DNA of 64,000 bases. It comes from Acidobacteria bacterium RIFCSPLOWO2_12_FULL_68_19. Lineage in GTDB: Bacteria > Acidobacteriota > Vicinamibacteria > Vicinamibacterales > UBA2999. The position numbers and the translations under genes are program-made. Positions 1 through 64,000 of this stretch are shown here, in pieces (position 1 is the first letter of the stretch; each line of letters begins with the position of its first letter). Under the pieces are notes generated by a model. That model searched no databases, had not been told where the DNA came from, and was given only the letters and a program-made list of their open reading frames with translations. The stretch lies in assembly GCA_001767525.1 (NCBI GenBank), contig MELF01000048.1, positions 1 to 64,000 of the forward strand, read 5' to 3'.

Positions 1-143
1 CGAGCGCTGCTGCGGTCACCAGCCGCGCTCCATTCGCTAGCCCTTCGCCGGCAGAAATAGTTGTCGTCGACCGGCAAAAGTAGTTGACGCCGCGCACAAC
101 AGACTGGCGTCGCCCGGAGGGCGATCAAGCTTCACGGCGCCGT
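1..143. other. Left-edge sequence, no gene seen
   Basis: No reading frame with a credible start, ribosome binding site or protein-like composition was found between the window edge and the HEPN-like gene. It lies inside the decayed mobile region and may hold the end of a gene outside the window. Confidence 0.4.
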
Positions 144-794
144 TCACCAGCTCTTCTGCTCTTTCTCCCATTCACGCCGTGCGGCTTCACGATCCACGTA
201 GCGGTCACGCATCCATGCAAGATAGGTAGTGATGCGATTCACGACCTCCTTGAGGTTCGCCAAGTCTAGGAAATGCTGCGTCATCTCAAGACGATTGCCT
301 TTATCGTCGTGCGAGTAACGGCAAGCCTCTCCTTTCGCCGTGCTCTCAGCCAGTTGGGTCAGGCAACGTGCAATCGATACGTCAACAGCGTCCGTCAGGT
401 CTCCAGAGGTTCGGCGCAACAGTCCGCGCACTTCCGTCCACAGTTCGACAATCTCATGGTGGTGCGGCCTACCCTTCTCGACACCGTGAAAGCGGTACAG
501 CGCGCCCAGGAGCCGCTTCAGTTCAATCTCGATAGCGTGGTGGTACGCATGGAGCACAGCCAGCACCATCGTCTCCTCGATTGAGCCTCCGACCGCGAGC
601 TCGATGCACCGATCGGCGAGTGCGTCTCCGGCACGTTTGAATCCTTCCGCGCGGTCATAGCTGGAGTCCATGTGCCGCACGAGTACGTGTCCGCGCTCGT
701 CGGCGGTCAGCCGAAAGAGATCTTCACTGCCGTCCGGCCACGCCACGCCATACTCTGCCATCGAGCGCGCAGCTTCCTCGGACTTCCTCGTCAT
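144..794 (-). CDS. HEPN-like hypothetical protein
   Basis: Function not known. The product is about 216 residues, soluble and helical, with a His-rich segment (HAYHHAIEIELKRLL) of the kind seen at the start of HEPN-like four-helix domains. A later RYSHDDKGNR segment is followed by an amphipathic helix. I do not see a clean catalytic Rx4-6H motif, so RNase activity cannot be claimed. The start at 794 (MTRKSEEAARSM) is preferred over an upstream in-frame ATG at 875 because GGCGGAG lies four bases before it. It stands alone at the edge of a region with conjugation-gene remnants and is probably cargo of that element. Confidence 0.6.
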   Translation of the reverse strand: MTRKSEEAARSMAEYGVAWPDGSEDLFRLTADERGHVLVRHMDSSYDRAEGFKRAGDALADRCIELAVGGSIEETMVLAVLHAYHHAIEIELKRLLGALYRFHGVEKGRPHHHEIVELWTEVRGLLRRTSGDLTDAVDVSIARCLTQLAESTAKGEACRYSHDDKGNRLEMTQHFLDLANLKEVVNRITTYLAWMRDRYVDREAARREWEKEQKSW

Positions 795-1203
795 GGTTCT
801 CCGCCCTGATTCTAATGACTGACGTCGCCCTGCACTGAGTGGTAATCGTAAACGCGGTATGCCACACGCCCGCACAGAGGGGACACCGCGGGACGCGCAT
901 CGGTGAGTCGGCCGTGGGCCGCATGAACGTCAGGATGATGCTGATCATCAGCGTCGACGACCTCCATTGCGGAGCATCTTAGGCCGCGAGCTTGCGCTAA
1001 CGTAAACTGGGGCGTGTTAGTAAGACGAACTTTGGGCAGGAGCACACAGAAGCGCAGCTCGGCAACGTCCTGGTGCTCATCCTTCTCACGCAGCAACTCA
1101 CCCGATGCGCGCGACTCGACTACAAAACGCGACAGAGCCAGAAGTTGCAGTCGCGCTATCGACCCTGTTGCGTGACCGCTGGTAATCCACGGTGGGGCGT
1201 ACG
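795..1203. other. Intergenic stretch without an assigned gene
   Basis: Between two outward-facing hypothetical genes. On the minus strand, frames around 815-950 contain a CPLC motif that could be part of a small zinc ribbon, but the Cys-containing parts fall in two different frames and neither frame is convincing alone. No terminator or strong promoter was recognised. Confidence 0.35.
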
Positions 1204-1608
1204 ATGCTCAACGATCGCCAAAGTGCCGTTCAAGGCTACTACGAAGGACAGTATCAAGGCGCGGAGACACAGCCTCAGCGACGGAAGGTCGTTGAAGAAT
1301 ACGTGTCGCGGTTTCCTTTCCTAGCCTTCCGGGCGGATTCTTGGTTCTACCCTATCTACCGTGCATGGCGGAGTTCGAATAACCCCAAGGACCGAGCTCT
1401 GCTCCGGGCCATGGCTCGCGGTCTGACCAGCCAGACCAGCCTGCTTGGGGGCCCGGTTGATGACGAGGCGCTTCGCCGCATCAGACTTGCACAGGCGGCT
1501 GCGGCGCTCAAGAACGCAAAGGAAAGCAGGAAGATCAATCACCTCTACAGGCTGTGGTTCGAGGGCAAATCGAGCTGCATGGGGTCGGTGGTGCCCATGT
1601 TGAGGTAG
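1204..1608 (+). CDS. Hypothetical protein, possibly 3' truncated
   Basis: Unrecognised protein of about 134 residues. It is charged in the first third (MLNDRQSAVQGYY) and Trp/Tyr/Arg-rich in the middle (WFYPIYRAW), with an Ala/Lys-rich helix near the end. No signal peptide or membrane segment is visible. The start at 1204 follows a GGGG tract seven bases upstream; an in-frame GTG lies at 1192. The last 21 codons overlap a short minus-strand gene (1545-1679) that is itself cut off. A recombination junction near 1545-1560 probably joins two unrelated pieces, so the C-terminus may not be native. Confidence 0.45.
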   Translation: MLNDRQSAVQGYYEGQYQGAETQPQRRKVVEEYVSRFPFLAFRADSWFYPIYRAWRSSNNPKDRALLRAMARGLTSQTSLLGGPVDDEALRRIRLAQAAAALKNAKESRKINHLYRLWFEGKSSCMGSVVPMLR

Positions 1609-1679
1609 TCGTAGGCTTGCGCCATGAGGCGATCGCCCTCGGCCATCCACTCCCGGACGTCTTCAAGATTGCTCTGCAT
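1545..1679 (-). pseudogene. Truncated gene following the VirB8-like gene
   Basis: A 44-codon reading frame starts at 1679, eight bases after the stop of the VirB8-like gene, with GGTGGAG four bases before its ATG. It was therefore the next gene of the same transfer operon. The product begins MQSNLEDVREWMAEGDRL, is acidic and helical, and ends abruptly in unrelated sequence. T4SS components are normally much longer, so only the N-terminus survives. Which component it was cannot be told from 44 residues. Confidence 0.5.
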
Positions 1680-1687
1680 GGCTCCAC

Positions 1688-2290
1688 CTACCGGAACGCC
1701 TGATCCACTCGGAAATAGGTCACCTGAAGCCCCAACGGGTTGACGCGGATGAACGCGTTGGGCACGACGTCGCGAAGCACGAAATCAAACTGGGCGACGT
1801 AGGTCTCACGCCTGCGCTCCTGCCTGGTGCCGAGCGCGAGGTAGTGCTTCTCGAAATCAACGGACGCCTTGTACGGCGACTTGTTCAGCTCGCCGAACGT
1901 GACGTTCTTCACCTCGATGTCCACCTCGTCGTCTGACGCGTTCGTCAGGAACGCCTCGATCACGCGGGATTGCTCGTTCTGGGCGATCGTGGCGTTCGCC
2001 AGCGCGGGGTCCAGGAAGAACAGCGAGTCCGGATAGTCGCGCTGGATGGTTGCGCGCAGCCGGCTGAAGTGCATGGCCACGAAGCGCGTGAGGAAGTAGC
2101 GCAGCTCGGCCGCCTGCGGCCGATACGTCGCCGCGTCGTAGGCGACCGCTTCCGCTCGACCCACATCGTCGATCCGGATGACCAGCGGTTTCACATTGGC
2201 GTACTTCGCCTGCGTCCGAAAGTTCAGTCCGACGAGGCCCAGGGCGAGGAGCGCGAGAAGGACGAGCGCGATCTTGAGGTACGTGTTCAT
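1688..2290 (-). CDS. VirB8/TrbF-family type IV secretion protein
   Basis: Inner-membrane component of a conjugation-type IV secretion channel. The product is about 200 residues with the family layout: a very short cytoplasmic N-terminus, one membrane helix (residues about 5-24, rich in Leu/Ala) and a periplasmic NTF2-like domain. VirB8/TrbF proteins are usually 220-240 residues, so this is near full length. The start at 2290 (MNTYLKIALVLLALL) puts the membrane helix at the N-terminus as expected. It is followed by a truncated gene at 1679. Its start codon directly abuts the 5' break of the oppositely oriented coupling-protein fragment at 2291, an arrangement not expected in an intact operon. 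Confidence 0.8.
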   Translation of the reverse strand: MNTYLKIALVLLALLALGLVGLNFRTQAKYANVKPLVIRIDDVGRAEAVAYDAATYRPQAAELRYFLTRFVAMHFSRLRATIQRDYPDSLFFLDPALANATIAQNEQSRVIEAFLTNASDDEVDIEVKNVTFGELNKSPYKASVDFEKHYLALGTRQERRRETYVAQFDFVLRDVVPNAFIRVNPLGLQVTYFRVDQAFR

Positions 2291-3520
2291 CACGAGTGCG
2301 GAGCCGTACAGTTCGCGGAGATCTACCACTACGCCATCGATGAAAGCCTGATTCAACAGGCGATCGAACGCGGAGAGCAGAAGTTTGGTGGGACAGGCGC
2401 CGGAATCCGGATCGCCGGCTTCGATTTCCACGTCACCATGGCAGACAGCGCCTGGCCGGACTGGACCGACGATCCAGAAGGCCAGTTCCTCCATGAACAC
2501 ACCCCCGAACTGGAGACGTTCCTCACCGAGCAAGGGATTGCGTTTGTCGTGGAGCGCCACGCGCGCGACGCCGCCTGGTCCGACCAGCGCGAGCAGTTCG
2601 AAGCGGTCAAACGTTGGTATAAGCACAATTGGATGCGGCTGGAACCGCGCCTGCGATCGTCCATCGTCGAGGGTATCGTGGTGTTCCTGTCGTTGTTCGA
2701 CGACAACCCGGTCGTCGCGCGGGCGTTTTGTCCGCCGAAATCGGCCTATACCCACCCACCGAAACCCGGCCAACGACACGGAACACCGCTGCCCCCGATG
2801 GAGCAGCTTTTGGAAGCCGGCAAGGTGATCGTCTTGAACTTTCCGGTGGGCCTGAATCCGGGACTCGCGCGCGCGCTCGGCGTGATGGTTAAGATGGATT
2901 TCCAACGCGCAGTGGTGTCACGCATCCCGAAGATCGCCGCTGCGCCTCGCAGACCGTGGCGGGATCTCCTGTTTGTCTGTGACGAATACCATAGCTTTGC
3001 CACCACGGGCGACACGGACCCGTCTGGCGACGAACGCACGTTCGCGCTGAGTCGGCAGGCGCGCCTGATTCCCATTGTCGCGACCCAAAGCATCAGCTCG
3101 CTGCGATCAGCCATTCAAGGCGAGGAATCGTGGCGCACCTTGCTGCAGTGTTTCCGCACGAAGATCTTCCTGGCCTCGTCCGATGAATTCACCGCCCGCA
3201 TTGCCGCGGAACTGTGCGGGCGCGCGGAGCAGCTCAAGCCGTCGTACCAGCTCACCGAAGCCGGGCAAGACGCGCGTGTCTCGCTCCTCACCGGCCGCGC
3301 GGCTGCTCATAAGTCCACCGTGACGGCCAGCAAGCACTACTCGTTTCAGGTCGACTACGTCTTCCAGCCCAAGGTCTTCAGCGAGCTGCAGAACGGCCAG
3401 GCCATCGTCCTCCCGTACGACGGCCTGAATCCGCAACCGCCGACGTACTGTTACTTGAAACCGCACTACCTCGACGTCGACACGAGCTACTTCCGCCACG
3501 TGGCCGCGGGTGCGTTGTGA
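2291..3520 (+). pseudogene. VirD4/TraG-type coupling ATPase, N-terminally truncated
   Basis: Codes for the C-terminal part of a conjugative DNA-transfer ATPase. Visible are a Walker B-like stretch (DLLFVCDEYHSF), a following TRQ/VATQS-type segment (VATQSISSL) and the C-terminal TraM-binding-like region. The N-terminal membrane anchor and Walker A P-loop are missing. Upstream of 2291 the frame only mirrors the VirB8-like gene on the other strand, and no plausible start is present at the junction. The first in-frame Met is well inside the domain. The stop overlaps the GTG of the VirB11-like gene by four bases (GTGA), showing that these two were operon partners. Confidence 0.7.
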
Positions 3521-4545
3521 GCAGCTTTGCGCGCATCCTCCCGTTCGTGAAGCCGCTCGAACATTTGCTGCTCGATCCAACGGTGACCGAAGTCATGGTC
3601 AATGCCGGCGGCCGGCGCGTATTCGTCGAGCGCGAGGGCACGCTTGAACAGGTGCCGGAGCTGGTGCTCGACGAGCGCAACCTCAAGGTTGCGATCAAGA
3701 ACATCGCGCGCACGTGTGGCGACGAAATTTCGGAGGCCCAGCCGGTCCTCGACGCGCGGCTGGAGGACGGCTCGCGCGTGGCGGCGATGTTCCCGCCGTG
3801 CTCAGTGAACGGACCGACGCTCACGATCCGCAAATTCACACGACGGTATTCGCTGCAAGATCTGCTCGACGTCCAGAGCCTCACACCGGAGCTTGCGTCG
3901 CAGCTTCAAGATGCTGTTCGAGGCCGCCGCAACATCCTGATCTCCGGTGGCACCGGCACCGGAAAGACCACGCTCCTGAACGCACTCGCCGCCACGATTC
4001 CCGACGCGGATCGCATCGTCCTGATCGAAGAGACCTCCGAGATCATGATCGACAAGCCAAACCTTGTGCGGTTCGAGGCACGACGCGCACAAACGCCCCT
4101 CGGCCAGGAGGCGCCCTTGCCGGCCATCACCATCGCGGACCTGCTCCGCGCGACGTTGCGGCATCGGCCCGACCGCATCCTCGTGGGCGAAGTGCGTGGC
4201 CCAGAAGCCTTTGACCTGCTACAGGCGCTCAACACCGGACACCTCGGCAGTATGAGCACCATCCATGCGAACTCGGCTGAGCAGGCCCTGACGCGCTTCG
4301 CGCACTGTGTCCTCACCGCTAACGTCGGGCTTCCGCATGCCAGCACGCGCGAGGCGATCGCCTTCGCGATTCACCTGGTCGCGCACATCGCGCGCGACGG
4401 GGGCCGACGTCGTGTCACGGAGGTCGTCGCGATTCGTGGCTATGACGCTCGAACCGACACGTTCGCACTAGAAACGCGGTACGCACTACCTGTCGCCGAG
4501 CGCGACGAGGTAGGTGCGTGTGTCCCGTCCGCCGGCCTTCAGTGA
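3517..4545 (+). CDS. VirB11/TrbB/CpaF-family secretion ATPase
   Basis: Cytoplasmic hexameric ATPase that powers a conjugative type IV system. The 342-residue length is normal for TrbB/VirB11. An N-terminal domain (about 1-130) is followed by the RecA-like domain with a P-loop (GGTGTGKTT), an Asp box (IVLIEETSEI), a Walker B-like region (RPDRILVGEVRG) and a His box (GHLGSMSTIHAN). The GTG start overlaps the upstream stop by four bases, implying translational coupling. It appears intact, although its neighbours are broken and no other mating-pair genes follow. Confidence 0.85.
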   Translation: MSSFARILPFVKPLEHLLLDPTVTEVMVNAGGRRVFVEREGTLEQVPELVLDERNLKVAIKNIARTCGDEISEAQPVLDARLEDGSRVAAMFPPCSVNGPTLTIRKFTRRYSLQDLLDVQSLTPELASQLQDAVRGRRNILISGGTGTGKTTLLNALAATIPDADRIVLIEETSEIMIDKPNLVRFEARRAQTPLGQEAPLPAITIADLLRATLRHRPDRILVGEVRGPEAFDLLQALNTGHLGSMSTIHANSAEQALTRFAHCVLTANVGLPHASTREAIAFAIHLVAHIARDGGRRRVTEVVAIRGYDARTDTFALETRYALPVAERDEVGACVPSAGLQ

Positions 4546-4568
4546 AGTCTCGGCCGGTGCTCGTCAGT

Positions 4569-4617
4569 GTCAACGCGCTCGGCGGGCCGCCTCGCCCCGC
4601 GGGGCTCCGGCGTTGAC
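4569..4617. repeat. Inverted repeat GTCAACGC/GCGTTGAC
   Basis: Arms at 4569-4576 and 4610-4617 are perfect complements and enclose a GC-rich segment with further self-pairing (CGGCGGGCCGCC...). It lies about 25 bases after the VirB11-like stop and could act as a weak terminator or be a recombination relic. No T-tract follows. Confidence 0.4.
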
Positions 4618-4741
4618 GCTGCCTCCGCGCCGGCTTGGGCATTGGCAATTACGGCCGGCAGGGCAGGTTGACGCCGAGGTAGTACCAGCCGGGCTCCGCT
4701 CGTGATGCGAGCCGCTGGCCAATGCGGAAGGCGCACCGAGG

Positions 4742-5041
4742 TCATCTGAGCGAAAGGCTTCGATACGCGAGCAGAAACTGACCAGGTTCAAGGAACTTGT
4801 GCATTTCGTACTTCGACGCGTAGACGAGGCGTAGTGCACGACGACTGGCACTGCTGTAGTGAGAAAGGTAATTGCGGATCTTGTACACTTCGTCGATCCG
4901 CTCTGTATGGGTCGCAGTGATACACAGAAACGGGTTGCTCTCTTCCGGTAATATCTTCTTCGAGAAACCCTTGAGTGCGCCAAAGCTTTGGAAATCTCTA
5001 TACGACGCGCCGATGATTAGCGCGTGACACAGATCCCATGC
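4742..5041 (-). pseudogene. HEPN-like protein fragment without a start
   Basis: Reading on the minus strand from about 5041 to the TGA at 4744-4742 gives a protein-like run of about 100 residues with normal composition and no start codon. It contains RNYLSH, which fits the Rx4H signature of HEPN RNases, in the context KIRNYLSHYSSASRRAL, followed by a helical C-terminus. The 5' part is missing where it meets a plus-strand gene tail at 5038. It is best read as the C-terminal half of a HEPN-type toxin or defence protein, left behind by deletion. Confidence 0.45.
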
Positions 5042-5103
5042 GCGAACGCATCCTCGAAGCGTACGCGGAGTACGAGGAGGCGGCGGAGGCGGCGACCGCC
5101 TGA
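5038..5103 (+). pseudogene. Short gene tail ahead of a terminator
   Basis: A 21-codon frame (MRERILEAYAEYEEAAEAA...) with strongly acidic, helical composition. A near-perfect intrinsic terminator follows 16 bases after the stop, so this is probably the surviving 3' end of a longer plus-strand gene. The ATG may be internal. The parent gene cannot be identified. Confidence 0.35.
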
Positions 5104-5119
5104 CGTCAGTCGTCCATCG

Positions 5120-5153
5120 ACGGGGCGCCTCGGCGCTCCGTCCCTTTTTTTTT
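5120..5153 (+). terminator. Intrinsic terminator
   Basis: Ten-base stem ACGGGGCGCC (5120-5129) pairs with GGCGCTCCGT (5132-5141), including one G-T pair. It is followed by CCC and nine T residues (5145-5153). This is the clearest rho-independent terminator in the window, placed directly after the short gene tail. Confidence 0.8.
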
Positions 5154-5295
5154 CGCCTAGAAAGGCCCTCGCATCGAGAGCGCCGGAAAAACAGGGGAGG
5201 ATGGGGTGTGGGAAGAACCTGGAAAGCCTAGCCTAACTTGACCAAATACTTGACCAGTTGACCACTCACGGCTGCCATAAATCGCCGTAAGTGGT

Positions 5296-5382
5296 TGGTG
5301 CGGAAGGGGGGACTCGAACCCCCACGGTATTGCTACCGCCAGCCCCTCAAGCTGGTGCGTCTGCCAATTCCGCCACTTCCGC
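5296..5382 (-). tRNA. tRNA-Leu (anticodon GAG)
   Basis: Class II tRNA of 87 bases including an encoded CCA. Acceptor GCGGAAG (5382-5376) pairs with CTTCCGC next to the CCA at 5298-5296. The anticodon stem CCAGC/GCTGG encloses TTGAGGG (anticodon GAG). There is a long variable arm and a T-loop TTCGAGT. The 3' end faces the decayed element, which makes it the likely integration site. Confidence 0.95.
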
Positions 5383-5988
5383 GTGAGGAAGAGAATTCAC
5401 CGAAACGTCAAGTATCAAGCCAAACAGGCTGGTTCGTGTGCCAGTATGTCCTCGTTCACAACAGCTGATCGCTGCGCCTCAGACTGGACAACACTGGACA
5501 ACAGATTCGTTGTCAAATCTCGCGACAAGTATATGACATCGCCGCCGCCGACAAACAGAAGACCCAGTCGTGGCTGACGGCATTCGGACACAGATCAGGG
5601 CAGGGAATACCATGTCCCTTTCCCTTTCGATAGAGCTTCCGTCGTCCACGCGATCAGCTCCGCCGTCAGGCGCGGCGTATCGAACGGACTTGCCGTCTGA
5701 AACACAATTCCAACACTCTCGCCCCTGGCGTCGAATGCCTCGACGTGGTTGTCGAGCTTCTTGTTATTCCCCACGATGACGCTCGTCTTTGACGATACCG
5801 AATGTCACTCCTGAACCGGGAGACCGTATCGTCATAATCCAAAGTAGCCCACTACCGACAGGGCCTCGCCAAGATCGACATGTCCGCGTCAGTCTCGATA
5901 CCGAGAGGGTCTTTGTCGGCAGGCTCGGCACATCCGCGGCGCCGGTGCCTGCGCGCGAATTCTAACCCCACGGGCGGCCTCAATCGCC
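5383..5988. other. Gene-free stretch with a gene fragment
   Basis: Upstream side of tRNA-Leu. Apart from a start-less protein-like fragment (5595-5797, minus) I see only short direct repeats (CTGGACAACA twice around 5485-5503) and no complete gene. Its lower GC and broken coding content suggest old insertion or deletion scars. Confidence 0.45.
5595..5797 (-). pseudogene. Start-less coding fragment, family uncertain
   Basis: A 66-codon open stretch, immediately preceded by an in-frame TGA and lacking any start, ends at the TGA at 5597-5595. The translation (SVIVGNNKKLDNHVEAFDA, then SPFDTPRLTAELIAW) has the composition of a real globular protein. The PFDTPRL...ELIAW run recalls segments of Fic-family proteins, but the HPFxxGNG motif is absent and that assignment is only a guess. 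Confidence 0.35.
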
Positions 5989-7428
5989 TCAGAACAAGCG
6001 AAACACCGCGGCCGCTATCAGCGTCGGCACGAGTGCGCCGAGCATCAGCCCCAGCGGAGAGACCGATCCACCGAAGAACCGGCTGAGGAGCGCCTGGCCT
6101 GCCGGATTCGGCGCGTTCGCAATGACCGTCAGGCCGCCGCCGACCACCGCGCCTTGCACGACCGCGAGCTTGAGTTCGTCGCCAAGATTCGGTACCAGGA
6201 CGGCCAGATACGTGATGAGCGCGTTGTCATTGAAGGCCGTGAGCAGCGTCGATCCGAGGAACAACGGCGCTTCAGCAAGGCTTCCCAGCACCGGCGCGAT
6301 CCACCACCCCTGCAGGCCGCCGTGAATCACCAGTCCGGCCAGGAAGAAGCCGACCAGGAGGGGCGTCTTCAACTCGATGCGGCTCTGATAGACCGCGGTC
6401 GCCCTCGCAAATCCCAAGAAGAACAAGAACCCTCCGAGAAACAGTGCGGGAAAGTGCGAGTTGAAGACGGTCCAGACGATGAAGGACACATGCGCGAACG
6501 TGACCCATACCGGCACCGGCAACAGTGCGGCGCCAGACGCGTCTTCGTCGGGCTGTTCGACATCGGCCACGGGCGCGCGCCCGGCCAGCGCCGTGAACTC
6601 CGTCCGGAACAGCAGGTAGTAGACCGCCGTGGAGATGGCAATGGCGGCAGCGGCTCGCCAGCCAAAGTGGCTCGCCATAAACAACGTGTCCCAGCCCCAG
6701 GATCGCGCCACCATCAGCACGGGAGGTGCGGCGAAATGCGTGAGCGTGCCCCCGATCGACACGTTCACGAAGAGGAGGCCCAGCGTCCCATATTTCAACT
6801 TCGCGCTGGGGAGCAAGTCGTAGAACTGGCGGGCCAACAGGAGCGCACAGATCGTCATGGCCGCCGGTTCGGTGATGAACGATCCGAACACGGGCCCAAT
6901 CGTCAGAATCGTCATCCACCATGCCGCTGGCGTCCCGCCGCCGGCATTGGCCACGCGTCGTAGTCCTGCCTCCGCGAAGACCACAATGGGTCGCGTTGAC
7001 GCCAGCGCCATGATCACCACCACGAACAGCGCTTCCGTGTAGTTGACCCTGCTGTTCAGGTAGTGGGCGGCCGTGTCCCACCCCGCGTACGCGGTCATCG
7101 CGATGGTCAGCACCACGGCCCAGAGTCCGAAGACGACTTCGACTTCCCCGAAGAAGTGCAGCAGCTCGGCGACGACACTGGGGGTCGTCGGGCGCCCCTT
7201 CGCGCGTGCGTCGTCGTCGTGTCGGTGTTGCACGCGGTGCGCCAGTGCCGTGAAGCGGGCGACCGCGAATGTGTGAAGAATGGCGAGCACGAAGATGCCG
7301 GTGGCGATCCCGTTGAACGGCTCGATCTCGACCCGTCCGATCAGATGACGGACGAGGCTGTCGCCGGCGGCCACCGGGTACTCCGTCAACGGCCGCGGCA
7401 ACTCGGCGATCGCGCCGGCGACATTCAT
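5989..7428 (-). CDS. Putative Na+/H+ antiporter (PF07399 type)
   Basis: Polytopic inner-membrane protein of 479 residues with roughly eleven or twelve hydrophobic helices, matching the length and pattern of the 'putative Na+/H+ antiporter' family. Features seen are a charged His-rich cytoplasmic loop (VQHRHDDDARAKG, about residues 66-78), a conserved-looking GSFITEPAAMTI segment and a C-terminal FNDNALITYLAVLVP segment containing polar residues inside helices. It would exchange Na+ for H+. It is divergent from the PDZ/antiporter/trehalose operon across about 200 bp, so the two units may share stress-responsive control. Activity is inferred from family membership only. Confidence 0.8.
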   Translation of the reverse strand: MNVAGAIAELPRPLTEYPVAAGDSLVRHLIGRVEIEPFNGIATGIFVLAILHTFAVARFTALAHRVQHRHDDDARAKGRPTTPSVVAELLHFFGEVEVVFGLWAVVLTIAMTAYAGWDTAAHYLNSRVNYTEALFVVVIMALASTRPIVVFAEAGLRRVANAGGGTPAAWWMTILTIGPVFGSFITEPAAMTICALLLARQFYDLLPSAKLKYGTLGLLFVNVSIGGTLTHFAAPPVLMVARSWGWDTLFMASHFGWRAAAAIAISTAVYYLLFRTEFTALAGRAPVADVEQPDEDASGAALLPVPVWVTFAHVSFIVWTVFNSHFPALFLGGFLFFLGFARATAVYQSRIELKTPLLVGFFLAGLVIHGGLQGWWIAPVLGSLAEAPLFLGSTLLTAFNDNALITYLAVLVPNLGDELKLAVVQGAVVGGGLTVIANAPNPAGQALLSRFFGGSVSPLGLMLGALVPTLIAAAVFRLF

Positions 7429-7626
7429 GATTGGCGCACGTTATCGAATGACAGCGTCCGGCGCAATGGAGCACGGCCCGGCCTCACTCGATTCCGCCTA
7501 CAATGGGCCGGTGCGGCGCCGGCGTCAGCCGCGCTGACATTCGCTGCTGCGAACTCGCTGTTAGTCGTGTCGGAGGGCCATTGACGCGCTGAACTGGGCG
7601 CGGGCGAGCGGTCTCTCGGTACTGCC

Positions 7627-8916
7627 ATGGAGCCATCGAGCCCCTATCGACCTCGAGTATCACGGGAAACGCGGTTGCTGCTCACGGCCGGCGTCGTGGC
7701 CGTCGCCGCGCTGTGGCTCCTCGCTCGTATTCGATTCCAGGAACGTCCCGTTACGCCCAACCCGGTGCCGGCGCTTCTCAGTCAGCTGGCCAACAGACCG
7801 ACGTACGACGATCTCGCGGCAGAGATCGCGCAGCTCCAGGCTCGTGTGGAGCCCTCTCTTCTCGTGCTCGACGTGCCTTCGGCGTTCCCAGGCTCGCCGT
7901 CGGCGTCACATTGGCTCGGGGCGCTCAGGCTCCGTGACGACCTCGCGGTGACGCTGCTCCCGGCCGGGTCGCATCCAGAGCTGTGGAACGACAGGCGTGT
8001 CCTCGCCCGCGATCCGGCGTCCGGCTTGGTCGTGGTGCGCGTACCGAGCCAGGTGCCCGCACCTCCTGTGGTCCCCTGGACACCCCGCCGACTGGAGCAG
8101 CCGCGGTATCTCATCGCCAGCGACGTGTCCTCACAGAGCGTATCACTCCGCCCAGTCTTCGTGGGGTCGCTCGCTCCGATGGAGAGTCCGTTGTGGTCGG
8201 AGCCGATCTGGGCGGTGCCGGGGCGCAGCGACCTGGCGCCGGGCTCGTTCGTGTTCACGAACAGCGCGGAACTGGTAGGTCTGGTATTCGCGCACGATGC
8301 CGAGTCTGTCGTGGTGCCTGCCGCGACCGTGCTCGCGGAAGCGGATCGTCTGCTGAACACGCCGAGGGGACCCGTGGGGACGGTCGGCCTCCAGGTGCAA
8401 GCCCTGACCGCGGTAGTCGCGTCGGTGACCGGTGCTCCCGTCGGGGTGGTCGTCACCTGGGTTGAACAGGATGGCGCCGCTGCCGGCCAGCTGATGGTGG
8501 GCGACGTCATCGAAGCGATTGACGGTCGCGCGCTCGCGACTTCTCAGCATTGGGACGTTCGTCTGGCCCGTCTGCTCGCCGGCGAGATGCTGACGCTCCG
8601 CGTGCGCAGGCGCGGCGAAGTCCAGGAGGTGGTGTTGACTGCGGCCGCCGTTGCGTCGCCGCCCGTCAGCCGGGCGCTTGGCCTCACACTACGCGGGCGG
8701 ACGGGGATTGGCACTGACGTGGTCCGTGTCGAGCGGGCGTCCGCGGCGGATCGAGCCGGACTGGCGGCCGGTGACATCATCACGCTCGTCGCCGATGTCC
8801 ACGCGCCGACGCCAGCCCAGGTGACACGGTCCTTCGCCTCCGTTCGTGAGGGTCAGCGCGTGATGGTCGCCGTCACGCGGGGCGACGTGCACCTTGTGAC
8901 AACTTTGGAACGATGA
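7627..8916 (+). CDS. Membrane-anchored PDZ protein, HtrA/DegS-like pseudoprotease
   Basis: 429 residues: short cytoplasmic tail, one membrane helix (about 19-35), a periplasmic domain with trypsin-like spacing (about 55-250) and two PDZ domains (about 258-340 and 345-425; GVVVTWVEQDGAAAGQL and GIGTDVVRVERASAAD). The catalytic signature is missing. Where HtrA proteins have GNSGGP the sequence reads LAPGSFVFTNSAE, and no TNxHV histidine motif is seen, so it is probably a binding or sensor protein rather than a protease. The stop overlaps the ATG of the next gene by four bases, placing it first in an operon with two antiporter-like proteins and the trehalose synthase fusion. Confidence 0.75.
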   Translation: MEPSSPYRPRVSRETRLLLTAGVVAVAALWLLARIRFQERPVTPNPVPALLSQLANRPTYDDLAAEIAQLQARVEPSLLVLDVPSAFPGSPSASHWLGALRLRDDLAVTLLPAGSHPELWNDRRVLARDPASGLVVVRVPSQVPAPPVVPWTPRRLEQPRYLIASDVSSQSVSLRPVFVGSLAPMESPLWSEPIWAVPGRSDLAPGSFVFTNSAELVGLVFAHDAESVVVPAATVLAEADRLLNTPRGPVGTVGLQVQALTAVVASVTGAPVGVVVTWVEQDGAAAGQLMVGDVIEAIDGRALATSQHWDVRLARLLAGEMLTLRVRRRGEVQEVVLTAAAVASPPVSRALGLTLRGRTGIGTDVVRVERASAADRAGLAAGDIITLVADVHAPTPAQVTRSFASVREGQRVMVAVTRGDVHLVTTLER

Positions 8917-10088
8917 CCGCCCCTCCGGCCGGCGATCCCTGCGGCCTGCCTGACCCGTCTCTCGGCCTGCCCATCGACGACGCGCTCGGACAGGCCCAGG
9001 AGCCGGATGGGCGGCGGTCGCGCAGATGGCGCGTGTTGGGCTGGTCCGCGACCTCGGCTCCAGTGGCGCTCCTCCTCGTAGGTGGACTTGTGTTCGGTCC
9101 TCGGGGCCTCAGCCTGCTCTCCCCGGCCATGCTGTCGTTGCTCAATCCGGTGGTTCCCGTCGCCCTCGCGGCGCTGGGCGTACTTGTGGGACTGGGCGTG
9201 GGCGACCGTCGACCGGACGACCGGCGTGTGTTCGCCGCCGCCGGTCTCGATGCCGCCGTCACCATGCTCGTGGTCTCGGCCGGGATCGGGGTGATCGGAT
9301 TCGCCGCGATGTCTTCGATCGTCCGGCCCTTCTGGACGCTGGTCTTGGCCAGCGGCATCTGCGCCGCGACGTCCCTGACGTTGCCGACGGACAATCCCCT
9401 GGAACCTCGGACAACCGCCGTCCGCATTATCGAGCTCGGCGTCCTGCTTCCGATCGTGGCGGGTGCGCTCCTGCTCGCGTCGCTCCGCGCGGGCTCCTCC
9501 GTGGGAGCCGTGGCCCTGGTGGCGCAAGCGTCGGGCGTCACCCTGGCGCTGGCGGCCGCCGGATGGTTGCTACTGACGCGAGTTTCGTCTGAAACGGAAG
9601 AACGCGTCTTGGCCGTGTCGGCGCTCCTGCTCGTCGGCGGCGTCGCGGACGCCTTGTCCCTGTCCGCGCTGTTCGGTGGTCTGGTCGCTGGTGTCTTCTG
9701 GCGGTATGCAGGACGGCACCCGCGCGATACGATCAGTCGGGATGTACTCTTCGTGCAGCACCCCCTCCTCGTGCTCGTGCTGCTGGTGGCTGGGGCCCGT
9801 GTGGATCTCTCGCTCGCGTCACTCGGACTTGGGGCGGGCTATCTCGTGCTCCGTGTCGTTGGTCGGCTGGCCGGCGGCGCCGTGGCTGGGCGTGTCATCG
9901 GTGTGAACGCGCCGCGTGACCTGAGGCTCTCCCTCCTCCCGCCTGGCGTCTTCGGCGTAGCGTTTGCGCTCAACGCGGTCAGCGTCGTCGGCGCGGACGC
10001 GTCTATCCTACTCGCGGCTGTGGTGGCTGGCACGATCGGCTCCGAATTCGTCGCGCTCCTGCTGCCACCTCGGAGCGTCACCGAGTGA
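8913..10088 (+). CDS. CPA-type cation:proton antiporter-like membrane protein
   Basis: 391 residues. A Pro-rich, charged cytoplasmic N-terminus (about 1-45) is followed by ten or so hydrophobic helices with the Leu/Val/Gly-rich texture of Na+/H+ exchanger domains (PF00999). One acidic residue pair in a helix context is visible (SLTLPTDNPLEP), but the canonical two-Asp or Lys-Asp core of CPA2 transporters is not obvious. The protein could be a divergent antiporter or a partner subunit. It overlaps both neighbours by four bases (ATGA upstream, GTGA downstream), so expression with the following antiporter-OtsA fusion is almost certainly coupled. Confidence 0.65.
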   Translation: MTAPPAGDPCGLPDPSLGLPIDDALGQAQEPDGRRSRRWRVLGWSATSAPVALLLVGGLVFGPRGLSLLSPAMLSLLNPVVPVALAALGVLVGLGVGDRRPDDRRVFAAAGLDAAVTMLVVSAGIGVIGFAAMSSIVRPFWTLVLASGICAATSLTLPTDNPLEPRTTAVRIIELGVLLPIVAGALLLASLRAGSSVGAVALVAQASGVTLALAAAGWLLLTRVSSETEERVLAVSALLLVGGVADALSLSALFGGLVAGVFWRYAGRHPRDTISRDVLFVQHPLLVLVLLVAGARVDLSLASLGLGAGYLVLRVVGRLAGGAVAGRVIGVNAPRDLRLSLLPPGVFGVAFALNAVSVVGADASILLAAVVAGTIGSEFVALLLPPRSVTE

Positions 10089-12844
10089 GGCGCCTCCTGG
10101 CGCTCGCGCTGGCGATCGGCGCGATGGTCTGGGTGCGCCGTCTCGGCATCCAGGCGACGGCCGGTTCGGCCGCCGCGGCGCTGGCTCTGGGATTTGCCCT
10201 GATGGGCGCGTCCGTCATGGGCGACGCGCTGCGACGGTTCAAGGCCCCACGCCTCACTGGATATCTCCTCTTCGGCGTGATCGTCGGACCGTATCTCGGC
10301 AACTTGATCACGCAACCGATGGCCGTCCAGCTACAGGTCGTGACCGGGATCGCCACGACCCTGATTGCGCTGATCGCTGGCCTGACCCTGAGTGTGGAGC
10401 GCCTGGGATCCCGCCTCGGGGCGATCACACGCGTGACCGCCGCGACGCTGGTCGTGGCCATCGCCGGTCTATTCGCGGTGGGCTGGCTGGTGTGGCCGTG
10501 GCTGCCCATCGCCGCCGACGCTGTGGGAGTGCAACGGCTGGCCATGCTGGCCTTGCTGGTCGTGATGGTCGTCTCCTTCTCGCCGACGATGACCGCGGCG
10601 GTGGTCGCCGACTCGGGCGCACGCGGGCGGCTGAGCGAGACGGTGCTGACGATAGTCGTGCTGGCCGACCTCGTGATCCTGGTGCTGTTCTCCGTGTCGA
10701 TGCAGCTCGCGCGCGTGGTGTTCGACACCAGCGAAGGCCGTAGCGTCGAGGTGCTGGCCCAGCTCGGGTGGGAGATCGGTGGGGCCGTCGCGTTTGGCGT
10801 GCTCATCGGCGTCTTGTTCGCGCTCTACCTGCGCTACATCGGCCGAGAGGTCACGCTCGTCCTGCTCGCGGTGTGCGCCGTGCTCAGTCAGGTCGGCAGC
10901 ACGCAGCAGCTGGAGCCACTGCTGGCGGCCGTTGCCGCGGGCTTGGTCATCGAGAACTTGGCCGTCGCGCAGGGCGACACCCTTCGGGCCGCCGTACGCC
11001 GTGGCGCGCCACCGGTCCTGGTGGTCTTCTTCGTGGCGGTGGGCGCATCCCTTCGGCTCGACGCGCTGGCCACCATCGGGCTCAGCGCGCTCGCATTGTC
11101 AGGAGTCCGACTCGGATTCATCAGGCTTGGCGTTCGGGTAGGCGTGAAGCTGTCCGCGCTGCCCGAACCGGTTGGGCGGTACGCGTGGACGGGCCTGGTG
11201 TCGCAGGCTGGGATCACCCTGGGGTTCGCATCCCTGATCGCCACCGAATTTCCGGGGTGGGGCAGCCAGGTGCAGTTGTTGCTGGTCGCGTCGATCGCGA
11301 TTCACGAGCTTGTGGGACCGCTTCTGTTTCGCCGCGGGTTGGCTCTGGCCGGCGAACTCGATGCGCAGGTGCCGCGCCCCCTCGTGGTCGTGTCCAACCG
11401 CGAGCCGTACCTGCACAGCCAGGATGGGGCTGGCCGAATTGGCGTGAAAGCTGCGACGGGTGGTGTCGCCGTAGCGCTCGACGCCCTGATGCGCGAACGA
11501 GGCGGTGAGTGGATCGCGCACGGGGCCGGTCCCGCGGACCGCCTGGTGGTTGACGCGACCGACAAGGTGCGGGTCCCTCCCGAGAGCCCCTCGTACGTGC
11601 TTCGGCGTCTGTGGCTCGAGGAACCCACCTTCTCGGCCTACTACGGGGGCTTCGCGAACGAAGGCCTGTGGCCCCTGTGTCACGTGGTCGATGTCCGTCC
11701 GAAGTTTCGGAGCGAAGACTGGGCGGCCTATCAGGACGTCAACGCGCGGTTCGCCGCCGCCATCCACGCGGCGATCGCGGCGTCCGACGCGCCGGTGTTC
11801 ATCCAGGACTATCACCTGGCCCTCGTGGCGCCGGCGCTGCGGGCACTGCGGCCCGATGCCCGAACCGCCCTCTTCTGGCACATTCCGTGGCCCTATCCGG
11901 ATCGCCTCCGCATCTGCCCGTGGCGGAGAGAGCTGGTCGCGGGGTTGCTCGCCAACGACCTGATTGCTTTTCAGCTGGAACGCGACCGCCGCAACTTCCT
12001 GATGGCGGCTGAAGAAGAGCTGCACGCCGAAGTGGAGATCGAGGCATCGCGCGTTCGATTCGGCGGGCGCTCGACCACGGTCGTCGCGGTGCCGATCGGC
12101 GTGGACTACGACCGCATTCAAAGCTTCGCCGCCGACCCCTCGCTCCTACAGGAACAGCAGCGCCTGCGGGAACTGCTCGGCCTTCGCGCGGACATCATCG
12201 GGCTCGGCGTCGATCGGCTCGACTACACCAAGGGCATTCCGGAACGCCTCGACGCGCTCGATGCGCTCATGGCGCGGCGGCCGGATCTGCGCGGGAGGAT
12301 GACCTTCGTCCAGATTGGCGTCCCGTCGCGTTCGGACCTCGGGAGCTATGCGGCGATCGAGGCGAAGATTGGCCAGCGGATCACCAACCTCAACGCGCGG
12401 CACGCCGTGACGGGCGGTGCGCCGGTGGTGTCGTACTACACGACGCCACTGGGGGCGTTCAGCCTCGTGGCGCTGTACCGTCTCGCGCACTTCTGCATCG
12501 TCAGCTCGCTGCACGACGGGATGAACCTCGTCGCCAAGGAGTTCGTCGCCGCCCGGGACGATGAGCATGGTGTCCTGGTCCTCAGCGCGCTCGCGGGCGC
12601 CGCCCAGGAGCTCGAGGACGCGGTCATCATCAATCCCTACGACGTCGATGCGTTCGCGGCTGCCCTGGTACGCGCGATCGAGATGACAGAAGACGAGCAG
12701 GTGACGCGTATGCGGGCGATGCGGAAGGTGGTCGCTGGACGGAACGTGTTCAATTGGGCGTCCGACATTCTGGGGGGTCTCGAGAGTCTGTGGACCAAAC
12801 CGTTGCTCTATGCGGTTCGGGGGTGGGAAGAGACGTCGGTGTGA
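10085..12844 (+). CDS. Fusion: CPA2 cation/proton antiporter + trehalose-6-phosphate synthase
   Basis: One uninterrupted 919-residue frame. Residues 1 to about 420 form a Kef/NapA-like membrane domain with about 11-12 helices; a helix with SETVLTIVVLADLVIL carries Asp195 at the position typical of CPA2 transporters. From residue 431 a complete GT20 domain follows: VVVSNREPY at the start, GGVAVALDAL, YYGGFANEGLWPLC, the catalytic-region IQDYHL (574-578), phosphate/UDP-binding RLDYTKG (Arg711, Lys716) and DGMNLVAKEF (811-820). GT20 synthases transfer glucose from UDP-glucose to glucose-6-phosphate. OtsA is normally a free cytosolic protein of about 470 residues. The GTG start overlaps the upstream stop by four bases, and otsB follows about 700 bp later. 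Confidence 0.85.
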   Translation: MRRLLALALAIGAMVWVRRLGIQATAGSAAAALALGFALMGASVMGDALRRFKAPRLTGYLLFGVIVGPYLGNLITQPMAVQLQVVTGIATTLIALIAGLTLSVERLGSRLGAITRVTAATLVVAIAGLFAVGWLVWPWLPIAADAVGVQRLAMLALLVVMVVSFSPTMTAAVVADSGARGRLSETVLTIVVLADLVILVLFSVSMQLARVVFDTSEGRSVEVLAQLGWEIGGAVAFGVLIGVLFALYLRYIGREVTLVLLAVCAVLSQVGSTQQLEPLLAAVAAGLVIENLAVAQGDTLRAAVRRGAPPVLVVFFVAVGASLRLDALATIGLSALALSGVRLGFIRLGVRVGVKLSALPEPVGRYAWTGLVSQAGITLGFASLIATEFPGWGSQVQLLLVASIAIHELVGPLLFRRGLALAGELDAQVPRPLVVVSNREPYLHSQDGAGRIGVKAATGGVAVALDALMRERGGEWIAHGAGPADRLVVDATDKVRVPPESPSYVLRRLWLEEPTFSAYYGGFANEGLWPLCHVVDVRPKFRSEDWAAYQDVNARFAAAIHAAIAASDAPVFIQDYHLALVAPALRALRPDARTALFWHIPWPYPDRLRICPWRRELVAGLLANDLIAFQLERDRRNFLMAAEEELHAEVEIEASRVRFGGRSTTVVAVPIGVDYDRIQSFAADPSLLQEQQRLRELLGLRADIIGLGVDRLDYTKGIPERLDALDALMARRPDLRGRMTFVQIGVPSRSDLGSYAAIEAKIGQRITNLNARHAVTGGAPVVSYYTTPLGAFSLVALYRLAHFCIVSSLHDGMNLVAKEFVAARDDEHGVLVLSALAGAAQELEDAVIINPYDVDAFAAALVRAIEMTEDEQVTRMRAMRKVVAGRNVFNWASDILGGLESLWTKPLLYAVRGWEETSV

Positions 12845-13421
12845 GGTCCCATTCGGCGCTCACGACTGTAAGCGCAAGCAGTGCCAGCATCACGTGAAGG
12901 AAGGCGCCGCGCGGTGCCGCCTCTTGCACGACCGTCTCTACCGCAGAAGCGCGGCATCGCCACGCCACGCTGGTTCCAGCGACCCATGCCACAATGAGCA
13001 GGATCGGGTCGGCGCGGGAGATCGCCCCATCGCGCAGGACCAGGGCGCCGACTCCGAGAGCTGCGACGGTGAGGGCTGGAATCAGGAGCACTTCACGTCG
13101 CTCCACGCGCAGAGCGGAGTGGGCGACAACAGGGAACAGCCCAGGAGCCAGAGAGCCCTGAGTGAAGACGGAGCCGATCGAATCGCCCACGTTGATTTCA
13201 CCGTACCCAAGATGGGACGAGACGAGCGAGTTGATGACTTCGGGTATGTCCGTGCCAATCGCCACAAGGGTGATGCCGACGAGGAACGGCTGGACATGGA
13301 GCTTGTCTGCGACCGCAACCGCGTGGTGGAGGGCAAAGCGACCCGACCGCCTGACAGAACGACGTCGTGACCGCAAGGAAGAGCCTGCTGACAGGCGCCT
13401 CCTGAACCCTCGCCTGGGCAA
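12750..13421 (-). pseudogene. Half-length sodium/calcium exchanger (CaCA) remnant
   Basis: The frame contains one alpha-repeat of a Na+/Ca2+ antiporter: LVGITLVAIGTDIPEVINSL followed by GEINVGDSIGSVFTQGS and two further hydrophobic helices. CaCA proteins have two such repeats and about 300-360 residues. Here the second repeat is absent and the first helix is not in frame: a hydrophobic candidate (RLFLAVTTSFCQAV) lies in another frame around 13370, suggesting a frameshift. The last codons run backwards into the OtsA domain gene and look non-native. It is most likely a decayed gene covering about 12850-13420. Confidence 0.6.
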
Positions 13422-13534
13422 CGGAACGTCGGTTCATTGGTCCGCCATGTGCACGAGAAGCTTATCCGACCGTCGTGCGGGCTATGCCCAGGAAATCGCC
13501 GGAGCCACCCAGCCACGCCCGGAGAGACCGCGAC

Positions 13535-14299
13535 ATGAGCCGTACAGCCGATATTCTTGCGATGCGTCGACAACGCATCCTCCGGGCGTTCGCGTCGTCC
13601 AACGTTCTCCTGGCCATCGACTACGACGGCACGCTCGCGCCGATTGCGCCCACGCCGGATCAGGCGCGCATGCGAGTCCGCACACGCAGGCTGTTCACGC
13701 AGGTCGCGCACCGCTACCCATCCATTGCGATCTCCGGGCGGCCGCTCGATGACATCGCACGGCGACTGGTCGGGATTCCGATCAGGTCGGTGTTTGGCAA
13801 TTACGGCGGCGAGCCGTCGCCGCAGGGTAAACCACCCGTGCGCGTCGGCGCCTGGGTGACGCATCTGAGAGAACGGCTGTCGACGCTCTCCGGCGTCGTC
13901 GTCGAGGACAAGGGCTATTCCGTCACGATCCACTATCGTCGTGCGCGCAACAAGGACCGGGCGATTGCAGCTATTCACGATGCGGCACGCGCGCTTCCCG
14001 GCGCGAGAGTCCTCGGCGGCGTAGAGGCGGTGACGCTCCTGCCCCGGGAGGGACCGGACAAAGGGGTCGCCCTGCAGCGGGCACGGCGATTGCTACGGTG
14101 CGACACGGCCATCTACGTGGGCGATGACGACACGGACGAAGATGCGTTCGCGTCTGCTCACCCCGATCGCCTGCTCTCAATCCGCGTCGGACCTTCCCGA
14201 AAGTCCAGGGCGCGATACCACCTCCAACGGCAGGCGGATATCGACAGACTGCTGCAATCGCTGCTCACGCTGAGGCAGGGGACGTCGTCTTCGGCATAG
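13535..14299 (+). CDS. otsB: Trehalose-6-phosphate phosphatase
   Basis: HAD-superfamily hydrolase of 254 residues that removes phosphate from trehalose-6-phosphate, completing the pathway begun by the upstream GT20 fusion. All HAD elements are present: nucleophile motif DYDGTLAP (Asp29, Asp31), motif II ISGRPLDD, the phosphate-contact Lys in GPDKGVAL and the metal-binding VGDDDTDEDAF. The ATG at 13535 has GGAG ten bases upstream; an in-frame ATG at 13475 would add an Arg/Pro-rich stretch unlike the family. It lies in the same orientation as the fusion gene but is separated from it by the decayed exchanger, so it may have its own promoter. Confidence 0.9.
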   Translation: MSRTADILAMRRQRILRAFASSNVLLAIDYDGTLAPIAPTPDQARMRVRTRRLFTQVAHRYPSIAISGRPLDDIARRLVGIPIRSVFGNYGGEPSPQGKPPVRVGAWVTHLRERLSTLSGVVVEDKGYSVTIHYRRARNKDRAIAAIHDAARALPGARVLGGVEAVTLLPREGPDKGVALQRARRLLRCDTAIYVGDDDTDEDAFASAHPDRLLSIRVGPSRKSRARYHLQRQADIDRLLQSLLTLRQGTSSSA

Positions 14300-14325
14300 C
14301 CCTGAGGCGCATGCGTGGAGGGCAC

Positions 14326-16137
14326 CTACGTCCATGCGCGGAAACGCGAGTCGCGCGCCTCCAGGAGCTCCCCGATGGTGATGGCCGCATGAATGAGGCC
14401 AACGTGCGTGTACGCCTGAGGGAAATTGCCGAGCAATTGCCCGGTCTTCGGGTCGATGTCCTCGGAGAAGAGACCAAGCGGATTCGCGTAAGCGAGCAGC
14501 CGATTGAACAATGCCACCGCCTGCTCCAGTTCACCCATCATCGCGAGGGCCTCGACCCACCAGAACGAGCACACCGAGAACGCGCTGGTTGTCTCGCCGA
14601 AATCATCGGTGTGCCGGTACCGCAGCATCAGGCCGCCTTCAACGAGTTCCCGTTCATACGCCCGGACGGTCGAGACAAAGCGTGGGTCGCGCGCGTCAAT
14701 GATGCCGAACGTGGGCAGCAGCAGGAGCGAGGCGTCCGGGTGCTCGCCATGAAGCGCCTGCGTGAAGAATCCGAGCTTGTGGTTGTACGCAGCGTCGAGA
14801 ATCTCTCTCTGTTGCTGTTCCGCCCAGCGATCCCAGGCGTGGGCGCGGTCCGTTCGTCCCCGGAGCGTGGCCAGCCGCGCCCCGCGGTGCGCGGCCACCC
14901 AGCAGAGCACTTTGGAGAACGTGTAGGGTCCCAGGCGTGTTCTGAACTCCCACGGCCCCGTATCGTCGGAGGGCGCCACCGCGATGGCATCGTCAACGAG
15001 GCGTTCAACAAGCCCGAACACATCGTCGCCGTCCTCGACCACCACCCTCACATCGGTGAACAGCGTTTCCAGGCAGAGCACCATCTCGCCCATCAAGTCA
15101 TGCTGTTCTTGCAGGTACGCAGCGTTCCCGATGCGGACCGGGCGCCCTCCGGCGAAGCCGGTCAAGTGGTCCAGGTGCTGCTCCGGCAGATCCCGCTCGC
15201 CACCGATCCCGTAGACGGGTTGCAGCCGGCCCTGCTCCGCCACGGTGCGGAGAAACCTGACGAAGGCTTCACCCTCGGCCAGATGGCTGAGACGCCTCAG
15301 TGCTTCCACGACGAACGCCGCATCTCGAAGCCAACAGTACCGATAGTCCCACGTGCGTTGGGTGCCGACGGCCTCGGTGATACTCGTCGTCGCCGCCGCG
15401 ATGATGGCGCCCGTTTCATCGAAGGTGTGCAGCTTCAAACACAGCGCTGACCGTAAGACCTCCCGCTCCGCGAAGGACGGAAGCGCGCATGTCTTGGCCC
15501 AGGCCCGCCATCCGGCAATGGTCTGGTCCAGCACCTGTCTGACCGCCGAGATGGAATCGAGCGCAGTGGGCGTCTCGCAGCTCAAGATGAAGAAGCGGGG
15601 TTCGTCAACGCGAATCGACAGGCCGCTCAGCAGAAACGGAGCGGGCACGTTACTGCGCAGGCAAAGCCGGCTGGTGCGGGCCAGCACGTCGAGGCCGTGG
15701 GCGACCTCCACGACTTCGGGAACGACCCGGGCATAGTCAGGACGGGGGTCGAAACGGACACGGACGTGTGCGCACCCCTCACGCGGCAGCAGGAGCCGGT
15801 GGATCTCGGCCGGCGCCTCGACCGAGGCGCCGGCCGGAACCCGGGGAGCGTAGTCGAAGACATCAAAGATGCCGTCCGATGCCGTCACACGCGTCCGGAG
15901 GACGTTCGTGTTGGCGACATAGGTCATCTCCATCCGCGCTCCGGCGTCGGCCGGCTCGAAACCGAACGAGCCGCCCCGATCGGGGTCGAGGAGGCTCGCA
16001 AACACCGACGGGCTGTCGAAGCGCGGCAGACAGAGCCACTCGATACGCGCGGTCGGGGCAATCAATGCCAGGACCCGGCCATTGCCGATCGCGCCGTGAT
16101 TGAGCGGTGGGATCGTGTTCTCCATTGAGCCAATCAT
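14326..16137 (-). CDS. GH15-family glucoamylase/trehalase-like glycoside hydrolase
   Basis: Cytosolic (alpha/alpha)6-barrel hydrolase of about 600 residues. The N-terminal beta-sandwich domain (1-220, starting MENTIPPLNHGAIGNGRV) carries the IEWLCLPRFDSPSVFASLLD motif of bacterial GH15 enzymes. The barrel has YRYCWLRDAAFVVEAL and the region with the likely catalytic acid (GPWEFRTRLGPYTFSKVLCW). The Glu in FSEDIDPKTGQLLGNFPQAYTH is a candidate base. Family members hydrolyse alpha-glucans, maltose or trehalose. Convergence with otsB, with 26 bases between stops, argues for trehalose turnover, but substrate cannot be read from sequence. ATGs at 16137 and 16125 are both possible. Confidence 0.8.
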   Translation of the reverse strand: MIGSMENTIPPLNHGAIGNGRVLALIAPTARIEWLCLPRFDSPSVFASLLDPDRGGSFGFEPADAGARMEMTYVANTNVLRTRVTASDGIFDVFDYAPRVPAGASVEAPAEIHRLLLPREGCAHVRVRFDPRPDYARVVPEVVEVAHGLDVLARTSRLCLRSNVPAPFLLSGLSIRVDEPRFFILSCETPTALDSISAVRQVLDQTIAGWRAWAKTCALPSFAEREVLRSALCLKLHTFDETGAIIAAATTSITEAVGTQRTWDYRYCWLRDAAFVVEALRRLSHLAEGEAFVRFLRTVAEQGRLQPVYGIGGERDLPEQHLDHLTGFAGGRPVRIGNAAYLQEQHDLMGEMVLCLETLFTDVRVVVEDGDDVFGLVERLVDDAIAVAPSDDTGPWEFRTRLGPYTFSKVLCWVAAHRGARLATLRGRTDRAHAWDRWAEQQQREILDAAYNHKLGFFTQALHGEHPDASLLLLPTFGIIDARDPRFVSTVRAYERELVEGGLMLRYRHTDDFGETTSAFSVCSFWWVEALAMMGELEQAVALFNRLLAYANPLGLFSEDIDPKTGQLLGNFPQAYTHVGLIHAAITIGELLEARDSRFRAWT

Positions 16138-16280
16138 CCGGCGCCGCCGGCTTTCTCGCTGGCCATTTGTGCTCCGGCACTCGCGTTCTGTCGCCCGCTG
16201 CTACATCGTGACGTAGGTGGGGAAATCCTCGCAAGGGGCGGAGCCCCTTGGCTGGTTGCTTCGGTCCACCGCGGCCGTTG

Positions 16281-16430
16281 TCAAGCCTTGCTGAGGCATC
16301 TCAGGAGATTCGACAGCGCCGGGCGCGACACGCCGAGCACCTTGGCGGCAGCCGTCACCGACAGCCCGTGCGCCTCGATGATCTCGGTCCTGATGAAGTC
16401 GCCGGGATGAACCTGGTTGTGCATAGCCAT
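16281..16430 (-). pseudogene. HigA/VapI-type antitoxin, prematurely ended
   Basis: The frame beginning MAMHNQVHPGDFIRTEII has the HigA signature followed by a helix-turn-helix (GLSVTAAAKVLGVSRPALSNLL). It stops after about 49 residues, while the family is about 95-100. The normal continuation after SNLL is replaced by RCLSKA and a stop, consistent with a small deletion or frameshift. A run of nine G (nine C on the coding strand) lies just before the start. No HigB toxin is present. It sits downstream of vapBC on the same strand. Confidence 0.6.
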
Positions 16431-16472
16431 GGTGGGGGGGGGAAAGAGAGGCGTCCTGATCATTCTGGACGC

Positions 16473-16856
16473 TCAATGAAAGCGCAGGTAACGAGCACCG
16501 AGTCGCTCAAACGCCGCGCGATCGGCTCCCACGATGTCGGCGTTGATGGACTCCGCCGTCGCAACCAGCCAGGCGTCATTCTCGCCCATCCGGCGCCCGG
16601 ATCGCCGCTGCAGCAGCGCACACCGCCGGGCCTGCGCGAGATGCAACCCCTGAATGGAAAATCGCTGCAGCGCCGACATGGCCGTCGGCTCGTCGACTGC
16701 TCTCTCCAGCAACTCCTCCACTGTCACAATCGAAACCACGAGCTGCCGACCGCGCAATGAAGGTAAGAACCGCCGCGCAGGACCTTTGTCGCCGCTGGCC
16801 GTCTCTCGCTCGAGCGCGACAAGAAACGACGTATCCAACAGGACCGGGCGGCTCAC
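16473..16856 (-). CDS. vapC: PIN-domain ribonuclease toxin VapC
   Basis: Toxin of a type II toxin-antitoxin pair; PIN nucleases cut RNA using acidic residues that bind Mg2+. The product is 127 residues with the family order: VLLDTSFLVALERE (first Asp), a Glu in VVSIVTVEELLERA, Asp in GENDAWLVATAE, and ADIVGADRAAFERL near the end. The GTG start at 16856 overlaps the antitoxin stop by four bases, the usual arrangement for coupled vapBC. It was preferred over a longer Arg/Gly-rich upstream extension that only mirrors the antitoxin. Confidence 0.85.
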   Translation of the reverse strand: MSRPVLLDTSFLVALERETASGDKGPARRFLPSLRGRQLVVSIVTVEELLERAVDEPTAMSALQRFSIQGLHLAQARRCALLQRRSGRRMGENDAWLVATAESINADIVGADRAAFERLGARYLRFH

Positions 16857-17053
16857 CGTCTTCTTTGGGCCAGGCCCAGCCCCTTTCCGACCGACGCGTC
16901 GACCCATTCGATCAGATCGTCTCCCGTCCCGATTGGCCCCGCCCGGTCGATCAGGGCGCGGATGACCTCGGATTTCGGAACCTTGCGTCGCCGCGCCCAA
17001 CGCGCGAGACGGGCGGCGCGTTCCTTGTCGAGCTTCACCGTAATCGTTGGCAT
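16853..17053 (-). CDS. vapB: Ribbon-helix-helix antitoxin VapB
   Basis: Sixty-six-residue DNA-binding antitoxin. The N-terminal strand MPTITVKLDKERAARLARW and following helices match the CopG/RHH fold. The C-terminal part (about 40-66, DDLIEWVDASVGKG) would wrap the toxin. It overlaps vapC by four bases and very likely represses its own promoter, as such pairs do. The location between trehalose genes and secG is typical of a small mobile stabilising module. Confidence 0.8.
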   Translation of the reverse strand: MPTITVKLDKERAARLARWARRRKVPKSEVIRALIDRAGPIGTGDDLIEWVDASVGKGLGLAQRRR

Positions 17054-17147
17054 GGTAATACGACGATATTACTACGCGCAGCCGTCGATCGGACGCGGGA
17101 TACCGGGAGGACGGAGCGTTCCGGGTGGGCGAGACGTGCGGCCGCCG

Positions 17148-17606
17148 CTACTGTCCCGGCGGCTGCGATTGCGCCGGCGCCGGTGTCGCTGGCGCCGGTG
17201 TCGCTGGCGCCGTCGGCGCTGCTGGAACGGGCGCCGCTGGCGCCGTTGACGCCGCCGGCGCGGGCGCGGCTGGTACCGCGGGCGCCGACTGCGCTGGCGT
17301 CGTCGGCAGCGTCGGCACGCTTCCCGCCGGCGCCGCCGGCGTCGCACGGCCGCCGACGACCGATGCCGGCCCGCGCTGCGCCAGGATGTTCAGCAGCAGC
17401 GCGCCGACGACGAAGAGCGCCGCCAGCACGGTCGTCGCGCGTGTCAGCACCGTGGCGCCGCTCCTGGCGCCGAACGCCGCCTGGCTGCCGCCGCCGCCGC
17501 CAAACGCGCTCGCGATGTCGCCCCCCTTCCCCTGCTGGAGCAGGATGACGAGCATCAGCACGAAACAGATCAGGACGTAGAGCACCGCGCCGAGGTAATA
17601 CAGCAT
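17148..17606 (-). CDS. secG: Preprotein translocase subunit SecG with Ala/Pro tail
   Basis: Small inner-membrane subunit of SecYEG. The start at 17606 (MLYYLGAVLYVLICF) gives two membrane helices (about 2-22 and 58-78) separated by a Gly-rich loop containing LLQQGKGGDIASAFGGG, the SecG hallmark. The family is usually 70-110 residues. Here an Ala/Pro/Thr-only tail of about 65 residues (from about 88) is added, encoded by GC-only repeats of GGCGCCGG-type units. A TATAAT -10 element lies at 17639-17634. Confidence 0.9.
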   Translation of the reverse strand: MLYYLGAVLYVLICFVLMLVILLQQGKGGDIASAFGGGGGSQAAFGARSGATVLTRATTVLAALFVVGALLLNILAQRGPASVVGGRATPAAPAGSVPTLPTTPAQSAPAVPAAPAPAASTAPAAPVPAAPTAPATPAPATPAPAQSQPPGQ

Positions 17607-17633
17607 CTGGTTCGACCTGTTGGCGAAAACCCT

Positions 17634-17639
17634 ATTATA
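17634..17639 (-). promoter_or_regulatory. -10 element of secG
   Basis: TATAAT on the minus strand, 28 bases upstream of the secG start. No good -35 hexamer is seen at the usual distance; the assignment rests on the perfect -10 box and its position. Confidence 0.55.
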
Positions 17640-17802
17640 CAGGCCGGGCTCCTCCGGCCGAAGCGTTCGGGCCTGCACTCGGCCGCCTCGGCGGCGGGTC
17701 GTGATGCAATTGGGGGATTTCGCGCCAACTCCGGCTCGTGACAGACTCTACCGGTCTTCCCGGGCGCGGAAGGGCGCGCGGCAGGGGATCAAGGAGAAAC
17801 GT

Positions 17803-19428
17803 ATGGTGAACAGGGTGGTCGTGGCGCTTGTGGCCGTCATCGGACTCGTGGCTGGACGCGCTTCGGCGCAGGAGGTCGATGCCCGGGCGGCCCTGCAGGT
17901 TTCGCTCAAGGCCATGGGGGGCGACACGCTCAAGACCATCGTGTACGCCGCGGCCGGCTCCTCGTCGCTGATTGGCCAGCAGTACTCCGTGGACGGGAAC
18001 TGGCCGCAATTCGAGGTGGCCGACTACACCCGGGCCATCGATTTCGACGCGAAGTGGTCCCGCGAAGACTACACGCGGCGGCAAGGCAACTTCCCGAGGT
18101 TCGGCCGCGTGCCGATGCCCGAGCAGCGCGTCACCGCCATCGTGAGCGGGGCGTACGCCTGGGACATGCGCGACAGCACCCCGGTCCCGCTCACGCGCCC
18201 GTATCTCGACGGCGCACCCTGGGGCGAGCTCCGGCAGTTGGAGCTCGCAATCACGCCGCACGGGTTCCTGAAGGCCGCGCTGGCGGCCTCCGACGCGAAG
18301 GCGATCCGGATGCAGCTCATCGGGGCCTCCGACTTCGGGCTCTCCCAGTTCGGGCGGACCGTGACGATCGTCTCCTTCACGTTCCTGGGCAAGTACCGGA
18401 TCAACGGGACGATCAACGACCAGAATCTCGTGGAGCTGGTCGGCACCTGGTTTCCCAATCCGGTCTATGGGGACATGGATTACGAGATGCGCTACACGGA
18501 GTACAAGGATTTCGGCGGGGTGAAGTTCCCCATGCTGCTCCACACACACCAGGGGGACCCGAGGCTGAACGTGGCGCACAACTACTACGAGTACCGCGTG
18601 ACGAGCGTGAAGCCGAACGCGCCGGTGGCGACCATGCCGGTGCCCGACGTGGTGCGGACGGCGGTGACGCCGCCGCCGAGGGTGGAGAGCCAGCGGCTGG
18701 CCGACGGCGTCTGGCTCCTGGGGGGCGGCACCCACAACAGCCTGCTCGTGGCCTTCAAGGACTACGTAGCGGTGGTTGACGCGCCGAACAACGAGGCGCG
18801 GTCGCTGGCCGTCATCGCCGAAGCCGCCAGGCTCGTGCCGGGTAAGCCGGTGCAGTACGTCATCAACACCCACCACCACTTCGACCACGCCGGCGGGCTC
18901 CGCACCTACCTCTCGCAGGGCACCACGATCGTCACGCACGAGTCGAACAAGCAGTACTACCTCGACATCCTGTTCCATCCCTCGCCGCGGACGCTGCAGG
19001 AGGACCGGATGTCGCTGTTCAACCCGATGTACTGGATCAGCCGGCGGCCGCCGCCGATCGAGACGCTGGCCGGCGAGCCGCGCAGCACGGCGAAATACGT
19101 GGTCACCGACGGCGAGCGGATCCTCGAGATCATCAAGATCGAGGACATGGCCTACGAGCTGGGCGACCGGTCCTACGCCCAGGGCAACCACAGCCTCGAC
19201 ATGTTGGTGGCCTACCTGTCGAAGGAGAAGATTCTCTTCAACGCGGACCTCTATTCGCCGCCCGCGCCGGGCGCCGCGCCGGCGCCCCCCTCCGCCAGCA
19301 TGCGGACGCTGCAGCAGAACATGCGGAAGCTGAAGCTCGACGTCACGCAGCACGCGCCCGCGCACGGCCGCGTCGGCACCAACGACGAATTCATGGCGAT
19401 GTTCCAGGCGGCCGGGAGGACGAACTAG
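17803..19428 (+). CDS. Secreted MBL-fold metallo-hydrolase
   Basis: 541 residues with a signal peptide (about 1-22, VALVAVIGLVAGRASAQ). A roughly 270-residue N-terminal region of unknown fold precedes a metallo-beta-lactamase domain (about 300-541). The HxHxDH zinc motif is THHHFDHAGG and a later His is in THESNK. ADLYSPP is a possible third metal-site Asp, and AHGR is near the end. The ATG at 17803 has AGGAG upstream. Hydrolases of this type cleave varied small molecules; no substrate is indicated. It is convergent with tpiA, with 28 bases between stops. Confidence 0.8.
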   Translation: MVNRVVVALVAVIGLVAGRASAQEVDARAALQVSLKAMGGDTLKTIVYAAAGSSSLIGQQYSVDGNWPQFEVADYTRAIDFDAKWSREDYTRRQGNFPRFGRVPMPEQRVTAIVSGAYAWDMRDSTPVPLTRPYLDGAPWGELRQLELAITPHGFLKAALAASDAKAIRMQLIGASDFGLSQFGRTVTIVSFTFLGKYRINGTINDQNLVELVGTWFPNPVYGDMDYEMRYTEYKDFGGVKFPMLLHTHQGDPRLNVAHNYYEYRVTSVKPNAPVATMPVPDVVRTAVTPPPRVESQRLADGVWLLGGGTHNSLLVAFKDYVAVVDAPNNEARSLAVIAEAARLVPGKPVQYVINTHHHFDHAGGLRTYLSQGTTIVTHESNKQYYLDILFHPSPRTLQEDRMSLFNPMYWISRRPPPIETLAGEPRSTAKYVVTDGERILEIIKIEDMAYELGDRSYAQGNHSLDMLVAYLSKEKILFNADLYSPPAPGAAPAPPSASMRTLQQNMRKLKLDVTQHAPAHGRVGTNDEFMAMFQAAGRTN

Positions 19429-19456
19429 ACGGGCCGGCGCGCCGCGCCACACGCGC

Positions 19457-20231
19457 TCAGCGGCGCCGGGCGGCGTCCCGCCCCTTCGTCACGATCTCGA
19501 GGAAGCTCCGCACGTCGAGGCTGGCGCCGCCGACGAGCGCGCCGTCCACATTGGGCTGCGACAGGAGGCTGGCGCTATTGTCGGGCTTCACGCTGCCGCC
19601 GTAGATCACGTGGCACAGCGCGGCGGCGTCGGGCCCGAACCACTGGCGCAGGCGCTTGCGGATGTGGCCGTGCGCCTCCTCCGCCTGCTCGGGCGTCGCG
19701 TTCCGGCCGGTGCCGATCGCCCAGACCGGCTCGTAGGCGACGACGAGCTGGGCCAGTTGGTCGGAGGTGAGGCCGTCCAGCCCCTGGCGGATCTGCCGGT
19801 CGAGCACGTCGAAGGTCTCCTGCCGTTCGCGCTGATCCAGCGTCTCGCCGACGCACGCGATGGGGCAGAGCCCGGCGGCGAACGCCGCGGCGACCCGTCG
19901 GTTGACGGTCGCGTCGGTGTCCCCGAACAGCGTACGCCGCTCCGAGTGCCCGATGATCACGTACTCGGCGCCCGCCTCTCGGATCATCGCGCCGCTCACC
20001 TCGCCGGTGAACGGCCCCTCCCGATCCCAGTAGAGATCCTGCGCGGCAATCCCCACGTTGCTGTTGCGCGCCGCTTCCGCCGCCGCGTGGAGCGCGGTGA
20101 ACGGCGGCGCGACGACGATCTCGACGCCGTCGATGTCCTTGACGAGGGCGCGGAACTCCTTGACGTACTTCACGGTCTCCGCGACCGTCTTGTACATCTT
20201 CCAGTTGCCCGCGACGAACGGTGTGCGCGCG

Positions 20232-20239
<8 letters not shown>
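19457..20239 (-). CDS. tpiA: Triosephosphate isomerase
   Basis: Interconverts dihydroxyacetone phosphate and glyceraldehyde-3-phosphate. It is 260 residues, a full TIM barrel, with substrate Lys in AGNWKMYK, catalytic His in IIGHSERR, catalytic Glu in [13 protein letters not shown] and the phosphate loop YGGSVKPDN. The ATG at 20239 overlaps the end of pgk by eight bases, making it the third gene of a gapA-pgk-tpiA operon. Confidence 0.97.
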
Positions 20240-24905
<4,666 letters not shown>

Positions 24906-24909
<4 letters not shown>

Positions 24910-25841
24910 AGGTCCGCCATCGCCTCGAGACGCTGCTCGTCCGGATCGTCCGCGCGCTGGTCCGGCTGCTGCCGATGCCGGCGGTGCGCCGGCTCGGGCA
25001 CGGGATCGGCCGGCTGGCGTACCTCCTCGACGGCGCGCGGCGGCGCACGGCGCTCGAGAACCTGGCCAACGCCTTTCCTGGACGCCCCGCGCACGAGCGG
25101 CGGCAGCTCGCCAGAGCCGTGTTCAGCCATTTCGGCGGGCTGCTCTTCGAGCTGATCAAGTTCGGCACCTGGTCGCGCGAGCGCATGCTCGCCGCCGTCG
25201 AGACCGAAGGCGAGGAGCGCGCCCGTCAGGCGCTCGCCGAGGGCCGGGGCGTCCTGTTCTTCACTGGACACTTCGGCTACTGGGAGATCCACGCGCTGAC
25301 GTTCGCGCTCCGGGTCGAGCCGATCTCGATGCTCGCGCGGCCGCTCGACAACCGGCAGCTCGACGCGATGCTCGAGCAGATCCGGACCTGCACGGGCAAT
25401 ACGGTGATTCCCCGGCGCGGAGCGGTCCGGCGGATCCTCCGCGACCTGGCCGCGGGCCGCGGCGTCGCCATCCTCATCGACCAGCACCTGTACGAGGCCG
25501 ACGCGGTGTACGTCGGCTTCTTCCAGCGCCGTGCCGCCACCACCTCCGCACTCGCGGCGCTGGCGCTCCGCACCGGCGCGCCGGTCATTCCGGTCTTCGC
25601 GCTGCCGCTTGCGGGCGGCCGCTATCGACTGATCTACGAGCATCCGGTCGAGCCGCCGCTCTCGGACACGCACGACGCGGTGCGCGAGTTCACGCAGCGC
25701 TGTACGGACGTCCTCGAGATGTACGTCCGCCGCGATCCGGAGCTCTGGATGTGGATGCATCGCCGGTGGCGCGACCAGGACGCGCAGGCGGTCGGATCCC
25801 GGATCCCCGATCCCGGATCGCGGGAAAGTGCGGATGTCTGA
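24906..25841 (+). CDS. Lipid A biosynthesis acyltransferase (LpxL/HtrB family)
   Basis: Transfers a secondary acyl chain to Kdo-lipid A. 311 residues: membrane-associated N-terminal helix, LENLANAFPG, the catalytic HxxxxE-type motif in TGHFGYWEIHALTF, LARPLDN, and DQHLYEADAVYVGFF near the acyl site. The tail after RRWRDQD (AQAVGSRIPDPGSRES) is encoded by a GATCCCGGATCC-type repeat and is not family-like. The GTG start overlaps lpxK by four bases and the stop overlaps waaF by eight. Confidence 0.88.
25796..25828. repeat. GATCCCGGATCC-type short repeat in gene end
   Basis: Tandem, partly palindromic units of GGATCCCGGATCCCCGAT form the last codons of the acyltransferase gene just before waaF. 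A related array lies at 38343-38400 at the end of fdnH. Confidence 0.6.
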
Positions 25842-26892
25842 CCCGGCGCGCGTGCTCGTCCTCGCGCCCAACTGGCTCGGCGACCTCGTCATGGCGCTGC
25901 CGGCGATTGCCGACCTCCGCCGGCGGTTTCCCGCCGCTGAGCTCGCCGTCGCCGCGCGGCGGGGCGTCGTGGATCTCTTCCAGCTCGTCCCGGCGATCGA
26001 CCGGGTCGTCACGCTCGAGTGGAACGGTCGCTGCCGGTCACGCGGCTTGTTCCGGGACGACGTGGCGCGGCTGCGGGCGCTCGGCGCCGATCTGGCGATC
26101 CTGCTGCCGAACTCTCTTGCGTCGGCATGGCTCGTCACGCAGGCGGGCGTGCCGGAACGGTGGGGGTACCGCTCCGATCTGCGCGGACGGCTGCTGTCGC
26201 GCGCCGTGTCTCGGCCCGCCGGCAGCATGCACCAGGGCGCCTACTACCAGTACCTGACTCGCGAACTTGGGATCGACAGCGGTCCGCTCGAGCCGGTGCT
26301 GACGGTACCCGAGACTGTCACCAGCGCTGCGGCCCGGTTCCTGGTGGAGCGGGGCTGGGACACCGCGCGTCCGCTTGTCGTGTGCGCCCCCGGGGCGGCC
26401 TACGGCAGCGCCAAGCGCTGGATTCCCGAGTCCATGGCGCAGGTGGTCAGGAACCTCGTCCGCGAGCGCCGCGCGACCTGTGTGCTCGTCGGGAGCGCCG
26501 CCGATAGCTCCACCACGACAGAAGTCCGGGCCGCCGTCGGCGCCGAGGCCGAACCGCACGTCATCGACGCCGCCGGCCAGACGACGCTCGAGATGCTCGC
26601 GGGCGTGCTGGCGCTGGCCACTTCGTGCGTGTCGAACGACTCCGGAGCGATGCACGTTGCGGCGGCGGTGGGTGCGCCGCTCGTGGCGCTGTTCGGCCCG
26701 AGCAACGAGTACGAGACGGCGCCGCTCACGCGCGAAGGACGCCGCGCCGCCGTGCTGACCCGTGACGTCTGGTGCCGGCCGTGCATGCTGCGCACGTGCC
26801 CGATCGACCACCGCTGCATGAAGGGCATCACGCCGGAGCGCGTCTACGCCGCGGTCACGGGGTCAGACCCCGGGTCAGACCCTGGTGACTGA
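25834..26892 (+). CDS. waaF: ADP-heptose:LPS heptosyltransferase II
   Basis: GT9 enzyme adding the second heptose of the inner core. 352 residues: VLAPNWLGDLVMALPAI at the N-terminus, LPNSLASAWL, PGAAYGSAKRWIPESMA and the donor site SNDSGAMHVAAAVGAPLVALFGPSN, then a Cys-rich RDVWCRPCMLRTCPIDHRCM. The ATG at 25834 overlaps the preceding stop by eight bases; GTG at 25828 is possible. The C-terminus TGSDPGSDPGD is encoded by an inserted palindromic repeat. Confidence 0.93.
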   Translation: MSDPARVLVLAPNWLGDLVMALPAIADLRRRFPAAELAVAARRGVVDLFQLVPAIDRVVTLEWNGRCRSRGLFRDDVARLRALGADLAILLPNSLASAWLVTQAGVPERWGYRSDLRGRLLSRAVSRPAGSMHQGAYYQYLTRELGIDSGPLEPVLTVPETVTSAAARFLVERGWDTARPLVVCAPGAAYGSAKRWIPESMAQVVRNLVRERRATCVLVGSAADSSTTTEVRAAVGAEAEPHVIDAAGQTTLEMLAGVLALATSCVSNDSGAMHVAAAVGAPLVALFGPSNEYETAPLTREGRRAAVLTRDVWCRPCMLRTCPIDHRCMKGITPERVYAAVTGSDPGSDPGD

Positions 26893-26897
26893 CCCCA
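26859..26897. repeat. GGGTCAGACCCC palindromic repeat at the waaF/gmhB junction
   Basis: Two and a half units of GGGTCAGACCC(C), each partly self-complementary (GGGTC...GACCC), occur in tandem. They supply the last codons of waaF and the sequence around the gmhB start. The element probably inserted between the two genes. Confidence 0.65.
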
Positions 26898-27469
26898 TGA
26901 TGCGCCCGGCGGTTTTTCTCGATCGCGACGGCACGCTCATCGAGGAGCGCGGTTACCTCGACCGGCTCGACCTCCTGGAGCTCTATCCGTGGACGGTCGA
27001 CGCCATTCGGCTGCTCAACCGCGCCGGCGTTGCCACCGTCATCGTCACCAACCAGTCGGCCATCGGCCGTGGCATCATCGACGAGCCGTTCCTCCGGCGC
27101 GTGCACGACGCGATCGACGCGCGCCTGGCCGCCGGACGCGCCCGGATGGACGCGTACTACTTCTGCCCCCATCACCCGGACGCGGAGCTCGAGGCGTACC
27201 GGGAGGTATGTTCGTGCCGGAAGCCGAAGCCCGGCCTGATCGAGCGCGCCTGCCGCGACCTGCAGATCGACCCCGCCCGGTCGGTGATGGTCGGCGACCG
27301 CTGGCTCGACGTCGCCTGCGGCAGGGCGGCGGGGACGCGCGCCGTGCTGGTGCGCACGGGGCACGGCGGCCACGAGGTGGAGCACACGCCGGCCGGCGCG
27401 AGCGCCGATGCTATCCTCAACAACCTGATGGAGGCCGTGGGGTGGATTCTGCGCAGCTCCTGCCGCTGA
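26897..27469 (+). CDS. gmhB: D-glycero-D-manno-heptose-1,7-bisphosphate 7-phosphatase
   Basis: HAD phosphatase in ADP-heptose synthesis. About 190 residues: FLDRDGTLIEERGYL with the Asp nucleophile, VTNQSAIGRG, a zinc site CPHHPD...CSCRKPKPGL and MVGDRWLDVACG. The ATG at 26897 gives the usual short N-terminus; a GTG at 26885 in the repeat is also in frame. It is followed by the hldE kinase gene, whose GTG lies inside the gmhB end. Confidence 0.92.
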   Translation: MMRPAVFLDRDGTLIEERGYLDRLDLLELYPWTVDAIRLLNRAGVATVIVTNQSAIGRGIIDEPFLRRVHDAIDARLAAGRARMDAYYFCPHHPDAELEAYREVCSCRKPKPGLIERACRDLQIDPARSVMVGDRWLDVACGRAAGTRAVLVRTGHGGHEVEHTPAGASADAILNNLMEAVGWILRSSCR

Positions 27470-28443
27470 CCGACGCGTTCGGCGGCAGACGGGTGGTGGT
27501 CCTCGGCGATCTCGTCGCCGACGAGTTCGTCTACGGCCGGGTGGCGCGCGTCTCGCGCGAGGCGCCGGTGCTCATCCTCGAATACGACTCGACCGAGATC
27601 GTGCCGGGCGGAGCGGGCAACGCGGCCAACAACGTGGCGGCGCTCGGCGGCGCCGCTACGCTCGTCTCGGTCGTCGGAGGCGACGAGCCCGGCCGGCGCG
27701 TGGTGGCGGCGCTCCACCGGCGCGTCGATTCGCGGCACATGGTGCGCACCGGCGCGCCGACGCCGATCAAGACGCGCATTCTCGCCGGCGGCGTCCACTC
27801 GGCCAAGCAGCAGGTCGTCCGGATCGACCGCGCGGTGGCGCGCGGCATCGATCCGAAGACGCGCAAGGCGGTCGAGCGCGCCGCCCTCGCGGCCGTGCGG
27901 CGCGCCGACGCCGTGCTCGTGTCCGACTACGGCTCGGGACTGGCGACCCCGCGCCTCGTCCGCGCGCTGACGGTCCATCTGCGCCGTGCCGGCCGCCCCG
28001 TCCCGATTCTGGTGGACACGCGCCACCGACTGCTCGACTACACCGGCCTGGCGATCAGCACGCCGAACCAGTCGGAAGTGGAGCAGGCGCTCGGCCTGCG
28101 AATCGGCGACAACCTGCGGCTGCTCGAGCGCGCCGGGCGCGAGATCCTCGAGCGGACCCGCATGCAGGCGGTGCTCGTCACGCGCGGAAGCCACGGGATG
28201 TCGCTGTTCCTGCCCACGGCGCCCACCGTGCACATCCCGATTTTCGGCACCGAATCCATCGTCGACGTGACCGGCGCCGGCGACACGGTCGTGTCCACCG
28301 TCGCCCTGGCGCTCGCCGCCGGCGGCAGCTTCGAAGCGGCGGCGCGTCTGGCGAACTATGCGGGCGGCCTCGTGGTCATGAAGCGCGGCACCGCGACGGT
28401 GAGCGGCGACGAGCTGCGCGCCGCGATTCGGGCCCATGGGTGA
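27442..28443 (+). CDS. D-glycero-beta-D-manno-heptose-7-phosphate kinase
   Basis: PfkB-family kinase equivalent to the N-terminal half of HldE (RfaE domain I). 333 residues: [14 protein letters not shown], the substrate loop [42 protein letters not shown] and the anion-hole/catalytic [15 protein letters not shown]. In E. coli this activity is fused to the adenylyltransferase; here the two are separate, overlapping genes. The GTG start at 27442 overlaps gmhB by 28 bases. Confidence 0.9.
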
Positions 28444-28903
28444 GATCCTCGGCCGCGACGAGCTGCTGCGGCGCGTCGCCGCCGACCGCGCCGCCGGCCG
28501 CACGATCGCGTTGGCCAACGGCTGCTTCGACCTGCTGCACGTCGGCCACGTCCGCTATCTCGAAGGCGCGGCCGCGGAAGGCGACCGCCTGATTGTCGCC
28601 GTCAACGACGACGAGTCGGTGCGGAGGCTGAAAGGGGAAGGGCGGCCGATCCTGGGAGCCCACGATCGCGCCGAGCTGGTGGCGGCGCTGCGCGCGGTCG
28701 ATTACGTGATGATCTTCGAGGAGCCGACGGTCGGTCCGCTGCTCGACTCGATCAGGCCCGACGTCCACTGCAAGGGCCCCGACTACACGCCCGAGACCGT
28801 CCCCGAGCGCGACGTCGTCGGCGCCTACGGAGGGCGGATCGCCATTGTCGGCGATCCGAAGGACCACTCGACGCGCGACCTGTTGACCCGCATTCGTGGA
28901 TAA
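28436..28903 (+). CDS. D-glycero-beta-D-manno-heptose 1-phosphate adenylyltransferase
   Basis: Equivalent to HldE/RfaE domain II, making ADP-heptose. 155 residues with the nucleotidyltransferase HxGH motif ([16 protein letters not shown]), [11 protein letters not shown] and the late STRDLL segment. The ATG overlaps the kinase stop by eight bases in the context GCCCATGGGTGAG, the same junction sequence as at the waaC/methyltransferase boundary. Confidence 0.92.
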
Positions 28904-29906
28904 GTTCCTCATCGTCCGCCTCGGCTCGCTCGGCGACGTCGTGCACGGCATTCCCGCCGCGGCGGCGCTGCGGCGGCGCTATCGGCGGGCGCAGATCGAC
29001 TGGCTCGTCGATCCGCGCTACACGGAGCTGCTCGACCTGGTCGAGGGCCTCGATCGGCGGATTCCGTTCGATCCCCGCGACCTGAGATGCGCAAGCGCGG
29101 CGGCGTGGCGCACGCTCGGGACGCTGCGGCGCGCGCGGTACGACGTCGTGCTCGACCTCCAGGGGCTGCTCAAGTCCGCCGTTCTCTCGCGCCTGGTCGG
29201 CGCAGGCCGGACGATCGGCTTCCCGCGACGGCATCTTCGCGAGCCGATGGCCCGCTTCCTCTACTCGGAGACGCCCGATCCCGGCGCCGACAGACATGTC
29301 ATCCATCGCGGCCTGGGGCTGCTGCGGGCGGTCGGCGTGGACGACCTGTCCGTTCGTTTTCCGGTTGCGGTGCCGCGGTCGGCTGCAGCCGCTGCCGCCG
29401 TCGAGCGCCTGGGCTCACGTGAGTACGCCGTCATCAATCCCGGCGCCGCCTGGCCGAACAAGCGGTGGCCGCCGGACCGCTTCGGCGCCGTCGCGGCGGC
29501 CGTCGGCGCGGAGTTCGGATTACGCTCGCTCGTGCTCTGGGGTCCGGGTGAACAGGCGCTCGCCGAGACGGTCGTGGCCGCGTCCGGCGGCGCGGCGACG
29601 CTCGCGCCCGAGACTCGGATCGCCGACCTAGTGGCCATCGCGCGGGACGCCCGGGTGATGGTGTCGGGGGACACCGGTCCGTTGCACGTCGCGGGCGCCG
29701 TCGGCACGCCGGTCGTGGCGCTGTTCGGCCCGACCTTCGCCGAACGCAACGGCCCCTGGTCGCCCGGCGACCTCGTCATCTCGCGCACCGACCGGTGTTG
29801 CTGCTTCTACGAGCGGCGCTGCCGCCAGCGCGCGCCGTGCATCACCGACATCGCGGTTCCGGAGGTGGTCGACGCCGTTGGCCGCAGTCTCGGCGCCCAT
29901 GGGTGA
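28896..29906 (+). CDS. waaC: ADP-heptose:LPS heptosyltransferase I
   Basis: GT9 enzyme that adds the first heptose to Kdo2-lipid A. 336 residues: [22 protein letters not shown] at the N-terminus, [35 protein letters not shown] and the donor-binding [25 protein letters not shown] Cys-rich C-terminal segment ([15 protein letters not shown]) resembles that in waaF. The GTG start overlaps the upstream stop by eight bases. Confidence 0.92.
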
Positions 29907-30456
29907 GGGGCGTTTCGCCGCGGGGCTTGCCCGGCTCCGGGCTCGCCCAGCCGAGGCGCTCGCGCGGCGGCGCGTGACGCTCGGATTCCTCGCCGCGGCG
30001 CTGTCGCTGGCGCTCGCCCAGCCGACCTGGCGCACGTGGGGCGCCGGCTTCCTCCTCGCACTGGCCGGCGAGTGCATTCGGCTCTGGGCGGCGGGGCATC
30101 TCGAGAAGGGACGGGAGGTGACGCGGTCGGGACCGTACCGGTTCGTGCGCCACCCGCTGTACGTCGGGTCAATCGTCATTGCCGGCGGCGTGGCGCTGGC
30201 CGCGCAGAGTCTGCCGGTGGCGATCGCGATCGCCGTCTATATGGGGCTGACGATTGCCGCGGCGGTTCGCACCGAGGAGGCGCGGCTGCGTGCGGCGTTC
30301 GGCCAGGCCTACGACGACTATCGCGCCTCGCGCGCCGCGCCGATGGCGCGCCGCTTCAGCCTGGCGCGGGCGCTGCGGAACCGCGAGCATCGGGCGATCG
30401 CCGGGCTGCTCGGCGGCTTCGCGCTGCTGGCGCTCAAGGCCGCGGCGGGTTCGTGA
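29899..30456 (+). CDS. Isoprenylcysteine carboxyl methyltransferase-like membrane protein
   Basis: About 185 residues with four or five membrane helices and the family's SAM-binding signature SGPYRFVRHPLYVGSIVIAGG followed by EEARLRAAFGQAYDDYRA. Bacterial members are often annotated ICMT or phospholipid methyltransferases, usually without known substrates. The ATG at 29899 (eight-base overlap with waaC) was chosen over a TTG at 29878. As last gene of the lipid A/core operon it may modify an envelope lipid; this is inference from position. Confidence 0.75.
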   Translation: MGEGRFAAGLARLRARPAEALARRRVTLGFLAAALSLALAQPTWRTWGAGFLLALAGECIRLWAAGHLEKGREVTRSGPYRFVRHPLYVGSIVIAGGVALAAQSLPVAIAIAVYMGLTIAAAVRTEEARLRAAFGQAYDDYRASRAAPMARRFSLARALRNREHRAIAGLLGGFALLALKAAAGS

Positions 30457-30458
30457 GC

Positions 30459-30499
30459 TATAATGGGTTGTTTTGGCTCGCCGTCGCGCGCGCCATAAT
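30459..30499 (+). promoter_or_regulatory. Candidate tRNA promoter elements
   Basis: TATAAT at 30459-30464 and CATAAT at 30494-30499 are the only A/T-rich -10-like boxes before tRNA-Val. CATAAT lies 18 bases before the tRNA 5' end; TTGTTT (30468-30473) or TTGGCT (30473-30478) could be its -35 with 20- or 15-base spacing. Confidence 0.45.
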
Positions 30500-30517
30500 G
30501 GAGGCGAGCGCGAAGGC

Positions 30518-30592
30518 GGGCGGTTAGCTCAGTGGTAGAGCACCGGCTTTACACGCCGGCTGTCGCAGGTTCGAACCCTGCACCGCCCACCA
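30518..30592 (+). tRNA. tRNA-Val (anticodon TAC)
   Basis: Acceptor GGGCGGT pairs with ACCGCCC. The D arm contains AGCTCAGTGGTAGAGC, the anticodon stem CCGGC/GCCGG encloses TTTACAC, and the T arm is GCAGGTTCGAACCCTGC. CCA is encoded (30590-30592). Confidence 0.96.
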
Positions 30593-30593
30593 C

Positions 30594-30816
30594 CGACGGA
30601 AGAGAAGTAGAAGAAGTAGAGGAAGTAGAAAAAGTGGAAGAAATAGAAAAGTGGAAGTAGGAAAGTGGAGGAATAGGGAAGTGGAACAGTGGAAGAGTCG
30701 GCGTCGGAGTTCCTCGCTGCCAACTTCTCCACTGTTCCACTTCTCTAACTTCTCTAACTTCTCTAACTTCTTCCACTTTTCCACTTTTCCACTTCCTCTA
30801 CTTCTCTACTTTCTCG
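30594..30816. repeat. Long purine/pyrimidine imperfect hairpin between two tRNAs
   Basis: About 100 bases of almost pure purine (GAAGTAGAAGTGGAA units) are followed by a short GC-rich centre and about 95 bases of almost pure pyrimidine (CTTCTCTAACTTCC units). The arms are roughly self-complementary; the innermost 13-base pair GTGGAACAGTGGA (30681-30693) and TCCACTGTTCCAC (30728-30740) is perfect. Reading frames here are low-complexity Lys/Glu or Phe/Ser repeats and are not taken as genes. Confidence 0.8.
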
Positions 30817-30830
30817 GGGCCTGGTTCATC

Positions 30831-30907
<77 letters not shown>

Positions 30908-31041
30908 ACTATTCACTGATCGTTTGGGAGCATCGCCGGCTGGGACCACGGTCGCAGCCTTCTCTGTCCTGCGACGCCGCCTCAATCGACCTGCACTCCC
31001 ACGCGGACATTCAGCGCGTTGGGGCCGCTGTCCACCTCATG

Positions 31042-31608
31042 CTACGCCCTGGCGCTGCCGCCAGGCAGCCCGCGCCGGGCGGCCATCTCACGGCCGATCT
31101 CCTGCAGCTCGTGCGCGGACAGCAGGCGAGCCGCCGCGGGGAACAGCTCGTTGTCCTCGACGGCGATATGCGGGCGGTAGATGGCGTCGAGCGCCGCGAG
31201 ACGGGTGGCGAGCTGCGAGACGTCTTCAGGGTCCAGCCGTTCGTCCCCGAGCCACCGTCGGACCAGGACGTCCACCGCGCGGTGGTGCTCCTCGGCGGCG
31301 CCGTGGTCGTTCTCGAGGCGCGCCAGCAGCTCCTGTACCCGCGCCGCCTCCGGTTCGCGCGACCTCCTGAGCCGCGGAAACACGCTCTCTTCCTCGTCGG
31401 CCTTGTGCTTGGGGGCGGCCGTTGCGAAATAGGTGAGGGCCGCCTCGAGCTGCGATCGCTGCACGTCGCTCGGCGGCCCGCCCGCAGCATCCCGGGCGAT
31501 CGCGGCCAGCATCTGCAGGAAGCGCTGGATGCGCCGGTGGCAGTCGCTCAGCAGCCCGAGCGGCTCATCGAAGCCGTGGTCCGCAGGTTGACCGACCTTC
31601 AGGAACAT
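31042..31608 (-). CDS. Hemerythrin-domain protein
   Basis: 188-residue four-helix di-iron protein. Candidate ligands are His24 (SDCHRRIQRF), PKHKADEEESVFP (HxxxE), NDHGAAEEHHRAVD and IYRPHIAVEDNELFP, the normal hemerythrin pattern. GGAG lies just before the ATG at 31608. It is the last gene of a crp-radical SAM-membrane protein-hemerythrin operon, 30 bases after the preceding stop. Such proteins bind O2 or NO or act in iron/NO stress, which fits the neighbouring Ric and copper oxidase genes. Confidence 0.85.
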   Translation of the reverse strand: MFLKVGQPADHGFDEPLGLLSDCHRRIQRFLQMLAAIARDAAGGPPSDVQRSQLEAALTYFATAAPKHKADEEESVFPRLRRSREPEAARVQELLARLENDHGAAEEHHRAVDVLVRRWLGDERLDPEDVSQLATRLAALDAIYRPHIAVEDNELFPAAARLLSAHELQEIGREMAARRGLPGGSARA

Positions 31609-31638
31609 TTCATCTCCGGCATGGCGGTCGGGTGGCCG

Positions 31639-32952
31639 TCACGCCGCTTCCGTCGACCGGGCGGCGGCGGCGCGGCGCGCATGCGCGAGCACCCATCCGT
31701 GGTCGATCGCGGCGATGCCCACGGCGGAGAGGAGCGTCCAGGCCCCGACGCCCACGAGCGGCGCCGATTCGAGCGCCATTCCGGCCGCCAGCGCCGGCAC
31801 GCCGACCACCCATCCCGCCAGCACGAGCGCCTGCAGGCGGCGGTCGCGCATCGCGTGCGGCGGCGGGGGCGGAACCTGGTAGCCGTTGCTCGCGAACGCC
31901 CAGCACCACGTCACCATCGGCAGCAGCCGGGCTTCCATCGCGACCACCATCTGCGCCAGGAACCCGACGAGTCCGAGGACGCCGTACGCCGCAGCCGCGT
32001 GCAGCGATTCCTCCGACGTGGGGACGACGACCAGCGCCAGGCCGAGGACGAGCGCCGCCACGAGCGATGCGCCGGCGCATGCGGCATGCGCCACGGCGAA
32101 CTCGAAGGGCGGCGCGCCGGACGGTTTCGGCGCAGGATGCCGCAGCATCCAGACGACATGGGCGCCAAACACCCCGAGTCCGGCGGCGATGAGGATGCCG
32201 AAGAGGACCGACCACGCGCTGTGCGCCAGGAGGGTGACGAACAGTCCGAGCACGCCGGCTTCGAGCAGGATCGCGCTCGCGTACATCGAGCGGCCGGCCG
32301 GCATCTTCGACGGCAACACCATCGGCAGCAGCCGGTAGCCGATGCCGACGACCATCATGACCGCCCATCCGACCGCCGCCAGGTGGGCGTGGGCGAACAC
32401 GTTCGACAGCACGAACCCGGGCAGCACCGGCGTGGCCCTGTCGATGGCAATCAGGATGCCCATCCCCGCCGCCAGCCAGACGTTGACGCAGGCGAGCACG
32501 ACGTGCAGCCGAACGGCGGCGGCGATCGGGGCGCGCCAGATGGCGGCGGCGATGCGCGTCGTCATGAACAGGACGGCGCAGGCGACGGGCGTCGCCGACC
32601 ACGCCATTCCCGAGTACTCCTCGATCCAGAAGTGCCCCACCATTCCGGCCAGGCCGCCGAGCCCCAGCACCCAGGCCACCACATCCATGCGGCGGGCCCG
32701 CATGTCGGTTCGGAGCGCCAGCGGGCCGACGATGTAGAAGGCGCCGAAGATGGAGAAAGTGATCCAGCCGAGCGTGACGAGGTGCACGAGCGCCACCATC
32801 CACGCGTGGTAGAAGAAGCCCGCCACCGCGCGCGGCCACCAGGCGGCCAGGAGGAAGGCGAGCCCGAGCGCGGCGTGCGCCGTGCCCAGGTACAGCAGGG
32901 GCACGCCCCGGGGTGGCACCTTGTCCATCGGAGTGGCCGTGCCTGCCGACAT
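31639..32952 (-). CDS. Polytopic haem-copper-oxidase/NnrS-like membrane protein
   Basis: 437 residues with about twelve membrane helices. Several His lie in helices in contexts like those of haem-copper oxidase subunit I or NnrS proteins: FYHAWMVALVHLVTLGW early, FAHAHLAAVGWAVMM in the middle, and VAHAACAGASL later. The pattern suggests haem or metal binding in the membrane. NnrS-type proteins protect against NO-derived iron-nitrosyl damage; that role is inferred from the neighbours (Crp/Fnr regulator, Ric, hemerythrin). The start at 32952 (MSAGTATPMDKV) is eight bases after the radical SAM stop, so they are co-transcribed. Confidence 0.65.
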   Translation of the reverse strand: MSAGTATPMDKVPPRGVPLLYLGTAHAALGLAFLLAAWWPRAVAGFFYHAWMVALVHLVTLGWITFSIFGAFYIVGPLALRTDMRARRMDVVAWVLGLGGLAGMVGHFWIEEYSGMAWSATPVACAVLFMTTRIAAAIWRAPIAAAVRLHVVLACVNVWLAAGMGILIAIDRATPVLPGFVLSNVFAHAHLAAVGWAVMMVVGIGYRLLPMVLPSKMPAGRSMYASAILLEAGVLGLFVTLLAHSAWSVLFGILIAAGLGVFGAHVVWMLRHPAPKPSGAPPFEFAVAHAACAGASLVAALVLGLALVVVPTSEESLHAAAAYGVLGLVGFLAQMVVAMEARLLPMVTWCWAFASNGYQVPPPPPHAMRDRRLQALVLAGWVVGVPALAAGMALESAPLVGVGAWTLLSAVGIAAIDHGWVLAHARRAAAARSTEAA

Positions 32953-32960
32953 CTGCCTGG

Positions 32961-34106
32961 CTACAGCTCGGCCACCAGCGGTTCGGCGACCTCTCCGGGA
33001 TCGTAGGCGCACAAGGCGTCGGAGGCGAGGGCGTTGCCCGTTGCCGCGAAGGCGCGCGACCGTGAGCCGCCGCAGATGGCGCGGAAGCCGCACCGGCCGC
33101 ACTTTCCCTCGAGCGCGTCGGGGTTGCGCAGCGTCTGGAAGAACGGGCTGGTGCGGTACACCTCGACCAGGCTGTCGGTCCTGACATTGCCGCAGCGGAC
33201 GGGAAGAAAGCCGCTCGGGCAGATCGCGCCCAGGTGATCGACGAACACGAAGCCGTTGCCGTCGGTCACGCTGCGCGGCGCCCGGAGCTGGCGGCGGCGC
33301 TCGACATTCACCGACGGCAGACCCTGCGCCAGGCGTTGCTGGGTGCGCTGCCAGACGACGCGCTGATAGTGCGGCGCCTCGGTCGTCTTGATGCCGAACG
33401 GCGAGGTGAGCGACAGGTCGTAGAGGTCGTTCAGCACGCGTTCGCATTCCTCCGCCGTGATCTGCTCGAGGCTCGCGCCCCGGCCGGTCTGGATCAGGAA
33501 GAACAGCGCCCACAACGTCACGGGCAGTTCCGACACGCGCCGGGCCATCTGTTCGAGGGAGGGCAGCGTCATCCGGCCGATCGTCGAATTGATCTGCAGC
33601 GGCAGTCCCATCGCAATCGTGGCGTCGATGATCCGCATCGTCCACGCGTACGAGCCGCGCACGCGACGGAAGGCGTCGTGCGTCTCCGGCGTCGGGCCGT
33701 CGAGGCTGACGGCGACGCGCGAGAGGCCCGCCGCTTTGAGCTCGGCGAGGCGCGCCGGCGTCGCCGCGGCGGTGCCGCTCGGCGTCAGCGCGACCGTCAA
33801 CCCCGCCTCCGTCCCGTACCGGACCAGCTCGGCCAGATCCGGCCGGCGCATCGGATCGCCGCCCGTCAGGACGAGGAGCGGCGGCCGGGAGCCGAACACC
33901 CGCACCTGGTCGATCAGGCGGAAGCCCTGCTCGGTCGTCAGCTCATCGGGATGCCGGTGCGGAATGGCGTCGGCCCGGCAGTGCATGCACGCCAGCGCGC
34001 ACGCCCGCGTCACTTCCCAGATGACGAGGAACGGCGCCTGGTTGAAGTCGACGGCAATCCCCTGGGCCACGGCCACAGCATGACGCGCCGGAGCAGATCC
34101 TCCCAT
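32961..34106 (-). CDS. Radical SAM/SPASM-domain protein
   Basis: About 381 residues. The radical SAM cluster motif CALACMHC (CxxxCxxC) is near residue 40, LTGGDPMRRPDL is the GGEP-like SAM site, and SLDGPTPETHDAFR is the next barrel strand. A C-terminal Cys-rich SPASM-like region (ICPSGFLPVRCGNV, GKCGRCGFRAICGGSRS) should bind extra Fe-S clusters. It resembles the TIGR04053-type family and haem d1/siroheme-decarboxylating relatives; the substrate is unknown. The ATG at 34106 was chosen; ATGs at 34115 and 34118 fall inside a palindromic operator-like sequence, and GAGGG is best spaced for 34115. Confidence 0.8.
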   Translation of the reverse strand: MGGSAPARHAVAVAQGIAVDFNQAPFLVIWEVTRACALACMHCRADAIPHRHPDELTTEQGFRLIDQVRVFGSRPPLLVLTGGDPMRRPDLAELVRYGTEAGLTVALTPSGTAAATPARLAELKAAGLSRVAVSLDGPTPETHDAFRRVRGSYAWTMRIIDATIAMGLPLQINSTIGRMTLPSLEQMARRVSELPVTLWALFFLIQTGRGASLEQITAEECERVLNDLYDLSLTSPFGIKTTEAPHYQRVVWQRTQQRLAQGLPSVNVERRRQLRAPRSVTDGNGFVFVDHLGAICPSGFLPVRCGNVRTDSLVEVYRTSPFFQTLRNPDALEGKCGRCGFRAICGGSRSRAFAATGNALASDALCAYDPGEVAEPLVAEL

Positions 34107-34119
34107 GACGGCCATCATA
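34104..34119. promoter_or_regulatory. FNR-type palindrome at the radical SAM gene start
   Basis: ATGACGGCCATCAT (34105-34118) is a TGA-N6-TCA palindrome of the Crp/Fnr type. It is identical over 15 bases to the copy upstream of the regulator gene. It overlaps the start codons of the radical SAM gene and fills most of the short gap after the regulator stop. Confidence 0.55.
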
Positions 34120-34124
34120 CGCCC

Positions 34125-34832
34125 TCACGAGAGGGCAACGGACTCGAGCGTGGGGCGGTCCTGGATCAGAAAGCCTTCCTTGTCGGTCCGGACGAGGCCG
34201 TCCTTGCCCCAGCGGCTCATCACCCGGATGGCCGTCTCGATGGACGTCCCGATCATGTCGGCGAGCTCCTGGCGCGACAGGGCCAGCGGGACGAAGGTGC
34301 CGGCCTCGCCGGGTTGCCCCATGGTGTCGGCGAGCTTGAGGAAGAAGCGCGCGAGCCGCGCCTCCACCCGGCCGGTGGAGAGCTCGGTGAGTCGAGTCGT
34401 CAGCTCGACCAGCCGGTGCGTGAGGCCGGTCAGCAGCCCTCGCACCATCGAGGGGTACGTTTCGAGCAGCGCGAAGAACGTCTGGCGCGGAATCAGCAGG
34501 CACGCCGCCGGCTCGATGGCGACGGCGCTGGCCGGATACGGGCGCGACTCGTAGACGGCGACCGCCCCGACCGGGTCGCCCGGGCCGAAGATCTCGAGAA
34601 TGAGGTCGGTGCCGCGCGCGGTCGTCTTGAACACTTTTACCCGACCGGAAACGACGGTATACAGGGTGTCTGAAGCGTCCCCTTCCCGGAAGAGGTACTC
34701 ACCCCTGTCGAAGTCGTGCACGGTCGCCACGGCGGCGAGCCGCTGCCGGTCTTCGGCCGACAGGCGGCGGAAGATTGTCGTCTGCTTCAGGGCGTCGTGC
34801 AGCGGATCGGCCACGCTGCCATTGTCGCGCAT
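34125..34832 (-). CDS. Crp/Fnr-family transcriptional regulator
   Basis: 235 residues: N-terminal cyclic-nucleotide-binding-like beta-barrel (about 15-130; FDRGEYLFREGDASDTLYTV), a long dimer helix and a C-terminal winged helix (LSRQELADMIGTSIETAIRVMSRW). No N-terminal Cys cluster for an Fe-S centre is present, so it is not FNR proper; DNR/NnrR-type NO sensors have this architecture. It starts 49 bases from the divergent ric gene, with an operator-like palindrome directly before its ATG. It probably controls itself, the downstream operon and ric. Confidence 0.88.
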   Translation of the reverse strand: MRDNGSVADPLHDALKQTTIFRRLSAEDRQRLAAVATVHDFDRGEYLFREGDASDTLYTVVSGRVKVFKTTARGTDLILEIFGPGDPVGAVAVYESRPYPASAVAIEPAACLLIPRQTFFALLETYPSMVRGLLTGLTHRLVELTTRLTELSTGRVEARLARFFLKLADTMGQPGEAGTFVPLALSRQELADMIGTSIETAIRVMSRWGKDGLVRTDKEGFLIQDRPTLESVALS

Positions 34833-34847
34833 ATGACGGCCATCATA
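34832..34847. promoter_or_regulatory. FNR-type palindrome between crp-type regulator and ric
   Basis: TATGACGGCCATCATA is a perfect palindrome in its arms (TATGA/TCATA, six-base spacer), with the TGA-N6-TCA core recognised by Crp/Fnr proteins. It touches the regulator start codon and lies about 35 bases upstream of ric, so a bound regulator could act on both genes. Confidence 0.65.
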
Positions 34848-34881
34848 GGACGGCCGATGCGGGGCGCGTAGGCTGGTTTCT

Positions 34882-35604
34882 ATGAGCGATACAGCCACCA
34901 ACGAATCGTTTGCCGCACGGACGGTGGGTGAGGTCGTCGCGGAGGACTGGCGCGCCGCGGCGGTCTTCGAACAGTTCGGGATTGACTTCTGCTGCGGCGG
35001 CCGCCGGTCGGTGGCCGACGCGTGCCGGGGCGCCGGCGTCGAGGTGGCGGAGGTGGAGCGCGCCATCGAGACGCTCCCGGCGCCCGAGCCCGGGGACCAC
35101 GTCTCGGAGCTGCCGATCGATCGCCTGATCGATCACATCCTGCTCACGCACCACGCGTACGTGCGGTCGTCGCTGCCGCGCATCGTCGGCTACCTCGGGA
35201 AGCTCGTCGAGGTCCACGGCTCGCGGCATCCCGAGCTGCTGCGCATTGCCGCCGTCTTCGACGAGCTGGGCAACGAGCTCCTGCAGCACATGCGGAAGGA
35301 AGAGCACGTGCTGTTCCCGTACATTCAGGAGCTCGCCGACGAGGGCCGTCCGGTCGCGTGCCCGTTCGGCACCGTGCAGAACCCCATCCGGATGATGGAG
35401 CGGGAGCACGAATTCGCCGGCGGGCTGTTGCACCAGCTCCGGACGCTCACCGGCGGCTACACGCCTCCGCCCGACGGGTGCACGACCTACCGCGTCTCGT
35501 TCGAGGAGATGGCCGAGTTCGACCGCGACCTGCACCGGCACATTCATCTGGAGAACAACGTGCTGTTCCCCAAGGCGGTGGAGCTCGAAGCGTCGTACAA
35601 CTGA
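34882..35604 (+). CDS. ric: Iron-sulfur cluster repair protein Ric (ScdA/YtfE family)
   Basis: Di-iron protein that repairs Fe-S clusters damaged by nitrosative or oxidative stress. 240 residues: N-terminal ScdA domain (about 10-65) with the conserved FGIDFCCGG Cys pair, then a hemerythrin-like domain with HHAYVRSSLP, QHMRKEEHVLFPYI, EREHEFAGGLLHQL and HRHIHLENNVLFP. It is divergent from the Crp/Fnr regulator over a shared palindrome and 17 bases ahead of the copper protein gene, so both are probably induced together. Confidence 0.93.
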   Translation: MSDTATNESFAARTVGEVVAEDWRAAAVFEQFGIDFCCGGRRSVADACRGAGVEVAEVERAIETLPAPEPGDHVSELPIDRLIDHILLTHHAYVRSSLPRIVGYLGKLVEVHGSRHPELLRIAAVFDELGNELLQHMRKEEHVLFPYIQELADEGRPVACPFGTVQNPIRMMEREHEFAGGLLHQLRTLTGGYTPPPDGCTTYRVSFEEMAEFDRDLHRHIHLENNVLFPKAVELEASYN

Positions 35605-35621
35605 GAAGGGTGAGGTGGACC

Positions 35622-36602
35622 ATGCGCGTTCCGGTCGCCGCTGCCGCTCTCGCGGCCGCTGTGTACGCGACCGCGTGCAGTTCGGAGGGACCGACCAGCG
35701 TTTCGCCGCCGCCGCCCGCCGCGACGGGTCCAAGCACTCGGATCGACGCGCCTGACCTGCCCCGCCTGGCGGGTCAGGCGGCCACCTGCGCCGGCCCCCG
35801 CGAGAAGGTCTTTTCTCTCGAAGCCCGGGAGGTGACGCTCGATCTCGGGATGGGGATGCGCTTCAATGCGTGGACCTACAGCGGGACGATTCCCGGTCCG
35901 ACGCTGGAGGTGTGCGAGGGCGACCAGGTTACGATCAACGTGGCCAACCACGCGAACACCTCGCACGGCCTCGATTCCCACGCGCTGCGGATCGACATGC
36001 GGCGCTTCGCGGCGGTTCCGCCCGGCGGCACGCGGGTGATCCAGAAGGCGGTCGATACTCCGGGCGTCTACATGTACCACTGCGCGTCGGGGCCGGTCAC
36101 CGACGTGCACATCAAGAGCGGTCTCTACGGCGCCATGATCGTGTACCCCCGGGAGCGGACGCTGAAGCCGGCGCGCGAGCTGGTCGTCGTGCAGAGCGCC
36201 ATCTACGGAACGCCGGACAAGGCCGGTCTGATTCCCGGCACCGATCCGGCCCGGGCGCAGAGGAACGACCCGTTCGTGATGATGTTCAACGGGCGGCTCG
36301 AGCACGCGCCGCTGCGGGTGCAGCCGGGCGATCTCGTGCGCGCCTACGTCGTGAACATTGGACCGGGCGTGGCGGCGATCCACGTGATCGGTACGATCCT
36401 GGAAACCGTCTACGACGGAGCGTCGGAAGTGCGCAACGTGCAGACGTACGGCGTGGCCGCCGGCGGCGGGGCGATGGTCGAGTTCCGCATCCCCGAGCAG
36501 GGCGTGTACGCGTTCGTCGATCACGATCGCCTGGCGTACCTGCCGTGGGGGATGGCGCTGGCGTTCGACACCACGGGCGACCCGAACGTCCAGGCGCACT
36601 AG
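35622..36602 (+). CDS. NirK-like two-domain multicopper lipoprotein
   Basis: 326 residues. The N-terminus is a lipoprotein signal (AAALAAAVYATAC, Cys about residue 19). Two cupredoxin domains follow. Type 1/type 2 copper ligands resembling NirK are visible: SHGLDSHAL, the MYHCASGPVTDVH stretch (His-Cys...His) with SGLYGAMIVYPRE, AAIHVIGTILETVYD, and YAFVDHDRLAYLPWG in domain 2. Length and order match copper nitrite reductase (NO2- to NO), but the ligand spacing differs slightly and a related oxidase activity is possible. The position after ric and near a DNR-like regulator supports a nitrite/NO role. A 17-base gap to ric indicates an operon. Confidence 0.7.
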   Translation: MRVPVAAAALAAAVYATACSSEGPTSVSPPPPAATGPSTRIDAPDLPRLAGQAATCAGPREKVFSLEAREVTLDLGMGMRFNAWTYSGTIPGPTLEVCEGDQVTINVANHANTSHGLDSHALRIDMRRFAAVPPGGTRVIQKAVDTPGVYMYHCASGPVTDVHIKSGLYGAMIVYPRERTLKPARELVVVQSAIYGTPDKAGLIPGTDPARAQRNDPFVMMFNGRLEHAPLRVQPGDLVRAYVVNIGPGVAAIHVIGTILETVYDGASEVRNVQTYGVAAGGGAMVEFRIPEQGVYAFVDHDRLAYLPWGMALAFDTTGDPNVQAH

Positions 36603-36617
36603 CCCGCACTATTGATG

Positions 36618-36826
36618 AATCAGTCGTTCACGCTTCTCGGTGCTCGGTTCGTGTTCACGGTCGGTTCGCGGGTTCGCGGTTCACTGGTCGGAGGGCTCTG
36701 GCTCGTCCTCGCCGGAACCCCTCGAACCGGCTCGACGGGGAACGAGGAACGGCAGACCCGAACCGGAACACGAACGGAGAAGGGAGAACCCAGCAGTGTG
36801 AACGACGCGTTCGTGAATGATCCAGG
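36618..36826. repeat. About 209-bp dispersed repeat, copy A (MITE-like)
   Basis: Nearly identical to 63335-63550. It starts AATCAGTCGTTCACGC and ends GAACGACGCGTTCGTGAA..CCAGG, with inverted ends GTCGTTCAC (36623-36631) and GTGAACGAC (36798-36806). Internal inverted segments include GGTTCGTGTTC and GAACACGAAC. A seven-base indel between copies shifts every reading frame, so it is non-coding. It ends exactly against the fdhE stop codon. Confidence 0.85.
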
Positions 36827-37687
36827 CTATGTCATCAGGAGATTCGAACGCACCCTGGTGTACCCCTGGTCCCGTGCCCAGAGGTCCAGCGAGACGGTCG
36901 CCAGATCGTCCACGCACGGAACCGCGTGGCCGTCTTGGGTCAGGTCGATCGTCTTGAGGTATCCGCGGCACGTGTCGCACGCCTCGACCCGCGCGCCCGG
37001 GACCTGTTCGGAGGTGAAGACGGGCAGCGCCTCGAACCGGCGCTCGCCGCAGGCGGGACAGACGAGCCGGAGGTAGGGCCACTCGGTCAGGCACAACCCG
37101 CAGACAAGGCTGCGCTTCGCGCCTTCCCCTTCTTCGCGGAGCACGCCCACGAGCGGCCGGTCGTCGCAGAACGGACAGCGGCTCTCGCCTGTTGCCGGCG
37201 GCGGCGTGAGCCGGTCCGCCGGAGGACGGCGTTGGCCTGCGAGCTGCTCGGCGAGCGGCTGCAGCAGCGCCTCGACGACGAAGACGCGTGGGGCACGAGG
37301 GGCCGCGGTCTCGGAACCGCGGCGGCCGAGATAGTCATCCAGCACGGCCCGCCACGCGGACCGATCGAGACGACGCATCTCTACAACTGCGTCTGCAAGA
37401 CCCGGCGGCGCGGCCTCGTCCAGCCACGCCAGGAAGTCTGTCGTGGCCTCGAGCACGCGGTCGGTGAGCCCTGTCGCGTCCGCCTCGAATCGGAAGCCCC
37501 GTGAGGCATCGGTCGAAGCGCGCGCGTTCTCCGCCGGCGCCCAGCGCGCCGCGAGGGATTGCTGATACCCGGCCAACTTCCCGTAGAAGGTGAGAATGTC
37601 CGCAGCAGCGGGATAGCGTTCGGCGAGACGGCCGGCGCGGGCGATTCGCTCGTCCCAGCGGTCCGGGCTACTTGCGCGCGCGGTCAT
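36827..37687 (-). CDS. fdhE: Formate dehydrogenase accessory protein FdhE
   Basis: Needed for maturation of respiratory formate dehydrogenase. About 286 residues with a helical N-terminal half. The C-terminal rubredoxin-like region carries CxxC motifs: CPFCDD, CGLC, CPACGERRF and CDTCRGYLKTID, the typical FdhE layout. The ATG at 37687 overlaps the end of fdnI by 20 bases. Last gene of the formate dehydrogenase operon; a repeat element begins immediately at its stop. Confidence 0.9.
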   Translation of the reverse strand: MTARASSPDRWDERIARAGRLAERYPAAADILTFYGKLAGYQQSLAARWAPAENARASTDASRGFRFEADATGLTDRVLEATTDFLAWLDEAAPPGLADAVVEMRRLDRSAWRAVLDDYLGRRGSETAAPRAPRVFVVEALLQPLAEQLAGQRRPPADRLTPPPATGESRCPFCDDRPLVGVLREEGEGAKRSLVCGLCLTEWPYLRLVCPACGERRFEALPVFTSEQVPGARVEACDTCRGYLKTIDLTQDGHAVPCVDDLATVSLDLWARDQGYTRVRSNLLMT

Positions 37688-38315
37688 CGTGCACGGCGCC
37701 AGCATCGCGAATGAGCCAGAGCGGATGATGGTCCCGGGCCCACGCTTCGGTGACCTCGCCGTGCAGGATGGCCGAGAGTCCCCCTGGCACCACCGCGACG
37801 CCCATGTACACGTGGACGATGAAGCCGCCGATGGTCAGGAGCGCCGCACTCGCATGGGCGAGCACGGCGGCATACCGGAGACTCCGGAGCTCCCAGGGAA
37901 CCTGATCGACGAACCACAGGACGAGTCCCGAGGCGAGCAGCGCCGCGCCGCCGCCGGCCATCACCCAGAACAGCATCTTCTGGCCGTAGTTGAAGCGTCC
38001 CGCCGGCGGCACTCGGGCATCTTCATTCCGCGCGTAGTGACCGATGGCCTTCCGCCAGGCCCGATCGTCCGGCGTGGTCCGCATGTCGCGCCGCCAGAAC
38101 ACGCACATCACGGCAACCGTCGCGCTGAACAGCAGTCCCATCCACGGGTGCAGCAGGCGCGAGAGGTAGCCGCCGCCGAGCACGATCGCCAGCCAGTACA
38201 GCCACGGCGTCCAGAAGGCGAGCCCCGTCAGCAGCAGGTGCACGTAGGACACGGCTGCCGCCGCGTGGACGAGCCGCTCGGAAAACGTGTACCGGAGCAG
38301 GCGACGCTCGGTCAT
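37668..38315 (-). CDS. fdnI: Formate dehydrogenase gamma subunit, cytochrome b556
   Basis: Membrane anchor that passes electrons from FdnH to quinone. 215 residues with four membrane helices and haem-ligand His in ERLVHAAAAVSYVHLLLTG, LHPWMGLLFS, LAHASAALLTIGGFIVHVYMG. It overlaps fdnH by four bases at its start (ATGA) and fdhE at its end. Confidence 0.9.
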   Translation of the reverse strand: MTERRLLRYTFSERLVHAAAAVSYVHLLLTGLAFWTPWLYWLAIVLGGGYLSRLLHPWMGLLFSATVAVMCVFWRRDMRTTPDDRAWRKAIGHYARNEDARVPPAGRFNYGQKMLFWVMAGGGAALLASGLVLWFVDQVPWELRSLRYAAVLAHASAALLTIGGFIVHVYMGVAVVPGGLSAILHGEVTEAWARDHHPLWLIRDAGAVHDDRARK

Positions 38316-39229
38316 GGCAACTCCCGCGAATTAGCGGCGCGCTCGGATCCCGAATCCCGAATCCCTGGCCTCGGATCTCCGATCCCCGATCCTGGATTCT
38401 TGCGTCCGAATCGCAGGTAGTGGACGAGAGCGGCGGCGAGGCCGCCCAGCATCGCGAGATTCCCCAGCCACTTGACCGGGCCCTTCCACGCCTGCACCGC
38501 CAGCGGAACCGTCGGATCTCGGGGCAGGCCGTACAGCTCGGGCCGATCGCCGAAGGCCAGCACGGTTACGACCGACGTCCCTCCCACGCCGGCGGGATCG
38601 TAGACGGCGGCGTTGGCGAACCCGTGGGCCCTGAGCTGCTCCACCCGGGTGGTCGCCGCCTCCAGCATGTCCTGCTTCGTCCCGAACTGCAGGCAGCTCG
38701 TGGGGCACGCCTTCACGCACGCCGGCTGCAGCCCGACCGACACGCGGTCGACGCACAGCGTGCACTTGTAGACGCGGCGCGTCGCCGGGTTGAACTTGGG
38801 CACGTCGAACGGGCACCCGGTGATGCAGTAGAGGCAGCCGATGCACTGATCCTGCTGGAAATCGACAATGCCGTTTCCGTACTGGACGACGGCGCCTGGG
38901 GCGGGGCAGGCGATGAGGCATCCTGGTTCGGCGCAGTGCATGCACTGGTCCTTTCGCATCAGCCAGCGCAGCGTCCCCGAGGCGTCGTCGTGTTCGTTGA
39001 ACGTGATGAGATTCCAGAAGTTGGCCGTCAGATCCGACAGCGTCTGGTACGTCCCGGTCTGACCGGTGGACGACTCGGGCGGCAGGTCGTTCCATTCCTG
39101 GCAGGCCACCTCGCACGCCTTGCAGCCGATGCACGTGGAGGTGTCCACCAGTTTGGTGACGGTGGGCACCGCGCGGATCCCCGGCGCCGGCGCCACGCTC
39201 GCCGATACACGCCGCAGCTCGAGGCTCAC
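38312..39229 (-). CDS. fdnH: Formate dehydrogenase beta subunit, four-cluster ferredoxin
   Basis: Electron-transfer subunit of 305 residues with four 4Fe-4S sites: CIGCKACEVACQEWND, CMHCAEPGCLIACPAPG, CIGCLYCITGCPFDVP and CTLCVDRVSVGLQPACVKACP. A single C-terminal membrane helix (WLGNLAMLGGLAAALVHYL) anchors it. The GTG at 39229 overlaps the fdnG stop by four bases. The last 30 or so residues (GSGIGDPRPGIRDSGSERA) are encoded by a GGATCCCGAATCCCGA-type repeat and are not family-like. Confidence 0.92.
   Translation of the reverse strand: MSLELRRVSASVAPAPGIRAVPTVTKLVDTSTCIGCKACEVACQEWNDLPPESSTGQTGTYQTLSDLTANFWNLITFNEHDDASGTLRWLMRKDQCMHCAEPGCLIACPAPGAVVQYGNGIVDFQQDQCIGCLYCITGCPFDVPKFNPATRRVYKCTLCVDRVSVGLQPACVKACPTSCLQFGTKQDMLEAATTRVEQLRAHGFANAAVYDPAGVGGTSVVTVLAFGDRPELYGLPRDPTVPLAVQAWKGPVKWLGNLAMLGGLAAALVHYLRFGRKNPGSGIGDPRPGIRDSGSERAANSRELP
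38343..38400. repeat. GGATCCCGAATCCCGA-type repeat in the fdnH 3' end
   Basis: Several degenerate units of GGATCCCGAATC / GGATCTCCGATCCCCGATCC in tandem, same class as at 25796-25828. It extends the FdnH reading frame by about 20 residues. Confidence 0.6.
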
Positions 39230-42200
39230 ACCTTCTCCAGCGTCACGAGAAACCCCTTGTACTCGGGGGCGAACGAGTTGGGATCGACGATGGTCGGCGT
39301 GACGAGGTTGGCGAGCGACCCTTGCTGCTGGCCGCGTCCGAGGAAGCCCCAGTGAATCGGGAATCCGATCTGATACACGGTGCGCCCGCCGACCTGCATC
39401 GGCTTGATGCGGCGCGTCACCATGGCCTTGCCTTCGATCGCGCCGCGCGCCGACGTCACCCGGACCCGGTCGCCGCTGGCAATCGCCTTCTCCCGGGCCA
39501 GCGCCTCGGGGATCTCGACGAAGAACTCCGGCTGGAGCTGCACGTTGTACGGGTTGTTCTTGGTCCAGTAATGGAAGTGCTCCGTGAGCCGGTACGTCGT
39601 GCAGACGATGGGGAACTTGTCGGGCGTGCCGAGGACGTCGAACGCGGTGGCGAAGGGGCGAACCGCCGGGTTCGAGCTCTGCGCGGGGTGCAGCGCGTTC
39701 GGCACCGGCGACTCCGCCGGCTCGTAGTGCTCCGACCACGGCCCCTCGGCGAACTGCCCCGGGACAAACAGCCGGGCCACGCCTTCCGGCAGCATGATGA
39801 AGGCGCCCAGATCGGCATCGGGTGGGCTGTCGACCGTGTAGTCGGGCGTGTCGCCGACCCAGCGCTGGCCGTTCCACGCGATCCCGACGCGGGTGGGATC
39901 CCACGGCCGTCCCTCGGCGTCGGCCGAGCAGCGGTTGTAGAGGATGCGCCGGTTGGCCGGCCAGCTCACCGTCCACTCCGGGTAGCGCCCCAGGCCGCTC
40001 GGATCGGCGTACGAGCGGCGCTGCGTCAGATTGCCGGCGTCGGTGTACATACCGATGTAGAGCCAGTTGCCCGCGAGCGTCGAGCCGTCCGCGCGCGTGT
40101 CGAGGAAGCGCGAGAGCTGCTGTCCGCGCCGCACCACCACGGCGCCGCTCGCGTCGCGCACCTCGTCCACCGCCCAGCCGTTGAGTTCCTTGCACACCTC
40201 GTCGAGGGACGGGCTGAGCGGGTTCGTGTACCACCAGTTCAGATGACGGACCGGGTCCGGGAACGTGCCGCCGTCGCGCTCGTACAGCTCGCGCACCTTC
40301 AGGAAGATGCGCGCGATGATCTCCTGATCGGGTTTGGCCTCTCCCGGCGGATCGACCGCCTTCCACTTCCACTGGATCCAGCGCGCCGAGTTGACGAAGG
40401 TGCCGTCCTTCTCGGCGAAGTTGGCCGCCGGCAGCAGGAAGACCTCCGTTTGCACCTCCTCGGGCGCGAGATCGACGAGCGAGAGGATGTCTGGCCGCCA
40501 GAACGCCGCCGTCTCGTGCTCGAAGTTCTCGGCGACGACCAGCCACTCGAGCTTGGCGAGCGCCGCGATCGCCTTGCGCGAGTGCGGGCCGTTGCTCACC
40601 GGGTTCATCCCGAAGCTGAACAACCCCTCCAGCTCGCCGCGATACATGCGGTCGAAGATGTACGCCCAGCTCCAGTTCTCGTACCCGCCGGCGTCGGCCA
40701 GCGGCAGGCGGGGATGGAACCCGTACCCGAAGTCGTTCCGCGAAGTGGCCGCATCCCCGTAGTAGGCCTTGAGCTGGCTGACGGCGAACCGATCGGTGTT
40801 GGCGTTGAAGTTGGTGGAATTGGGGCGGAGCGCCCGCGGGGTCACCGCCGCGAGAAACGCCCGGAGCGTCTCGTGGTCCGCCTTCGGCACCGGGATGTAG
40901 CCGGGCAGGTTGTGGTACGCCATGCCGCAGTCGGTGCCCCCCTGGATGTTGGCGTGGCCGCGCAGCGCGTTGAGCCCGCCGCCGGGCCGGCCGACGTTGC
41001 CGAGGAGCAGTTGCAGCATCGCCGCCGTGTGAATGAGCTGGACGGAATGGCTGTGGTGCGTCCACCCGAGCGCGTACAGCATCGTGCCGGCGCGATCGGC
41101 CGTGTAGGTCGAGGTGATGACGTCGGCCGCCGCGAGGAACTCCTCGGCGCCGCAGCCGCAGATGGTCGACACCAGCTCCGGCGTGTAGCGCGCGTAGAAG
41201 CGCTGCATCACCTGGAACACCGACCGCGGGTGCTGGAGCGTCGGATCGACGCGGGCGAAGCCGTCCGGCCCGAGGTCGTAGCTCCAGCTCGAGATGTCCG
41301 CGTAGACCTTCCGCTCGTCGTCCCAGCCGGAGAAGACGCCCTTGGCTTCGTCGAAGGCGTACCGCTCGTGGACGAGGAACGATGCGTTGGTGAAGAGCCG
41401 GACGTATTCCTCGTGGTAGCGGTTGCGGGTCAGGGCGTAATTGATGAGCCCGGCCAGGAACGCGATGTCGCTGCCGGCGCGGATCTGGACGAACCGATCC
41501 GCCACCGCCGCCGTGCGGTTGAACCGCGGATCAACCGAGACGAGCGTCGCGTTCCGGGTCCGCTTCGCCTCCATGACGAAGCGGAATCCCACCGGGTGGT
41601 TCTCGGCGGGGTTGCCCCCCATGGCGAGCACGACGTCGGCGTTCCTGATGTCGGTCCAGCCATTGGTCATGGCGCCCCGACCGAACGTGGCGGCCAAACT
41701 GGCCACCGTGGGGCCGTGTCATATCCGCGACTGCTGCTCGATCGGGATGACGCCGAGCCCCGCGCGAAACGCCTTGACGAGCAGGTAGTTGATCTCGTTG
41801 GTGTCGGTGCAGCCGCCGATCACGCCCATGGAGGTCAGCGCGTTGATCCCGCGGCCCGCCGCGTCCTTCACGATGAGCCGCCTGTCGCGCGTCTCCTTCG
41901 TCAGGCGCGCGATGCGGTCGATCGCCCAGTCCCAGGTCCGCTCTTCCCAGACGCGGCTGCCCGGCGCCCGGTATCGCACCTTCGTCAGGCGCCGGTCGTT
42001 GACGATGTTCTGCTTCAGCGTGATGCCCTTGGGACAGAGGGTGCCCTGATTGATCGGATGATCCGCGTCGCCTTCGACGTGGACCACCGTCGGCCGGACG
42101 TTGCGAGACCTGTCGCCGAGCGTGTGGATGATCACGCCGCAACTGACCGAGCAGTACGGGCAGGTGGAGCGCGTCTCGGTGGTGCGGGCGATCTTCAGCT

Positions 42201-42303
42201 CCCGCGCCTGGGCGTAGGCGGGCGTCAGGTCGAAGCCGAGCACCGACACCGCCACGCCGCCGAGCGTGCCGGCCTTGAGGAATTCTCGACGGGTCGGCTG
42301 CAT
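39226..42303 (-). CDS. fdnG: Formate dehydrogenase alpha subunit, selenocysteine-containing
   Basis: Periplasmic molybdopterin catalytic subunit that oxidises formate to CO2. 1025 residues if the in-frame UGA at 41721-41719 is read as selenocysteine 195. On each side the protein is continuous with the family: ...EQQSRI-U-HGPTVASLAATFGRGAMTN. This is exactly the Sec position of FdnG. It has a twin-arginine signal (TRREFLKAGTLGGVAVSVLG), an N-terminal 4Fe-4S motif (CPYCSVSC...CPKG) and downstream molybdopterin motifs (MGGNPAENHPVGF). The gene appears as two frames unless Sec is allowed for. A TATAAT -10 lies 20 bases before the ATG. First gene of fdnGHI-fdhE. Confidence 0.93.
41672..41721 (-). 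promoter_or_regulatory. UGA Sec codon and downstream SECIS-like hairpin
   Basis: Minus-strand reading TGA CAC GGC CCC ACG is followed by a hairpin with GGCCA-GTT-TGGCC at its tip and flanking GTGGC/GCCAC-type pairing. This corresponds to the bacterial SECIS placed directly after the UGA in fdnG and fdhF. Folding was judged by eye only. Confidence 0.65.
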
Positions 42304-42323
42304 AGGGCCCCTCCCGGGGGTAG

Positions 42324-42329
42324 ATTATA
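42324..42329 (-). promoter_or_regulatory. -10 element of fdnG
   Basis: TATAAT on the minus strand, 20 bases before the fdnG ATG, followed by GGGAGG as ribosome binding site. No convincing -35 hexamer is seen, so an activator may be required. Confidence 0.5.
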
Positions 42330-42425
42330 CGGGCGATGGGCCTCCAGTTGAGTGCGCGGATCGATCCAGACGACGGCTTCGCGCCGGTTCGACGCGGGCG
42401 TGTCCAGTAGAATGGGGAAGCGTTC

Positions 42426-42989
42426 ATGCCTGTCGAGCTCATCAAGAGACGATTCACCGCTGACGACTATCAGCGCATGGGACAGGCCGGCATCCTGTCC
42501 GAAGACGACCGCGTGGAGCTCATCGACGGCGAGGTGGTGGCGATGACGCCCATCGGTCCCCGGCACAATGCGGCGGTGAATCGCGCCAATCGCGCGATGG
42601 TGACGGGGGTTGGCGACGGCGCGATCGTCCAGGTCCAGGGGTCGGTTCGCCTGGGCCTCTATCATGAGCCCCAGCCCGACCTGGTGCTCCTCCGTCCGCA
42701 GGCGGACTACTACGCCTCCCGGCTTCCCGGCCCCTCGGACATCTTTCTCGTCGTCGAAATCGCCGAATCCTCCATCGACTACGACCGCGAGGTCAAAGCG
42801 CGTCTCTACGCGGAATCGGGCGTTCGAGAGTACTGGCTGGTCGATCTGAACGACAACCTGGTGTTCTCTCACTCGACACCCGAAGGCGGCGCCTATCGGG
42901 ACCTGCAACGATATCGCCGCGGCCAGTCTCTCGCGCGCGGCGCGCTCCAGCACTGCACGATCGCTGTTGACGCGCTGCTGGCCGAGTAG
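42426..42989 (+). CDS. Uma2-family (DUF820) PD-(D/E)XK nuclease-like protein
   Basis: 187 residues. The family opens with RFTADDYQRMGQAGILSEDDRVELIDGEVV. The nuclease core follows as QPDLVLLRP (Asp), LVVEIAESSIDYDREVKARLYAES (E...K) and REYWLVDL. Members occur in many copies in cyanobacteria and other bacteria; their biological role is not settled. It is monocistronic, between the fdn operon and a DUF2235 relic. Confidence 0.85.
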   Translation: MPVELIKRRFTADDYQRMGQAGILSEDDRVELIDGEVVAMTPIGPRHNAAVNRANRAMVTGVGDGAIVQVQGSVRLGLYHEPQPDLVLLRPQADYYASRLPGPSDIFLVVEIAESSIDYDREVKARLYAESGVREYWLVDLNDNLVFSHSTPEGGAYRDLQRYRRGQSLARGALQHCTIAVDALLAE

Positions 42990-43172
42990 TCCCTCCGGCG
43001 GTCCGGCAGCGCAGCGTGATGCGCGAGGTCCGGACGTAGCCCGCCTTCGTGCACGGAATCTCCGACCCTCGCCGCGGGAGAGGCGCTTTGTCCATGCAGC
43101 CCGCGGGGTCGGTACGCCAAAGTAGACCCGCGTTTGGTTGGGGTCGCACGTTCGTCATTACACGAGAGGCCG

Positions 43173-43245
43173 ATGTCCAAGCACATCGTGCTGCTGTCGG
43201 ACGGGACCGGGAACAGCGCGGCGAAGCTGTTCAAAACGAACGTTC
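43173..43245 (+). pseudogene. DUF2235 (phospholipase effector-like) N-terminal relic
   Basis: Twenty-four codons (MSKHIVLLSDGTGNSAAKLF, then KTNV) match the conserved start of DUF2235 proteins, with GAGAGG just upstream. The similarity stops abruptly at about 43245 where the DNA continues as the 3' flank of the oppositely oriented amidohydrolase gene. The rest of the gene, normally several hundred residues, is gone. Confidence 0.65.
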
Positions 43246-43279
43246 TCGCCGAGTCTGACCCGGTGAACTTCGGAGCAGG

Positions 43280-44464
43280 TCAGGCGCGCGGAATCCGCCT
43301 CCCGCCGAGCACCGTGTCGCTCGGAAAGAGGCGCTGCCCGCCGGTTCGCGTGTTGTTGTAGTTGTCGAGGAACTCGAATCGCCCCTGCCGCAGCTCGAGC
43401 ACCGCCACGTCGGCCGGCGCGCCGACGTTCAGCGTGCCCCGGTCGTGGAAGAGCGGGAAGAGGCGAGACGGGTTCACGGTCGCGCGGGCCACCACCTGAT
43501 CGATCGTCATCCCAACCATCAGGAATTTCGACATGACGTTCGGAAAGTCGATCACGCCGGTCGTGCGGCTCATCGAGTTGCCGTCGGTCGACAGCGTATC
43601 CGGCCAGAAGCCCGCCTGCATGATGCGGTCGACGGTGTCCCACCGGATATGCCCGTTGCGTCCGTTGGCGACGTCGAACCAGACGCCGCGGCGCCGCGCC
43701 GCAAGCACCTCCGGGAGGATGCGCCCTCCCTCGTCGATGATGCTGTTCGGCGGCGGCGCGAACAGGTGCGTGACGATGTCGCCCCGCTTGAGCAGCGGCA
43801 GGAGCGTCGAGAGCGGCGAGACCGTCTGGCCCACGTGGATCATCACCGGCAGATCGAAGGCCGACGCCGCTTCCTGCGCCCGGCGCAGCACCTCGGCGTC
43901 GTTGGCGCCGGCCACCTCTCTCGACAGCCGCGCCTTGACGCCGACGATGAAGTCGCGGTGGCGGGCGATGGCCTCCTGGGCGGCGGCCACATCGGCGCGG
44001 GCGAGAGCCATCGTGTCGCCGTCGGGCAGGATGCCGGCGCGCCCGATGTTGATGAGCACCCGCCCCGGCTGCGGGGCCGACCTCGCCGTGGCGATCATCT
44101 CGGCTATGCGATCGGCTCCCTGGGATCCCGCATCGATCCAGCCGGTGACGCCGTCGGCGAGGCCGACGAGCGGGCCGTCCTTCTCGCGGGCGTAATGCGT
44201 GTGGATGTCGAGCAGGCCCGGGACCACGAGCCGGCCGCGCGCGTCGATGACCTCCGCCGCCTCGGCGGCGAGGTTGGCCTCGACCGCGGCGATGCGGCCG
44301 TCGGCGATCGCGACGTCGCGGATCGCGTCGATCCTGAGCGAGGGATCGATGACGCGCCCTCCCCGGATGACGAGGTCGTAGCGCGCCGCCCATGCGTTCA
44401 CCGGCCTGGCGACGGTCGCCACGCCGGCGGCGGCTCGGTGGAGGAACTGGCGCCGGTTCATCAT
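43280..44464 (-). CDS. Exported amidohydrolase (dihydroorotase-like)
   Basis: 394 residues, with a twin-arginine-like N-terminus (MMNRRQFLHRAAAGVATVARP). The metal-dependent hydrolase barrel shows DLVIRGGRVIDPSLRIDA, VVPGLLDIHTHYAREKDG (HxH), a possible carbamylated Lys in VGVKARLSRE, a His in PVMIHVGQTVS and THLFAPPPN, and a late STDGNS Asp. This resembles the EF_0837/AHA_3915 amidohydrolase group; the substrate is unknown. It probably forms an operon with the NHL-repeat gene, whose stop lies 17 bases upstream of this start. Confidence 0.82.
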   Translation of the reverse strand: MMNRRQFLHRAAAGVATVARPVNAWAARYDLVIRGGRVIDPSLRIDAIRDVAIADGRIAAVEANLAAEAAEVIDARGRLVVPGLLDIHTHYAREKDGPLVGLADGVTGWIDAGSQGADRIAEMIATARSAPQPGRVLINIGRAGILPDGDTMALARADVAAAQEAIARHRDFIVGVKARLSREVAGANDAEVLRRAQEAASAFDLPVMIHVGQTVSPLSTLLPLLKRGDIVTHLFAPPPNSIIDEGGRILPEVLAARRRGVWFDVANGRNGHIRWDTVDRIMQAGFWPDTLSTDGNSMSRTTGVIDFPNVMSKFLMVGMTIDQVVARATVNPSRLFPLFHDRGTLNVGAPADVAVLELRQGRFEFLDNYNNTRTGGQRLFPSDTVLGGRRIPRA

Positions 44465-44481
44465 GGCTGGCCGCGCTGACC

Positions 44482-45714
44482 CTACTCCAGCAGCGCCCCG
44501 ATCAGCTGCTCCGGATTCCCGTCCTTGCGCGGCGTGAACTTCTGGATCCGGAACGCCAGATCCTCGCCCACGTAGAGGTTCCCGTCGGCGTCGGTGACGA
44601 AGACGTGGATGCCCCAGAACGTGCCGGGCGAGACGCCCATCGTTCCCCACGTCGACCCGGGAACGAGGCGTCCGCCGAGCGCGTCGTACTTCTGGAACTT
44701 CATCGTGTACCCGTCAGCGACCCACAGGAAGCGGCCGTCCCGGGTCAGGCGGATCGCATAGGGCGCCGTGATGTTCGGCCACAGATCGAGGAACTTCCCG
44801 GACAGATCGAAGACTTGAATTCGCGAGTTCACCCGGTCGGCGACGTACATCCGGTTGCGGGTCGAGTCGACGACCACGCCGTGGATGCCGGCGCCGGCCA
44901 GCCCCTGGCCGACCACCCCGAACTCGCCCGGGCCGCTGCCCGGCTTGCCGATGGCGGCGAGGTGCTTGCCGTCCTTCGAGAACCTGTGAACCTGGTATCC
45001 CCCCGAGGTGAACAGATCGCCGTTCGAGGCCCAGGCGAAATGTTCGACCACGAAGTACGGCTTCTTGGGATCGGCCTGCGGCACATCGGCTGCGTCGATC
45101 GTGTTCACGTGGCTCTTTCCGTCACGGGTGAGCTGCACGACGCCGCGCCCCGTCGCGATCCAGAGGTGACGCTCCGGATCGTACGGGTTGGCCTGCACCT
45201 GCTGGACGTCCGGCAGGATCGACTGCCACTGATCCCACGACTCGATCACCTTCCCGGTGCGGTCGTAGACGACGACCGTCGAGCCGCGCTTCTGGGCGTC
45301 GGGCGGGAGGTCGGGACCGAGCGCCCGAAAGACCGCCGGACCCCAGACGTTCGGCCATGGCGATTTCCGCGTGCCGCGGCCGACCGAGATGATGCGATCC
45401 GGCGACTGCAGATAGATGCCTTCGGCGTTCGTCGTCCAGCCGTCGGTCGCCGCCTGCTGGGGCCAGGTCTTGACGACTTCATAGGGGCCGCTGACCTCCT
45501 GGCCTCCCTTGCCGTTGACCGGCGTCCACGTGTTGTGGCGCAGGTTCGGATTGGCGGCAAACGCACCAGGGATCGGCGGGGCAGGCGGATTCTGCGCCGC
45601 GACGGCTTCGGAGGAACGGCCGGGCACGAGAAACAGGCACGCGGTCACCACCGAGCCCAGGACCGCCAGCAGCAGGCCTTTCGCCATCGACTTCATCGTC
45701 GTGTCCGTCCGCAT
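44482..45714 (-). CDS. Secreted NHL-repeat propeller protein
   Basis: 410 residues with an N-terminal signal/anchor (about 10-30) and then repeated NHL units: RIISVGRG, HLWIATGRGVVQLTRDGK, IHGVVVDSTRNRMYVADRVNSRIQVFDLSG, FLWVADGYTMKFQKYD and GIHVFVTDADGNLYVGEDLAFRIQKF. The family is often labelled peptidyl-alpha-hydroxyglycine lyase-like, but the catalytic residues cannot be confirmed here. The start at 45714 (MRTDTTMKSM) gives the signal sequence. It is followed closely by the amidohydrolase. Confidence 0.75.
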   Translation of the reverse strand: MRTDTTMKSMAKGLLLAVLGSVVTACLFLVPGRSSEAVAAQNPPAPPIPGAFAANPNLRHNTWTPVNGKGGQEVSGPYEVVKTWPQQAATDGWTTNAEGIYLQSPDRIISVGRGTRKSPWPNVWGPAVFRALGPDLPPDAQKRGSTVVVYDRTGKVIESWDQWQSILPDVQQVQANPYDPERHLWIATGRGVVQLTRDGKSHVNTIDAADVPQADPKKPYFVVEHFAWASNGDLFTSGGYQVHRFSKDGKHLAAIGKPGSGPGEFGVVGQGLAGAGIHGVVVDSTRNRMYVADRVNSRIQVFDLSGKFLDLWPNITAPYAIRLTRDGRFLWVADGYTMKFQKYDALGGRLVPGSTWGTMGVSPGTFWGIHVFVTDADGNLYVGEDLAFRIQKFTPRKDGNPEQLIGALLE

Positions 45715-46028
45715 GATTCCTCCTCGGTCGAAAGGGGTCCAGCACGATGGGCCCCGCCTCGACTGCGTGCAATTGAGTGCCCGGGAAGTATACCGCCCGA
45801 CAGACTCCTCGCCTCGGAGCCTTGCCGCGCCGGGGTCGGGTGTCATCGGGCCGAGGAGCCCGGTGCACTCGCCAGGTCCGGCGGGGGAATTCCCGCCTTG
45901 ACACAGGCGAATCTCAGATCCCACGATACGCCGCGATTTCCTCAGGAAGCGCTCGCGAAGGCTGGAGTCGATGGTGGCATCTGGGCGCTGCCCTCGACCT
46001 ACGGCGCCGGCGGGAAGGGGAGGCGACC

Positions 46029-47579
46029 ATGATGCGGATGGTGGAGCGTGGATGGTGGATGGTCGTGGTGCTGCTCCTGGTCGCGTGCGCGACGCTGCCG
46101 GCTGCCGCTCAGGGGCCGGCGACGCCGACGCCAGTCGCTGCCGTCACCGGTCCCGTTGCCGTCACGGCGGATTCATATCCGCTCATGTCGTCGGACACGC
46201 TCCAGACGGTGCTCGACCTGCCGAAACTCGGCTACATCGAGGAGGAATTCTTCGTCAGCGGCCGCGCCAACGTGTACGACTGGGCGGCCGACGGCCGGCT
46301 GACCGTACGGACGTCGAACGCGCCGTACACGACGCGGATTCTGCTGCGGCGGCCAGCCGATCCGCGGCGGTTCAGCGGCAACGCGGTTGTCGAAATCGCC
46401 AACAGCGCACGGCGCTTCGACTTCAACTTCACGTGGGGCGTCTCGCACGGCTCCTTCCTCGAGCAGGGCGACGTCTTCGTCGTGCTCACGCTGGCACAGC
46501 CGAACCTCGAAGGGCTGAAGCTGTTCAACCCCGCCCGGTACGCGCCGCTGTCGATGGCGAACCCCACACCGGAGGAGGCGTGCGTCGTCGGACGAGGCGG
46601 CGGCCCGCCGCAGACATCGACGTTCGAGGACGGACTGCAGTGGGACATCCTCAGCCAGGTCGGCGCGCTGCTGAAAGCCGCGCGGCCCGGTGGACCCCTC
46701 GCGGGCTTCGACGTCCAGCGCCTCTACATGACCGCCTACGACGGCATCATGGCCACCTACATGGCGGCGATTCACCCGCATGCGAGACTGGCGAACGGCC
46801 GTCCGGTCTATGACGGGTACATTCAGCATCGGCATCCTCCGCTCGCGCGCATCCGCCGGTGTGCTCCGGCGCCCGCCGCCGCCGACCCCCGCCAGACGCT
46901 CCGGAACCTCGACGTGCCGCTCATTCGCATCGTCCCGGAAACCGATGTGCTCACCTTGTACCGGTTCCGGCGGGACGACAGCGACGCGCCCGGCGACCGC
47001 TACCGCTTGTACGAGGTCGCGGGGGGGTCTCATGCCGACGGGTGGTTCTATCCCTTCCAGCCGTCGGTCGCCGATCTCAAGAAGATCGGCAGCGCGTATC
47101 CGTATCTCGCCTCCTGGCCGTTTCACAACCAGTGCGAGCCCGAGATGTTGCTGATGAAGACGCCCATCAACACCTATGTGCTCGACGCTGCGTACGCCAA
47201 CCTGACGCGGTGGATTCGCGAGGGCGCGGCGCCTCCCAGGGCGGAGCGCATCAGGGTGGAGAACGGCGGCACGCCGCAGGCGCGCGTCGTCCGCGACCAG
47301 TTCGGCAACGCGCGCGGCGGCGTTCGCACCCCGTACGTGGACGTTCCGGTTGCCACGTATCACACGACGTCGAAAGGCGAGACCTTCTGTCCCGAGCTCG
47401 GCCGCACCGAGCCGTTCGACTGGGCGCGACTCAACGCCCTGTACGGCACGCCCCAGAAGTACGCCGCGCGGGTTGCCGATTCGGTCGACCGGCTCGTCCG
47501 GGAACGCTGGCTGACCGAGTCGGACGGGCGGAAGATCAAGGCCGAGGCGGCCACGGTGCCGGTGTCATCGAGCCACTGA
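46029..47579 (+). CDS. Secreted alpha/beta-hydrolase-domain protein, nucleophile apparently lost
   Basis: 516 residues with a signal peptide (VVVLLLVACATLPAAAQ). The sequence matches the large 'alpha/beta hydrolase domain' proteins (PF20091 type) with VEIANSARRFDFNFTW, GGSHADGW and the late PEMLLMKTPIN. Family members carry a GxSQ-type Ser nucleophile. In the equivalent strand-turn (RLYMTAYDGIMATYM, residues 231-245) the Ser is replaced by Asp-Gly. GGGAGG precedes the ATG at 46029. The protein may be inactive as a Ser hydrolase or use another residue. Confidence 0.7.
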   Translation: MMRMVERGWWMVVVLLLVACATLPAAAQGPATPTPVAAVTGPVAVTADSYPLMSSDTLQTVLDLPKLGYIEEEFFVSGRANVYDWAADGRLTVRTSNAPYTTRILLRRPADPRRFSGNAVVEIANSARRFDFNFTWGVSHGSFLEQGDVFVVLTLAQPNLEGLKLFNPARYAPLSMANPTPEEACVVGRGGGPPQTSTFEDGLQWDILSQVGALLKAARPGGPLAGFDVQRLYMTAYDGIMATYMAAIHPHARLANGRPVYDGYIQHRHPPLARIRRCAPAPAAADPRQTLRNLDVPLIRIVPETDVLTLYRFRRDDSDAPGDRYRLYEVAGGSHADGWFYPFQPSVADLKKIGSAYPYLASWPFHNQCEPEMLLMKTPINTYVLDAAYANLTRWIREGAAPPRAERIRVENGGTPQARVVRDQFGNARGGVRTPYVDVPVATYHTTSKGETFCPELGRTEPFDWARLNALYGTPQKYAARVADSVDRLVRERWLTESDGRKIKAEAATVPVSSSH

Positions 47580-47715
47580 CGATGCCACGGCGTGTGACGC
47601 CGATTCCGCGCGTTGCCGGAAGATCGCGTCGCGGCCGGCGTTGGCGGGTGTACTATCCGGCGTGTACGTGACGGCGAAGAATCCTTCTTACCGATTGCGG
47701 TTGCGGAGGCGCTCA

Positions 47716-49464
47716 ATGGATCACAAGGCTCGAAGGGAACGAAACCAGCCCGTCCGGCTGCTTCGGATCGGGGTACTGCTCGCCTCGGTGTGCTGGGTCG
47801 GCGGGCAGGCGGAATTCGCCGAGGCCGGGCAGGTCTCGGCGCCGAAGTACAAGTGGATTGTCGAAAGAGACGTGGACGTTCGCATGCGGGACGGCGCCCG
47901 GCTCAAAGCGGACGTCTTTCGCCCGGACTCCTCCGAGAAGTTCCCCGTCATCATGGACATGACGGCGTACCAGAAGGACGCGCTCTGGATCCCGCCGTCG
48001 GATCTGGAGGAGAAGGCGAACCCCTACATGAACTGGGAGACCGGGAACCCCGAGTGGTGGTGTCCCCGGGGCTACATCCTGGTTCGGGTGGACAGCCGCG
48101 GGACGGGGAAGTCACCCGGCTTCGCGGAGCCGTGGCTGAAGCAGGAAGTGCTCGATTTCTACGACGCCATCGAGTGGGCGGGCGTGCAGCCGTGGAGCAA
48201 TGGGAACGTCGGGCTGCTGGGGATCTCCTACATGGCGATGAATCAATGGTGGGTCGCCACCCTCCAACCGCCCCATCTCAAAGCGATCATTCCCTGGGAG
48301 GGGGCCGCGGACCTCTACCGCGACGCCGCGTACCACGGCGGGATCTTCAACAACTTCATGCAGACCTGGTATCTGAACCTCATGTTCAATCACCTGCACG
48401 GTCCGGCGCAAACCTACAACCCGGATGCCCTGTCCCTGAACTGGATATGGGGGGTCATGCGGAACCGGCTGGACACGACCTTCTATGACGGTGTGCAGGC
48501 GGAGTGGGACAAGGTCGTCGTGCCGATGTACAGCGTGGGTAACTGGAGCCACACGATGTTGCATCTGCGCGGCAACACGGAAGCCTTCGTTCGGGCGGCC
48601 TCGAAGAACAAGAAGCTGCGGATTCATTCGGGCACGCATTACCACCCCTTCTACTCGGAAGAAGGCAAGTCGGATCAGGTGCGCTTCTTCGATCAGTGGC
48701 TGAAGGGCATCGACACAGGGATCATGTCCGAGCCGGCGGTCAAGGCGTGCGTGCGAACGGATGCGAACGCGTGCGAATGGCGCTACAACCAGCAGTGGCC
48801 GTTCGACAACACCCAGTGGACCAGGCTCTATCTGGGCGCTCCAGGCGCCGGCGCGGCCAATGCCCCAGGGGTGTTGAGCAGCACCACTCCGGCGGCCGCA
48901 GGCGTGGCCACCTACGCGAGCCAGGGTCCGTACCGGGGTGCGCCTCCTCCCTCCGGCGTCTCGTTCCTCACCGACCCGCTGCCCGAGGACATGGAGGTCA
49001 TCGGTCCGGTCAACCTGGTGATGTGGGTGTCGTCCACCACCGACGACATGCACATCTTCGCCACGATGAGGAATATCGGTCCGGATGGCCGGGAAGTCAC
49101 CTATTCGCCGATCACCCCAGGTTCCGCCCGCGCGCCGGCGGCCGTCGGGTGGCTCAAGGCGTCTCACCGGAAGCTGGATCCGAAACTGTCGACGCCCTAT
49201 CGGCCGTACCACACGCACGACGAGGAACAGAAGTTGAAGCCGGGCGAAGTCGTCAAGGTGGAAGTCGAGGTGTGGCCGACCGGGACGGTCTTCAAGAAAG
49301 GACACCGAATCAGGCTGGATGTTCGGCCGACCGACCCGGGCTATCGATTCTTCGCCGAGGAAAGCTTGAAGGTGGAAACCAACAGCATTCACACGGGAGG
49401 CGACCGCGCGTCGTACGTGCTGCTTCCCGTGATTCCGAGGACCGCCGTGCGCAGTTCCCGCTGA
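47716..49464 (+). CDS. CocE/NonD-family secreted alpha/beta hydrolase
   Basis: 582 residues with a signal sequence (about 14-38). X-Pro dipeptidyl-peptidase/cocaine-esterase architecture: RDVDVRMRDGARLKADVFRP, VDSRGTGKSPG, nucleophile elbow GISYMAMNQWW (Ser171), a possible His in GTHYHPFY, and a C-terminal jelly-roll domain (about 400-582; KGHRIRLDV). It would cleave esters or X-Pro peptides. GGAGG precedes the ATG at 47716. Confidence 0.85.
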   Translation: MDHKARRERNQPVRLLRIGVLLASVCWVGGQAEFAEAGQVSAPKYKWIVERDVDVRMRDGARLKADVFRPDSSEKFPVIMDMTAYQKDALWIPPSDLEEKANPYMNWETGNPEWWCPRGYILVRVDSRGTGKSPGFAEPWLKQEVLDFYDAIEWAGVQPWSNGNVGLLGISYMAMNQWWVATLQPPHLKAIIPWEGAADLYRDAAYHGGIFNNFMQTWYLNLMFNHLHGPAQTYNPDALSLNWIWGVMRNRLDTTFYDGVQAEWDKVVVPMYSVGNWSHTMLHLRGNTEAFVRAASKNKKLRIHSGTHYHPFYSEEGKSDQVRFFDQWLKGIDTGIMSEPAVKACVRTDANACEWRYNQQWPFDNTQWTRLYLGAPGAGAANAPGVLSSTTPAAAGVATYASQGPYRGAPPPSGVSFLTDPLPEDMEVIGPVNLVMWVSSTTDDMHIFATMRNIGPDGREVTYSPITPGSARAPAAVGWLKASHRKLDPKLSTPYRPYHTHDEEQKLKPGEVVKVEVEVWPTGTVFKKGHRIRLDVRPTDPGYRFFAEESLKVETNSIHTGGDRASYVLLPVIPRTAVRSSR

Positions 49465-49562
49465 CAACGAACCATCCAACTCCCCCTTGACAGGCCGATT
49501 GCCGCGGGCGGATCATCCGCGCGGCTTCCGTCACAACTTCGGTTCTCACGAGGGGGAGTGCG

Positions 49563-51347
49563 ATGACAGTCAGGACCTTTCTCGCGATCGCGGCGCTGCC
49601 GGCCCTCGCCCTGGCCGGCCGCGCCCAGACGCCCGCCGCCCGGGAGGCGTCGTCGCCGCTGCGCACGCTGCGGCCCGTGAAGAGCTTCGTCACGGTCACC
49701 GACCAGACGATCCGGGCGCCGAAAGCGGAAGACTGGGTGTTCTACCGCGGCAACTATCAGGCGTGGGGCTGGAGCGCGCTCGACGAGATCAACAGACGCA
49801 ACGTCAGGAGTCTTCAGCTCGTCTGGTCGCGCGCCATGGAGCCGGGCGTCAACCAGGCGACGCCGCTCGTCTACAACGGCGTGATGTATCTGGGCAATCC
49901 GGGCGATGTCATCCAGGCCATCGATGCCGCGACCGGCGATCTGATGTGGGAGTACCGGCACCCGCTGCCGGATACGGCCGGGATGCGCAATCAGCTCGGC
50001 CAGCGCAAGCGAGCCGTCGCGCTCTACGGCGACAACGTCTACACGGTGACCTGGGACAACCACGTCCTCGCGCTCGATGCCCGGACCGGCGCGAAGGTGT
50101 GGGAGACCGATCGCGGCGGCGACCTCTACGTCAGCAACTCGAGCGGCCCGGTCGTCGCAAACGGCGTGGTCGTCGCCGGCAGCACCTGCCAGTACGCCGG
50201 CTTCGGGTGCTACGTCACCGGCCACGACGCCCGGACCGGCCGGGAGCTCTGGCGCAACACGATGATTCCGCGCCCGGGCGAACCCGGCGACGAGACGTGG
50301 GCCGGCTCGCCGTACGAGAGCCGCTGGATGACCGGCGTGTGGGGCCACCTCACCTACGATCCCGAGCTCGACCTCGTCTACTACGGCTCGAGCGGCGTCG
50401 GTCCCGCGTCGGAAGCTCAACGCAAGATGCCGGGCGCGACGATGGCCGGCACCAACACGCGCTACGCCGTCCGGCCGAAGACCGGCGACGTCGTCTGGAA
50501 ACACCAGGTGCTGCCGCGCGACAACTGGGATCAGGAATGCACGTTCGAAATGATGACCATGACGACCCCGGTCAATCCGGATCCGTCGGTCATGCTGTCG
50601 GTCAACCCGAACCTCCGCCGCGGGCCGCGCAAGACGCTGACCGGAGTGCCGTGCAAGACCGGCATCGCCTGGAGCTTCGACGCGGCGACAGGCGAGTTCC
50701 TCTGGGCGCGAGCGACCAACGAGCAGAATGTGGTCGCCAGGATCGACGGCAACGGCCTCGTCACCGTCAACGAGGACGCCGTGCTCAAGGAGATCGGCAA
50801 GACGTATCGCGTCTGTCCCACCTACAACGGCGGCCGCGATTGGCCGTACGGCGCCTACAACCCGCGGTCGAACGTGATGTACGTGCAACTGGCGAACCTG
50901 TGCATCGACTCGACGGCCCGCGCCGACCGAGGTCCGCAGCCGCAGTTCGTCTACAACACGACGAACGTCGGCAAGCTCTCCACCGGCAAGGACAACGTGG
51001 GACGGATCGACGCCATTTCGGTCGAGACCGGCCGCACCGTGTGGAGCTGGGAGACCCGCGTCTCCAACTACGCGCCGATCCTGGTGACGGGCGGCGGACT
51101 GGTGTTCAACGGCTCGATGGATCGGTACCTGCGCGCCCTCGACGCCGACAAGGGCACGCTCCTGTGGCAGACGCGTCTGGCGTCCCAGACGGTCGGCGCG
51201 CCGATCGCGTTTGCGGTGAACGGCCGTCAGTTCGTCGCCATCACCGCCGGGGGCGGGCCGATCGCCGGGACGCAGGTCGGCGTGACGCCGGAGGCCGACA
51301 CCGCCAGCGGGGCGAATGCGGTGTACGTGTTCGCGCTGCCGCGGTGA
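49563..51347 (+). CDS. PQQ-dependent alcohol dehydrogenase-like quinoprotein
   Basis: 594-residue secreted eight-bladed propeller with signal peptide (about 1-20). Tryptophan-docking repeats are seen (DAATGDLMWEYRHP, DARTGAKVWETDRGG, DARTGRELWRNTM, DAATGEFLWAR, SVETGRTVWSWE). The W-G-x-YDPEL-YYGSSG region and KHQVLPRDNWDQEC match quinoprotein alcohol dehydrogenases. There is no C-terminal cytochrome domain, so a separate cytochrome c would accept electrons. Two Cys (TCQYAGFGC) may form the disulfide near PQQ. Confidence 0.88.
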   Translation: MTVRTFLAIAALPALALAGRAQTPAAREASSPLRTLRPVKSFVTVTDQTIRAPKAEDWVFYRGNYQAWGWSALDEINRRNVRSLQLVWSRAMEPGVNQATPLVYNGVMYLGNPGDVIQAIDAATGDLMWEYRHPLPDTAGMRNQLGQRKRAVALYGDNVYTVTWDNHVLALDARTGAKVWETDRGGDLYVSNSSGPVVANGVVVAGSTCQYAGFGCYVTGHDARTGRELWRNTMIPRPGEPGDETWAGSPYESRWMTGVWGHLTYDPELDLVYYGSSGVGPASEAQRKMPGATMAGTNTRYAVRPKTGDVVWKHQVLPRDNWDQECTFEMMTMTTPVNPDPSVMLSVNPNLRRGPRKTLTGVPCKTGIAWSFDAATGEFLWARATNEQNVVARIDGNGLVTVNEDAVLKEIGKTYRVCPTYNGGRDWPYGAYNPRSNVMYVQLANLCIDSTARADRGPQPQFVYNTTNVGKLSTGKDNVGRIDAISVETGRTVWSWETRVSNYAPILVTGGGLVFNGSMDRYLRALDADKGTLLWQTRLASQTVGAPIAFAVNGRQFVAITAGGGPIAGTQVGVTPEADTASGANAVYVFALPR

Positions 51348-51410
51348 AGGCCGCTCCGAGCGGCCGCCGGCGGGACTGCCTCTGGTCCGCCGGGTCGTAG
51401 CAGCGCCGGC

Positions 51411-52388
51411 ATGCGGCATGCTTCAGCCAGGTCGATGGCCGGCTATCCGTCGCAGTACGAGTCGGACATCGTCGCGCGCGACGGCTCCACGCTCCGCCTC
51501 CGGCCGATGCGGCCCGATGACGAGGCAGGGTTGCGAGCGCTGTACGGCCGGCTGTCGGGAGAGAGCCTCCACTTCCGGTTCCGCGGCAGAAGGACCGACG
51601 GCGAGGCGGAGGTGGCCCGCCTGCTCGGCGCCGACTCCGAGAACGAGTTCGTGCTCGTCGCCGGCGGGTTCACCGGGCGCCTGTACGCCGTCCATCCCTC
51701 GGCGGCCTCCATCGACGGGGTGCCGGCGTACCCGCGCGTGACGGCGATTCCCGAGTCGATCGACCTGGCCGTCATTGCCGTGCCCCGCGACCGGGTGAGC
51801 GGCGTCGTCGACGACTGCATCGCGAAAGGCGTGCGCGCGCTCGTCGCCCATCAGCCGCTGCCGGCGGGCCGCCGCGTGGCGGTGCTGTCGAATGCCGGCG
51901 GACCGGCGATTCTCGCCGCCGATGCGTGCGAGGCGCACGGGCTGGATCTCGCCCCCTTGAGCGATGCCACCGTCGCCGGGCTGCGGAGCCTCCTGCCGGC
52001 GACGGCGACCCTCGGCAACCCCATCGACATGCTCGCCTCGGCGACGCCCGGCGAGTACGAGGAGGCCACGCGGCTGCTGCTGGCGGACGGGCAGGTCGAC
52101 AGCCTCGTGGTGATCTTCACTCCGCCGCTCGTGCCGCAGGTGCCGGCGGTCGCGCGGGCCATTGCCGCGGGCGCGGCTGAGGCCGCCAAGCCGGTGCTCG
52201 CCAACTTCATCAGCAGCCGCGGCGCGCCGCCGGAGCTCGCGCCGATCCCGTCGTATCTCTTCCCCGAGTCGGCGGTTGCGGCGCTGGCGCGGGCGACCAG
52301 CTACGGCGCCTGGCGCCGCCGCCCCACGGGGGCGCGGGAGGTCGGCTACCCGGTCGTGCGCCCGCTGACGCGCCGGATCGCGTACTGA
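51411..52388 (+). CDS. Shortened acyl-CoA synthetase/GNAT-like protein
   Basis: 325 residues. The segments resemble parts of the roughly 900-residue GNAT-CoA_binding-succinyl-CoA ligase-ATP-grasp proteins but are joined with large parts missing. Residues 1-86 are the first half of an acetyltransferase domain (TLRLRPMRPDDEAGLRALY). Next comes a partial CoA-binding domain (GGFTGRLYAVHPSA to DDCIAKGVRALV). Then LPAGRRVAVLSNAGGPAILA onward is the ligase part, with a late YLFPESAVAALARA but no ATP-grasp. All joints are in frame. Either a compact relic or the product of internal deletions; catalytic function is doubtful. Confidence 0.6.
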   Translation: MRHASARSMAGYPSQYESDIVARDGSTLRLRPMRPDDEAGLRALYGRLSGESLHFRFRGRRTDGEAEVARLLGADSENEFVLVAGGFTGRLYAVHPSAASIDGVPAYPRVTAIPESIDLAVIAVPRDRVSGVVDDCIAKGVRALVAHQPLPAGRRVAVLSNAGGPAILAADACEAHGLDLAPLSDATVAGLRSLLPATATLGNPIDMLASATPGEYEEATRLLLADGQVDSLVVIFTPPLVPQVPAVARAIAAGAAEAAKPVLANFISSRGAPPELAPIPSYLFPESAVAALARATSYGAWRRRPTGAREVGYPVVRPLTRRIAY

Positions 52389-52391
52389 TCC

Positions 52392-53072
52392 CTACCGGCG
52401 CCTGAACGTCCCCTCGTAGATCACCGGCGCGCCTCCGGCGCCCGCCGCGCCCGGGCGCGGACGGTTCAGCTCGCGCAGCGGCACGGCCGGATCCGGCGCG
52501 AACCCTGCCGCGTCGAGCTCGACGAGGAGCTGCTCCTCGGTGAGGAAGCACTGAGGCTCGCCGGAGAACTCGGTGAAGACGAACGGCTCGCCGGCAACCG
52601 GTGCCGCGCCGGGCGACAGCGTCGCGCGGGAGAACGTGAAGACGAAGAGGCCGGCGCCCGGGCGCGCCGCCCGCGCGGCCTCCCGAACCGCCCGCCGGAA
52701 CTCGGCCGACGAACGCGCCAGGTTCCAGATGCCGTGCGCGATGACGAGATCGACCGAGCCGTCGCGAACGGGGAGCGCGCCCATCGGCGCCAGCGCGACC
52801 GTCAGCCGTCCCGCGCACGGCGCGGCACGAGCCCGCTCGCGCGCCGCGTGGAGCATCGGCAGCGAGAGGTCGATCCCGAGCACCCGCCACCCGTCTTCGG
52901 AGAGCGGCACGGCGTTGCGGCCGGCGCCGCAGCCGAGGTCGAGCGCGCGGCCCCGGCCGGCGCGGCCCAGTTCGGCGCGAGCGAACCGGAGGAGGTCGTC
53001 GTTCGGAGGCGAGGCGGAGAAGCCGGCCACGGTTTCCGGCCGGCTCCAGGGCGACCCGGCGAGTGGATCCAT
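52392..53072 (-). CDS. Class I SAM-dependent methyltransferase
   Basis: 226 residues. Motif I ALDLGCGAGRNAVPL is followed by VLGIDLS (acidic ribose contact) and GSVDLVIAHGIWNLA. A C-terminal substrate region includes GEPFVFTEFSGEPQCFLTEEQ. The best guess is a TehB-like small-molecule methyltransferase; the substrate is unknown. The start at 53072 is only 19 bases from the divergent YwiC-like gene, so its promoter must overlap that gene or lie within the 19 bases. ATCAA is repeated twice in that gap. Confidence 0.8.
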   Translation of the reverse strand: MDPLAGSPWSRPETVAGFSASPPNDDLLRFARAELGRAGRGRALDLGCGAGRNAVPLSEDGWRVLGIDLSLPMLHAARERARAAPCAGRLTVALAPMGALPVRDGSVDLVIAHGIWNLARSSAEFRRAVREAARAARPGAGLFVFTFSRATLSPGAAPVAGEPFVFTEFSGEPQCFLTEEQLLVELDAAGFAPDPAVPLRELNRPRPGAAGAGGAPVIYEGTFRRR

Positions 53073-53091
53073 GATCAAATAGCGTATCAAT

Positions 53092-53877
53092 ATGTCGCTC
53101 TGGCCGAAGGAACATGGCGCGTACGGGCAGCTGGCGTTTCCCCTCGTCACGTCGCTGGCGGTGGCCGGTCTCTCGGCTTCCGCGCTGCTGCTGGCGCTCT
53201 CGGCCGTCGCCGCGTTCCTCGCACACGAGCCGCTGCTCGTGCTGCGCGGCGGGCGCGGCGGGCGCGCGCGGCTCGAGGCAGGCCGGCGGGCGGCGGTGTG
53301 GCTGGCCGTGACCGGGGGGCTGGCGCTGCTCGGCGGCGCGGCGGGGCTCTGGCTGATGCCGGAAGGCACGCGCTGGTCGCTCCTGCTGCCGCTCGTGCCC
53401 GCGGCATCGTTTGCCGCGGCGCTCCTTCGCACCGACGCCAAGAGCGCTCAGGGCGAGGTGGCGGTCGCGCTGTCGTTCTCGCTGCTCGCCGTGCCGCTCG
53501 GTCTGGCCGCCGGCGCGCCGCTCCGGGAGGCGCTTGCCGTGGCGGTGGCCTATGCGGCGATCTTCGTCACCGCGACGCTCGCCGTCCGCGTCGTCATCCT
53601 GAAGGTGCGCGGCGGCGGAAGCCCCGGCGCCGTTCGGGCGACGCGCGCGGCGGCGCTCGTGCTCGCGGCCGCGGGCGGCGCCGGTATCACGGCCGCCGCC
53701 ACGAGCCTCGTTCTGCCGTGGACGACTGTCGTTGCGGCGGCGCCAGGACTCATCGCCGCCACCGTGCTCGCCCTCGGGACTCCTTCGCCCGCCCGGCTGC
53801 GCGCGGTGGGCTGGACGCTCATTGGCATTTCGGCGGCCGCAGCGCTCGTGCTCGTCATCGGCCTTCGGTCCCGTTGA
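53092..53877 (+). CDS. YwiC-like membrane protein
   Basis: 261 residues with seven or eight membrane helices. The N-terminal SLWPKEHGAYGQLAFPL is the family hallmark, followed by FLAHEPLLVLRGGRG and LRTDAKSAQGEVAVALSF. YwiC-like proteins are of unknown function and are often found near nitrate/nitrite respiration genes. The radical SAM C-terminal relic directly behind it fits such an origin. Confidence 0.8.
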   Translation: MSLWPKEHGAYGQLAFPLVTSLAVAGLSASALLLALSAVAAFLAHEPLLVLRGGRGGRARLEAGRRAAVWLAVTGGLALLGGAAGLWLMPEGTRWSLLLPLVPAASFAAALLRTDAKSAQGEVAVALSFSLLAVPLGLAAGAPLREALAVAVAYAAIFVTATLAVRVVILKVRGGGSPGAVRATRAAALVLAAAGGAGITAAATSLVLPWTTVVAAAPGLIAATVLALGTPSPARLRAVGWTLIGISAAAALVLVIGLRSR

Positions 53878-53966
53878 GGCCGGCGACCGGCGGCGTGATG
53901 GCCGCCGATCCGCTCTGCGTCTACGAGCCCGGCTCCAGGATCGAGCCGCTCGTCGACGCCGCGTAG
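53878..53966 (+). pseudogene. C-terminal relic of a radical SAM/SPASM protein
   Basis: An open frame directly after the YwiC-like stop ends MAADPLCVYEPGSRIEPLVDA before a TAG at 53964. This closely matches the last 20 residues of the intact radical SAM protein at 32961-34106 (SDALCAYDPGEVAEPLVAEL). No upstream part of such a protein is present. The fragment is therefore the tail of a second copy, left by deletion or by a recombination that brought in the YwiC-like gene. Confidence 0.6.
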
Positions 53967-54045
53967 CCTCTCCGACTACTGACTACCGACGGTCGACGAT
54001 CGGCTGCCGACTACCAACGGCTACCACCTACCACCTACCACCCAG

Positions 54046-54690
54046 CTACGGCATCCGCTCCGGAAAGCGCGGGATGAAGCCGTCGCGGTTCGGCATTCGC
54101 ACGTTCGGCAGCGTTTGCGCGTTCATCACGTCGCTCGGCCCGATGATCTTGTTGAGCGACAGCAGGTACGCGGTGAGCGCGTAGACCTCCTCGTTGGTGA
54201 GCGTCCGCGGCGCCTGCCACGGCATCGCCCGCCGCGTGAAGTCGAAGAGCGTCGTCGCGTACGGCCAGAAGTTGGCGATCGTCTTCGGCGTGTCGATCCC
54301 GTCGGTCAGCGGCCGGCCGCCGATGAGCGCGGCCGCCGTGCCGCCCTTCGCCTCCGGACCGTGGCAGAGCGCGCACTTGGTCGCGAAGATCTTTCCTCCC
54401 TGCTCCGGCGTGCCGCTTCCCGGCGGCAGCCCCGTCCCGTCAGGCAGAATGCTGATGTCCCACGCGGCGATCTCCGCTTCCGAGGCCGGCGTGCCCAGGT
54501 TCGGGGCCGCCGGTGTGCCTATCTGGCCCTGGGCCAAGGCGACGCTCGAGGTGAGCGTAGCCAGAGCCAGCACGATGGCGCTCCCACGGGCCACAGAGAC
54601 ACCGAAACATAGAGATTTCCTCTTGATCGCCTCTGTGTCTCTGGGGCTCTGTGGTTCGTGGATGGTGAAAGCCGTTTCACGCGTAGACAT
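54046..54690 (-). CDS. SoxD-like monohaem cytochrome c
   Basis: Periplasmic cytochrome, 214 residues from the ATG at 54690, with CALCH (Cys106-His110) and a late axial Met candidate (RRAMPWQAP). The start overlaps the soxC-like gene by 14 bases and has GAGGTG just upstream. Residues 11-33 are encoded by a CCACAGAGACAC-type repeat. A GTG at 54594 (VARGSAIVLALATL) would give a normal signal peptide and may be the true start. Probable electron acceptor of the SoxC-like molybdoenzyme. Confidence 0.78.
   Translation of the reverse strand: MSTRETAFTIHEPQSPRDTEAIKRKSLCFGVSVARGSAIVLALATLTSSVALAQGQIGTPAAPNLGTPASEAEIAAWDISILPDGTGLPPGSGTPEQGGKIFATKCALCHGPEAKGGTAAALIGGRPLTDGIDTPKTIANFWPYATTLFDFTRRAMPWQAPRTLTNEEVYALTAYLLSLNKIIGPSDVMNAQTLPNVRMPNRDGFIPRFPERMP
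54591..54654. repeat. CCACAGAGACAC inverted repeat inside the cytochrome 5' end
   Basis: CCACAGAGACAC (54591-54602) and a GTGTCTCTG...CTCTGTGG arm (54635-54654) form an imperfect inverted repeat. A partial relative (GGAGGCACAGAGAC) occurs at 61106-61119. Confidence 0.55.
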
Positions 54691-55996
54691 TTCTCACCTC
54701 GCCCGCTTTGTCGACGGCCCAGCTGGACGGACCGTTGTAGTGGGTGCCCGGGAACGCGAGCGGATTGGTGACCGGCTTGGGCGTCTGGCCGCGCCGCGCG
54801 ACCAGTTCGGCGCGCGTTGGCTGCGCGTTGCCCCCTTCGTCCCATGCGCGGCTCTGGAGCACGACCGGCCCGCCGTCCCACCGCCAGGGGACGCGGAACC
54901 GCGTGAACGCCTTGGGCAGCACCGGCTCCTGGAGCGCCGCCTGCGCCCAGGTGCGTCCGCCGTCGGCCGAAACCATTACCTTCGCAATCCGTCCGTTGCC
55001 CGAATAGGCGATGCCGGAGATCTCGTAGAACCCGGGGCCGCTCAGCCGCAGCCCGGGCGAGGGATGTGTGATGAACGACTTCACTTCCTGCACGAAGTAG
55101 AACTGATAGGCCTTGCCGCCCGGCAGGATCGCCGTGTAGGTGCGCGCCTCGTAGTAGGTCATCGCCGGCTGATCGACCAGCTTGAGGCGCCGCAGGTACT
55201 TGACGTTCATGTTCCCTTCCCATCCTGGAAGGAGCAGGCGCATCGGATAGCCGTTGCCCGGCATGATCCGCTCGCCGTTCTGATAGAGCGCCACCATCGC
55301 GTCGTCGAGCGCCTTGGCGATCGGGACGCTGCGGCTGAGAGCGAGCGAATCGGCGCCTTCGGCGACCACCCACTTCGCCTTCGGGTCGATGCCGGTCTCC
55401 TCGAGCAGCGTCGAGAGCATGACGCCCGTCCATTCCGAGCACGAGATCAGCCCGTGAATCGCCTGGATGCTGGCCTGGAGCGGCTCGTTCGAGAAGAGCG
55501 GGGCGCTGTTGCCGCCGCACTCGACAAATGCCATCCGCGACACCATCGGATAGCGGGCGAGCGTGTCGAGGGTGAACACCAGCGGCCGCCGCACGAGGCC
55601 GTGGATCGCCAGCTTGTGCTGCGCCGGATCGATGTCGGGGTCGCCGCTGTGGGAGATCACGAAGTGCAGGGCGTTGGGCGTGATCGTCCCGTGGAGCAGG
55701 TGGTGCGGCGTGCGTCCGTGCTGCGTGCGCGGCTCGCCCTTCGGGTTGCTGAGCGTGCGGGCGACGTGCTTCTCGTACGAGGAGGGGGCGCCGTATCCCT
55801 GCACGAGCGTGCCCTGTTTGCGGCTCCAGGGCGCGTCGGTCAGCTCCTGGGCGCCGACCGTGTCGGCGAGCGTGTAGCCCGTGACCGCCGCGGCAAACGC
55901 CGCGCCGCTCGTGAGAAAGGCCCGGCGGTGGAGCAGGCCGTTGGCGGCGGCGACTTCCAGATTCTGCAGTTCCCGCGTCGATCGATGGCCTGGCAT
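54677..55996 (-). CDS. SoxC-like sulfite/sulfane dehydrogenase molybdoenzyme
   Basis: 439 residues with a twin-arginine signal (HRRAFLTSGAAFAAAVTG). Sulfite oxidase-fold molybdenum domain (about 90-310) with the Mo-ligand Cys160 in FVECGGNSAPL and the HGLISCSEWTGV stretch. The C-terminal dimerisation domain has FYEISGIAYSGNGRIAKVMVSADGG and a WDEGGNAQP motif. It would oxidise sulfite or sulfane sulfur in the periplasm. Paired with the downstream cytochrome c in a SoxCD-like manner; no other sox genes are in the window. Confidence 0.85.
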   Translation of the reverse strand: MPGHRSTRELQNLEVAAANGLLHRRAFLTSGAAFAAAVTGYTLADTVGAQELTDAPWSRKQGTLVQGYGAPSSYEKHVARTLSNPKGEPRTQHGRTPHHLLHGTITPNALHFVISHSGDPDIDPAQHKLAIHGLVRRPLVFTLDTLARYPMVSRMAFVECGGNSAPLFSNEPLQASIQAIHGLISCSEWTGVMLSTLLEETGIDPKAKWVVAEGADSLALSRSVPIAKALDDAMVALYQNGERIMPGNGYPMRLLLPGWEGNMNVKYLRRLKLVDQPAMTYYEARTYTAILPGGKAYQFYFVQEVKSFITHPSPGLRLSGPGFYEISGIAYSGNGRIAKVMVSADGGRTWAQAALQEPVLPKAFTRFRVPWRWDGGPVVLQSRAWDEGGNAQPTRAELVARRGQTPKPVTNPLAFPGTHYNGPSSWAVDKAGEVRNVYA

Positions 55997-56017
55997 GATC
56001 GGTCCTCCTGCTGACGT

Positions 56018-57766
56018 CTACTCCAGCGGCTCGACCCTGATGAGCGTCGCGCCCAGATTGTTGCCGACCCAGAACGCCGGCGGATTGGTCGTGTTGTCCA
56101 CGTTGACGCGGCGGATGTTGGTCGCCCTCGGCAGCAGGTACTCGACCATCTCGTTGGTGCGCGTGTCGAGCCGCACCACCAGATCGGTGTTCATGCCGCC
56201 ACCCCAGGCGTAGCCGGCCGCGTCGGCGAGCGCGTCGTAGACGTTGGTCCATGGCGTGGCGATCGGCCATTCACGGAACGTCTCCGCCTTCGTATCGAAC
56301 ATTGCGATCCTGTTGCCGCGGAACTGGGCGAACCAGAGGCGGTCCTGCGCGTCCATGTGACCTCGCCTGGGCCCGGAGTTCGGCGTTGGCGTGGGGTACG
56401 GTGTGACCTTCTTCGTCTTCGCGTCCACCTTGATGATGTAGGTGCCGTTCAGGTTCATGCCGTAGAAGTTGTTCTTCGAATCCGACGCCACGCCGTAGGA
56501 GCTGAGCGGCGCGCGGAAGGCCGCCGGCAGCCCGGTCGAGTAGTCGATCGCCTTCCACTCGCCGGTCCTGATGTCCACCTGGTATTCCTCGTCGCCGCCG
56601 ATCCAGACCTGCCCGTCCACGTCGTGGTGGATCGGCATCACCATCGCGATGCGCGCCTCGTCGCGATCCATGTAGGTGGGCGAACCCCACGTCTGGAACG
56701 TGTTCGTCCTCCGGTCGAACCGCGCCAGGCTTCCCTGGTACATCGTGCCGAGCCAGATGTCGCCGCGCGTATCGAACACCAGATCGAGGGAGCCTCGCGG
56801 CGCGCCCGGCTTGGTGATGGGGATGGGGTACTCGATGACCGCGCCGGTCTTCGGGTCGAGCATGCCGAGGACGTGCGTGCCGAAATCGGCGTACCAGACG
56901 TGGCCATCGGCATCGGCCACGGCGTCGTGCGGCAGCGTCTCGGGCCGGGGCAGGTCGTATTCGGTGACGATGACGCGCGTGGCCTTCCCCTTGGGGCGCG
57001 GCAGCGTCTGGAGCGGGTAGCGCCACCGGCCCGCGCTGAGGTTGACCGAGGCGAGGTAGTCGGCCGTCTGCATGACCCGGGACGACTGGACGGGACGCTC
57101 GCCTTCGCGTCCGGCGCCGCTCATGTCGTCGCGGATCGGGCTCGCGAACCCGCCGCCGTGCGTGTTGGGCCTGAGCTGCGGCCGCGCCATGGTGCTGCCC
57201 TGCGCATAGCGCCCCATACGCTCGATGATCGGCGCGAACTCCACGGCGGTGTAGCGCGAGCGGACGATCGGCTGCAGCCCGTGGCACTGGGTGCAGCTGA
57301 GGAAGTTCTGCTTCATCTCGTCGCTACCCGGCCAGCTCATGAGCCACTCGCCGTTCGAGAGCTGCGAGGCGAGGTCCTGCGTCTTCTTCAGGATCAGGTC
57401 GAGCGTCGCCGGCTGCCCGCCGCTCACGTGGACGGAGGCGGGGCCGTCTAGCTCATAGCCGGCGGCACGAATGCGGATCGCGTAGGCGCCCGGCTCCAGC
57501 CGGCCCGCCGGGAAGGCGTAGCGTCCCTGCGCGTCGCTCACCACGGTGGTGGTGATCGTCGATCCGGCGCGCTTCGCGCTCACGAGCACGCCTTCCATCG
57601 GGGTCCCCATCGCACCGGCGCGGCGGGGTGAGGTGGCCCCGTCTTCCTGCGCCGAAACCATGCCCGTCAGGGCGGAGGGTGGCGACTGCGCCGCGACGCT
57701 CATCGCCGCCAGGAGCGCGGCGCACGAGACGACCAGGGGAACCGCGAAGACCTTCGTGCGAAGCAC
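56018..57766 (-). CDS. Three-module protein: carboxypeptidase-regulatory-like domain, c-haem site, Vgb-like propeller
   Basis: 582 residues. Signal peptide (1-26), a carboxypeptidase regulatory-like Ig module (about 33-127; SDAQGRYAFPAGRLEPGAY), a cytochrome-like segment with CTQCHG (Cys158-His162) and a C-terminal virginiamycin B lyase/SMP-30-like propeller (about 265-582; AVADADGHVWYADFGTHVLGML). The haem plus propeller suggests a periplasmic redox enzyme. It ends 21 bases before the soxC-like gene, so the three genes are probably one operon. Confidence 0.72.
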   Translation of the reverse strand: MLRTKVFAVPLVVSCAALLAAMSVAAQSPPSALTGMVSAQEDGATSPRRAGAMGTPMEGVLVSAKRAGSTITTTVVSDAQGRYAFPAGRLEPGAYAIRIRAAGYELDGPASVHVSGGQPATLDLILKKTQDLASQLSNGEWLMSWPGSDEMKQNFLSCTQCHGLQPIVRSRYTAVEFAPIIERMGRYAQGSTMARPQLRPNTHGGGFASPIRDDMSGAGREGERPVQSSRVMQTADYLASVNLSAGRWRYPLQTLPRPKGKATRVIVTEYDLPRPETLPHDAVADADGHVWYADFGTHVLGMLDPKTGAVIEYPIPITKPGAPRGSLDLVFDTRGDIWLGTMYQGSLARFDRRTNTFQTWGSPTYMDRDEARIAMVMPIHHDVDGQVWIGGDEEYQVDIRTGEWKAIDYSTGLPAAFRAPLSSYGVASDSKNNFYGMNLNGTYIIKVDAKTKKVTPYPTPTPNSGPRRGHMDAQDRLWFAQFRGNRIAMFDTKAETFREWPIATPWTNVYDALADAAGYAWGGGMNTDLVVRLDTRTNEMVEYLLPRATNIRRVNVDNTTNPPAFWVGNNLGATLIRVEPLE

Positions 57767-57901
57767 ATCGCACCTCCCGGTTGGCGCCCCAGCGCACCGG
57801 CGTGCGCGCTGGAGACCTCGCGTCAGGCGCCTATGATGGCCCCGCCGCGCGTCGAGCGCAAGCGGTGGATTCGACGAGAACGAGCGGGGCCCCGGTGCAT
57901 C

Positions 57902-58744
57902 TCAGAGCGACGCTTCCACGTGCGCGCGGAGTTCGGGCGTGATCTCGGGATCGATGCCGAACCACGCCTGCCAGGCGGGGCGGACCTGGTGGAGCAGCAT
58001 GCCGAGGCCGTCGACCGTTGGATTCCCGCGCCGGCGGGCGGCGGCGAGCAGCCCTGTCTCGATCGGCACGTACACGATGTCGCAGACGAGCGCGCCTCCG
58101 GGCAGCGTCGCCAGCTCGAGGTCGAGCGGCGGCTGGCCGACCATCCCCTGGCTCGTCGTATTGACGAGCAGCGCCGCGCCGTCGAGCGCCCGGTGGCGAT
58201 CCTCCCAGGCGACGGGCCGCACGGCCCCCCCGAACTCCCGCGCCAGCGCCTCCGCGCGCGGCAGCGTGCGGTTGACCACGCGAATCTCCCGGGCGCCCCG
58301 GTCGGCCAGGCTGTAGACGACGGCCCGCGCGCCGCCGCCGGCGCCGACGACCACGGCGGGCCCCGCCTCCGCCCGCCACGCCGGCCGGTGCTGCAGGATG
58401 TTCTCCACGAAGCCGAACGCGTCGTTGTTGGTGGCGGCCAGCGAGCCGTCGGGGCGGACCGTCACGCAGCTCACGGCGCCGATGCGCCGGGCCACCTCGT
58501 CCACCTCGTCGACGATGGCGAGCGTCCGTTCCTTGTGCGGGATCGTGATGTTGCAGCCCGAGAACCCGAGCGGCGCGAGTCCTCGCAGCGCCGCGCCGAG
58601 CTGTTCGGGCCTGATGGCCAGCGGCACGTAGGCGCCGGTGAGCCCGTGCTGCCGCATCAGGTAGGTGTGCAGCATCGGAGAGCGCGAATGCATCACCGGC
58701 CACCCCATGACGCCGGCGAGGAGGAAACGTTCGGTGCTCGACAC
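57902..58744 (-). CDS. aroE: Shikimate dehydrogenase
   Basis: NADPH-dependent enzyme of aromatic amino acid synthesis. 280 residues: N-terminal substrate domain with GWPVMHSRSPMLHTYL, catalytic Lys/Asp in NITIPHKERTL and TNNDAFGF, the nucleotide loop VVGAGGGARAVVYSL with NRT, and DIVYVPIETGLL near the end. The ATG at 58744 gives the normal length. It stands alone, divergent from the DASS transporter. Confidence 0.93.
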   Translation of the reverse strand: MSSTERFLLAGVMGWPVMHSRSPMLHTYLMRQHGLTGAYVPLAIRPEQLGAALRGLAPLGFSGCNITIPHKERTLAIVDEVDEVARRIGAVSCVTVRPDGSLAATNNDAFGFVENILQHRPAWRAEAGPAVVVGAGGGARAVVYSLADRGAREIRVVNRTLPRAEALAREFGGAVRPVAWEDRHRALDGAALLVNTTSQGMVGQPPLDLELATLPGGALVCDIVYVPIETGLLAAARRRGNPTVDGLGMLLHQVRPAWQAWFGIDPEITPELRAHVEASL

Positions 58745-58892
58745 GATCGCCAGAATTATGCTGTACGCCGCGTGTCAGGCACACAGGTCGGTTACGGCCC
58801 CGGGCCGCGAGCGCCTCTCGATCTCCATGGACGACTCCGGAATTGTATTAGGATTTGCTTTCGCCGATGGGTACCGGAGAGGAACGCGCCGG

Positions 58893-60326
58893 ATGAGCGC
58901 TGAGGTCGCCACCCTTGCTGCCGCGCCGGAGGGCCGCGCCGAAGGCCTTCGGCTCTACGTCGGCCGCGCGCTGTGCGTGGTCGTCCCGCTGCTCGTGTGG
59001 TTCACCCCGCTCGGGATCGACCAACGCGCGCAGCAGGGACTCGCCATCGCCTCCTTCATGATCCTCGCGTGGATCACCGAGGTGACCGACTACGCCGTGT
59101 CCGGGCTCATCGGCTGCTACCTGTTCTGGGCGCTCGGGGTGGTGCCGTTCGGCGTCGCCTTCCGCGGCTTTGCCACCGACACGGCCTGGTTCCTGTTCGG
59201 GGCCATCCTCTTCGGCGCCATGGTCGCCAAGACGGGCATGGGGCGCCGGATCGCGTCGGCCGTCATGGGGCGGATCGGCACGACGTACCCGCGCATTCTC
59301 CTCGGCCTCATCATCACCGACTTCCTGCTCACCTTCGTCATCCCCTCGGGCGTCGCACGCGTCGTCGTGATGGCGGCGATCGCCCTCGGGGTCGCCCAGG
59401 CGTTCGGCGTCGGTCCGGGCACCAATGTCGGCCGGGCGATGTTCCTGATCATCACGTATACCGCGAGCATCTTCGACAAGATGATCATCGCCGGCGCGGC
59501 GTCGATCACCGCGCGCGGCGCGATCGAACGCTTCGGTGGCGTGGAAGTGTTGTGGAGCCGCTGGTTCCTGGCGTACCTGCCGTGCGACATCCTCACGATT
59601 CTCATCGCGTGGCGGCTGACGCTGTGGCTGTATCCACCGGAAGATCGCTCGTTCACGGGCGAGTCCGGCTGCCTCGGCGCGATCGGGGAGACGCGCGCCT
59701 GGGACGCAGACAGCACGCGGGCCGCGCTCATCGTGGTGGTCGGCATCGGCCTGTGGGTGACCGATTTCCTCCACCACATCCCGCCGCCGATCATCGGCGT
59801 CGGCGTCGGGCTGGCCGCCGTCACCCCCGGCATCGGCGTGCTGACCGTGGACGAGATGAAGCGGATGAATTATCTCCCCGTCTTCTTCGTCGCCGCCGCC
59901 GTCAGCATGGGAGAGGTGCTGGCCGAGACGAAGGCGCTCGACCTGGTGACCGATGCCATGCTCTCGTGGATGGAGCCGATGCTGCTCGGCAGCGTCTGGA
60001 TGTCGACGATGGTCCTCTATTGGACCGCGTTCGTGTACCACTTCTTCCTGGCCAGCGAGATCTCGATGCTGGCCACGTCCATTCCCGTCCTGATGAACTT
60101 CGCCAAGAGCCATGGCCTCGAGCCGCTGCTCATCGGCATGATCTGGACGTTCGGGGCCAGCGGCAAGCTGTTCGCGTATCAGTCCGGGGTGCTCATCGTC
60201 GGGATGTCGTACGGATATTTCGGCAGCCGCGATCTGCTGCGCCTCGGCCTGCTCCTGACCATCGTTCAGGGGGCGCTGCTGCTGCTCCTGGTCCTGTTCT
60301 ACTGGCCGCTCATCGGCATTCGTTGA
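58893..60326 (+). CDS. SLC13/DASS-family dicarboxylate transporter
   Basis: 477 residues with 11-12 membrane helices. DASS features are ILAWITEVTDYAVSGLIGC, a polar reentrant-type segment TDTAWFLFGAILFGA, FVIPSGVARVVVMAAIALG and the C-terminal TFGASGKLFAYQSGV. It would import di- or tricarboxylates with Na+. GGAGAGGAA lies upstream of the ATG at 58893. The next gene (aldolase-like) begins seven bases after the stop, so they form an operon for an organic acid or sugar acid. Confidence 0.85.
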   Translation: MSAEVATLAAAPEGRAEGLRLYVGRALCVVVPLLVWFTPLGIDQRAQQGLAIASFMILAWITEVTDYAVSGLIGCYLFWALGVVPFGVAFRGFATDTAWFLFGAILFGAMVAKTGMGRRIASAVMGRIGTTYPRILLGLIITDFLLTFVIPSGVARVVVMAAIALGVAQAFGVGPGTNVGRAMFLIITYTASIFDKMIIAGAASITARGAIERFGGVEVLWSRWFLAYLPCDILTILIAWRLTLWLYPPEDRSFTGESGCLGAIGETRAWDADSTRAALIVVVGIGLWVTDFLHHIPPPIIGVGVGLAAVTPGIGVLTVDEMKRMNYLPVFFVAAAVSMGEVLAETKALDLVTDAMLSWMEPMLLGSVWMSTMVLYWTAFVYHFFLASEISMLATSIPVLMNFAKSHGLEPLLIGMIWTFGASGKLFAYQSGVLIVGMSYGYFGSRDLLRLGLLLTIVQGALLLLLVLFYWPLIGIR

Positions 60327-60332
60327 TCCGGG

Positions 60333-61088
60333 ATGAACGACATGGGCATAGGGCGAGAGGCACTCGAGGAACTGGTCACGGCCAATCGGATCCTGGCGCG
60401 CGAAGGGGTGGTCGACGGATTCGGCCACGCGAGCATTCGTCACCCGGCGAGGCCGGATCGCTTCGTCATGTCGCGCGCCCGGGCGCCCGAGTGCATCGAC
60501 GTGGACGACCTGCTCGAGTACACGCTCGACGGCACGCCCCTCGACCCGGGAGACCGGAAATCCTACTCGGAGCGGTTCATCCACGCCGGCGTCTACGAGG
60601 CACGGCCCGAGGTCCGGGCGATCGTCCATCATCACAGCCCGAGCGTGATCCCGTTCGGCGTCACCGGCACGCGGCTGCGTCCGCTGATGCACATGTGCGC
60701 GTCGATGGGCTACGACATCCCGACGTGGGACTCGCGGACCAGGTTCGGCGACACCAACCTGCTCGTGGTCAACATGGCGATGGCGCGAGACCTCGCCGCG
60801 GCGCTCGGCCAGCGGCCGGTGGCGCTCATGCGGGGACACGGCGCGGTCGTCGCCGGTCCGTCGCTGCGCGAGGTCGTGTTCAACGCCGTCTATCTGGAGC
60901 TGAACGCCGACCTGCAGATGAAGTCGCACGCTCTCGGCGAGGTGACGTTCCTGAGCGAGGGCGAGGTGCGGGCATGTCTCGCCACGCGCGCCTCCTACAC
61001 CTTCGAGCGGGCCTGGGAGCGCTGGTGCCGCAGGGCCGGGCGCGCCTACGACGACCGGCCGATGGAAGGCCCGCTGACCCGCGTCTGA
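60333..61088 (+). CDS. Class II aldolase/adducin-family protein
   Basis: 251 residues. Candidate zinc-binding His are in AIVHHHSPSVIPF and a later His in ALMRGHGAVVAGPSL; GHASIRHP is the N-terminal strand. The family includes fuculose- and ribulose-phosphate aldolases and decarboxylases. No kinase partner is nearby. Translation probably follows the upstream transporter gene directly. Confidence 0.85.
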   Translation: MNDMGIGREALEELVTANRILAREGVVDGFGHASIRHPARPDRFVMSRARAPECIDVDDLLEYTLDGTPLDPGDRKSYSERFIHAGVYEARPEVRAIVHHHSPSVIPFGVTGTRLRPLMHMCASMGYDIPTWDSRTRFGDTNLLVVNMAMARDLAAALGQRPVALMRGHGAVVAGPSLREVVFNAVYLELNADLQMKSHALGEVTFLSEGEVRACLATRASYTFERAWERWCRRAGRAYDDRPMEGPLTRV

Positions 61089-61151
61089 TGCACTGACGCA
61101 GCCCACGGAGGCACAGAGACTGCGGTGGTTCGGTCGCCTGGCCGCGGCGCG

Positions 61152-62138
61152 TCAGTACGGCACGGGAATCAGCCGGTCGCCGCTGCGCATGTCCTCCTCG
61201 AGGAGGCCCAGGAGCGCGTTGGCGACAGGGCCGGGCCGGCCGTCGCCGATCGCCTGCGAATCCCACCGGACGATCGGCGCCACCTTCACCGAGCTGCCGA
61301 CGAGCAGCATTTCCCGCGACGCGCGCGCCTCGGCCACGGGAATGTCGCGGACCTCGATGCCCGCGAGCACCCCCCGGTCGACCAGCCCGCGCGCCAGCTC
61401 CAGCAGCCTGAGCGACGTGCAGCCGGCCAGGATGTGGTCGAACTTCGGGTGGACGAGCGCGCCTCCCCCCGTCACGAACGCCACGTTCATGTTGGAGCTC
61501 TCGCCGACGTTCCCCTCCGCGTCGATGAAGACGCCGTTGTCGACGCCGGCCTCCTTCGCCTCCATCTGCATCAGGACGTTGGGCAGGTAGTTGGTGGCCT
61601 TGGTGACCGCGTAGAGCGGCGCCTTGATCGGATACGTCGTCGTCATCACCTTCAGGCCGTCCGTGTACCACCGCGCGGGGTACGAGAGGCCGTCGAAGAT
61701 CATCACGAAGAAGCCCGGCTCGGCGCCCGTGGCGGGGGTGAGGTCCAGGCTGCCGGGACCCGACGACAGCCAGTAGCGGATCGAGCCGTCCCGCCGGCCG
61801 CTCACCCCGGTCGTCTTGATGATGACGTCGCGCATCTCGGCGCGCGAGGCCGGGAGCCGGAGTTTCGACCGCTCGGCGGAGAGCAGGAAGCGGTCCAGGT
61901 GCGCCTCGAGGTCGTAGATCTTCCCGTCCACGAGGCCGGCGGTATCGAAGATGCCGTGGCCCCGGTGCACCATGTGGTCGTCGAAGGGAAGCACCATGAG
62001 CGCGGGATCGGTCACGATGCCGCCAAGCTGGCTGGAGTAGAACGCCCGGAAGGTCACCGGCTGCCGCGCGCGCAGCGCCCCGAGGCGCGACACGACCTCC
62101 TCGGCGGTCAGGATCGGAAGCGTGCCGGAGGCCCTCAT
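61152..62138 (-). CDS. Class IV PLP-dependent aminotransferase
   Basis: 328 residues, fold type IV like branched-chain and D-amino acid aminotransferases. HRGHGIFDTAGLVDGKIYDLEAHL is near the N-terminus, the PLP Lys is likely in AVTKATNYLPNVLMQ, and NVGESSNMNVAFV and LLVGSSVKVAPIVRWD follow. Substrate (branched-chain, D-Ala or aminodeoxychorismate) cannot be decided. The ATG at 62138 is convergent in orientation with the aldolase gene. Confidence 0.85.
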   Translation of the reverse strand: MRASGTLPILTAEEVVSRLGALRARQPVTFRAFYSSQLGGIVTDPALMVLPFDDHMVHRGHGIFDTAGLVDGKIYDLEAHLDRFLLSAERSKLRLPASRAEMRDVIIKTTGVSGRRDGSIRYWLSSGPGSLDLTPATGAEPGFFVMIFDGLSYPARWYTDGLKVMTTTYPIKAPLYAVTKATNYLPNVLMQMEAKEAGVDNGVFIDAEGNVGESSNMNVAFVTGGGALVHPKFDHILAGCTSLRLLELARGLVDRGVLAGIEVRDIPVAEARASREMLLVGSSVKVAPIVRWDSQAIGDGRPGPVANALLGLLEEDMRSGDRLIPVPY

Positions 62139-62210
62139 AGCCGCGAACTGTACCACGGCCCGCGCGTGCGGCGTCGCCGGGTTATGATTCGCCGCTGGAG
62201 GACTCATCCG

Positions 62211-63098
62211 ATGACTCGTCGTCTCGCACTCGTCGTCGTCCTTGCGCTCCTGGCGTGCGCCGCGTCGGCGCAGCAGGGGCAGAAGCCGCCCGTGCGGTCG
62301 ATCGCGCAGGTCACCGGCGGCCTGTATCGCGTCCAGAACAACGAGCACTACACGGTGTTCTACGTGACGCCGGCGGGAATCATCCTGGCCGATCCGATCA
62401 GCGCCGACGCCGCCGCCTGGCTGAAGGCCGAACTGGCGCGGCGCTTCCCGAACGTGCCGGTCCGCTACGTGATCTACAGCCACCACCATCAGGACCACGC
62501 CTCCGGCGCCGCGGTCTTCGACGACACGGCGGAGCTCGTGGCGCACGAGAACTTCGCCGCCGCCGTCAAGGCCGCCGCGCCGAAGGACCCGCGCTACGCG
62601 GCCGTCGTCCTGCCCGAGTCGACCTACCGGGATCGCCGCACCATCACGCTCGGCGGCAGGCGCGTCGATCTCGTCCACCCCGGGCGCATGGGACACGCGC
62701 CCGACTTCACCGTTCTCCACTTTCCGGGGGAGCGGGCTGCGTTCGTCGTCGATTACATCGCCGTGCGGACCGTGCCCGGCTCGAACACGCTGCAGAACGG
62801 CGCGCCGATCGGCGAATACGTCAGCGCGATCAGGGCGGTGGAGGCGCTCGACTTCGACATCGCCGTCGCCGGTCATGGCCCGGTCGGCAAGAAGAGCGAC
62901 CTTGGCGACCACCGGCAGTACTTCGAGCGCCTGGCCGAGCGCGTCTCGGCGGCGATCAAGGCCGGCCGGACGCTGGAGCAAGTCCAGGCCGCCAACATCA
63001 TGGGCGAGTACAAGGACTGGATCGAATACGACGAGGACAACGACATCAACGTCGCCAACGCGTACAAGACGCTCAGCGCCGCCGCGCCTCCTCGATGA
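62211..63098 (+). CDS. Secreted MBL-fold metallo-hydrolase
   Basis: 295 residues with a signal peptide (LALVVVLALLACAASAQ). Zinc motif SHHHQDHASGA, then HPGRMGHAPDFTVLHF and VAGHGPVGKK supply further ligands. The ATG at 62211 has GGAGG about ten bases upstream; ATG at 62184 is an alternative. The end overlaps the tail of the convergent XRE regulator relic by 26 bases. Substrate unknown; unlike the larger MBL protein at 17803 it lacks an extra N-terminal domain. Confidence 0.83.
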   Translation: MTRRLALVVVLALLACAASAQQGQKPPVRSIAQVTGGLYRVQNNEHYTVFYVTPAGIILADPISADAAAWLKAELARRFPNVPVRYVIYSHHHQDHASGAAVFDDTAELVAHENFAAAVKAAAPKDPRYAAVVLPESTYRDRRTITLGGRRVDLVHPGRMGHAPDFTVLHFPGERAAFVVDYIAVRTVPGSNTLQNGAPIGEYVSAIRAVEALDFDIAVAGHGPVGKKSDLGDHRQYFERLAERVSAAIKAGRTLEQVQAANIMGEYKDWIEYDEDNDINVANAYKTLSAAAPPR

Positions 63099-63320
63099 TC
63101 TCGACCCACAGGTCGAGCGTCAGATCCTCGCGCGCCGGGTTGCCGAGGAGCGGTCTCAGTTCCTCGTCGTAGCGCCGGCGACCCGGTCGCGCAACGCCTG
63201 AGGCACGACGCGCCGCCCGTTCTCGAGCATCGACACGTAGGCCTGTGTGACGCCGAGACGGTCGGCCATGTCGGCCTGGGTGAGGCCGAGCGCCGCCCGC
63301 GCCTCCCTGAGACGTCCCAT
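63073..63320 (-). pseudogene. XRE-family HTH regulator, frameshifted
   Basis: From the ATG at 63320 a 54-codon frame encodes a clear helix-turn-helix (MGRLREARAALGLTQADMA, then DRLGVTQAYVSMLENGRR) and ends at 63156. In another frame the DNA continues as a protein-like stretch RRYDEELRPLLGNPARED...WVEIIEEARRR with stop at 63073, having no start of its own. The two read as one regulator of about 80 residues broken by a small indel near 63170. A two-gene overlap cannot be excluded. Confidence 0.55.
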
Positions 63321-63334
63321 GCCTTCAGCACAAC

Positions 63335-63550
63335 AATCAGTCGTTCACGCTTCTCGGTGCGTGGTGCTCGGTTCGTGTTCACGATCGGTTCGCGGGTTCG
63401 CGGTTCACTGGTCGGAGGTCTCTGGCTCGTCCTCGCCGGAATACCTCGAACCGGCTCGAAGGGGAACGAGGAGCGGCAGAACCGAACCGGAACACGAACG
63501 GAGAAGGGAGAACCCAGCAGCGTGAACGACGCGTTCGTGAATAATCCAGG
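63335..63550. repeat. About 216-bp dispersed repeat, copy B (MITE-like)
   Basis: Matches 36618-36826 in the same orientation with about nine base differences and a seven-base insertion (GCGTGGT) near the left end. Terminal GTCGTTCAC and GTGAACGAC inverted ends are conserved. It lies in the intergenic space between the start of the XRE relic and the ogt gene end. Confidence 0.85.
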
Positions 63551-63617
63551 GCAGGGGCGCGCGTGGGCCGACGCCGCGCCGAGCGTGCGCTGGGTGAATT
63601 GCGCGACCAGGTGTGGT

Positions 63618-64000
63618 TCAGCGAGCCGCGGACCCGCCGGACTCCAATCCGAGCAGCCAGTGCTTCCGCCACAGTCCGCCGCCGTACCCGCCGAGCTTCC
63701 CGTCGCTGTTCACCACCCGGTGGCACGGGATGACGATGGCGATGCGGTTCATGCCATTGGCGCGTCCGACGGCGCGCTGCGCGCCCGGCGAGCCGACGCG
63801 CGAGGCCAGCTCGGCGTAGGAGATCGTCCGGCCGTAGGGGATGCGGCACAGCTCCCGCCAGACCCGTTCCTCGAACGGCGTGCCGCGGAAGACGAGCGGC
63901 AGGGTGAACGCCGTGAGCGTCCGGTCGAAGTAGCGGGCGAGCTCCTCGCGCGCCTGGGCGAGGTAGGGGTGATTGCCGGGGACGAGCGGTTGCTTCAACA
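63618..64000 (-). CDS. ogt: Methylated-DNA--protein-cysteine methyltransferase, 5' partial
   Basis: DNA repair suicide enzyme that removes O6-methyl groups from guanine. Visible are GTPFEERVWRELCRIPYG, the helix-turn-helix SYAELASRVGSPGAQRAVGRAN and the active-site IPCHRV. About 126 residues are in the window while the family has 160-180, so the N-terminus probably lies beyond the right edge; a TTG at 63998 could otherwise start a short form. Confidence 0.88.
   Translation of the reverse strand, partial: LKQPLVPGNHPYLAQAREELARYFDRTLTAFTLPLVFRGTPFEERVWRELCRIPYGRTISYAELASRVGSPGAQRAVGRANGMNRIAIVIPCHRVVNSDGKLGGYGGGLWRKHWLLGLESGGSAAR

Follow-up and report, generated by a model that had tools for sequence, protein, structure and literature searches.

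A conserved acidobacterial operon joining a cation/proton antiporter-like domain to a trehalose-6-phosphate synthase in one polypeptide

The operon discussed here lies in the genome of Acidobacteria bacterium RIFCSPLOWO2_12_FULL_68_19 (assembly GCA_001767525.1; Acidobacteriota; Vicinamibacteria; Vicinamibacterales; UBA2999). The window, that is, the whole stretch that was analysed, comprises positions 1 to 64,000 of the forward strand of contig MELF01000048.1, and 'the order' below always denotes that of the host. Three open reading frames on the plus strand form the operon (7627-12844). The first (7627-8916) encodes an HtrA-like pseudoprotease of 429 residues, with an N-terminal membrane anchor and two PDZ domains. 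The second (8913-10088) encodes AP1, 391 residues long, an antiporter-like protein of CPA fold by its predicted structure and its homology to AP2. The third (10085-12844) is a single open frame of 919 codons, in which a CPA2-type antiporter domain (AP2, 10085-11368) is fused to a GT20 trehalose-6-phosphate synthase domain (OtsA, 11369-12841). At each junction the neighbouring frames overlap by four bases, as an earlier note on this DNA had claimed; the shared letters are ATGA (8913-8916) and GTGA (10085-10088). That note also read the gene content as a PDZ pseudoprotease, two antiporter-like proteins and trehalose synthesis, for which the case is now stronger than when it was made. A scan for sigma-70 promoters found none, and an Rfam scan found no element near the operon.

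The OtsA domain matches PF00982 (residues 433-897 of the fusion) with 363.8 bits against a gathering score of 32.5, and fold comparison with 5jio gave a Z of 39.8. Its TIGR02400 score, 408.5, falls under the NCBIfam equivalog cut-off of 564.85 bits. The motifs SNR, TGG, YYGGF, LWPL, QDYHL, HIP, GVDRLDYTKG and DGMNLVAKE all align with solved synthases. Judged by the catalytic and substrate-binding positions of E. coli OtsA, the catalytic motifs look complete. The domain is under strong constraint, with a dN/dS of 0.09-0.11 in nine pairs. The model of the whole fusion has a pTM of 0.54, so that it does not fix the arrangement of the two domains relative to each other.

AP2 matches PF00999 (residues 48-388) with 70.7 bits, the gathering score being 26.2, and its fold superposes on those of NapA (4bwz; Z 33.0, 370 residues, rmsd 3.8) and NHA2 (7p1i; Z 33.4, 388 residues, rmsd 3.9). 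A conserved aspartate in TM5 is a feature of the ion/proton site. It is kept in the window as Asp195 (codon 10667-10669), is invariant in one set of AP2 sequences (A5) and is present in 34 of the 38 of another comparison. Its loss is confined to loci L051-L054; when distinct AP1-AP2 pairs are counted, it concerns 3 of 81, in a single clade. By family, fold and acidic residue AP2 is a member of the CPA2 (Na_H_Exchanger) group, predicted to catalyse exchange.

AP1 is more deviant in sequence. In the window it matches no Pfam family at E 0.01, PF00999 included, and a sequence search of the PDB gave no match at E 1; in the AP1 set A4, four of the 52 members do match PF00999. Its AlphaFold model (pLDDT 85.7) nevertheless has a CPA fold, with Z values of 27-29 against SOS1, NhaP and NapA, the best being SOS1 (7y3e; Z 29.0, 344 residues, rmsd 3.8), and profile comparison finds it homologous to AP2 (hhalign 99.2%). 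The ion-site aspartate of TM5 is replaced by Gly176, and it is missing from the window's nearest relatives too. Among the 81 distinct pairs, AP1 keeps this aspartate in 65 and has lost it in 16. Purifying selection still acts on AP1 despite the loss (dN/dS 0.23-0.30 in nine pairs). No pair of the 81 has lost the aspartate on both sides, but the pattern is weak evidence: the AP2 losses fall in one clade, and only about 0.6 double losses would be expected by chance. AP1 and AP2 are paralogous subunits of CPA type, which probably form a heterodimer.

The pseudoprotease begins with one hydrophobic helix, recognized by inspection, and has two PDZ stretches in Pfam (PDZ_2 at 5e-16; PDZ_6 also matched). 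Its trypsin-like part matches Trypsin_2 below threshold only (E 0.031). A profile of the family matches DegP and DegQ. The HtrA catalytic triad is not found in it: the column of the catalytic aspartate holds glycine in the alignment of the profile with DegP, and a nucleophile motif of GNSGG type is absent from the 32 aligned orthologues (A6). The gene evolves with a dN/dS of 0.19-0.39 (six pairs), and short forms devoid of PDZ domains exist at L050-L053. We take the protein to be, probably, a periplasmic accessory subunit.

A gene for trehalose-6-phosphate phosphatase, otsB (13475-14299, plus strand; PF02358), follows. It scores 93.1 bits for TIGR00685, with a cut-off of 68.05, and its translation contains the HAD phosphatase motifs DYDGT and GDDDTDED. 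The earlier note had it following the three genes in the same direction, which is so; it passed over a gap of 630 bases, in which lies an antisense half-length frame similar to Na/Ca exchangers (12750-13421, minus strand; PF01699), probably a remnant, as it covers only positions 25-137 of the 325 of NF008005. In this genome the fusion is the only match to OtsA and otsB the only match to PF02358, and neither TreY nor TreS was found there. Adjacency of otsB to the fusion is limited to some lineages: by neighbour clustering it is the commonest recurring flank (13 loci), many relatives, among them the six closest of those fetched (L031-L036), do not have it next to the fusion, and three of the 12 fused genomes searched have no match to PF02358. 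Convergent with otsB is a GH15 gene with a trehalase-like N-terminus (14326-16137, minus strand; PF19291). On the other side a putative Na+/H+ antiporter (5989-7428, minus strand; PF07399) diverges from the operon. None of these flanking genes is part of the conserved module: this antiporter and the Na/Ca exchanger remnant were found in none of the 40 fetched regions of relatives, and GH15 beside the operon in just one of them (L042).

The core of the operon is another matter. The AP2::OtsA fusion is found in 28 of the 162 genomes of the order, in six families, with 48-88% identity to that of the window and a nearly constant length. None of the 28 has an internal stop, which excludes an artefact of assembly or reading frame. 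AP1 stands directly upstream of the fusion in 25 of the 26 fused loci fetched, the 26th ending at a contig edge, and the pseudoprotease stands in front of AP1 in 23. The order AP1-AP2::OtsA, mostly led by the pseudoprotease, is thus kept across the six families, and the four-base overlaps recur with it. Further genes of trehalose metabolism accompany 18 of the 27 fused loci; at L048 and L049 a maltokinase-treZ-treY series takes the place of the pseudoprotease and leads into AP1-AP2::OtsA. A flank frame of L060 gave no family match; of ten flank frames examined besides, five gave no family, and the rest are unrelated to trehalose. Conservation of gene order in related genomes, which the earlier note had named as a check, therefore holds well beyond the host. 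Its wider view of an osmotic or ionic stress module flanked by the divergent antiporter and GH15 fares unevenly. The conserved core and the nearby trehalose genes agree with it, while both flanking genes, although present here, are not conserved, and the place of otsB varies.

The operon bears on the question of how bacteria coordinate fast ionic osmoregulation, with K+ moving in or out, with the production of compatible solutes, which is slower. In E. coli, after salt upshift, trehalose replaces potassium glutamate, according to the title of a reference listed in PMC5066198. The AP2::OtsA protein would unite both steps in one polypeptide, and it is the only route to trehalose-6-phosphate that was found in this genome, which makes their coupling directly testable. 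We propose that it encodes one inner-membrane module which would tie cation/proton exchange to the synthesis of trehalose-6-phosphate. Its gene anatomy, folds, conservation, purifying selection and association with trehalose genes are plain from the data, while the heterodimer, the topology, transport, the ion carried, the role in stress and the coupling itself are inferred; we give the proposal as a whole an even chance of being right. In the window AP2, with its Asp195, would carry the exchange, and AP1, deprived of the aspartate, would have a structural or regulatory role. OtsA would be suspended from the C-terminus of AP2 on the cytoplasmic side, and the pseudoprotease would serve as an accessory or a sensor on the periplasmic one. 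Under hyperosmotic stress, export of a cation, in all likelihood K+ or Na+ in exchange for H+, would go along with synthesis, so that an ionic osmolyte would be exchanged for trehalose, which OtsB would complete. More speculatively, and we advance this version as a tentative one, the assembly could be a machine that trades ions for osmolyte: a heterodimeric cation/H+ antiporter made of a pseudo-antiporter protomer and an OtsA-bearing protomer, where ion flux or site occupancy sets the rate of trehalose synthesis and the pseudoprotease acts as a gate.

A rival account sees no functional coupling: the two antiporters and the enzyme would each do their own work, and their fusion would serve only to secure co-expression or to place OtsA at the membrane. 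Each half is known by itself. The AP1-AP2 tandem (72 of 80 named loci, in three phyla) occurs unfused, with no OtsA, among Myxococcota and Gemmatimonadota and in many Acidobacteriota. Outside Acidobacteriota a profile search found no pseudoprotease at these tandems, and none of the 44 loci has a trehalose neighbour, hence trehalose was not the ancestral business of the tandem. Conversely, OtsA proteins of the same clade, 62-68% identical, stand alone in other families. The fused or unfused state requires two changes on the tree of AP2 and two on that of OtsA; fusions forming one clade are not rejected (AU p 0.209, or 0.406 with two long rows dropped), and the fusion would have arisen once or twice. 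Against independence stand the persistence of the fusion in six families at near-constant length, the strong constraint on OtsA, and the one clade (L051-L053) whose AP2 has lost its aspartate yet which retains OtsA and AP1. We consider this account unlikely, albeit a serious one.

That same clade, together with the degraded AP1 site that the window shares with its closest relatives, might speak for a transceptor, a membrane part that would transport nothing in bulk and would switch OtsA on allosterically upon a change in ions or pH; a pseudoprotease likewise suggests a regulatory, non-catalytic subunit. However, Asp195 never varies in A5 and hardly does in the other sets, as would be expected of a working exchanger, and we find the idea rather improbable. 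We think it very unlikely that the pair exports trehalose or trehalose-6-phosphate rather than ions. Tethering a synthase to a transporter would suit channelling of its product, and some relatives of the CPA fold transport organic solutes, but the best folds are those of cation/H+ exchangers, the TM5 aspartate marks an ion/proton site, and in the 44 loci mentioned above the pair has no trehalose gene nearby. Finally, a chance neighbourhood of unrelated stress genes, which the unconserved outer neighbours (PF07399, exchanger remnant) might evoke, is hardly credible and is refuted for the core by the recurring order and overlaps and by one open frame in 28 genomes.

None of the titles and abstracts searched describes the AP2::OtsA fusion or the operon. 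Should the coupling be real, this would be, as far as that literature shows, the first antiporter with a built-in enzyme making an osmolyte; there is also interest in paralogous antiporter subunits in tandem across three phyla, with the ion site of one degraded in some lineages. The closest parallel is archaeal, the msc-gt-tpsp operon of Thermoproteus tenax, where a trehalose-6-phosphate synthase shares an operon with a membrane protein for ion flow, a mechanosensitive channel. Complex formation activates the synthase there, and an osmotic-stress unit was proposed, its organization being called unique to Thermoproteus and Pyrobaculum in PMC3634074. There the ion-flow protein is encoded separately and is a channel instead of an antiporter, synthase and phosphatase form one fused protein, activation comes from a second glycosyltransferase, and no pseudoprotease figures in the set. 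The operon of the window does not have this architecture of TPS-TPP fusion, GT activator and mechanosensitive channel. With the classical OtsA/OtsB pathway (GT20 and HAD phosphatase) the window proteins share domain families, fold and catalytic motifs, but their OtsA is covalently joined to an antiporter domain and has diverged so far that it falls short of the equivalog cut-off. The pseudoprotease resembles HtrA, DegP and DegQ in its trypsin-like part, two PDZ domains and N-terminal anchor, and differs from them in that the catalytic residues are not conserved. AP2 is akin to CPA2 antiporters in its PF00999 match and its NapA and NHA2 folds. One entry of that family, TC 2.A.37.6.1, is Q1D5P4 of M. 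xanthus, with 432 residues and 14 TMS, placed in a 'novel subfamily' of CPA2; where PMC3924187 treats it, neither a partner like AP1 nor a pseudoprotease nor a fusion to OtsA is mentioned. Most of the unfused AP2 proteins found in Myxococcus and Corallococcus have 432 residues as well, and this coincidence of length and organism makes Q1D5P4 probably an AP2. Lastly, SLC9C1 and SOS1, to go by fold matches, also place a cytosolic domain after a cation/H+ exchanger membrane domain; theirs is a ligand-binding regulator, whereas that of the window is a biosynthetic enzyme.

Three forward-strand genes at 7627-12844 form an operon in which each stop/start junction shares four bases, as an earlier note had claimed. 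They encode an HtrA-like pseudoprotease, an antiporter-like protein (AP1; 8913-10088) and a fusion (10085-12844) of a second antiporter, AP2, with the trehalose-6-phosphate synthase OtsA. The phosphatase gene otsB (13475-14299) was said to follow in the same direction, and it does, but after a 630-base gap with half of a Na/Ca exchanger gene lying antisense between them. This ORF (12750-13421, reverse strand) matches only the N-terminal half of its family and looks like a gene remnant. What stands of the module then put forward is a real and conserved core – pseudoprotease, AP1 and AP2::OtsA – with borders narrower than claimed, otsB being a frequent companion. Elsewhere in the window, a match to Rfam SECIS_3 (41666-41724, reverse strand; 64.8 bits, gathering 63) may mark a selenoprotein gene, and conjugation/secretion ATPase-like ORFs (VirB11/CpaF-like by eye; about 1970-5382) adjoining a tRNA-Leu (5296-5382, reverse strand) may represent the boundary of an integrated element.

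The fusion is present in 28 of the 162 genomes of the order, the window's own counted (27 nearly full length, one cut by a contig end). It spans six families, at 48-88% identity to that of the window and without internal stops. Wide regions were fetched for 26 of these genomes, the other two being the window itself and a relative with a 4.4-kb contig (G139). The gene order, which the earlier note wished to see checked in related genomes, is well kept there: AP1 lies immediately 5' of the fusion in 25 of the 26 fetched fused loci, the remaining one being cut off, and the pseudoprotease is present in 23, while the four-base AP1-AP2 overlap recurs in 23 of 25 loci (starts chosen automatically). 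Ten more loci (L057-L066) have the PDZ-AP1-AP2 order unfused. Of the named records that carry this fusion, the closest are MAGs of Vicinamibacterales and Acidobacteria, Luteitalea sp. Dino_bin7 among them, which suggests that the window belongs to Acidobacteriota, order Vicinamibacterales; all 20 such records are titled MAG. A scan of named records yielded 80 loci from Acidobacteriota, Myxococcota (Myxococcus, Corallococcus, Archangium) and Gemmatimonadota, with AP1 directly 5' of AP2 in 72; of the eight exceptions, five are truncated by contig ends. AP1 was matched in 41 of the 396 Acidobacteriota genomes drawn, many matches being weak; of 15 short loci examined for the weaker matches, 13 have an adjoining AP2-like frame. 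Because the pair spans three phyla, while the pseudoprotease and OtsA join it only in Vicinamibacteria-type loci, AP1-AP2 is, on sequence comparison, the old core.

Fused rows fall into two clades on both the AP2-domain tree (50 rows) and the OtsA tree (52 rows). As a single-clade constraint is not rejected (p 0.209; p 0.406), either one or two fusion events are possible. At the unfused locus L057, otsA and otsB are divergent from PDZ-AP1-AP2, a plausible precursor layout. Another relative locus, L199 (G091:C44), looks like a broken copy, its pieces of AP2, OtsA and otsB lying in different frames.

Taking otsB, treS, treY, treZ, maltokinase, OtsAB and GH15 as the trehalose-related set beside the fused OtsA, such genes turn up in the examined region at 18 of 27 fused loci; unfused Acidobacteriota loci have them in 3 of 11 cases, and the other loci (mostly Myxococcota and Gemmatimonadota) in 0 of 44. 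This count has no random-region baseline, leaves out one weak TreZ-like match in L065 and includes fused locus L042 on GH15 and a 30% otsB match. At L048 (11938-18539) and L049 (11940-18696), both on the reverse strand and with no pseudoprotease found, maltokinase, treZ and treY take its place and run co-directionally straight into AP1 and AP2::OtsA; TreY scores 908.5 and 914.9 bits (cut-off 498.65), TreZ 656.3 and 629.9 bits (cut-off 538.8). A second, bifunctional OtsA-OtsB gene sits tail to tail with the fusion at L047:797-3064 (forward strand). A search of the genome to which the window belongs (100% complete, 52 contigs), covering OtsA, PF02358, TreY and TreS, gave the fusion as the sole OtsA match and otsB at 13475 as the sole PF02358 match, and found neither TreY nor TreS. 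Against a fixed gene set count the lack of a PF02358 match in 3 of 12 fused genomes searched and of otsB beside the fusion in the nearest relatives (L031-L036). According to a comparative paper, trehalose synthesis is enriched in its SPL group of Acidobacteriota classes (PMC11245096).

Gene 1 (7627-8916; 429 aa) has a hydrophobic helix at its N-terminus, together with two PDZ domains and a trypsin-like part that is degenerate. DegP and DegQ align with its profile, in which Gly fills the column of their catalytic aspartate; the GNSGG nucleophile motif appears in none of 32 aligned orthologues. At L050-L053, the upstream protein is shorter, at 254-276 aa, and has neither PDZ domain.

No Pfam family reaches its cut-off for AP1 (391 aa), whose AlphaFold model (pLDDT 85.7) matches SOS1, NhaP and NapA (Z 27-29). 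The single 919-aa protein encoded by gene 3 unites a PF00999 antiporter, AP2, with a GT20 synthase; the former half matches NHA2/NapA folds (Z 33), the latter mycobacterial OtsA (Z 39.8), and their mutual placing is uncertain (pTM 0.54). Comparison by hhalign shows AP1 and AP2 to be homologues (99.2%, E 7e-20). Among 81 distinct pairs, the TM5 ion-site column holds Asp in 78 AP2 and 65 AP1 sequences, and at least one partner has it in all 81; a constraint against losing it from both is suggestive only, because about 0.6 double losses would be expected by chance. The window's AP1 has Gly176 at this site, despite which its dN/dS of 0.23-0.30 (9 pairs) indicates purifying selection; AP2 (0.10-0.19) and OtsA (0.09-0.11) are more constrained. 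Judged from its sequence, AP1 is a retained pseudo-antiporter, not a decaying gene. At L045 (the same locus as L093), a large part of its first half, TM5 site included, is gone and AP2::OtsA is intact.

CPA exchangers function as dimers. Since AP1 and AP2 are paralogous subunits in tandem with overlapping genes, they may form a heterodimer, and the fold would place the AP2 C-terminus, hence the attached OtsA, on the cytoplasmic side. Every part of the module falls within a known family or is similar to one; the coupling of ions to trehalose is a proposal. After salt shock in E. coli, according to the title of a reference in PMC5066198, potassium glutamate first accumulates and trehalose then replaces it, which is why we propose that the module would couple cation export to trehalose synthesis.

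No description of the fusion appeared in the open-access literature searched, a scope outside which most subscription journals lie. A 432-aa CPA2 protein of M. xanthus, classed as a novel subfamily (TC 2.A.37.6.1) in PMC3924187, is probably an AP2, an assignment based only on its length and organism. The nearest published analogue found is the msc-gt-tpsp operon of T. tenax, in which, according to PMC3634074, the trehalose synthase shares its operon with a mechanosensitive channel.

Follow-up and report, generated by a model that had tools for sequence, protein, structure and literature searches.

The bacterial response to osmotic stress consists of two steps, in which ion movement is followed by the synthesis of compatible solutes. 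To our knowledge, there are few cases in which it is understood how the solute step reads the ion step at the level of an enzyme, such as the salt activation of GgpS. Plant SOS1 and sea urchin SLC9C1 carry tails that are sensor or autoinhibitory domains, and not a biosynthetic enzyme. The exchanger KefC has a gating RCK domain at its cytosolic C-terminus (PMC11150392). GgpS, a GT20 enzyme, is activated directly by KCl/NaCl (PMC4390839), and therefore provides a precedent for ion control of this enzyme class. Here, we analyzed a gene of Acidobacteria bacterium RIFCSPLOWO2_12_FULL_68_19 that joins an ion exchanger to a GT20 enzyme. No description of this architecture was found in the open-access literature searched, in agreement with the preliminary description of this DNA, which knew of no described protein of this layout.

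The window (the whole stretch of DNA that was analyzed, 64,000 nucleotides of contig MELF01000048.1) contains a single unbroken frame at 10085..12844 on the forward strand, with a GTG start and 919 codons, which encodes the exchanger and the putative GT20 trehalose-6-phosphate synthase together. Both domains are complete, as had been proposed: the CPA-fold exchanger comprises residues 27–421 and the GT20 domain residues 433–903, and both exceed their Pfam cut-offs (CPA-type exchanger profile PF00999 at residues 48–388, 70.7 bits against 26.2; PF00982 at residues 433–897, 363.8 bits against 32.5, covering profile positions 3–469 of 473). The GT20 domain lies downstream of the exchanger in the same polypeptide, which supports the earlier placement of the enzyme on an exchanger. 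In the AlphaFold model, the last transmembrane helix extends to approximately residue 421 and the GT20 domain opens with a strand at residue 433 (nt 11381), matching the joint previously located at about 11330–11400. The 11-residue linker in between (residues 422–432, 11348..11380, forward strand) contains a low-confidence coil at 426–430, coincides with the ends of the unfused exchangers, and is short and variable. Separate translation of the GT20 half from an internal start was rejected: in-frame GTG codons are present at the joint, none of them conserved with a ribosome-binding site, and motifs resembling such sites are scattered.

The exchanger module (residues 1–421, 10085..11347, forward strand) has 14 predicted membrane helices, two of them discontinuous, with both termini predicted to be cytosolic. 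Confidence in the model of the whole fusion is moderate (mean pLDDT 75.6, pTM 0.53), so that no domain interface can be read from it. Within the exchanger, helix breaks at 164–166 and 372–376 indicate a NapA-like fold, in which two discontinuous helices cross, and structure comparison of the model matched SOS1 (Z 36.0) and NHA2 (Z 34.0). A sequence-profile search of solved structures with this half returned a weak N-terminal match to NhaP alone, so that fold comparison was needed. The alternate loops contain 18 versus 4 lysines and arginines, from which we infer, by the positive-inside rule, that the C-terminus and thereby the GT20 domain are on the cytosolic side. Asp195 (codon 10667..10669, forward strand), the predicted ion-binding aspartate, located in the helix that follows the first broken one, aligns with D156 of E. 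coli KefC (D157 in NapA) and is invariant in the main fused clade. Together with the SP motif, Arg342 and the QAG break, it is identical in 23/23 main-clade fusions and 17/19 unfused exchangers. The N-terminal half is predicted, on its residues and fold, to be a cation/proton exchanger with transport activity. It is not of the KefC type, as it contains an AD motif in place of QD, and the K+-coordinating residues S125, T127 and Q155 of KefC are replaced by F165, P167 and A194. No match to a C-terminal RCK domain (TrkA_N) was found in the fused protein with Pfam. The GT20 domain occupies its place, and the flavobacterial relatives L042 and L043 carry a TrkA/RCK domain at the corresponding C-terminal position.

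The GT20 domain (11381..12793, forward strand) matches the ternary complex of M. thermoresistibile OtsA (5jio, Z 39.3). All 12 checked donor, acceptor and catalytic residues of OtsA are present (R439, G460, Y520, W529, D575, H577, H599, R711, K716, R749, D811, and E819), and these are identical in all fused proteins and in 21 unfused relatives. The 12 were drawn from OtsA structures (PMC6879718, PMC3441724), and some of them from what is generally known of E. coli OtsA.

The gene order around the fusion is conserved, and runs from an HtrA-like pseudoprotease through a second exchanger-fold membrane protein to the fusion. The pseudoprotease (7627..8916, forward strand) has two PDZ domains, lacks conservation of the His/Asp/Ser triad of DegQ/DegS, and shares 4 bp (ATGA) with the gene that follows. 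The second exchanger-fold gene (8913..10088, forward strand) in turn overlaps the start of the fusion by 4 bp (GTGA). Its product has no Pfam match, but its model matches NapA, NhaP, SOS1, and KefC; it is distantly similar to the exchanger module at the profile level, and its upstream position is conserved in fused and unfused loci alike. The two exchanger-fold proteins may well form a pair. Downstream we identified otsB, encoding trehalose-6-phosphate phosphatase (13475..14299, forward strand; TIGR00685 93.1 bits against a cut-off of 68.05), and, on the reverse strand, a GH15 family protein with a trehalase-like N-terminal domain (14326..16137; PF00723, PF19291). In this genome, rated 100% complete, the fusion is the only GT20 and thereby the sole trehalose-6-phosphate synthase, otsB is the only OtsB (PF02358 genome search), and neither TreS nor TreZ was found.

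Absence of the architecture from every related genome had been named as fatal to the initial proposal; instead, 27 distinct genes of independent assemblies encode the fusion at full length, and they all belong to several families of one order of Acidobacteriota. It was not seen outside that order in our sample of the phylum. Its distribution within the order is patchy, with many genera of the same family lacking the gene, and the fused proteins diverge down to 48–51% identity with the architecture kept. Both halves also exist unfused in sister lineages: the unfused exchanger orthologues retain the same operon without a GT20, and the unfused GT20 sisters are located elsewhere. In the loci read, no unfused GT20 of the clade adjoins the exchanger operon, and a simple read-through into a pre-existing neighbor is therefore not visible. 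The neighbors of the solo GT20s (an aminotransferase, menaquinone genes and unknowns) gave no functional clue. Fission of an ancestral fusion, with which the trees are compatible, was rejected as the source of the solo GT20s, as the sequence upstream of them retains no trace of the last membrane helix. As to one fusion event or two, the GT20 and exchanger trees both favor two label changes, but neither rejects a single clade (AU p 0.30 and 0.27, respectively). Several hits had open frames of 780–960 aa, as if this exchanger had also been joined to further partners, but the additional length comes from stop-free sequence ahead of the exchanger, and their C-termini end soon after the last helix.

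Long chance frames do arise in GC-rich DNA, and the frames of several relatives run far upstream of the gene, which could raise the suspicion of a misassembly, a frameshift or a chance open frame. We regard the likelihood of this as negligible: both domains are homologous and in the same frame across the 27 distinct genes, and the joint (residues 416–440) is open in all of these non-redundant genes from separate assemblies, which excludes an assembly or frameshift artefact. The fusion is real and conserved. The product of its enzyme is less firmly assigned. The GT20 domain scores below the OtsA equivalog cut-off (TIGR02400, 408.5 against 564.85), so that the acceptor is not certain, and W-I-A-H replaces the W-x-G-W of E. 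coli OtsA, as might be expected if another phosphorylated glucoside were made, for example glucosylglycerol-phosphate. Synthesis of such a compound appears improbable to us, as the corresponding equivalog score is lower still (TIGR02398, 275.9 against a cut-off of 569), the glucose-6-phosphate acceptor residues are conserved except for Q146, where both this domain and E. coli OtsA have a histidine, and the phosphatase gene downstream, whose product exceeds its own cut-off, directly adjoins the fusion in many relatives. The GT20 product is thus most probably trehalose-6-phosphate, leading to trehalose.

What the fusion is for can be read in several ways. It could be a neutral or convenient joining of two osmoadaptation genes whose halves work independently, with no consequence beyond equalized expression; the unfused occurrence of each half in sister lineages, the short, variable linker and the patchy distribution fit with this. 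We nevertheless consider it rather unlikely, given the retention of the architecture through deep divergence, unfused GT20s without a relic of fission, and the fact that no locus read has an unfused GT20 of the clade beside the exchanger operon. The exchanger-fold half may also serve as a receptor-like ion or osmotic sensor, or as an anchor of the synthase (a "transceptor"), with transport dispensable or secondary. Variation within one family (f10) speaks for this: in 4/5 of its fusions, from three genera, Asp195 has given way to E, Q, Q, and Q and the SQAG motif has changed, while the 12 GT20 residues of these proteins are all intact, and the branches are longer for the exchanger half than for the GT20 half. 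Transport is therefore not essential to the architecture everywhere, and in these proteins, at least, it cannot be the point. On the other hand, one member of this family (L075) retains the aspartate, and in the clade of the window the checked exchanger residues do not vary among the 23 sequences, an argument for continuing selection on transport in that clade; as a general account, a sensor or tether is unlikely, though a serious candidate. The contrast between GT20 residues that are always identical and an Asp195 that can be replaced suggests that the output being retained is the enzyme, with the membrane half as an exchanger plus tether, or a sensor. A bolder version, which we offer tentatively, is that of a membrane receptor-enzyme derived from an ion exchanger, the fold of which would sense the cytosolic or transmembrane cation/proton state and gate the attached synthase, with one family having given up transport altogether. 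If so, compatible-solute synthesis would be controlled post-translationally at the membrane.

The reading that we put forward, with about even confidence, is that of a bona fide bifunctional membrane protein, exchanger and trehalose-6-phosphate synthase in one, which acts in osmotic or salt adaptation and in which the state of the exchanger modulates the synthase. The N-terminal half would be a CPA2-like elevator cation/proton exchanger; its probable partner is the exchanger-fold protein of the same operon, and the PDZ pseudoprotease would lie on the periplasmic face. Attached to this half at the C-terminal end would be a cytosolic synthase, in place of the RCK-type regulatory domain of related exchangers, and the trehalose-6-phosphate made at the membrane would be dephosphorylated by the neighboring OtsB. 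Na+/H+ or K+/H+ exchange and the production of the replacing compatible solute would then occur in a fixed ratio and in one place, and the conformational or local ion state of the exchanger would most likely modulate the synthase. The arrangement suggests a link, at the membrane, between production of the stress sugar and the transport or sensing of ions; a coupling of ion movement to synthesis, including the gating of trehalose production by ion flux or turgor, is a plausible hypothesis. Both steps of the osmotic response would thereby reside on one polypeptide, the only trehalose-6-phosphate synthase of the genome, and the naturally occurring fusions in which the enzyme is kept and the ion site lost offer ready-made test pairs for an exchanger as regulator of a biosynthetic enzyme.

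Among the described proteins, OtsA of E. coli and M. thermoresistibile shares the GT-B fold and the checked residues with the window enzyme, and has OtsB encoded nearby in common with it. The latter differs in being attached to a membrane exchanger as its cytosolic tail, in its score below the OtsA equivalog cut-off, and in its altered tryptophan motif. GgpS is likewise a GT20 enzyme for compatible-solute synthesis, but it has no transporter fusion and uses glycerol-3-phosphate as acceptor, and the window GT20 falls far below the cut-off of its model. The unfused exchanger orthologues of the order (e.g., L045 and L088) are approximately 50% identical and share the operon with the HtrA-like pseudoprotease and the second exchanger-fold protein, whereas they stop in a short tail after LFRxALxRAGEV, without a GT20. 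KefC and NapA-type CPA2 exchangers have the NapA-like fold, the two broken helices and the equivalent of D195 in common with the fusion, and likewise have a cytosolic C-terminal domain beyond the last helix (PMC11150392); the fusion has GT20 for RCK, AD for the QD or DD motif, and changes in the K+-coordinating residues of KefC. With plant SOS1 and sea urchin SLC9C1, finally, the fusion shares a transmembrane fold that is followed by a cytosolic domain.

The gene at positions 10085–12844 of the forward strand reads through 919 codons without interruption, and its product matches two Pfam families well over cut-off: a sodium/hydrogen exchanger domain (residues 48–388) and glycosyltransferase family 20 (GT20; residues 433–897). 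The claim of the preliminary description, that an exchanger and a trehalose-6-phosphate (T6P) synthase share one frame, is thus confirmed and also strengthened, as the architecture is conserved and specific to the order Vicinamibacterales. We found no description of a fusion of an exchanger to a T6P synthase in the open-access literature.

In a search of 59 relatives, 17 genomes, that of the window among them, proved to carry the fusion at full length, with 50–100% identity. An independent scan, covering 84,980 species genomes, also returned 17 fused loci, nearly all labeled Acidobacteria or Vicinamibacteria. Sampling of the class (149 genomes) yielded 22 full-length fusions and one nearly full-length fusion, all within the order, and no fusion was found outside the order in a sample of the phylum (297 genomes). 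Removal of duplicates left 27 fused genes for comparison, and the joint, LFRxGLxxAGEL...RPLVVVSNREPY, is open in every one of them. Among the 59 relatives the presence of the fused gene is patchy across the order, and it therefore represents an accessory yet long-lived trait. A metagenome-assembled genome labeled Acidimicrobiia (Actinomycetota; VFYY01000096.1) contains a fusion that is 71% identical and nested among Acidobacteriota sequences; this is likely a mislabeled or contaminated bin.

The fused gene stands third in a conserved operon, behind genes for an HtrA-like protein that carries two PDZ domains (7627–8916) and for a second membrane protein (8913–10088); each of these two overlaps the next gene by 4 bp. 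Alignment to E. coli DegQ and DegS showed no His/Asp/Ser triad in the HtrA-like protein, either in the window or in relatives; the triad is absent across its family, a conserved periplasmic-type pseudoprotease linked to the exchanger operon. At the loci of f10, the family within the order that holds a second fused clade, detectable similarity of this protein is confined to the protease-like half. The second membrane protein has no match in Pfam or NCBIfam, and its model (mean pLDDT 76) resembles NapA, PaNhaP, SOS1, and KefC. A profile comparison gave a collinear alignment with the exchanger half (hhalign E 0.00035, with a probability of only 37%). The protein is probably a distant paralogue that shares the exchanger fold, and it is a candidate for the partner in a dimer. 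Its family alignment contains no invariant ion-binding Asp. A tandem pair of exchanger-like genes in another genome (locus L094, 3515–6297), with 25 and 32% identity to the exchanger half, is possibly an older form of the paired arrangement. A further putative Na+/H+ antiporter (PF07399, 562 bits) adjoins the operon on the opposite strand (5989–7428).

Downstream lies otsB (13475–14299), which in many relatives comes immediately after the fusion or overlaps its end. In the window, a Na/Ca exchanger-like ORF of 223 aa with a single PF01699 domain (12750–13421, reverse strand) lies antisense between the two and overlaps the 3′ end of the fusion; it is absent from the related loci read and looks like a truncated gene.

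The same order and class contain unfused exchanger orthologues with approximately 50% identity to the exchanger half. These also have the HtrA-like and exchanger-fold genes upstream, and the protein stops shortly past the last helix. Unfused GT20 sisters (62–68% identical) belong to other families of the order and are not located at the operon. In two genomes the fused gene coexists with an unfused paralogue of the exchanger. The main fused clade, which includes the protein of the window, and the f10 clade are separate in the tree of each half, with two label changes per tree; a single fused clade was not rejected (AU p 0.30 for GT20, 0.27 for the exchanger half).

Donor- and acceptor-binding residues have been identified in OtsA of M. 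thermoresistibile and E. coli (PMC6879718, PMC3441724). The OtsA residues map to R439, G460, Y520, W529, D575, H577, H599, R711, K716, R749, D811, and E819 of the fused protein. None of them differs in any fused protein or in 21 unfused relatives. W529 joins the set as background on the E. coli enzyme rather than from the two papers. As the GT20 half does not reach the OtsA equivalog cut-off, the identity of the product rests on these residues and the OtsB neighbor. The source genome (4.2 Mb, rated 100% complete) contains one GT20 gene, the fusion, and one trehalose-phosphatase gene, the downstream otsB, and has no match to the TreS or TreZ models; the only T6P synthase of the cell therefore appears, from gene content, to sit on the fused protein. 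At two loci (L053 and L036) a separate, divergent OtsA-OtsB two-domain protein is encoded directly downstream of the fused gene on the opposite strand, with Asn and Val at the equivalents of G460 and Y520; it is possibly a non-catalytic GT20.

Four features of the exchanger half do not vary among the 23 main-clade sequences and are shared by 17 of 19 unfused exchangers: D195 (the predicted ion-binding residue, aligned with KefC D156), R342, and, in the two broken helices, the SP and QAG motifs. R342 aligns four residues off KefC K307, so that their equivalence is uncertain, and KefC Q155, S125, and T127 are not conserved. Asp195 is kept in a single one of the five f10 fusions; the other four, from three genera, carry Glu, Gln, Gln, and Gln, and have Thr for the Gln of QAG, with all GT20 residues intact. 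Branches in f10 are longer for the exchanger halves than for the enzyme halves. Thus, where one function appears to have decayed it is transport, never the enzyme. This substitution pattern speaks against the GT20 domain serving merely as a regulatory appendage to the exchanger; it favors a reading in which the enzyme is the output and the membrane half a tether or sensor, at least in f10. The preliminary description proposed that ion flux or turgor sensing gates trehalose production; the f10 variants suggest that sensing or tethering should be weighed seriously against gating driven by transport.

In the AlphaFold model, 14 predicted membrane helices, ending at approximately residue 421, are followed by an 11-residue linker and, from residue 433, by a GT-B domain; the mutual placement of the two domains is unreliable (pTM 0.53). 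In fold comparisons the GT20 part of the model resembles OtsA structures, with Z reaching 39.3; for the exchanger part the matches are SOS1 (Z 36.0) and NHA2 (Z 34.0). Lys and Arg are distributed 18 versus 4 over alternate loops, which puts the C-terminus, and hence the enzyme half, on the predicted cytosolic side. We hypothesize that exchanger and synthase are coupled. At the same C-terminal position, the RCK domain of KefC inhibits transport through direct contact (PMC11150392), and TrkA domains occupy this place in Flavobacterial relatives of the exchanger half. The enzyme most likely takes over the RCK-type contact site and would thereby be bound to the state of the exchanger. GgpS, a GT20 enzyme of compatible-solute synthesis, is directly activated by KCl or NaCl (PMC4390839), which makes ion control of the fused synthase plausible.
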